From a virus: a DNA stretch of 25,055 bases. Shown here one piece after another: positions 1 through 25,055 of this stretch; position 1 is the stretch's first letter, and each line of letters begins with the position of its first letter. The DNA lies in IMG/VR virus record IMGVR_UViG_3300042691_019716, positions 1-25,055 of that record. One strand, given 5' to 3'. A model generated the notes under the pieces. That model did no database searches. It had not been told where the DNA came from and worked only from the letters and a program-made list of their open reading frames with translations. The position numbers and the translations under genes are program-made.

Positions 1-2
1 TC

Positions 3-389
3 CCGATATCCGAATCGCTCCGGCTCCGGCTCATCACCCACCGCCGCGAGCAAAACGATCACCGCATCGCTATGAAGGGCACTTGGTTCGATCTCGGGAT
101 CGTCTTTGCAAACATCGTCGGCCAACCGCACACGCTATCAAACGTGACGAAACGTTTCTTTCGCCCGATCATCGACGCTTGCGAACTCGGCCGCAACCTG
201 ACGCTCTACTCGCTCCGGCATACGTGCGCCACGCTCCTGCTCCTGAACGGCGTCAACCCCAAGATCGTCTCCGAACGCCTAGGCCACGCCAGCGTCACCC
301 TGACCCTTGACACCTACAGCCACGTCAACCCGCACATGCAAGATCAGGCAACTGCTACGATGAATAATATTTTGAGGTTTCGAGCATGA
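3..389 (+). CDS. int: Tyrosine recombinase/integrase, C-terminal part (5' end outside window)
   Basis: Site-specific recombinase that would integrate and excise the phage at a tRNA gene. The reading frame is open to the left edge, so only the last 128 residues are visible. They hold the C-terminal catalytic core: LYSLRHT (Arg at 216-218, His at 219-221), the GH motif (His at 285-287) and the nucleophile in TLDTYSHV (Tyr at 315-317). In the usual HxLRHT box the first His is replaced by Tyr (YSLRHT), a variant known in this family. The box-I arginine must lie upstream of the window. The gene stops immediately before the first 17-bp repeat of the attachment region, and it is convergent with the late genes. 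The ATG at 72 is internal and is not the real start. Confidence 0.93.
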   Translation, partial: PISESLRLRLITHRREQNDHRIAMKGTWFDLGIVFANIVGQPHTLSNVTKRFFRPIIDACELGRNLTLYSLRHTCATLLLLNGVNPKIVSERLGHASVTLTLDTYSHVNPHMQDQATATMNNILRFRA

Positions 390-406
390 TGCACATAAAA
401 TGCACA
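390..406 (+). repeat. Arm-type repeat copy 1 (TGCACATAAAATGCACA)
   Basis: A 17-bp sequence identical to 609-625, in the same orientation. It begins one base after the integrase stop codon. Each copy contains TGCACA twice, 11 bp apart, as expected for cooperative binding on one face of DNA. It is probably an integrase or excisionase site. Confidence 0.8.
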
Positions 407-476
407 CACACCCCAACCCATAACCCTACTCCACGAACTCAAAACCGCCCCAAACCCCCAAAAACCCAAACCATAA

Positions 477-504
477 CCCCCACCAACCCCCAACCCCGAC
501 CCCC
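477..504 (-). other. Potential G-quadruplex tract in the attP P-arm
   Basis: On the - strand this stretch has four G-runs of 5, 4, 5 and 5 (504-500, 497-494, 491-487, 481-477) separated by loops of 2, 2 and 5 bases, which fits the canonical quadruplex motif. The whole 407-505 interval is nearly free of G on the + strand, and further G-runs lie at 459-455 and 451-448. No gene is seen here. Confidence 0.6.
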
Positions 505-513
505 GAAAAATCT

Positions 514-558
514 CTCTTAATCCGCGGGTCGCAGGTTCGATCCCTGCTCGGCCTACCA
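514..558 (+). other. 3' half of a tRNA-Lys(CTT) gene (attP core; not a full tRNA)
   Basis: An anticodon loop CTCTTAA (514-520, anticodon CTT at 516-518) is followed by the 3' anticodon strand TCCGC, variable region GGGTC, a perfect T-arm (GCAGG/CCTGC around TTCGATC, 531-547), the 3' acceptor strand TCGGCCT, discriminator A and encoded CCA (556-558). The bases before 514 do not pair with the anticodon stem and there is no D-arm or 5' acceptor strand. This is therefore the 3' fragment that a phage carries to rebuild the host tRNA gene after integration. Antisense translation of this segment gives the well-known spurious GRAGIEPATRG peptide. Confidence 0.88.
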
Positions 559-566
559 ATAGAATG

Positions 567-599
567 AAGGACTTACGAGCGGTTTCGTGAGTCCTTTTT
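567..599 (+). terminator. Rho-independent terminator downstream of the tRNA 3' half
   Basis: GGACTTACGA pairs with TCGTGAGTCC (one G-U pair) around a short GCGGTT loop and is followed by TTTTT. The T-tract is on the + strand side, so it stops rightward transcription. It would serve the reconstituted tRNA-Lys gene after integration. In the free form it shields the late operon from leftover int transcription. Confidence 0.8.
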
Positions 600-608
600 G
601 ATTTTCTG

Positions 609-625
609 TGCACATAAAATGCACA
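609..625 (+). repeat. Arm-type repeat copy 2 (TGCACATAAAATGCACA)
   Basis: Second identical 17-bp copy, on the far side of the tRNA-derived core and about 24 bp from the stop codon of the last late gene (649). Confidence 0.8.
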
Positions 626-648
626 TAGGTGCTTAAAAGCGGTGTTTT

Positions 649-1518
649 TTAGATCGGAGAATCGGTGCCAGGGATAAAGACGCCGGCCTCGTTTGAGTAC
701 GTGAGGTTGCTGGCGTTGCGGACGCGATAGTAAAAATATCGACTAAAAACCGTTTGGTCGATGGCGTGTACGTAGGATGTAGCACTGGTGCCGACGTTGT
801 CAACGATGATCTGCCAGGATCCGGTCAGATTGATCTTGTATTCAACGATGTTCAGCCCTGTGCCGCCGTTGTTTGTCCAAGAAAGGTCAACCCATATATC
901 GACATCGTCATAGACGGCAGACAGCCCGGACGGAGCTGATCCAGCAGCAGCGGTTTCGCCCGACACTGTGTCGCTCAACGTAGTACTTTGCCCTTCGACG
1001 CCGTCCTGTGTCAGGTAGTAGCTATAAACACCGTCGATGCCCGCATCCGTGTCAGTGTATAGCCATGTGTCAAAAGCGGCAGATGTGAGCAGCGTAAAGC
1101 CCTCGCCGTCAATGTCGCGAAAAATATTGATATCGCCGCCGCCGCCGTTCGCTGTGTAAGCAACTTCGATATCAGCATCTCCAACGTACTCGACACGGGC
1201 GAGCGTGGGAGCTGTAGGCGGTGAAAAGGTTACAGATGGTTGTTCGTATAGCGGCTGCCGGTTAGATTCGCCTGTTGCTGATTGTGATTTGCGAATCAGA
1301 ACGATCGGACGTTCTTGCAGGTCAAACGGAACGTTGATCGCACTACCAGGAACGGCTGCACCGAGGCGTTCCAGTTCCATGTCGGGATCGTCCTCGAACC
1401 TCCAAAACACCTCGACCGCATAAGCCGCGGTTTCATCAGTCACCGGCCGAGTTCGGTCGAGAAAAATGCCGCGAGGTACGATGGTTTCGCTGGTATTATT
1501 GCGAATTACGAGGCTCAT
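649..1518 (-). CDS. Tail fibre/tip protein with fibronectin type III-like domains
   Basis: Probably a virion surface protein of the tail tip. The 289 residues start with a short, possibly particle-attaching region (about 1-95). A proline-containing linker (SPPTAPTLARVEY) then leads into what look like two tandem beta-sandwich domains of the FnIII type: about 100-190 (ending GVYSYYLTQDGVEGQ) and about 193-285 (SAPSGLSAVYDDVDIWVDLSWTNN, then YYYRVRNASN). Such domains decorate many phage tail proteins and may bind surface carbohydrate. The start overlaps the stop of the preceding gene by ATGA (1515-1518), implying translational coupling. It is the last gene of the late block, and the attachment site follows. 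Confidence 0.72.
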   Translation of the reverse strand: MSLVIRNNTSETIVPRGIFLDRTRPVTDETAAYAVEVFWRFEDDPDMELERLGAAVPGSAINVPFDLQERPIVLIRKSQSATGESNRQPLYEQPSVTFSPPTAPTLARVEYVGDADIEVAYTANGGGGDINIFRDIDGEGFTLLTSAAFDTWLYTDTDAGIDGVYSYYLTQDGVEGQSTTLSDTVSGETAAAGSAPSGLSAVYDDVDIWVDLSWTNNGGTGLNIVEYKINLTGSWQIIVDNVGTSATSYVHAIDQTVFSRYFYYRVRNASNLTYSNEAGVFIPGTDSPI

Positions 1519-1772
1519 GTCGTTATCTGTGAAAAGCTCGCGGACTTGCCGCCGTAATTTTCGACGCGGAAGTGAACGAGTGTTCCCACCGCAATAGCCG
1601 CCAGCGAACCGCCGACGATCTCGCCGTCGCTGTTCGTGGTCAACGGACTTTCGGCAGCATCCGAACCGGCACCGTCAGCTCGCACTTTTACCGAGACGCC
1701 CGCACCGACAGACAAAACGCTGCCAGGAGTTGTCGAATATTGAACTGGAAAACCTGCGTAATTACTAGGCAT
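1515..1772 (-). CDS. Small tail-tip-associated protein of unknown function
   Basis: An 85-residue protein rich in Gly, Ser, Ala and Val, with no Cys and no membrane segment. Its beta-prone pattern (SVLSVGAGVSVKVRADG, then GTLVHFRVENYGG) resembles the small DUF2190-like or fibre-tip proteins of phages, but I do not recognise a family with confidence. A strong ribosome-binding site (AGGAG, 9 bases before ATG) overlaps the stop codon of the hub gene upstream, and its own stop overlaps the start of the FnIII gene, so it belongs to the tail-tip cluster. A role in the fibre or tip is inferred from position. Confidence 0.7.
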   Translation of the reverse strand: MPSNYAGFPVQYSTTPGSVLSVGAGVSVKVRADGAGSDAAESPLTTNSDGEIVGGSLAAIAVGTLVHFRVENYGGKSASFSQITT

Positions 1773-1784
1773 AAAAGGAAACTC

Positions 1785-4016
1785 CTAAATAATGCATTCG
1801 TCGATCGGCACCCGCAGCACTCCGTTTGTGTAGGTGACTGTGCCGAAGTCCGGCTCGCAGATCGGCGGATCGATGATCGGAACGCACGTTCCGTTAACGC
1901 ATTGATAGCCGGCCGGACAATCGGCATCGATCGAGCAGAGCATCGGCGGCGTGATCACAGCCGTTTCTTCGAACGCGTTCATATACGTCTCATTGTAGGC
2001 GACGAGTTCGAGTTCGACGGTCAGGTCGGCCTGATGCTTGATCTTTTTGATGCGGAAATATTCGAAGCCGTATTTCGTCAGACGTGACGAATCGATCTTG
2101 ATAACCTTTTCGACGTGCAAATTCAGCGTGTCGAGCACCCACGCCTTGAACGATGGCATGCAGTTATTCTGCAAACCGCCGTCATCATTCGGCCCGAGAT
2201 CGAGGATCGCCCAGCCGACTTTTGTCGCAAGTGCCTCATGCACGGCGCCGAGCAGGTTGTACTCTTTTGAGTTGACCTTTCGCGTCGTCTTGCCGAGCAC
2301 ACGGCCGGCGGCGAGCTGAGCGTCAAGGTCCTCGATCGGGCGAAGCGGCCGCTGCTGGTAATTGTTCAGGATGTCGTCAAAATTGATCTTGACCTGATTT
2401 GTCAGCTCGAAGCTCGATTTACGTTTGATCTTGAGCGTCGACTTGTCATCTTCCCAGATTATGTTCGGGCTGTCGCCTTCGTCGGTAAAGACCGGACACG
2501 CCGCAAGCTCGCCAGAATCGAGAGCCTTGAGCGGTACAATGTGGATCTTGCCATTGAAAAGAAACGGACGCGACAGACGACCGGCGAGGCATATATCCTC
2601 GATCTGCTCCTGAAGTTTGCGGCCGATCAGTTCGGCGTCGCATGAGCCGCGAACGTGCGTCCATTCGGTGCCGAACGGGTCGGTGAACGTTACCTGATCG
2701 TCGACCCAGTCAGCAGCGGCGATGAAACTGTCGATGTCGAGATCGGTATAGTCGTAGCCGTATCCCCAGCGTTTGTCACACAGCACGCGGGCGAGAAACC
2801 ATACGCGGTTATTGGTGAAAATAGAGGTGTACGTGGTCGAGTTCGTGTAGACACGAATGTTATCGAGTCCCTCGAAAAGTGCCGATGCACTCGCATCCTC
2901 AGGGTTTACTTTCGTAGGGTTCACGTAACCGAAATTATATAAAATGTGTGAGGTGCCCGAATATGAATGCTCGGTCAGACGATAATTGCCAGATGGATAC
3001 GGTGTCTGAGCTTTGCCGCCGAGACGGTAACCGGCATAGTGAAACGGGTCAAACTTCGTCTCGCCCCCAACCGTGACCTTTACCTGAGTGATCGACTTGA
3101 TCGGACCCTCGCAGCCTTCGTACTGAGCGAAAAACCATCCATGCTCGGGATTGTTCCGGTTCTCATCGCGGCGAAAGTGCATCACTTTCATTCCATATTT
3201 GCGGCGCGTCCCGACGATGACCGTGACGGGCTCCGTCAAATTAGTTTGATTATTTTGTGAGGTCGAGAACAGCGAGCCGCCGCTGGTTTGATTGTTTTGC
3301 ACGACGAGCGACTGGCCGTTATGCGAGAGGTGATACTTCGTATCTACGCCGCGAGCGGTGCAGCTTGCATGATCTTTACGGTCGCAGAATGTCCACGGCA
3401 GGCCCGTGCCCGGGTTGTTAATGCCGACGCCGCCGGCGATGTGCAGATTGAAAGGACAGTCGCCTTCGTCGATCTGCCCCTGCGTGAGCAGAAGCCCGCC
3501 GAAAACCGCCGAGCACCATTCGTAGTGACCGCGACTCGGAATGACCGACTCGCCCGAGCGGATGCCCTGCGATGCCGTCAACTTGATCGCATCGATCGTC
3601 GCTTCGTCCTCAAACCTCAAATGTCCGTGCCACATCGGCAGCAGCAGCGAATTATACGGAAAATAGTAATAGAGAAAGACTTTGACGCCTTCGCCGTGAT
3701 CGACCATGAGCGTCGAGATGGCTTCGTCAAAATCCCACATTTCGATATTCAGTTCTTCGTCGCCGATGCTCGAATCGACCGAGACCGGTAGAAACCATTC
3801 AGGATCGTTTTCGGCGATTATGCGAACATCGATCGGCGACACGCCCGGAGCGACCGTCGCGGCCTGATTCGGGTCGATGACCGAATAATAGATCGAACCG
3901 TCAGGCGACGGCCATTCGATCTTGACGAGTTGGAAAACTTCGTCGGTGTATCCTGCAGCCCGCCTTGCCTGCAAAGCCGCGATCTTCGAGAGAGTTGTTC
4001 CGTCAAATACTGGCAT
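1785..4016 (-). CDS. Tail tip/hub protein (gpL/gpJ-like), with C-terminal Cys-rich module
   Basis: The central protein of the tail tip, which contacts the receptor and plugs the tail tube. Residues 1 to about 270 resemble the DUF2163/gpL type, with four spaced cysteines (C168, C187, C211, C219; the latter pair in FCDRKDHASCTARG) that in relatives hold a 4Fe-4S cluster. About 350-690 look like a gpJ-type hub region (CDKRWGYGYDYTDLDIDSF, then CDAELIGRKLQEQIEDICLAG, then TNQVKINFDD). The last 50 or so residues carry CSIDADCPAGYQCVNGTCVP, a disulfide-type module typical of secreted bacterial proteins. It lies between the distal tail protein (stop TAA directly followed by this ATG) and small fibre genes, as lambda J follows L. 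Family assignment is by motif and position; the exact domain borders are approximate. Confidence 0.8.
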   Translation of the reverse strand: MPVFDGTTLSKIAALQARRAAGYTDEVFQLVKIEWPSPDGSIYYSVIDPNQAATVAPGVSPIDVRIIAENDPEWFLPVSVDSSIGDEELNIEMWDFDEAISTLMVDHGEGVKVFLYYYFPYNSLLLPMWHGHLRFEDEATIDAIKLTASQGIRSGESVIPSRGHYEWCSAVFGGLLLTQGQIDEGDCPFNLHIAGGVGINNPGTGLPWTFCDRKDHASCTARGVDTKYHLSHNGQSLVVQNNQTSGGSLFSTSQNNQTNLTEPVTVIVGTRRKYGMKVMHFRRDENRNNPEHGWFFAQYEGCEGPIKSITQVKVTVGGETKFDPFHYAGYRLGGKAQTPYPSGNYRLTEHSYSGTSHILYNFGYVNPTKVNPEDASASALFEGLDNIRVYTNSTTYTSIFTNNRVWFLARVLCDKRWGYGYDYTDLDIDSFIAAADWVDDQVTFTDPFGTEWTHVRGSCDAELIGRKLQEQIEDICLAGRLSRPFLFNGKIHIVPLKALDSGELAACPVFTDEGDSPNIIWEDDKSTLKIKRKSSFELTNQVKINFDDILNNYQQRPLRPIEDLDAQLAAGRVLGKTTRKVNSKEYNLLGAVHEALATKVGWAILDLGPNDDGGLQNNCMPSFKAWVLDTLNLHVEKVIKIDSSRLTKYGFEYFRIKKIKHQADLTVELELVAYNETYMNAFEETAVITPPMLCSIDADCPAGYQCVNGTCVPIIDPPICEPDFGTVTYTNGVLRVPIDECII

Positions 4017-5057
4017 TTAGATAACCGTGATTGTCCCGCCGCACTCGGCTGCGAGAAACTGGCGGATCTGCGTTTCTTGTGCCGCGGTCAGGCTCGTGTT
4101 ATTGACGAGCAGCATGTACGCGACGTCACCTTTCCAGAAATGCGTGCCTGCATCACTGTTCCCCAGGATGATTTGCGTGCCCAGGCTGGTCGCAGACGTA
4201 AATTCCGTTTCGAGAACCGCCAGCACGCCCGACATCGAGCATTGAGCATTATTGTCGGCAAAATCAGTACCATTCTTGCGGTACTGAAAACTGGAGCCAT
4301 AGCCGAAATCGGCAAATTTAGTGCCTGAGTTTTCAGATCGTAACGGTGTCACCGCGTAACCGCCGAGCAGTCCGCCAAAAGCCGCAAATGAGGCATCTGT
4401 CGCACACGCGACGAGAAACGCGTGCGTGATCGTAACGTTCGCTGCAGAAAGAAACGGCTTATCATCGACCCCGTCCCAGCGAATCACGTTAATACCACCA
4501 TTCGTAGTTTTGGTAGGTCGCGGTGTGGATACACACGAGAGCAGATTGTTACTGTCAGAATAGTCAGCAATTTCACGGGCGTCAGTTGCACTTAAGATCG
4601 GATACCATCCGACAAGCCCGGTAATGTCGAGCGTTGGCCAGAACAGCGAGCCGTCGGCGTTGTAGACGTAGCCGTCGAGCGTTCGCTGCACGATCTCAAC
4701 ACCGCCGCCGAAAAGGTCGTCGGTAAAGCGTTCAAAATTTACCTCGACATCGGCAAACGCGGCATGATATTTCTTGCCCCGAAACTCGAGCATAAACACC
4801 TCTTGATCGCCGGTCGTGTGTTCTTTGAAAAAGCTAAAGTAATACTCGAAGCGGCTGTCGCTGCCTATCAGGTCGCGAGTGTCGTCAGGCATCAGGCCCG
4901 ATGATAAAGACCAGCGATGAAGCCCGCCGACGCTGCCGACGCGTGCCGCGGCTCCACGACCGCCGCCAAAGCTTTTCCGAATGACCTCACCACGCCAGCC
5001 GACCGAGTCGATATCCATGCCCGTCAGGTCGAGTTCGTCGATGTCTAGTACGCCCAT
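4017..5057 (-). CDS. Distal tail (gpM-like) protein with LamG/concanavalin-like C-terminus
   Basis: Likely a minor tail protein that connects the tape measure/tube end to the tip. Residues 1 to about 135 are compact and mixed alpha/beta (RKSFGGGRGAAARVGSVGG, then FEYYFSFFKEH, then FMLEFRGKKYHAAFADVEV), matching the size and place of lambda gpM. A hinge around DGYVYNADGSLFWP leads to a domain of about 200 residues (150-346) ending SLTAAQETQIRQFLAAECG. That ending is the typical last helix of LamG-like jelly-roll domains used for glycan binding. The gene overlaps a possible 46-residue ORF upstream and abuts the hub gene. The fusion suggests that the tail flank itself binds host surface sugars. 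The gpM link is inferred mainly from position. Confidence 0.72.
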   Translation of the reverse strand: MGVLDIDELDLTGMDIDSVGWRGEVIRKSFGGGRGAAARVGSVGGLHRWSLSSGLMPDDTRDLIGSDSRFEYYFSFFKEHTTGDQEVFMLEFRGKKYHAAFADVEVNFERFTDDLFGGGVEIVQRTLDGYVYNADGSLFWPTLDITGLVGWYPILSATDAREIADYSDSNNLLSCVSTPRPTKTTNGGINVIRWDGVDDKPFLSAANVTITHAFLVACATDASFAAFGGLLGGYAVTPLRSENSGTKFADFGYGSSFQYRKNGTDFADNNAQCSMSGVLAVLETEFTSATSLGTQIILGNSDAGTHFWKGDVAYMLLVNNTSLTAAQETQIRQFLAAECGGTITVI

Positions 5058-5185
5058 ATCGTTATTGATCGGCGGCGGCGAGATGCGAGTCTCTCCATCT
5101 TGGCCTCAGTGTCATCCAACGCACGAAGACAGAGCCGCCGCCGAACTTGTCGCTTAACCTCGCCCGAGTCCCATCGAGGTAGCAA
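5045..5185 (-). CDS. Possible small basic protein between tape measure and distal tail gene (TTG start)
   Basis: A 46-residue frame fills the otherwise empty 96-base gap after the tape measure gene. It starts at TTG (5185-5183) preceded by AGAGG at good spacing, overlaps the end of the tape measure gene, and stops at TAG inside the first codons of the next gene. The product is strongly basic (four consecutive Arg near the end, KRQVRRRLCLRALDD) with a likely helix (ALDDTEAKMERLASR). Lambda-type phages sometimes have a small gene here. I do not recognise the family, and it could be a chance frame. Confidence 0.35.
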   Translation of the reverse strand: MLPRWDSGEVKRQVRRRLCLRALDDTEAKMERLASRRRRSITIWAY

Positions 5186-8087
5186 ATTCTTTTCCTCTGA
5201 CCGCTCCCGAGCGAATGTCGGCGAGCGTCTGTCGCCCGATCGCTCCGCGGTTCGCTTTCATTCCGGCCACAAATACATGACCGGGCGGCACGGCCTTGAC
5301 CGTCGCGTTAAAGTCTTCGATCGCGGTCGCGAGACGATCATTTGAACTATCACGGCCCGAATAAAATGCCGTGTCAGATTGCCGCGTGTATGGTTGCTGG
5401 TTATCGTATCGACCAGCCGATGAGGATGACGACGAACCGCCCGAAGCAGAAGCTCCATTGCCGCCGCCAAGGGCACGGGCACCGAGAGCGGCTCCGACGC
5501 CGACAGCACCTGCGACAAGTGCGGCCTTTAAGTAGAATTTCGCCGCTGTAGTGTGCATCGCCGCTGCGTAAAAATCGTATCGAGCAGCAGCGGCTGAGGC
5601 TTCGGCGTATTCGAATATTGCTTTGAATCCCGACTGAACCGCGATGCTCATTGCGGCAGATGCGAGCATCTTGAGAGCGGCAGCCGCTGAGAAATCGCCC
5701 GTGAGCAGCCATTGCACGCCGAGCTGAGCGAGTCCATCAACCATCGACCCGATGGCACCGCCAGCGAAGTCCGCAACGTCGGCATAGACGTTCTTCATAA
5801 ACTCGGCATCTGAGAGCATTTGATCCTGATCGCCAAAGATCGAGACCAGATCGACACCCATACCGCGAGCGATGCCGCCGCCGATGCCGCTGCCGCCCGT
5901 GACGGTCTGAGCCTCGGTCGTGCGACGAATGCCCTCGCGGATGAAATCATCCATCATCCGCATCTCTTCGCTCGCTGCGTCGAGGCGTTCGCGAGCCGCT
6001 GCGGCCTGGCGTTCGATGACCGTTGCAATGTCGCCCTCTTTCCTGAGCCGTTCGACCGCAATGGCGAGATCGAGTTGCGAGATGCGATGTCGGTTTTCCT
6101 CAGTGTCGGCGAGGCCTTTGACCTCGTCGCGTTCATCGGTCAACATGTCGATCCGCATCTGTCCGATGCGTTCGGCGTATTCCGTCTCGGTCAGTTCTTC
6201 GTCGCGAAGCTGTGCCCGCAGGATCTCGCCCGCATAATCGGCCTCAGCCCGTCGAATATCGAGCCGCATGTTGCTGGAACGCTGCTCTGACTCGATCAGG
6301 TCATCCGCTGCCCCTTGCCACATCTCGGCATCGGCCATCATGGCATCACGCTGCATTTCGAGCCGCTGCTCAAACGCCCGACGCTGTTCGTCCTCGAACT
6401 GACGAAACGACCCGCCCCATTCGTCGCCCTTGATGTTTGCCGACGAACCGCCGAAAAACTTCTTAAGAGCGGCCGGACGATGGTCGCGGAGCATCTTTTG
6501 AACGCCTGACGCGGCTGATGTGCCGAAAGAGTCTTTAGCGGTCAGGCTGGCGTTCGGATTGCCGCCGAGAACTGTTCGATAGAGATCTGTCAGCGAGGCT
6601 CCGGCGGTTGTGCGTCCGGCACCCGCGAAACGATCCTGAAAGAAGCGGACGACCGACTTTTCGATCTGGTCTTCAAAGCTTTGCCCGGGCCGCACGCCAT
6701 AGCGTTTTTGCTCTTCGGGTCCGAACTGGATCAATCCGCGATATTTGTTACCTTCACCGCCGACCTTATTCGGGCTGTAAGTTCCCCCCGATTCAAAACC
6801 GATGATCGTTGCTAAGTCGAGAGGCGAAACGCCAAGCTTATTGGCGGCATTGACGAGAGCACGCCCTTGCGAACTAAGCTGAAACGGTGACTTGCCGCCC
6901 TTTGGAGCGGTCGCGGTTCCGGCTCCGGGCGTCGTTGCCGGTGCTTGCGGATTGAGGGTCGACTGTAGACGTGCATAGTCCGATTGGTAACTAGCTAATG
7001 ATTGCTTATAGTTTTCGAGGTGTGTGCCGTAATTTTGGACAGGGTCGCTGGCGTCCGAATATCCTTTGACGATGCCTTCGCCGAGGTTTCGCCCGAAGTT
7101 GTTCGCCGCCTCATAGATCGCTCCGCCCGGGCCGAATGGCAAAATGTATGCCCACCAGCTCGAATCAGTGATTCGCGAGCGAGAGATTCCGTCACCGATC
7201 GCCTCGCCAATAGCAAACCCGAAAGAAACGCCGCTTTCTTTCGCTGAGGCTTCCTGTTCTTTCAGGCTCTTTGCGATCTTGGATGAAAACTTGCCGATTT
7301 CGGCATAGATCGGTTTGAAAGCTTCCGTCGCGGTCTGCAGAGCGATGTTCTCGATTGTCTTCATCGACCCCGAGAACGTATCGACCTGCTTCTCCATTGC
7401 ATCGCCGAAATTCATGCGGCTGAACTTCTGGAACGCTTCGAATAGCTGCTGACTCGAGATCTTGCCGTCCTCGGCCATCTTGCGGGCTTCGCCTGCGGTT
7501 TTGCCGATAGATTCGGAAAGGATACGCCACGCGGGAATACCCCGCTCGGCGAGCTGCTCCATTTCTTCGGCTGAGACTTTCCCTTTCGACGCGATCTGAG
7601 CGAGAGCGACGCCGATGCCTTCCATGCGTTCGGCTGAAAGGTCGCCGGTCGCGGCCGCCGTGTTTCCGATGTCCTTGATCAGCGGGACGATCTTCTGTGC
7701 CTCGATGCCTGCACCTTGCAGACGCTGAGACATTTTGAGGATCGCTTCGGAGTCGAGAGGCGTCGAGCGTGAGAGTTTTTGCAGTTCGGCGATGTGTGCC
7801 GACGCCTGACCAGCCGAGCCGCGCATCAGCGACGTGAACGAAAGCTGAGCCTGTTCAAGCCGCGACGCGTAGTTGAAAATGGCAGTGCCGCCTTCCATCA
7901 GCTTGCCGGTCATCCGCTGAATGGCATCGGAGGCGAGATTACCGCGAAAAACATCCGAGAATCCTGAGCCCTGCTTTTCAATGCGGCCCATGACCTTTTC
8001 GACGCCTTCGAGCTGACTTTTGACGCGGTTTGCCCCGGCCCCGTCGGACTCGATCTGGAATCTCAGTTTGTAATCGGTAACAGCCAT
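5154..8087 (-). CDS. Tape measure protein with embedded lysozyme-like domain
   Basis: Sets tail length and is ejected through the tube during infection. The 977 residues have the usual order. A tape-measure N-terminal domain (about 1-290) contains LEQAQLSFTSLMRGSAG and ISSQQLFEAFQKFSRMNFG. A Pro/Ala/Gly-rich linker (380-400) follows. A lysozyme/transglycosylase-type domain at about 405-510 has the likely catalytic Glu432 in GFESGGTYSP, then RGLIQFGPEEQKRYG. A long charged coiled coil spans about 560-720, and Ala/Gly-rich hydrophobic segments (about 790-880) may insert into the inner membrane. The muralytic domain probably makes a local hole in peptidoglycan at DNA entry. It follows the gpGT frameshift cassette directly, exactly as lambda H does. 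Its Shine-Dalgarno site is weak, which suggests coupling to gpGT. Confidence 0.95.
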   Translation of the reverse strand: MAVTDYKLRFQIESDGAGANRVKSQLEGVEKVMGRIEKQGSGFSDVFRGNLASDAIQRMTGKLMEGGTAIFNYASRLEQAQLSFTSLMRGSAGQASAHIAELQKLSRSTPLDSEAILKMSQRLQGAGIEAQKIVPLIKDIGNTAAATGDLSAERMEGIGVALAQIASKGKVSAEEMEQLAERGIPAWRILSESIGKTAGEARKMAEDGKISSQQLFEAFQKFSRMNFGDAMEKQVDTFSGSMKTIENIALQTATEAFKPIYAEIGKFSSKIAKSLKEQEASAKESGVSFGFAIGEAIGDGISRSRITDSSWWAYILPFGPGGAIYEAANNFGRNLGEGIVKGYSDASDPVQNYGTHLENYKQSLASYQSDYARLQSTLNPQAPATTPGAGTATAPKGGKSPFQLSSQGRALVNAANKLGVSPLDLATIIGFESGGTYSPNKVGGEGNKYRGLIQFGPEEQKRYGVRPGQSFEDQIEKSVVRFFQDRFAGAGRTTAGASLTDLYRTVLGGNPNASLTAKDSFGTSAASGVQKMLRDHRPAALKKFFGGSSANIKGDEWGGSFRQFEDEQRRAFEQRLEMQRDAMMADAEMWQGAADDLIESEQRSSNMRLDIRRAEADYAGEILRAQLRDEELTETEYAERIGQMRIDMLTDERDEVKGLADTEENRHRISQLDLAIAVERLRKEGDIATVIERQAAAARERLDAASEEMRMMDDFIREGIRRTTEAQTVTGGSGIGGGIARGMGVDLVSIFGDQDQMLSDAEFMKNVYADVADFAGGAIGSMVDGLAQLGVQWLLTGDFSAAAALKMLASAAMSIAVQSGFKAIFEYAEASAAAARYDFYAAAMHTTAAKFYLKAALVAGAVGVGAALGARALGGGNGASASGGSSSSSSAGRYDNQQPYTRQSDTAFYSGRDSSNDRLATAIEDFNATVKAVPPGHVFVAGMKANRGAIGRQTLADIRSGAVRGKEFATSMGLGRG

Positions 8088-8090
8088 TTT

Positions 8091-8701
8091 TTACCGGAAC
8101 TTGCGGCCGAGGTTCGCTTTTCTCTCGCGTTCGCGTGTGATGCGTCGTTCGTTAAGTGCCTGGGCTTCCATCAGCGTCGCGACGCGTTCAAACCAATAGA
8201 CCGACATCTCGTTTTCGACCGTGTCAGGCAGTACGCCGAACTTTTCAGCGACTGCGATGATCATCCCGCCCTCAGGCGGTCCGGCGTGCTCAGTGGGCGA
8301 GAGTTTGCCCTTTTTCTTCTCGCCGAGCTCAAACCACAAGGCTATTTGCTCGGCTGTTCTTTTGGGCTCGTGTCCTCGCTGATCGCTTTCTGCATGGCCT
8401 CGACGTTTCGCAGGTCCATCAAATCGAAAAGCTCGACCGAGATCGTAAACGGCTTGCCGTCCGTATCGCCGAGATCAGGAAGGCTCTCGATGCGTTCGGA
8501 CAAGACGTCAGACGACCAGACCTTTTCGCCCGCCTTGTCGGCGGCGTCCTGTCTGGCCTGAAATTCTTTTAGTTCGCGGACTGTGAGGCTGAAATACCGG
8601 ACGCGGATCTCGGCGGTTTGTTCGACGTTGTCGGCGTCGGTATAGATGTAATCGCACTTCGTCTCGCGGACGTTGCGTTTCGCGGTGTCTAATTTGATCA
8701 T
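8091..8701 (-). CDS. Tail assembly chaperone gpGT (product of -1 ribosomal frameshift)
   Basis: In lambda-like phages a minor fraction of ribosomes slips back one base at the end of G to make G-T, which recruits the tape measure and tail tube protein. Here the gpG frame runs from 8701 to the slippery heptamer at 8366-8360. It continues in the -1 frame as RTAEQIALWFELGEKKKG and on to the stop at 8091-8093, giving about 203 residues (114 from G, 89 from T). The T part has no good start of its own: its first candidate is a TTG inside the G overlap without a ribosome-binding site. Position before the tape measure gene supports the assignment. Confidence 0.88.
8322..8366 (-). promoter_or_regulatory. 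-1 programmed ribosomal frameshift signal (CCCAAAA plus stem-loop)
   Basis: On the - strand the heptamer CCCAAAA (8366-8360) is read C CCA AAA in the gpG frame, matching the X XXY YYZ rule. Five bases later GCCGAGC (8354-8348) can pair perfectly with GCTCGGC (8328-8322), forming a 7-bp stem with a 19-base loop. The gpG stop codon lies in the loop. Slippery site, spacing and stimulatory stem are all where established -1 signals have them. Confidence 0.85.
8342..8701 (-). CDS. Tail assembly chaperone gpG-like (zero-frame product)
   Basis: A 119-residue chaperone made when no frameshift occurs. It is an acidic, helical protein starting MIKLDTAKRNVRETK, with VRELKEFQARQDAADKAG in the middle and FDLMDLRNVEAMQKAI near the end; no catalytic motif is expected. 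I chose the ATG at 8701-8699 because AGGAG lies 8 bases upstream; a longer frame starts at 8749 but has no such site and would run into the terminator hairpin at 8726-8759. The gene sits between the major tail protein and the tape measure, as in lambda. It ends with TAG at 8344-8342, 16 bases past the slippery site. Confidence 0.87.
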   Translation of the reverse strand: MIKLDTAKRNVRETKCDYIYTDADNVEQTAEIRVRYFSLTVRELKEFQARQDAADKAGEKVWSSDVLSERIESLPDLGDTDGKPFTISVELFDLMDLRNVEAMQKAISEDTSPKEQPSK

Positions 8702-8718
8702 GCTCGCATCTCCTATCG

Positions 8719-8759
8719 AAAAATGCCGGTTTCTGGCGAATTGGCACACCAGAAACCGG
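8719..8759 (-). terminator. Intrinsic terminator after the major tail protein gene
   Basis: A perfect 11-bp stem (CCGGTTTCTGG / CCAGAAACCGG, 8726-8736 and 8749-8759) with a 12-base loop is followed on the - strand by CATTTTTC. It lies between the major tail gene (stop at 8777) and gpG (start at 8701). It would favour high expression of the major tail protein with reduced read-through into the chaperone and tape measure genes. Confidence 0.75.
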
Positions 8760-8776
8760 GCTGAGTGTTGGCGGAG

Positions 8777-9553
8777 TTAGGCCGTGACTTCGCGATAGAC
8801 GCCGTACTGACCATAGGTTGCGTCGACGGCTTTAGTCGTATCCTTGAGGATCGTAAACGGGATCTCGTAGGTGTTGACCTCGTTACCCTCGCCCATCAAA
8901 TTCCAGTTCGCGGCCGGTTCCGGCTGGATCTTGTAGAGATCGACCAGGCATTTCTTGTCACCGTCAGCGATGTTAATGCCCTTGAACCGCAAATACTTTT
9001 CAAAAACACGCTGCTGCAGCATTCCGACGCCGACAGCGGCGGCTTCGGTGCCAGCGGCAAGGATCGGCTGCGTCAGCCCGCTGAAACTCAGGAACGTGAC
9101 GACGCCCGCGTCGAGATCGACGGTGTAATGCGTGCCGAGCGTGAGCGTGACCGGCGAACCGGTCGAATCGGTCAGCACCAGCGACGAGACAGCAACACGC
9201 CCGCCCGGTATCGGCATAACATCACCAACCGCGAGGCCTGACGGAAAAGCCGCGGCTGAGAATACACCACCAGCGATCGTCGTATCTTCGCCGTAAAGGT
9301 AGAGCTTGAGCAGGTTTGCCGTGTGGGTCGAACAGCGGAGCGAACCATTGCCGGCCATGAAAGAAACCCTCGAAAGATCATTTGAGGCGACCGATGCTCG
9401 CTTCGAGCGGTGCATGATCTTTTCGGTCTCAAACGAGACGGTCAACGAATCGATCTCAGGCAGAGCGATATCGAAGTTATCGACGGCACCGGCCGAGGTT
9501 CGCTCGCCGAGCCATGCTTCGCCGTGGGCGTAATAATAGTTTGTGTCTGACAT
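8777..9553 (-). CDS. Major tail (tube) protein, gpV-like
   Basis: The structural subunit of the tail tube. The 258 residues begin MSDTNYYYAHGEAWLGER, with an acidic-to-aromatic beta pattern: FDIALPEIDSLTVSFETEKIMHRSKRASVASND, then MAGNGSLRCSTHTANLLKLYLYG, and ending NTYEIPFTILKDTTKAVDATYGQYGVYREV. This is the usual organisation of lambda-V/TTP-type tube proteins, including the helix that follows the first beta pair and a C-terminal beta hairpin. It lies between the tail terminator region and the G/GT chaperones, and it is followed by a strong terminator hairpin, as expected for an abundant virion protein. A good ribosome-binding site (AGGAG) precedes the start. Assignment rests on fold pattern and conserved position. 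Confidence 0.85.
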   Translation of the reverse strand: MSDTNYYYAHGEAWLGERTSAGAVDNFDIALPEIDSLTVSFETEKIMHRSKRASVASNDLSRVSFMAGNGSLRCSTHTANLLKLYLYGEDTTIAGGVFSAAAFPSGLAVGDVMPIPGGRVAVSSLVLTDSTGSPVTLTLGTHYTVDLDAGVVTFLSFSGLTQPILAAGTEAAAVGVGMLQQRVFEKYLRFKGINIADGDKKCLVDLYKIQPEPAANWNLMGEGNEVNTYEIPFTILKDTTKAVDATYGQYGVYREVTA

Positions 9554-9579
9554 CGTGGTTTATCTCCTATTTGAGCCTC

Positions 9580-9753
9580 TTAGGCGGATTTTTCAGCGGC
9601 AGTGACGACGGGCTTTTCTTCCTTGACGACCTTGCCAAAGAACTTGGCGATCTCGGCATCGACCTCGACGACTTCGCCGGCTTCGCGTTCGCGGCCGTCA
9701 ACGTGACAACGAGCGGCGAGTTCGACTTTTACTTTCTTGGTTTCTTTTGCCAT
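9580..9753 (-). CDS. Small hypothetical phage protein (57 aa)
   Basis: A 57-residue frame fills the space between the tail terminator gene and the major tail protein gene. It starts at ATG 9753-9751 with AGGAG six bases upstream and ends with TAA at 9582-9580. The product is highly charged (KETKKVKVELAARCHVDG, then REAGEVVEVDAEIAKFFGK). It has the same look as the 64-residue protein at 10604-10798: a short beta strand with V-V-D/E at the middle, then a helix and a Lys-rich tail. Small proteins of this kind are common next to head-tail and tail genes. No function is known to me. Confidence 0.72.
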   Translation of the reverse strand: MAKETKKVKVELAARCHVDGREREAGEVVEVDAEIAKFFGKVVKEEKPVVTAAEKSA

Positions 9754-9762
9754 TGTTTTCTC

Positions 9763-10317
9763 CTAGTTGCTGGCTAATTTGCCAGTCGTATACATGATCT
9801 CGATCTCGACTTGAACGCCCGTGACCTGGTAGGTCTCATCGGCGTAATCGATAGAGTGGTCTTTTTCGCGTGTTTCCATCGCGAGGCCGATGTCGCTGTC
9901 ATCCGGCCAACGTTCGGCGAGCCAGTTGTTCGCCTGCGTTCCGTCGCCCAGGATCGCCCGTTTGATATCGGCGATCATCTGACGAGCCGTGGTTGCTGAC
10001 ATTCCGTCATCATCCGTCTCGCCTCGGGCGATAAAGCCCTTGAGCATCAGCGGCATGACGTGAACGACGCGGCGCCGAGCGTTTGGCTGCTCGACCGTTT
10101 CCGTTCGCCCCTCGAAGACCGTGATCGCCGGAAGCTCGCCCTCGGCCCAGTTCGGCTTGCTATCAGCAACGGACGGGATCGTCGTCGGGCCTTCGCCTTC
10201 GGCGGCGACCGTTCGAGTTCCGAGCGTCGTGAAATAGTCCGTACCTGCAACGATCTTTTCGCCGAGCCGTGCGACGACAGCGGCGATGATCTGCTGAGAT
10301 TTGGGCGTATCAGGCAT
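9763..10317 (-). CDS. Tail terminator / minor tail protein, gpU-like
   Basis: Probably caps the head-proximal end of the tail tube. The 184 residues start with an N-terminal helix (SQQIIAAVVARLGEKI), followed by beta segments (AITVFEGRTETVEQ, RRRVVHVMPLMLKGFI), a helix (ATTARQMIADIKRAIL) and a C-terminal beta strand (YQVTGVQVEIEIMYTTG). This is the organisation of lambda gpU and related tail-completion proteins. It is joined without a gap to the gpFII-like gene (stop at 10318-10320, start at 10317) and precedes the major tail protein, so position agrees. Whether it is the gpU or the gpZ equivalent cannot be settled by eye, but a separate gpZ-like gene is present near terS. Confidence 0.72.
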   Translation of the reverse strand: MPDTPKSQQIIAAVVARLGEKIVAGTDYFTTLGTRTVAAEGEGPTTIPSVADSKPNWAEGELPAITVFEGRTETVEQPNARRRVVHVMPLMLKGFIARGETDDDGMSATTARQMIADIKRAILGDGTQANNWLAERWPDDSDIGLAMETREKDHSIDYADETYQVTGVQVEIEIMYTTGKLASN

Positions 10318-10620
10318 TTAAGTTTTCAAATAAAGGACCGTCATTCCGGTTCCGACTTTTGCTTGCCGAGCGATGATGTAGCTGACATCGGCGATCTCGA
10401 CCCGCATCCCGTCTTTGATCAGCGTCAGATCACTGCTTTTGACGACGAACGTCGGACGCTGTGCCTCGATCTCAGTGCCGTACATCACGGCCGCGTCAGT
10501 CGGTTCGGTAAAATCGCCATTGATGCAAACCTCTTTCGAATCCGAGACCCGAAACGTCCCGCAGGTCGTAAAGATCCTGTCACTCAAAATATGGTCAAGA
10601 TCATCACTGAGACTCGGCAT
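10318..10620 (-). CDS. Head-tail joining protein, gpFII-like
   Basis: Connects the filled head to the tail. The 100 residues show the pattern of the gpFII/attachment family. They begin with a short helix (SLSDDLDHILSDRIF), then strands with GTFRVSD and a EIEAQRPTFVVKSSDL segment. The hallmark DLTLIKDGMRVEIADVSYIIARQAKVGTGMTVLYL follows: a SHALE-like GxxxxIxxxxYxVxxxxxDGTGxxxLxL ending. The gene overlaps the 64-residue gene upstream by 17 bases and abuts the tail terminator downstream, the same position as lambda FII (after the capsid, before the tail genes). Confidence 0.83.
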   Translation of the reverse strand: MPSLSDDLDHILSDRIFTTCGTFRVSDSKEVCINGDFTEPTDAAVMYGTEIEAQRPTFVVKSSDLTLIKDGMRVEIADVSYIIARQAKVGTGMTVLYLKT

Positions 10621-10798
10621 CGGGTTTCTTTTTCGTCTTCGCGGCTTTTGCTGGCCTGTCTACGAGTTCGGCTTTGCCTTGTCGTATGTATCTCGCGGCC
10701 CATGCTTCGGGAAGATCGACCACGGCTCCGGGCTGGATGATCACGCCTGAGCGTGGATCACCAACCCGTTCCGTGATTCTGACTTTCGTGTTTGCCAT
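10604..10798 (-). CDS. Small head-completion-region protein (64 aa)
   Basis: A short basic protein: a beta segment with a VGDPRSGVIIQPGAVVDLPEAW core, a helix (AARYIRQGKAELVDR) and a Lys-rich tail. The D/E-L-P-xx-A-xx-Y-I/L-x-x-G-K-A pattern is common in small phage proteins encoded between capsid and head-tail genes (gpFI position), but its role is not established. The start overlaps the upstream stop as TAATG, so it is translationally coupled to the 144-residue gene. Confidence 0.7.
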   Translation of the reverse strand: MANTKVRITERVGDPRSGVIIQPGAVVDLPEAWAARYIRQGKAELVDRPAKAAKTKKKPDAESQ

Positions 10799-11232
10799 TA
10801 GACGTTTGCGTAGACCTCAACGCCGCGATCTGCTGCCGAGTTTGGCGACTCTGCCGGACGCGACAGAATGGCGATGACCGTGAGATACGTTCCGGACGAG
10901 CCATCGCCGCCGGTGATCTCAAAGTCGATATAACGCTGACGGCCGATCAGATCGACCTCAAACGCGTGAATGTCGTTGTCGCTGTCGGCTGCGGTTGCCA
11001 GTGCGAAATCGGTGCCGCCCGTTGCGATGGTCGTCGGGCTGCCCATATTCGACGCATCCGACATGCGAATGCTGGCCGATGCCGGTGCGATGTCGATCGC
11101 TCCGAAGATCGCGAGGATCGTCAGGTGCTCATAGCCGAGCGTGTCGATCGCTGCCGTGGTGAACGCGGCAGCGTCAACGATAGCGGCTGGCGGCGTGACG
11201 ACTGCGTATTTAACATTTGCTGCTGATTTCAT
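10798..11232 (-). CDS. Putative capsid decoration or head-associated protein
   Basis: A 144-residue, Ala/Thr-rich, beta-type protein without Cys, directly downstream of the capsid gene. It contains VDAAAFTTAAIDTLGYEHLTILAIFGAID, a strand-rich middle (ASIRMSDASN, FALATAADSDNDIHAFEVDL) and RQRYIDFEITGGDG, then an apparently buried strand (TYLTVIAILSRP). This profile occurs in phage structural proteins that measure about 130-150 residues and lie at the lambda D/FI position. A good ribosome-binding site (TGAGGA) precedes the ATG. A head-decoration role is inferred from position; the family is not certain. Confidence 0.6.
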   Translation of the reverse strand: MKSAANVKYAVVTPPAAIVDAAAFTTAAIDTLGYEHLTILAIFGAIDIAPASASIRMSDASNMGSPTTIATGGTDFALATAADSDNDIHAFEVDLIGRQRYIDFEITGGDGSSGTYLTVIAILSRPAESPNSAADRGVEVYANV

Positions 11233-11260
11233 GTTCTTTTCCTCAGAAAGTTAAGAGATA

Positions 11261-11280
11261 GGCGGGATATTTCACCCGCC
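11261..11280 (-). other. Hairpin after the capsid gene
   Basis: GGCGGG and CCCGCC (11261-11266 and 11275-11280) form a 6-bp GC-only stem with an 8-base loop in the gap between capsid stop and the next start. There is no T-tract after it on either strand, so it is not a clear terminator. It may stabilise the capsid mRNA. Confidence 0.45.
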
Positions 11281-11299
11281 CTTATTCGGTTTCGCCGCC

Positions 11300-13285
11300 T
11301 TATGAAGCAGCCGTCAGAAGACCAACGATAGGACCGGCTTCGCGAAGTGCTGCCGTTGCCGACTGATTGCCAACGTCGTGAACGTTGATATCGAATCGCT
11401 CAGTGCCGCGCACCTGGATCTGGTCGGTCGAGTGCAGAACGTGCTCGCTGAGCGAGATCGTCGTACCGCGTCGCGTACCCATGCGGGCCCCTTTCGACAG
11501 GTCGCCGAGGATCGCACAGACCTGATCGTTTGCTTCGACCTTTGGCATGACCTGAGTAAACTCGACATCGTAGCCGAGGAATCGCTTCGCCCGGGTCGAT
11601 TCGATATCCGATGCGGCGTTGCCACCAGCCGCGAGAGCGACCTTGACCATCACGTTGTAATAGAACGAACGCGAGACGAACCATTTCGCCATCGGCGTGT
11701 CGGCATACTCTGGAAGCTTCCCGACAACCGCCTCGAAATCGACGAGAGCAAGTTCGCTGTACAAGTTGCCCGAACCGACGACGAGTCCGGCGATGTTCGC
11801 ACGGGTTGCCGAGAGATTGAGCAGTTTATTGCGAACACCGACGATGCCGCCATATGTCGAGGTTCCGTCGCCGTTGAATCCGCATTCGTCTTCCTTGTTG
11901 GCGAAGGCGTATGCCATTTCGTTGGCGAGCGTGTCAGCCATCGAGATAAGCGAATCTTCCGAGATCTCGCTCGAATAGCGGGCGAGGACCATCAGCTTCT
12001 TGGCGGTCAGCGATACGCGATCCCATCCGAGCGTCGAAACGTCACCGGTATCGGCTTCGCCCTCGAAAACTGCGGTCAGTCCGCCGGTTCGTCGCGGGTC
12101 GCTCTGAACGTCCGACGACATCGGTACGATCTTCGTATTGCGTCGGAAAATGCCATAGGTCTCGCGAAGATCGATCAGATCGTTGCCGAATTCCTCGGGC
12201 ACAAGATAGCCGCCCGATTCGTTGTCGCCCTCAGCCTGATCACGCTTGAGCATGATGCCATTTTGCTGACAATAGGCAGCGGCAGCACCGCGGCCAAGCG
12301 GCCCGCCGAGAAGAAACTTGCCGAAGCGGTACGCCTTTTCAGCGGCCCGTTCGCCCTTGAAGCTGCGGATCGCTCCGTGACGCGGAACGGTGACAGCAAG
12401 CTGTACGCCGCCCTGACGTTCGGCAGCAACCTGCGGAGCCATCGGTGCGGGCGTCGGGGTCGGGGTCGACTGTTTGGCTCGGATCGCGGTGCGAACATCG
12501 TCGATCGAAACGTCCGGGCTGGCAGCGAGCATCGTGCGGGCAAGTTCGGCCTCGCCGAAGATCTCGGCAAAAGCGACGATCTCGCGGGTGCGAGTGACCG
12601 TGTCGGATACCGGCGAAGGTGTTGCCGCCGCTGCCGGAGCAGGAGCTGGCGTTGAGTTTTCAGCCGCTCTTGCGGCGGCAATCTCTTCTGGTGTCATGGT
12701 GTTGTTTTCCTCTTTGATTGAAATTGCCCGTGCTTGCGGGACTTCTGAAACTTGTGCGGGGTCTGGCATTGAGCGGCCGACGCCGACGCTGATGTCAGCC
12801 GGGACGCTGACGATGGATATTTCGTATGGTTCCCAGTCGTTTGACCGGTAAATAGGCGATTCGCCTTTCTTTTCGGTTTCGAGGTCGAGTTCGTAGACCA
12901 TGAAGCCGACCGACACGCTTTTGCGGATGCCGTCTTTGACATCCTGATAGATCTCTTCGCCGCGTGCTGAACGTGAAAACCGCACATTTGCACGGGCGAT
13001 GCCGCCATCGATGCGAAAATCCTCGATCACGCCGATCTGATCATTCCAATCGTGATTGAGCAGCAACGGGGCACCGTTCGAAAGGCGTTCGGTGCGCATC
13101 GCTTTTTTGTCCATCGACAGGATCAAGCGTCCGAAATAGTGATCAATGGCTTTGTCCGACGCGAACGCCAGCGAGACGGTCCTCGATTCATCATCGACCA
13201 GGGCGTCGCGTTCAATGGTGAATTCACGCGTGATCGGGCGAGTCTTAAGCTCGGCGGTGATCTCTGCGATGGTGCGTTCTGCCAT
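11300..13285 (-). CDS. Fused prohead protease - HK97-fold major capsid protein
   Basis: A single 661-residue frame carries both activities. Residues 1-170 are an HK97-type prohead (U35/S78) protease, with likely catalytic His78 in LLLNHDW and Ser125 in RKSVSVGF. Residues 171-290 include a disordered, Ala/Pro-rich scaffold-like or delta region (AAARAAENSTPAPAP and TPTPTPAP). About 290-661 is the HK97-fold shell protein, with SGGYLVPEEFGNDLIDL, then a V/I-P strand, AEDTGDVS-like loop, and FANKEDECGFNGDGTSTYGG. Free shell protein would arise by cleavage within the linker, or from an internal start at Met197 (see regulatory entry). A terminator-like hairpin lies directly before the ATG. The order portal - protease/capsid - joiner is lambda-like. 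Fusions of this kind are known; here both domains look intact. Confidence 0.93.
   Translation of the reverse strand: MAERTIAEITAELKTRPITREFTIERDALVDDESRTVSLAFASDKAIDHYFGRLILSMDKKAMRTERLSNGAPLLLNHDWNDQIGVIEDFRIDGGIARANVRFSRSARGEEIYQDVKDGIRKSVSVGFMVYELDLETEKKGESPIYRSNDWEPYEISIVSVPADISVGVGRSMPDPAQVSEVPQARAISIKEENNTMTPEEIAAARAAENSTPAPAPAAAATPSPVSDTVTRTREIVAFAEIFGEAELARTMLAASPDVSIDDVRTAIRAKQSTPTPTPAPMAPQVAAERQGGVQLAVTVPRHGAIRSFKGERAAEKAYRFGKFLLGGPLGRGAAAAYCQQNGIMLKRDQAEGDNESGGYLVPEEFGNDLIDLRETYGIFRRNTKIVPMSSDVQSDPRRTGGLTAVFEGEADTGDVSTLGWDRVSLTAKKLMVLARYSSEISEDSLISMADTLANEMAYAFANKEDECGFNGDGTSTYGGIVGVRNKLLNLSATRANIAGLVVGSGNLYSELALVDFEAVVGKLPEYADTPMAKWFVSRSFYYNVMVKVALAAGGNAASDIESTRAKRFLGYDVEFTQVMPKVEANDQVCAILGDLSKGARMGTRRGTTISLSEHVLHSTDQIQVRGTERFDINVHDVGNQSATAALREAGPIVGLLTAAS
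12695..12713 (-). promoter_or_regulatory. Possible internal translation start for scaffold/capsid part (Met197)
   Basis: Within the fused gene, AGAGG (12713-12709) stands 11 bases before an in-frame ATG (12697-12695) at the exact junction between the protease domain and the Ala/Pro-rich scaffold linker. The product would be 465 residues (11300-12697). Spacing is slightly long. The location resembles lambda C/Nu3 nesting, which is what makes the site noteworthy. Confidence 0.4.
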
Positions 13286-13286
13286 A

Positions 13287-13327
13287 GAAAAAGCCGACTC
13301 CGGAAAAGAACTTTCCGTGTCGGCTTT
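13287..13327 (-). terminator. Terminator/attenuator-like hairpin overlapping the capsid gene's ribosome-binding site
   Basis: AAAGCCGAC (13290-13298) pairs with GTCGGCTTT (13319-13327), and an inner CGGAAA/TTTCCG stem (13301-13306, 13312-13317) extends it. On the - strand the last arm runs into TTTTTC, which ends two bases before the capsid ATG (13285). The only Shine-Dalgarno-like sequence, GGAG, lies inside the stem. The hairpin could stop transcripts from the portal gene or hide the ribosome-binding site. Confidence 0.65.
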
Positions 13328-13355
13328 AACCTTAAAAAAAATAGACCCTAGTTAT

Positions 13356-13373
13356 TTTTTTGGGGTATAAAAC
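13356..13373 (-). repeat. 18-bp intergenic motif, copy 1 (GTTTTATACCCCAAAAAA on the - strand)
   Basis: Identical to 24617-24634, in the same orientation. It lies 6 bases after the portal stop codon, in the only long gap of the head module. In this copy flanking bases complete a GGGGTTTTATACCCC hairpin (13362-13376). It may be a phage promoter or protein-binding site; no function is shown by the sequence. Confidence 0.65.
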
Positions 13374-13379
13374 CCCATT

Positions 13380-14942
13380 CTAATTAACCGGCAAATCGGC
13401 ATCGTGCCCGTTCAGATAGCTGCGATCAGTCTTTTCGTCCTCAGCGGCTGGCTTTTCGTCATCGTTTGCGGCTCCGGCTCCGAGTTGTTTTGGTTCGGAG
13501 TAGATCTCGACGATGTCGATGCCGTATTGAGCGGCGAGATCGGCGTCAGCTTGCCAGCGTTCGAGAAAATCGACGTAGTCGGTTCCCTGTTCGCCGAGTA
13601 TTTCGCTCGGTGTTGCCAGACGGTTGCGGAGCCTTTCGACATCGGCATTGATATCCTTGACCGGGTCGATGTATTTCCAGCCGCGGGCTCGCCATGACGG
13701 GTTTCTGACTTCCTGATAGTCCTGCGGGCCGACATCGAGTTGTTTGCTAAGGATCGCGGCCGGCAGCCATGCGTTGAAAACCTCGCGACAGAAATGGACG
13801 GCGACAAAATCTTGAATACCACGCCAGATGTCGCGTGCTTCGTCGAGTCCGACGCGGCTTGACGAGAAATTGACCGCTTCCATATCGCCCGCGAGAGCAA
13901 AATACGGGATATCGAGAGCCGTCGCGACATCCATCAGCACGGTTTTTGAAAATGCTGCGTGATTCTGCGTCGGTTGTTTCGGGTCGAGCTGGTTTAGTTT
14001 CCAGCCTGGCGGCAAAGCGTTCATCGCCATTCGACGCATATCGATGTGCGGCGTGACCGCGATGCCGTCTTCGTCCTCGGCTCCGGTGTATTCCTCGCCG
14101 TCGGGCATTTCCTGTTCGAGAAAGCCGACCGTGTGCGATGTAAAACGGGCACTGTCGATAACGCCCTCTTTGTACGACTGATAGTTGCGGCCCTCGACGA
14201 GTGCGGCATGAAACCACGTAACGCCGCGAACCTGAGCTTCGTCGTCAAAATTGAGAAAACCGTGGATCATCTCGCTCGCCGGTATCCGGATGCGTTCCCG
14301 CGTTTGGCGGCGCGTGAAAAGCATGTCCGATGCGGGCGTCGTCAGCCAGTATCCGACCGGACGATGATTTGCATCGACCTCGACCGACATGATGACGCGG
14401 TTGCCGTTCGGCAGAGTTTCGTTGAATGTTTCGTCGAGATAATCGACATTCCAGACCTTCAGGGCAAAGCCGAAATCGTTCGCCGCCTTGACCTTTTGCA
14501 CGAGAAACTCGCCGTCGCAGCACAGATTGCTGACGATCAGGCGTTGAACGCCGAGCCAGTCGAGCCGCTGTGAGAGCGTGCAGTTCTCACGAAGCGACCA
14601 ATACCAGAAAGCCTCAGAGACGCGTTTGTTTAGCTCGACATTCAGCTTGCCGTCGAGCCCGCGGGCGTTCGGCTGCAGTTGAAAGCCTTTCGGCCCGACG
14701 ACGTTCGACCGCGTCAGGGCGAGAAACTTCTTAAAATGTGCCTGATCGTGTGCCGCCTCGCGGGCACGCACGCGGAGATTCTTGAGATCGTTTCGCAGTT
14801 TGTTGTTCTGCGTGTACGATGTCGTGTTCCAATCGGCATTTGTGCGGCGAATGCGGCCAGCAGCATAGCGTTTTTCTGTCGGTTTTGACGGAAATAATGC
14901 CTCATAGAGCCGAACTGCGAGTTTTTTCTTAGCTTTCATCAT
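13380..14942 (-). CDS. Portal protein, lambda gpB family
   Basis: A dodecameric ring at one capsid vertex through which DNA is packaged and ejected. The 520 residues match the lambda-type portal: a basic N-terminus (RRTNADWNTTSYTQNNKLRNDLKNLRVRAREA), ARSNVVGPKGF-like segment (FLALTRSNVVGPKGFQLQ), FWYWS, a QRLIVSNLCCDGEFLVQKV beta core, an NVDYLDETFN/PNGNRVIMSVEVDANHRPVGYWL wing, and a GFLNFDDEAQVRGVTWFHAAL stem. Stem and crown helices follow. The start overlaps the gpW-like gene by 14 bases. TerL - joiner - portal - protease is the lambda order. A Lys/Asp-rich, poorly conserved tail (about 490-520) ends the protein. Confidence 0.95.
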   Translation of the reverse strand: MMKAKKKLAVRLYEALFPSKPTEKRYAAGRIRRTNADWNTTSYTQNNKLRNDLKNLRVRAREAAHDQAHFKKFLALTRSNVVGPKGFQLQPNARGLDGKLNVELNKRVSEAFWYWSLRENCTLSQRLDWLGVQRLIVSNLCCDGEFLVQKVKAANDFGFALKVWNVDYLDETFNETLPNGNRVIMSVEVDANHRPVGYWLTTPASDMLFTRRQTRERIRIPASEMIHGFLNFDDEAQVRGVTWFHAALVEGRNYQSYKEGVIDSARFTSHTVGFLEQEMPDGEEYTGAEDEDGIAVTPHIDMRRMAMNALPPGWKLNQLDPKQPTQNHAAFSKTVLMDVATALDIPYFALAGDMEAVNFSSSRVGLDEARDIWRGIQDFVAVHFCREVFNAWLPAAILSKQLDVGPQDYQEVRNPSWRARGWKYIDPVKDINADVERLRNRLATPSEILGEQGTDYVDFLERWQADADLAAQYGIDIVEIYSEPKQLGAGAANDDEKPAAEDEKTDRSYLNGHDADLPVN

Positions 14943-15507
14943 AACCTCGTATCAAAACCTGAGTGCCAAAACCTTGCCCGTTGCGGGCACGTTCGCGGGC
15001 CTGTTCGTTTGCGTAGACCTTCGCGTAGTATTTGCGAAGCTCGAGCAGATCCTGACGGCGTTTGACCTTTCGGCTGCCGGCGGGCGTCGAGTATTCGTAT
15101 TCGATAATGTCGGAGCCCGCAGCGGCCAGCAGAGCGGCGTCGATCGAGTCGATCATCTGCTTTGCAGTCGAGCGGCCGTCGTATACTTTTGTCGAGTCGG
15201 TCGTGAAACCCTCGAGCACGCGGAGCTTTCCGCTCGCGACGACCCAGGTATTTGCGGGCGTCGCGTCTTCGCTCAGCCATGCCTGCCAGGCATACTCGCC
15301 AAAATCCTTGACGTTTGCCATCACGGTACCGTCGAGCACAGCAACGAACGTATCGCCGTCAGCCGTCGCCGTGACGTTAAAACCATAGCCCGGACCGCGA
15401 TACAGGTATTTGAGCGTGTATTCTGAGGCCGGATAGTCCGCAAAATCCCGCGTCCATTCGATTCGCTCGCCTTTTGTGATCTGTGTCGGTTCTATTTCTC
15501 TGCTCAT
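14929..15507 (-). CDS. Head-tail joiner gpW-like domain fused to an N-terminal beta domain
   Basis: The C-terminal part (about 120-192) resembles lambda gpW. It has two helices around a short hairpin (STAKQMIDSIDAALLAA, then IIEYEYSTPAGSRKVKRRQDLLELRKYYAKVYANEQA) and a final GQGFGTQVLIR strand. gpW makes filled heads competent for tail attachment, and its gene lies between A and B, as here. Residues 1-115 are extra: a beta-sandwich-like segment (EWTRDFADYPASEYTLKYLYRGPGYGF, then YAWQAWLSEDATPANTWVVASGKLRVL) similar to Ig-like phage domains. ATGA overlap with TerL (15504-15507) and 14-base overlap with the portal gene imply coupling. Confidence 0.78.
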   Translation of the reverse strand: MSREIEPTQITKGERIEWTRDFADYPASEYTLKYLYRGPGYGFNVTATADGDTFVAVLDGTVMANVKDFGEYAWQAWLSEDATPANTWVVASGKLRVLEGFTTDSTKVYDGRSTAKQMIDSIDAALLAAAGSDIIEYEYSTPAGSRKVKRRQDLLELRKYYAKVYANEQARERARNGQGFGTQVLIRGYDES

Positions 15508-17426
15508 ATTTCCTTTCCGTAGAACGGGTTATTGATAACTGTAAATTTCGCCTTTGGAGTTGCCGAAAAGTTGCGAGGTTGCGAGGTTGCGATGTTTTCA
15601 CCTTCGGGACTTTGCAACTTCGTAACTTCGTCAACTGCTTCGCGGTCGGCCGCTTCAGCGTGTACGAGTCGGCGATTTGCTAGTGCGTCGTATTTCGGGT
15701 TTAACTTGACCCTTGCGGCGGTTGCGTAGACCCTAAGATCGAGAGCCTCGTTGCGTGCGCTCGCCGAAACTTTCTCATAAACGTAATACGTCTGGCCGAG
15801 ACGGGCACGCGGTATCTTTTTCTCGCTGCAAAGCTGTTTGAGATAGGCTTCGTCATATTCCGGACGGTTCGGAAAATGGCAATAGCCCGGCCCGTATTCG
15901 GTCACTTTCAAATGGCTGAAAATCTCGTCTTTCGCTGCGGTCGTTCCGACCGGTATCATCCTGACTTTCGGGTTTGTTCCAACCCAAGTTGCTTTTGAGA
16001 TGATCGGCTTTGTCGGATCGCCGAGCCCTTTGCATGCGTACCAGCGGCGGCCTTCGTTGCGTTTGGCAAATTTATAGACCTGCTGAGCGTGAAAACCCGA
16101 GTCAATAAACGCACTCGCGACGCGAAAGTCTTTCTCTTCGCCCGTAAACGTCGCTGTCAGGCGTTCGGTCAGCTCGTCCCAGACTTCATCGGTGCCCGGA
16201 TCGCCGTCGAGCACGCCGATCTCGATCGACCACGATTCGTCGTCGCGTCCCCAGCCGACGATCTCGTATTCGAGACGGTTGCCCTGCACATCGACGCCCG
16301 CTGTGAGCAAAAGTACGCCGTTCGGCACCTGAGCCGCGTAGTCTTCGCGATTCAGCGTCAGATCGCCGTAATCGATCTTTTCATACGGCCGCCACGGTTC
16401 GCCGAGAGCCGTGTTGACCCAAGTCTGCATCTGCGGCGAGCCTGAGCCTTTGTGTTTGGCCTCGAGAAAGTCCTTGACCATTCGCGACCAGCGAACAAAC
16501 GGCGAATAAAGCTGATTTATTCTAAAGCTCCGCACTTCGGGATCAGCCGGATAATCGGGCCAGAATGGTGCGGCGAGATCGGCGTCCTTGATCCATTTGC
16601 CACGCTCGAGCATTTCCTGCAAGTCGTCGTATTCGAGCTGGATGCCGCACGCGAGGCAAACCATGTACGCGAGATCAGGATCGTCGTCCCAGCGGCAATT
16701 TGCCCACTTTAGCAGCATCAAGTCTTCGCACGACGGGCACGGCACCCAATACTGGCACTTATCACCACGTAAAAAGTCCGGCTCGATGTCGGAACTGTCA
16801 CCGGCGAGACGCGGCGTGCCGACCTTGCCGATCTTTTCAAAGCCGTCGTAAGTTTTCGTGCGGGCTTCGCCGAGTTTGACCGCGTCGCCCTCTTTTGTCG
16901 GATGGTACGCGGGCTTTTCATCGAATAGCAGCACTTGGATCGGTCGTGATGACAATTCGGCGGGCGATGTTGCCCAAAAGCCGAAAAACTGACCGCCCGG
17001 GAATCGTTTGACGCGTTGATTGTTGTCTTCGTCGGATGTTTTGACGAGCGTATTGAGCGACGGCGTGGCGCGTACCATCGAATCGAACGATTCGACCATC
17101 CATGCCCGTGTCTTATCCTCTTTTTCGGCAATATACGCGATCTCGGTCGGTTCGATCTCGATGTAATAGCCGACGACGTTCGCCAAGATCTCGGACCCTG
17201 CGACCTGAGCCGACTTCATAAAGACGACCTCGCGGACGTTCGGGTCTGAAAACGCGTCCATGATGTCCACTGCGAACGGGACGGTGAGATTTGACCATTT
17301 ACCTTTGCGGGCTCCGCGTTCGACGTAGCGATTCTGCTCAGCCCAGGACGAAACGGACGATGTACCCGCCGGAATTGCCCTGCGGATCGCGTCGGTCACT
17401 ACTTTTCGTGCTAGTGCGGTGCTCAT
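15504..17426 (-). CDS. terL: Terminase large subunit, lambda GpA family
   Basis: The ATPase/nuclease motor that cuts concatemers and packages DNA. The 640 residues contain the GpA-type start (NRYVERGARKGKWSNLTVPF), a deviant Walker A KSAQVAGSE (about 71-79, like lambda KSARVGYSK), Walker B VLLFDE (about 165-170), coupling segment GTPRLAGDSS, a CxxC...CxxC pair (CPSCEDLMLLKWANC, then VCLACG) of the zinc-ribbon type, and the nuclease start TAGVDVQGNRLEYEIVGWG. GpA relatives use cos ends. The last 30 or so residues are coded by an 8-bp tandem repeat (15570-15630) and are not part of the usual family, so the tail is probably an inserted sequence. Overlaps: ATGA with terS and with the gpW-like gene. 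Confidence 0.96.
   Translation of the reverse strand: MSTALARKVVTDAIRRAIPAGTSSVSSWAEQNRYVERGARKGKWSNLTVPFAVDIMDAFSDPNVREVVFMKSAQVAGSEILANVVGYYIEIEPTEIAYIAEKEDKTRAWMVESFDSMVRATPSLNTLVKTSDEDNNQRVKRFPGGQFFGFWATSPAELSSRPIQVLLFDEKPAYHPTKEGDAVKLGEARTKTYDGFEKIGKVGTPRLAGDSSDIEPDFLRGDKCQYWVPCPSCEDLMLLKWANCRWDDDPDLAYMVCLACGIQLEYDDLQEMLERGKWIKDADLAAPFWPDYPADPEVRSFRINQLYSPFVRWSRMVKDFLEAKHKGSGSPQMQTWVNTALGEPWRPYEKIDYGDLTLNREDYAAQVPNGVLLLTAGVDVQGNRLEYEIVGWGRDDESWSIEIGVLDGDPGTDEVWDELTERLTATFTGEEKDFRVASAFIDSGFHAQQVYKFAKRNEGRRWYACKGLGDPTKPIISKATWVGTNPKVRMIPVGTTAAKDEIFSHLKVTEYGPGYCHFPNRPEYDEAYLKQLCSEKKIPRARLGQTYYVYEKVSASARNEALDLRVYATAARVKLNPKYDALANRRLVHAEAADREAVDEVTKLQSPEGENIATSQPRNFSATPKAKFTVINNPFYGKEI
15570..15635. 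repeat. 8-bp tandem repeats with inverted copy inside the 3' end of terL
   Basis: Three copies of GTTGCGAG/T run head to tail at 15570-15593. About 20 bases later the complementary units CAACTTCG and TAACTTCG (15615-15630) appear. The same unit family fills the 18532-18605 gap. It reads in frame through the TerL C-terminus. This looks like a short mobile or REP-like repeat that has entered the phage. Confidence 0.7.
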
Positions 17427-17926
17427 TTCTTTGGGATCGGTACAAATTCCTCGTCATTTTCACGCAAACGGGCGAGTATCTTGTCAGTATCGAGTTTCAA
17501 GATCCTGACCACTTCGGCGGTCGTTTTTGCCTTTACGAGCCTCGGAGCGACGCGTTTCGGCTGCATTTGCGTCAGTTCCTTGTACAATTTCGAGATCACG
17601 GCCTGCACGCGTTCGGTCGTGTCGTGTATCGAGACGAGTTCGCCGCGTGCCTCGGCCAGTTTTAGCTCTTTTATCTGGGCATCAGCACGGATCTGACGAA
17701 TACGAGCCGCGTCGAGCGAGTCCTTTGCCTTTTTGACGGCGAACTCCATCTCGTCGTCAAACCAATGTATTTTTAGCTTTGCGTTCGAGCGTTCCTCGTC
17801 CGGCTCATAGCCGAGCTCCTCGAGCCGCGACGCGACCGTCTGACGATGGATGCCGCAGCGTTTGGCGATCTCCTGTTCTGAGAGCCATTCGCCTTGCGGT
17901 TGGTATTTTTTGGCCACTTGACCCAT
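17423..17926 (-). CDS. terS: Terminase small subunit-like, with N-terminal helix-turn-helix
   Basis: Recognises the packaging site and regulates TerL. Residues 14-42 (WLSEQEIAKRCGIHRQTVASRLEELGYEP) form a helix-turn-helix typical of Nu1-type small terminases, followed by a linker (DEERSNAKLKIHWFDDEMEFAVKK) and a long charged helix (residues 60-105, DSLDAARIRQIRADAQIKELKLAEARGELVS) for oligomerisation. The C-terminal part (about 115-167) would contact TerL. It is directly upstream of terL with an ATGA overlap, and its start follows the previous gene's stop with no gap (TAGATG), so no non-coding cos region lies immediately before it. The DUF1441/Nu1 family is the closest I recognise. Confidence 0.88.
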   Translation of the reverse strand: MGQVAKKYQPQGEWLSEQEIAKRCGIHRQTVASRLEELGYEPDEERSNAKLKIHWFDDEMEFAVKKAKDSLDAARIRQIRADAQIKELKLAEARGELVSIHDTTERVQAVISKLYKELTQMQPKRVAPRLVKAKTTAEVVRILKLDTDKILARLRENDEEFVPIPKK

Positions 17927-18517
17927 CTATTTCGCGGTTGCGAGGGCGTGTCGGATGCCGTTCGCGATGTTTTTGCCGAGTCGTCGCGAGACGACCTTTT
18001 TGATCGGGTCGAAAAATGTGCTTTGCCGCTCGATCCTGACCCGCGATTCGAGGCCGTAAAGTATGACGAGACCTTTTCGCGGGCCGCGTTTTAGACGCTG
18101 AGCGAGCACTTTGCCGCGTTTGGTCTGCATTTCGAAGACCTTCGCACCTAAACCTTTAGGCCGCTGGCCTCGCGGAATGATCAGCCGCTTGTTGCGGCGG
18201 ACCTGATCGGTCGGAACGGCGACGCGTCCATCCTTGGCTCGTTTGTCCTTGCCCTCTTCGTGCGGAATGAGCCAGTCGGCGTTCGTTCTGACCTCCGCCG
18301 ATAGATCAGTCGGTTTCGCGGCCTTGATGCGTATTCCGTAGCGATTTGACGGCAGGTACCACGTCCCGCGGGTCGTGAAACTGCCTTTTATCGCTCCGAT
18401 CGATGCCTTTTGACCTTCTTTCGCCGTCTCGGTCAGCCCTTTTGCGACGCCAAAGCGTATTTGCTTGACGATCTTTGCGGCTGTCGGCGGGCGTTTTGTG
18501 ATCTTGAGGGTGAACAT
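17927..18517 (-). CDS. Minor tail protein Z-like (tail completion)
   Basis: A 196-residue basic protein. It has an N-terminal helix-rich part (AAKIVKQIRFGVAKGLTETAKEG), a beta segment and the characteristic ADWLIPHEEGKDKR patch followed by VAVPTDQVRRN. A WL-x-x-HE-x-G then (I/V)A-(I/V)P pattern is what I associate with gpZ-like proteins, which complete tails so that they can join heads. In lambda Z lies after FII, whereas here it lies just upstream of terS. The start has no convincing ribosome-binding site; instead, repeat DNA (18532-18605) occupies the upstream gap and may have displaced the native leader. Assignment is moderate and rests on the motif. Confidence 0.65.
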   Translation of the reverse strand: MFTLKITKRPPTAAKIVKQIRFGVAKGLTETAKEGQKASIGAIKGSFTTRGTWYLPSNRYGIRIKAAKPTDLSAEVRTNADWLIPHEEGKDKRAKDGRVAVPTDQVRRNKRLIIPRGQRPKGLGAKVFEMQTKRGKVLAQRLKRGPRKGLVILYGLESRVRIERQSTFFDPIKKVVSRRLGKNIANGIRHALATAK

Positions 18518-18531
18518 AAAAGTTTTGGAGA

Positions 18532-18605
18532 GTTGCGAAAGTTTGGGGAGTTACGAAGTTGCGGAAGCTTTTCAACCTCGCAACTTCGTAACCTCGCAAC
18601 TTCGC
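18532..18605. repeat. Inverted array of 8-bp repeats (GTTGCGAR family) in the gap before the gpZ-like gene
   Basis: Units GTTGCGAA (18532-18539), GTTACGAA and GTTGCGGA (18550-18565) face the complementary units CAACCTCG, CAACTTCG, TAACCTCG and CAACTTCG (18573-18604). GTTACGAAGTTGCG (18550-18563) pairs perfectly with 18579-18592, a 14-bp stem. The array fills the gap 18518-18608 completely. The same repeat family is in the terL tail at 15570-15630. No gene is here. Confidence 0.8.
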
Positions 18606-18608
18606 AAC

Positions 18609-19313
18609 TTAGCTACCGGCCGTCAACGTCAGATCGTAGGTGATCTGAAGACTGTCGCCGGAGATGAGGTTGATCGCTGAGAATAGCGAACGGTCGAGCA
18701 GTACGCCGCCGCCGGTTGCGGCTTGGTCGAAGATGCCGTGCTCGGTGATCGCGACGGTTGCGTCAGGGCTGAGCGTTCCTACCGTGCGGTAGATGTTTGC
18801 CGAAGCCCCTTCGGTCGTCGAGCCGGTCGGACGTGTCGAGTTGACAGCGTATTCGGTCGTCAGTTCGGTCGTCAGATCAGTGTTGCCAGATGCCTCAGCC
18901 GAGCCGCCCGTTCCGAAGCCGTGAAACTTCATGTTCTCGAGTTCGACCGTGTTCTGAAACGCATCGACGATAAAGCCGACGCCCGTGGTCGTCACGACGC
19001 GACACGACAGAATGCCGAGATCCTGCACGCGGCCGTCGCGTCGCGTAACGACGCCCGAGACGACGCCGTAATACGTCGGAGCACCGACCGCCTTGGCGAC
19101 TCCAATAGCGAACAGGCCGCGAAGCACGTTCGGGATATTGCGAAGCCGATAGCGGTTGACCTCAGCGTCTGAGGTGTTAGGCAGGGCGTGACGGACGAGG
19201 ATGTCTCGCAGCCGTTCGGCCTTGACCTGTGGTTTTTCGCCGCCAATGCGAGTGACGGCAAAGTCACGCGTGCCCGAGATCGGCACGTTTCCGAGATTTG
19301 AAATGTTTTGCAT
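18609..19313 (-). CDS. Phage structural protein (fibre or virion-associated), unknown family
   Basis: A 234-residue protein without Trp-rich or catalytic motifs. The N-terminal part (about 1-80) holds conserved-looking basic segments (GTRDFAVTRIGGEKPQVKAERLRDILV, then NRYRLRNIPNVLRGLFAIGVAK). The C-terminal part (about 120-234) is beta-rich, with FHGFGTGGSAEASGNTDLTTELTTEYAV and GGGVLLDRSLFSAINLISGDSLQITYDLTL. The last motif, DRSxFSAINLxxGDSLQxTYDLT, is one I have seen in phage tail-fibre-like proteins. It lies among virion genes with a good ribosome-binding site (GGAG) and is separated from the gpZ-like gene by the repeat array. A tail fibre or tail-associated role is inferred. Confidence 0.7.
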   Translation of the reverse strand: MQNISNLGNVPISGTRDFAVTRIGGEKPQVKAERLRDILVRHALPNTSDAEVNRYRLRNIPNVLRGLFAIGVAKAVGAPTYYGVVSGVVTRRDGRVQDLGILSCRVVTTTGVGFIVDAFQNTVELENMKFHGFGTGGSAEASGNTDLTTELTTEYAVNSTRPTGSTTEGASANIYRTVGTLSPDATVAITEHGIFDQAATGGGVLLDRSLFSAINLISGDSLQITYDLTLTAGS

Positions 19314-19396
19314 GATTATTTTTTTCTCCGTTATCAGGAACCGGCGGCACGGGCCATAAGGCTCGCATCTCTTTTGCCCGCGGCCGTTCGTGATGG

Positions 19397-19660
19397 TTAG
19401 ACTGTTTCCCCTTTTTTGTGAGCGACGGTGAACGCCTCAGAGGCGGCGGCGAAGCCCTCCTGATTGAGTTCATCTCGCAGTTCTTTCGAGATCAGTTTGC
19501 TGAGTGCCGAGCCGATCTTTTCGAGTGTTGCTGCATCCGTGATGTCACGGGCGACGGTTGCACCGCGTTCCCCGTAAGGCACGCGGACCGATACTTTCGC
19601 CGAGGCGTTGCCGTCGGCGTCGACGGCGGCTTTGACGGTGAATTGTGGTGTTCCGAACAT
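19397..19660 (-). CDS. Hypothetical protein in the virion gene block (87 aa)
   Basis: The start is the ATG at 19660-19658, preceded by AGGAG eight bases upstream; a longer frame to 19954 overlaps the neighbour and looks non-coding there (Ser/Arg-rich). The 87 residues are acidic-neutral: a beta start (FGTPQFTVKAAVDADGNASAKVSVRVP) then two helices (DAATLEKIGSALSKLISKELRDEL and GFAAASEAFTVAHKKG). I do not recognise the family. The gap that follows (19314-19396) has no gene I can support. Confidence 0.75.
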   Translation of the reverse strand: MFGTPQFTVKAAVDADGNASAKVSVRVPYGERGATVARDITDAATLEKIGSALSKLISKELRDELNQEGFAAASEAFTVAHKKGETV

Positions 19661-19679
19661 TGTGTTTTCTCCTGTTGTT

Positions 19680-19985
19680 TTAGCTAAAATTCGATTCCGC
19701 GACCTCGAACGATCCTTCGTCCGCGGCTTGACCGGAACCGGTCGAATAAAACCTGTAATGCCAGGTTCCGGCCTCATCGACGGGAACGCCGGCGTAGTAT
19801 TTGCCGACGTCCTCGCGTCCGAGCTGTACATCGACCGTGTATTCCCACTCGGTCTCATTGCCGGACGGGTCGCGATAGACGAAAAAGATCGCTCCCGGGT
19901 CGAAAAGATTGCCCGCCGTGTTGCGGCACTCGCCGCGGCAGACGACGTTTGCACCGATCGCGTATGGTTCAGTCGTACAGCTCAT
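19680..19985 (-). CDS. Small Ig-like virion protein
   Basis: A 101-residue beta-sandwich protein: AIGANVVCRGECRNTAGNLFDPGAIFFVYRDPSG, then EWEYTVDVQLGREDVGKYYAGVPVDEAGTWHYRFYSTG. The A-G-T-W-x-Y-R-F-x-S/T-T-G motif and the preceding V-G-x-Y-x-x-x-V/I-P turn are the usual final strands of Ig-like domains that occur in phage fibres and head decorations. It probably displays this domain on the virion or partners with the repeat protein upstream. The start follows three bases after the stop of the 345-residue gene. Two close cysteines (CRGEC) are unusual for a phage structural protein. Confidence 0.75.
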   Translation of the reverse strand: MSCTTEPYAIGANVVCRGECRNTAGNLFDPGAIFFVYRDPSGNETEWEYTVDVQLGREDVGKYYAGVPVDEAGTWHYRFYSTGSGQAADEGSFEVAESNFS

Positions 19986-19987
19986 AT

Positions 19988-21025
19988 CTATTCATCTGAC
20001 AGAGTCCATGTCGCCTCGGCCTCGTCGCGTGTTTTCCAGTAAACGATCACGCCAAAAAGGCGAGATGCAATGCTTCCGGCGAGCGAAACTGCCGAAGCGA
20101 GCGATTTCCTCGACAGTTTCGCTATGCTCCCGGTGAGGCCGAGTGTGCCGGATTTTGAAATACCGAGTTGACGGTCGGCAAGCGTTCCGGTCGGCGTGAT
20201 GCTACCGGCCATGTTGGTAAAAAACAGTTTAGCGGTCGAGATCGCCGCTGCCGGCGTGATGACGCCGCCCTGAAACTTCGCCGCGAGTTTAGCGATCACC
20301 GCCGCGGGCGATAGTGTGCCTGCGAGGCTTCGCATATTGCTGCGAATGATCGACGACGTTGGCGTGATCGATGCGGTAAATGTTCGTGGTATGAGTGTGA
20401 CCGTAGCGGCCAATCCAGACGACGGCAGCGACGACGAGACAGGTTTGGCCGTCAGTTTTGCCGCCGTTCCGGTTGGCGTTATGCCCGAACCGTGAAACGC
20501 AGAAACGGCACGGGCAAGCACGCTCGACGGTGTAATGGATCCGCCGAGCGAGAACAGGAAAATGAGCAGCGTCTCGATAGCACCGGCGAGAGCGATAGAT
20601 GCGGTGACGGTCCGCGTGACGAGCTTCGAAGCGATACCCGCGGGCGTGATGTTGGCCGACTTTGCAAGCGACGTGAGCTTTATCACGACACCTGACGGCG
20701 TGATCGAACTAGCAACGGCCTCTAACAGCACTTTTAATGCCTCGACGGCAGACGACGGCGTAATGGAACCGCTGAGCAGTCGCTGAGTTGCATTTGTATT
20801 CACGCCGATTGGAGTCAATGCACCACTGAAGACTTTGCTCGCCAGTTTTGCAATGGCTGCCGCCGGTGTGAGACTTCCGCCCAGGCTGCGAGTTCCGGCC
20901 TTCGCCGCGATCGCCGTTGGCGTTACCGTACCGCCGAGCGACAGCGTATAAAATAACGCATGGGCTCCCGTCGCCACGGAATTGCGGCGATATTGAGGTC
21001 TCGGCGGTTGGCGGAAAATGCCCAT
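19988..21025 (-). CDS. Fibre-type protein made of about sixteen 18-19 residue repeats
   Basis: After a short lead (about 25 residues) almost the whole 345-residue protein is a degenerate tandem repeat with core SLGGSLTPAAAIAKLASK, i.e. hydrophobic-x-G-x-(I/L/V)-T-P-x-x-x-(I/V)-x-x-x-x-x-x-x. Examples start at residues 26, 44, 62 and 80 and continue to about 320. The last 20 residues (VIVYWKTRDEAEATWTLSDE) differ and may be the attachment end. The regular Gly-x-(I/L)-T-P spacing suggests a fibrous, perhaps beta-solenoid, fold. The repeat family occurs in other phage tail proteins, but I do not know a function. It sits within the receptor-binding type gene group. Confidence 0.82.
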   Translation of the reverse strand: MGIFRQPPRPQYRRNSVATGAHALFYTLSLGGTVTPTAIAAKAGTRSLGGSLTPAAAIAKLASKVFSGALTPIGVNTNATQRLLSGSITPSSAVEALKVLLEAVASSITPSGVVIKLTSLAKSANITPAGIASKLVTRTVTASIALAGAIETLLIFLFSLGGSITPSSVLARAVSAFHGSGITPTGTAAKLTAKPVSSSLPSSGLAATVTLIPRTFTASITPTSSIIRSNMRSLAGTLSPAAVIAKLAAKFQGGVITPAAAISTAKLFFTNMAGSITPTGTLADRQLGISKSGTLGLTGSIAKLSRKSLASAVSLAGSIASRLFGVIVYWKTRDEAEATWTLSDE

Positions 21026-21028
21026 CGG

Positions 21029-21532
21029 TTATACAAGTTCTTCGTAATCAAGCGAGATCGTCCATCCCGTCGCGGATGTGGGCGAAGCGGCGAACCTCAC
21101 GCCGAACACCGTTGCAGGCGGCACCCAGAGCCTGTCTTCGGGCGTTCCTATCCACAGATAGCCGTTCAGGTTGTTGAAATCGAACGCACGCCTGACGGTG
21201 TACGTGCCGCCAGAATCGGCACTCGAATTGATACCGATACGAACCGCCGCGCCAGCCGGAGCCGTGTTGCCGACGAGTGCCGAGATAGGGCCACCTAGCG
21301 GGGCGATGGCTTGAGGCGTGACCGATGTCATCGTAAGCGTTCCCGCCGTGTCTCGCGTGACTAATTCGCCGCGAATCATATCGCTCGTCTCAGTGCCGTT
21401 TTGCCCGATCTCGATCCGGTTGATCTGAATCAAACCGCCTGCCGTCACCGCGTCAGCTGCCGTGCGAAATGCCAGCAATACGACACCAGTGCCGAGTGTG
21501 AGGTTCGAGCCTAAAACTGTGTATCTACGCAT
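21029..21532 (-). CDS. Tail-associated/fibre protein, unknown family
   Basis: A 167-residue beta-rich protein starting MRRYTVLGSNLTLGTGVVLLAFRT. Alternating hydrophobic strands (GLIQINRIEIGQNG, TLTMTSVTPQAIAPLGGP, AVRIGINSSADSGG, WIGTPEDRLWVPPATVFGVRFAA) and the GWTISLDYEEL end give it the look of a phage virion subunit or fibre head of the kind often next to repeat fibres. There are no cysteines or membrane segments. It is followed after three bases by the repeat protein gene and preceded by a GGAG site. Role inferred from context only. Confidence 0.72.
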   Translation of the reverse strand: MRRYTVLGSNLTLGTGVVLLAFRTAADAVTAGGLIQINRIEIGQNGTETSDMIRGELVTRDTAGTLTMTSVTPQAIAPLGGPISALVGNTAPAGAAVRIGINSSADSGGTYTVRRAFDFNNLNGYLWIGTPEDRLWVPPATVFGVRFAASPTSATGWTISLDYEELV

Positions 21533-21544
21533 AATTAAAATCTC

Positions 21545-22114
21545 CTATTGAGCTAAAAGCGGCTGATATTGCTGCGAACGGCGAAAAGGTGTAAACGTCG
21601 CAGCTGGCGTGTAGTCCACCGTGATGCGGATATGATCGACCAGAAACGTGAGATTGACTGCGTTATAGAGTTGCTGAGTGCAGTAAATTGCGACACCAAA
21701 CGTGCTGGCGTTTATTTCCGCTGGCGTCCACGTAGTGTCAAAAAGATATGTTGGGCCGTACCACGGAGCGCGATAGTTATCGTTTCCCTGAATCGTATCG
21801 TAATCCGACCCGTAGGCGGTGGTTGGATCAGTTCCAATAGCCGTTTTGAATAATCGAGCATATATGCCGCCGCTCCCGCCTTCGACTGTCTGTATATCGA
21901 CCTCTGGCCAAATGCTATCTATCGTAGCCCCTGTTGGAATACTAAACCCGAAATTTACCGCAGTCAGATAATCGCTATATTGCCCGTCGCCCAATACAAC
22001 CGACGCCCGACTTGCATTGTCGGAAACGGCATTAGACGGATTTGACCACGCGGGATTGCCCGAATTGTCCTCGTTTGTGACCGTTGCTGGTGAATTTGGC
22101 CCTTGTGTTGCCAT
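21545..22114 (-). CDS. Receptor-binding type jelly-roll protein
   Basis: The 189 residues show a module that I recognise from tail-fibre-like proteins: N-terminal APWSNPSNAVSDNASRASVVL-like sequence, then LTAVNFGFSIPTGATIDSIWPEVDIQ, WTPAEINASTFGVAIYC and VDHIRITVDYTPA. This is a beta-sandwich ending in the strands that commonly carry the ligand site. The final 20 residues (TFTPFRRSQQYQPLLAQ) are separate and may bind a partner. It starts directly after the stop of the 129-residue gene (22115-22117), so the two are cotranslated. Binding to host surface is inferred from the module and position. Confidence 0.75.
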   Translation of the reverse strand: MATQGPNSPATVTNEDNSGNPAWSNPSNAVSDNASRASVVLGDGQYSDYLTAVNFGFSIPTGATIDSIWPEVDIQTVEGGSGGIYARLFKTAIGTDPTTAYGSDYDTIQGNDNYRAPWYGPTYLFDTTWTPAEINASTFGVAIYCTQQLYNAVNLTFLVDHIRITVDYTPAATFTPFRRSQQYQPLLAQ

Positions 22115-22504
22115 TTAGATAAGCCCTATATACTCCGGCCTGAAATTCGTTTTCAGCCTTGCCAGTAACGCAACGTATTTAGCATTATTCGCAGGGATAA
22201 CGCCGAGATCGACGAGCATCTTTGCCCGACTAGCCAGCGAGTAATCCGCTAACCAATCCTCTTTCGCCGTATCGACAACGGGGTCAGCCGGAAGCGTAAT
22301 ATCACCCGCTGTTACCTGAAAAGTTTCTAACTCTTCCAGATGCTGAATGCGCCGCTTAACAAGCTCCGCAGGCCAGTTCTCAGGCTGGCTCTGCGTAGTC
22401 TCGTAACGCTCCATATGATCGAGAACGCCGTCCTTATAAAACTCGACGTTGACCCGATACACCAGCCCTTCTATTCGCGGATTAACCTTTTTTGCTGTCC
22501 ACAT
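22115..22504 (-). CDS. Hypothetical protein, tail-fibre-region (129 aa)
   Basis: A 129-residue protein starting WTAKKVNPRIEGLVYRVNVEFYKDG (beta hairpin) followed by helices (AELVKRRIQHLEELETF) and ending KEDWLADYSLASRAKMLVDLGVIPANNAKYVALLARLKTNFRPEYIGLI. That C-terminal helical pattern (D-W-L-A-x-Y-x-L-x-x-R ... LGVIxxxNxxYVALLxxLxxxFRPEYI) recurs at the end of small phage proteins beside tail genes. It could be a fibre assembly or chaperone factor, but this is a guess from position. The next gene follows without a gap. Confidence 0.68.
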   Translation of the reverse strand: MWTAKKVNPRIEGLVYRVNVEFYKDGVLDHMERYETTQSQPENWPAELVKRRIQHLEELETFQVTAGDITLPADPVVDTAKEDWLADYSLASRAKMLVDLGVIPANNAKYVALLARLKTNFRPEYIGLI

Positions 22505-22509
22505 ATCGT

Positions 22510-22764
22510 TTAATGCCGCTTTTCGTAGCGGTCTTTCATGTCCTGTTTTATCTCCCGCAGGTCGTCTTTGCTGGCGACGCCGTCGAGTTTGTTGTTGATC
22601 TGATCGAGCCGCTGGTCGAACCGGTCGTGCTTTTTTTCGACCTCGACCATGCGGGCGTTGAGGCCGCCGGCGAACATCGCGATGCCGCCGCCAGTAATGC
22701 TGATCGATATAAGGATCGGCATCAGCCAGTGCCAGAATGGTTGTTTAGGAGTTTGTCCGGCCAT
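22510..22764 (-). CDS. Small membrane protein with C-terminal coiled coil, possible holin
   Basis: The start is taken as ATG 22764-22762 because GGAG lies 10 bases upstream; a longer GTG frame begins at 22806 but has no site. The 84 residues have one membrane segment (WHWLMPILISISITGGGIAMFAGGL, about 11-35) followed by a basic-acidic coiled coil (LNARMVEVEKKHDRFDQRLDQINNKLDG, to the end). Small membrane proteins with this shape beside an endolysin are often holins or holin partners, but a single membrane segment does not prove it. It is the fourth gene of the lysis cassette. Confidence 0.6.
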   Translation of the reverse strand: MAGQTPKQPFWHWLMPILISISITGGGIAMFAGGLNARMVEVEKKHDRFDQRLDQINNKLDGVASKDDLREIKQDMKDRYEKRH

Positions 22765-22818
22765 AGATGAGGGTCTCCGTAGATTTGAGTAGATCGAAAG
22801 CAACACGCCGCCCCCTTA

Positions 22819-23169
22819 TTACAAACAGATTAGAGTGAATGGATAGCACTTTTTCTTTGTGCTTTTAAGAAGCTCGGCGATGATCGCCCGGTCCTGCACA
22901 GCGTTCTGACGGAGTGCCGTTGCCTCGCCCTGGGCAAAGCCGAGACGAACGCGAACCTCGTTCAGTTCCTTGCGAAGATCGTCGAACGCTTTGTCATCAG
23001 CCGTCTTTTGCAGTTTGAGCGCATCACGCTCTTTTGCAGCCTCGGCCGCAGCGATCGCGGCTTCGCGAGTGATACAAATGCGGTCAGCCGGACATGGCGT
23101 CGCGTCCTGACCGGCGATATTCAACGCAAAGATGCAGAGGAGCAAAGTCGCAAAAGCATAACGTTTCAT
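22819..23169 (-). CDS. Secreted coiled-coil protein, possible outer spanin partner
   Basis: An N-terminal signal peptide is visible (MKRYAFATLLLCIFALNIAGQ, likely cut near residue 20), and the mature part is a long charged helix (EAAIAAAEAAKERDALKLQKTADDKAFDDLRKELNEVRVRLGFAQ). It has three Cys outside the leader (CPADRIC and near the C-terminus KKKCYPFTLICL). No lipobox is evident, since the Cys in LLLC lies within the leader hydrophobic core, so it is not a typical Rz1 lipoprotein. It overlaps the preceding spanin-like gene by ATGA (23166-23169), and pairs of this type commonly lyse the outer membrane. Role inferred from position. Confidence 0.55.
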   Translation of the reverse strand: MKRYAFATLLLCIFALNIAGQDATPCPADRICITREAAIAAAEAAKERDALKLQKTADDKAFDDLRKELNEVRVRLGFAQGEATALRQNAVQDRAIIAELLKSTKKKCYPFTLICL

Positions 23170-23519
23170 TTCAGGTTCTCCAGGTATTCGGCCAGCTGTT
23201 CGTTGGACATCTGGCGGATCTCGCGGCGAGCATCCTCGAGAGTTTTCAGCTTGCGATTCTCGGCATCCGCACGGTTTGCATCGATCTGGGCCTCGACGAC
23301 CCGCGATTCCTCAGCCGCTTTCTCCATCAGCTCGCGATCACGCGACGCGATGGCCTCTTGATTCTTGCGGATCTGGGCTTCGTCGAACTTCGGCTTGTAC
23401 TCGCAAGCCCGCATCACCAGCCCAAACACGATCAGCAACGCGACCGCTCCGGCCACGCCGACCAATAGCCGCCAGTTAGCGACGACCCATCCGATGATGT
23501 TTAGGACGAATAACGGCAT
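23166..23519 (-). CDS. Inner spanin (Rz-like) candidate
   Basis: A 117-residue protein with a clear N-terminal membrane helix (LNIIGWVVANWRLLVGVAGAVALLIVFGLVMRAC, about residues 5-38) and a long periplasmic coiled coil (EAQIRKNQEAIASRDRELMEKAAEESRVVEAQIDANRADAE). It fits an inner-membrane spanin that bridges to an outer-membrane partner after endolysin action. It follows the endolysin gene with one base between stop and start and overlaps the secreted protein gene downstream by four bases. This places it in a gene set of the Rz/Rz1 type. Confidence is limited because sequence alone does not separate it from other coiled-coil membrane proteins. Confidence 0.62.
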   Translation of the reverse strand: MPLFVLNIIGWVVANWRLLVGVAGAVALLIVFGLVMRACEYKPKFDEAQIRKNQEAIASRDRELMEKAAEESRVVEAQIDANRADAENRKLKTLEDARREIRQMSNEQLAEYLENLK

Positions 23520-23520
23520 A

Positions 23521-24567
23521 TCAGTAAAGCTCCAGATCCTTTCGGCTGGTGTCGGTGTTGATCTCAGCCAGCAGCTTGGTCCGCTGATTCTGTTTCCATG
23601 AGTCGATCAGGTAATGCACCACGCGAAAGATGAAATAACCGACCGTCGCGATCAATGCTCCGACCGCGGCCTTGCCGATGATGGCGACGACCCATTCGGG
23701 CCAGCCGCTCGCCTGCTGTGCGTACTGCGAAAGCCCCTCGAATGACAGATTGCCGCCGGTTGCGAGCGTCAGATCACGCTTGATAACGCCCCAGAATCCG
23801 ACGCCCTGATACGGTTCGGGCCCGTGCTGTACGACCTTCGCCGTCACGCTTTGCTCATTCGTCGGCGTGACCGATACTTCTACGGAATTTGTCGGCGGTG
23901 CCGGGCTTTGCGGGACCGAGAGGACTTCTGTCTGACCGCTAGTCGTTGAGGCTTCGGGCGGGACTTCTGCCTCGTCAGACACTGGCCGGGCGGCCGCCGA
24001 GACTTTGAGGATCTCCTCGAACTCCGTCGCGTAACCCGCGATCATTGCGGCTTTGTCCGTGCCATTGATCACGCGGCGGGCGTTGCGGTAATCGCATTTT
24101 GCACTTTTGATGTAATCCGTCAGTTTCTTGCCCGTGTAGGAGCCGTGAAACATTCCGACCGACATGATCTCAAACGCGGTCTGAGGCTCGAGAGCCTTTT
24201 CCGGCTCGTCGTCGATGCCGAATCGCTCGTAATTCGTTCGCCCTGTTAGCTGAACATAGCCGCGGCCACGGTATAGAAACCCGTCACCATCAGCCGCCGG
24301 CGTGTTGCCCAGGCGTTTGGCGAGGTTGCCGACGTCGTATTTGTCGAAGTATTTGCGGGATCCGTATTCCGTGATCGGCTCGAACGTGTCTGCCGTCTCG
24401 TGTTTGATCGTCGCCAACGCATACGCCACATGACGCACGTCAGCCCAGACAGAATCGGCCTCGAACGAACGCAGCAGGAACTCAAGCGGCTTTACCTGGT
24501 TCACACGAATGCGACCGAATGCGGCTCGGTATCCCTCGAAAAATGTTTTACGGTCGTAGGCCCTCAT
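23521..24567 (-). CDS. Endolysin, GH19 (chitinase-like) type with C-terminal membrane helix
   Basis: Cleaves peptidoglycan glycan strands at the end of infection. The N-terminal domain (about 1-180) has the GH19 pattern: a helix, then YALATIKHETADTFEPITEYG with catalytic Glu57 (HE) and second Glu67, then YRGRGYVQLTGRTNYERFG (about 98-112) and NARRVING(T)D late in the domain. About 195-270 is a Pro/Thr/Ser/Val-rich linker. About 293-318 is a hydrophobic helix (VVAIIGKAAVGALIATVGYFIF) followed by a basic tail, which suggests membrane anchoring. No signal peptide is seen. The start (ATG 24567) has AGGA upstream. It heads the lysis gene set, followed by the spanin-like pair and a small membrane protein. 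Confidence 0.85.
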   Translation of the reverse strand: MRAYDRKTFFEGYRAAFGRIRVNQVKPLEFLLRSFEADSVWADVRHVAYALATIKHETADTFEPITEYGSRKYFDKYDVGNLAKRLGNTPAADGDGFLYRGRGYVQLTGRTNYERFGIDDEPEKALEPQTAFEIMSVGMFHGSYTGKKLTDYIKSAKCDYRNARRVINGTDKAAMIAGYATEFEEILKVSAAARPVSDEAEVPPEASTTSGQTEVLSVPQSPAPPTNSVEVSVTPTNEQSVTAKVVQHGPEPYQGVGFWGVIKRDLTLATGGNLSFEGLSQYAQQASGWPEWVVAIIGKAAVGALIATVGYFIFRVVHYLIDSWKQNQRTKLLAEINTDTSRKDLELY

Positions 24568-24616
24568 CGCTATCCTGATCCCGAAAGCGATGATAAGGGT
24601 TTTTGTGGTAGGTTAA

Positions 24617-24634
24617 TTTTTTGGGGTATAAAAC
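24617..24634 (-). repeat. 18-bp intergenic motif, copy 2 (GTTTTATACCCCAAAAAA on the - strand)
   Basis: Identical in sequence and orientation to 13356-13373 and, like it, placed about 5-6 bases after the stop codon of the gene upstream and before the start of the next (24640 stop, 24567 start). This copy lacks the flanking GGGG that makes the other into a hairpin, which suggests that the shared part, not the hairpin, is the functional unit. Possible promoter or protein site. Confidence 0.6.
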
Positions 24635-24639
24635 TAGAC

Positions 24640-24999
24640 TTAGGGCAGACGATACCGCGTAGCCGGTCGCCCGCCGCGCCCACCGAGCCCGACGATCGTC
24701 GGCTGCTTGAACTCGATGATCAATTCGTCTTTGAGCATCTCTGCGACCAGTTTACTTACGACAGGCTGCACCCATTTGAACTTGTCCATGATATCGCGCA
24801 CAGAGACAGACTCCGTGTTCTTCATGTAAGCGAGGATCTTCGCCGACTTCAACCGATCCGACTCGCCGTAATGAAGCTGCAACTGCGTCGCCGCCTTCTG
24901 CACGATCGCCTCAGCATAAGCATCCGGAGCTTTCGACCGAGCAAACAGCCGCAGGTCAGTAGCGAAGTTCAAACCCTTTTTAGCTTCTGTCACTTTCAT
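24640..24999 (-). CDS. Small winged-helix DNA-binding protein
   Basis: A 119-residue protein. The N-terminal half is helical and basic (MKVTEAKKGLNFATDLRLFARSKA). From about residue 50 it shows a winged-helix pattern: SAKILAYMKNTESVSVRDIMDKFKWVQPVVSKLVAEMLKDELIIEF, then a glycine-rich wing/tail (GLGGRGGRPATRYRLP). It is the first gene of the block in the window and may regulate the lysis/late genes, or belong to the preceding module outside the window. The ATG has no clear Shine-Dalgarno upstream (TTTTCATCATC). Upstream (25000-25055) there is a TATAAAAT-like stretch but no convincing -35 element, so I do not call a promoter. Confidence 0.68.
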   Translation of the reverse strand: MKVTEAKKGLNFATDLRLFARSKAPDAYAEAIVQKAATQLQLHYGESDRLKSAKILAYMKNTESVSVRDIMDKFKWVQPVVSKLVAEMLKDELIIEFKQPTIVGLGGRGGRPATRYRLP

Positions 25000-25055
25000 G
25001 ATGATGAAAACCCGAAATTTTATACAGTTACTGATTGATTGCGGTTGTGCGATAC

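Follow-up and report, generated by a model that had tools for sequence, protein, structure and literature searches.

Positions 390 to 625 of an uncultured virus record in IMG/VR (25,055 bp, classed there as linear; the whole record was analysed and is called the window here) form, with high confidence, the attachment site (attP) of a temperate tailed phage that infects Acidobacteriota, in which both arms surround a single core. As an attP it is ordinary and well preserved, of a known kind and common design; its twist is that the tRNA piece at its centre faces the opposite way from that of relatives. The parts of the site and the genes on either side are listed in Table 1.

Table 1. Coordinates of the putative attachment site and adjoining genes in the window
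Feature	Position	Strand	Remarks
Tyrosine integrase gene (int), C-terminal 128 codons	3..389	+	5' end cut by left end of contig; stop codon 387-389
Int-side arm repeat	390..406	+	Starts directly after int stop codon; two TGCACA units, 11 bp apart
Spacer, int-side arm to core	407..513		107 bp; 96/107 bases A or C (90%)
attP core, 3' part of tRNA-Lys(CTT), first base of anticodon loop to CCA	514..558	+	45/45 match to host genes
Intrinsic-terminator-like hairpin, 14 pairs	566..597	+	After tRNA 3' end
Far-side arm repeat	609..625	+	Identical to 390-406
Last late gene before attP	649..1518	-	From ORF list; convergent with int; 23 bp beyond second arm repeat

The integrase gene is truncated at the left end of the contig, leaving the N-terminal domain outside it, and the remaining fragment is recognised as a tyrosine recombinase by PF00589 (E 3.5e-10) and by the phrog_1 integrase family (E 3.7e-22), with the catalytic-domain motifs YSLRHT and LGHAS...TYSH. 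Its identity to integrases of Acidobacteriota elements is at most 53% over about 120 aa, and a protein search of named phages returned only distant matches for the integrase (<60% identity) and only matches below 60% identity for the terminase. The first-pass annotation had placed int on one side of the core and late genes on the other, an arrangement that is borne out: the late genes, among them those for TerL, portal, capsid, tape measure and a J-like tail protein, run on the minus strand from 649 onward. The gene nearest the site has no PHROGs or Pfam family match. Elsewhere in the window, TTTTTTGGGGTATAAAAC occurs at both 13356-13373 and 24617-24634, upstream of minus-strand genes, and is perhaps a regulatory repeat.

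The core, CTCTTAATCCGCGGGTCGCAGGTTCGATCCCTGCTCGGCCTACCA, comprises the anticodon loop CTCTTAA (514-520), the variable region, a perfect T-arm (531-547), the 3' strand of the acceptor stem (548-554), A 555 and CCA (556-558) of tRNA-Lys(CTT), of which the 3' half with its perfect T-arm and CCA had been read from the sequence at first pass; ARAGORN found no complete tRNA in the window, which is expected because the core is a tRNA half. Identity with the host gene (attB) begins at position 514, the first base of the loop, and immediately 5' of it the window reads AATCT where the host reads GCGGA. Because identity starts there, crossover probably takes place within the loop. Attachment sites centred on the anticodon constitute one standard class (PMC4383910), and like the anticodon-loop (class A) islands in the Islander collection, the window carries a 3' tRNA fragment that starts at the anticodon loop and would restore the tRNA on integration; nothing essential differs, save that the window holds an uninterrupted attP and not one inferred from two ends (PMC4383910). 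A hairpin is found at the same place as that of the window in other elements. An open reading frame antisense to the site (344-613, minus strand), with GRAGIEPATRGL, was discounted, being the familiar false frame that crosses the antisense strand of tRNA T-arms.

The host site predicted at first pass, a tRNA-Lys(CTT) gene whose last 45 bases equal those of the core, was found by an exact scan of about 85,000 species genomes. There were eight matches in seven genomes, all of Acidobacteriota and nowhere else in the scan; in each genome one match forms the 3' end of a full-length tRNA-Lys(CTT) gene (45/45), and the eighth is a second, partial copy in the metagenome-assembled genome (MAG) Ga0077534. 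All seven belong to one family, of which 112 other members were searched and lack the exact 45-mer; one of the seven is titled Pyrinomonadaceae (NCBI family, class Blastocatellia). Four members of this family have relatives of the window's TerL at 45-55% identity, and integrase relatives are present in 44 of its 119 genomes. The host is therefore assigned to one Acidobacteriota family, on the exact attB together with the terminase and integrase relatives. Exact scans of IMG/VR for the 45 bp, and for their first 30 bases, gave no match and hence no further phage sharing this core.

The two arms are exact copies of one 17-bp sequence, TGCACATAAAATGCACA, each with its pair of TGCACA units at the spacing that the first-pass annotation had reported. 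The repeat is not scattered: no further copy, allowing up to 3 mismatches, occurs in the 25,055-bp record; two such matches were produced by 0 of 100 shuffles, and the 17-mer occurs in only seven other stretches of IMG/VR, in single copy each. The two exact repeats flank the core at a distance of 219 bp from centre to centre, inside a span of about 250 bp, as compared to 224-260 bp in four relatives. A survey of 43 loci (the window and 42 relatives with enough flank) took the best 9-base match at a fixed spacing between -15 and +50 of the int stop. At a period of 11, 25 loci, the window included, reach 8 of 9 matching bases, where shuffles predict 0.23; periods of 9, 12 and 13 gave one locus each, and a control region 350 bp further on (+350) likewise gave one. 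On the strength of this twin near the int stop, the 17-bp repeats are probably integrase arm sites. Variants of GGCACAC or TTGCACA are the commonest unit of the twin in Acidobacteriota relatives, and since the twin stays with int across different tRNA targets, comparison of these loci suggests that the integrase itself reads it. At one locus (L003, about 10330-10480) an apparent 5' half of tRNA-Leu follows int on the int strand and is itself followed by a twin, GGCTACAG; this may be an attP whose core comes from the 5' part of a tRNA.

It is unlikely that the TGCACA twins are instead operators of an excisionase (recombination directionality factor). Sites for excisionases are usually clustered on one arm, whereas the twins of the window flank the core on both sides, and a twin stays beside the int stop in 25 of the 43 loci. 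Direct repeats spaced by one helical turn are targets of such factors too, Apl of phage 186 being an example (PMC7498355), yet the Oenococcus prophages, with the same two-arm repeats, have had these read as integrase sites (PMC8074189).

Uninterrupted arm-core-arm sites are also present in the sister phage G001 (37,330 bp, with a TerL 80% identical to that of the window) and in L010 and L026. In G001 the order is late genes, GTTGGTTGCAT, a 3' piece of tRNA-Pro(GGG), a terminator, the twin GTTGGTTGCAGGTTGGTTGCA and a convergent integrase, so that both phages have late genes and int converging on an attP. The possibility that G001 has the window's integrase was rejected, there being no BLAST similarity worth counting between the two. 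From these comparisons the int-attP module appears to be swapped as one block among phages of a single lineage, to which the layout seen in the window appears native; this speaks against two different elements having been joined.

Because the arm-core-arm order is uninterrupted, the DNA was most likely that of an excised, replicating or packaged phage. Counting against the attP reading are the absence of the integrase N-terminal domain from the contig, the orientation of the core with respect to int, which is opposite to that of twin-arm relatives, and the failure of the contig ends to join. A closed circle, which the first-pass annotation had proposed to look for, was not found, as the first 600 and the last 1500 bases of the contig have no 12-mer in common; the contig is a fragment, and non-joining ends are compatible with a free phage. 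By comparison with G001, the early region would be missing from the record. A free state is likely, and two other histories would look alike. It is very unlikely that the prophage was integrated and that its two terminal 45-bp direct repeats were merged during assembly, with no free form needed in the sample: a read is longer than 45 bp, and repeats of this size can collapse when k-mers are short, but reads of ordinary length span 45 bp, three further elements show the same uninterrupted site, and either history would yield an identical attP sequence. Least probable is a junction of two prophages in tandem at one tRNA-Lys gene, with the int end of one, a shared core and the late-gene end of the other, which would show the same order of parts and has precedent in tandem arrays at tRNA genes (Islander, PMC4383910), but which would make the two the same or nearly the same phage, given the identical 17-mer on both arms, and sits poorly with the same convergent layout in G001, whose gene order is a circular permutation of that in the window.

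As predicted at first pass, integration should separate the two arms by the whole element, and this is what is seen in an island of about 32.6 kb in Ga0077534 (LNEI01000011, 68405-101041; L072 8405-20000, L073 1-20000 and L074 1-1041). A full tRNA-Lys(CTT) gene lies at 68405-68480 and the 45-bp core copy at 100997-101041, while TGTGCAACATTTGTGCA occurs at 68529-68545 and 100860-100876, with no further copy in the 55 kb read. One end of the island thus has the full tRNA, an arm repeat and int, and the other has a second copy of that repeat together with the 45-bp piece. Read in the direction of the integrase gene, both copies have the TGCACA-N5-TGCACA form of the window's arms, and the arms stand at similar distances from the core. 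The island integrase (378 aa) is 49% identical to that of the window over the part they share, and its end adjoins the first TGTGCAACATTTGTGCA copy. The flanks of the island have the same order around an intact tRNA-Lys gene in L055, L058 and L054, with about 2-4 kb extra on the right side of the island. This extra stretch (L074, 1042 onward), from the partial core to the conserved right flank, starts with a terminator resembling that of the window and is possibly a second insertion.

The content of the island is unlike that of the window. It has type III restriction-modification-like genes, that is, a type III methyltransferase and a helicase-like protein with weak matches only to type III restriction enzymes, as well as a protein matching the PADLOC Orf5 and HEC-06 models, and no phage structural genes were found in it. 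It is apparently a defence island using the att core of the window. It differs further in that its int lies beside the restored tRNA gene, on the strand opposite to it.

This difference in orientation extends to the other relatives. At all 23 other twin-arm loci of the survey with a readable tRNA or tRNA piece, it is on the strand opposite int, with int facing the tRNA 3' end, and the tRNA piece of G001 is likewise opposite int; in the window it is on the int strand. The arm distances are also exchanged: from the loop centre to the arm centres the window measures 119 bp on the int side and 100 bp on the far side, as against 98-116 bp and 126-144 bp in four relatives, so that the longer distance is on the int side in the window and on the far side in relatives. 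With both tRNA strand and arm distances swapped, the whole segment between the arms looks inverted with respect to that of L060, L076, L010 and L026 among the compared loci, whereas the direction of the arms with respect to int is unchanged. The case for a core on the int strand being unique to the window is weakened by two less similar relatives (L098 and L105), which have no twin arms at int and in which the 3' half of a tRNA-Cys comes after int on the int strand. The spacer is also unusual, its A/C count of 96/107 exceeding the 73 of the record's second most skewed stretch, and it holds on the minus strand the sole G-quadruplex consensus of the record (GGGGGTCGGGGTTGGGGGTTGGTGGGGG, 477-504), whereas none was found at G008 and G001. 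It is possible, and offered tentatively, that the segment between the arms (spacer, core and terminator) has been inverted, that the phage consequently integrates in the direction opposite to its relatives, with int far from the restored tRNA, and that the A/C-rich, G-quadruplex-capable spacer is part of this changed architecture. Such an inversion would be explained if the phage had integrated at a secondary site and then acquired a new tRNA core in the other direction, and the use of secondary sites followed by abnormal excision has been proposed for Oenococcus phages (PMC8074189).

On the attP reading, the N-terminal domain of the tyrosine integrase would bind the 11-bp-spaced twin sites on both arms, and the arm-bound integrase would bridge arms to core, where the catalytic domain would exchange strands in the 7-nt loop (514-520) with the loop of the host tRNA-Lys(CTT) gene, a site placed by the start of identity. 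Integration would then join the 5' half of the host tRNA to the phage-borne 3' half and terminator, restoring the tRNA, whose transcript the hairpin at 566-597 would terminate; the host's own 45-bp 3' piece would be left at the other end, beside int.

In phage lambda attP, helically phased integrase sites lie on two arms that flank a core. The site in the window would work like lambda attP in its arm-core-arm plan, but its target is a tRNA gene. Closer parallels are the prophage attP sites of Oenococcus oeni, IntA to IntF, of which IntC uses tRNA-Lys and has two ATGCACAACAA-like repeats on each arm (PMC8074189). Shared with these are a core from a tRNA 3' end, short direct repeats on both arms, an attP adjoining the int stop codon and an attP length of about 240 bp (PMC8074189). 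The window differs from the Oenococcus sites in host phylum and in the seemingly inverted placement of its core relative to int as compared to relatives, and the core of Oenococcus IntF excludes the anticodon loop.

An uncultured phage is hereby placed in a narrow host group, the Acidobacteriota family of Ga0077534, by a 45-base exact match, and the complete attP-attB pair could serve as the basis of an integration vector for a phylum in which genetic tools are few. The window and its relatives provide a comparative set that shows arm sites remaining with the integrase gene as the tRNA target varies. Should the inverted core prove real, one could test whether the arms of an intasome tolerate a core in either direction.
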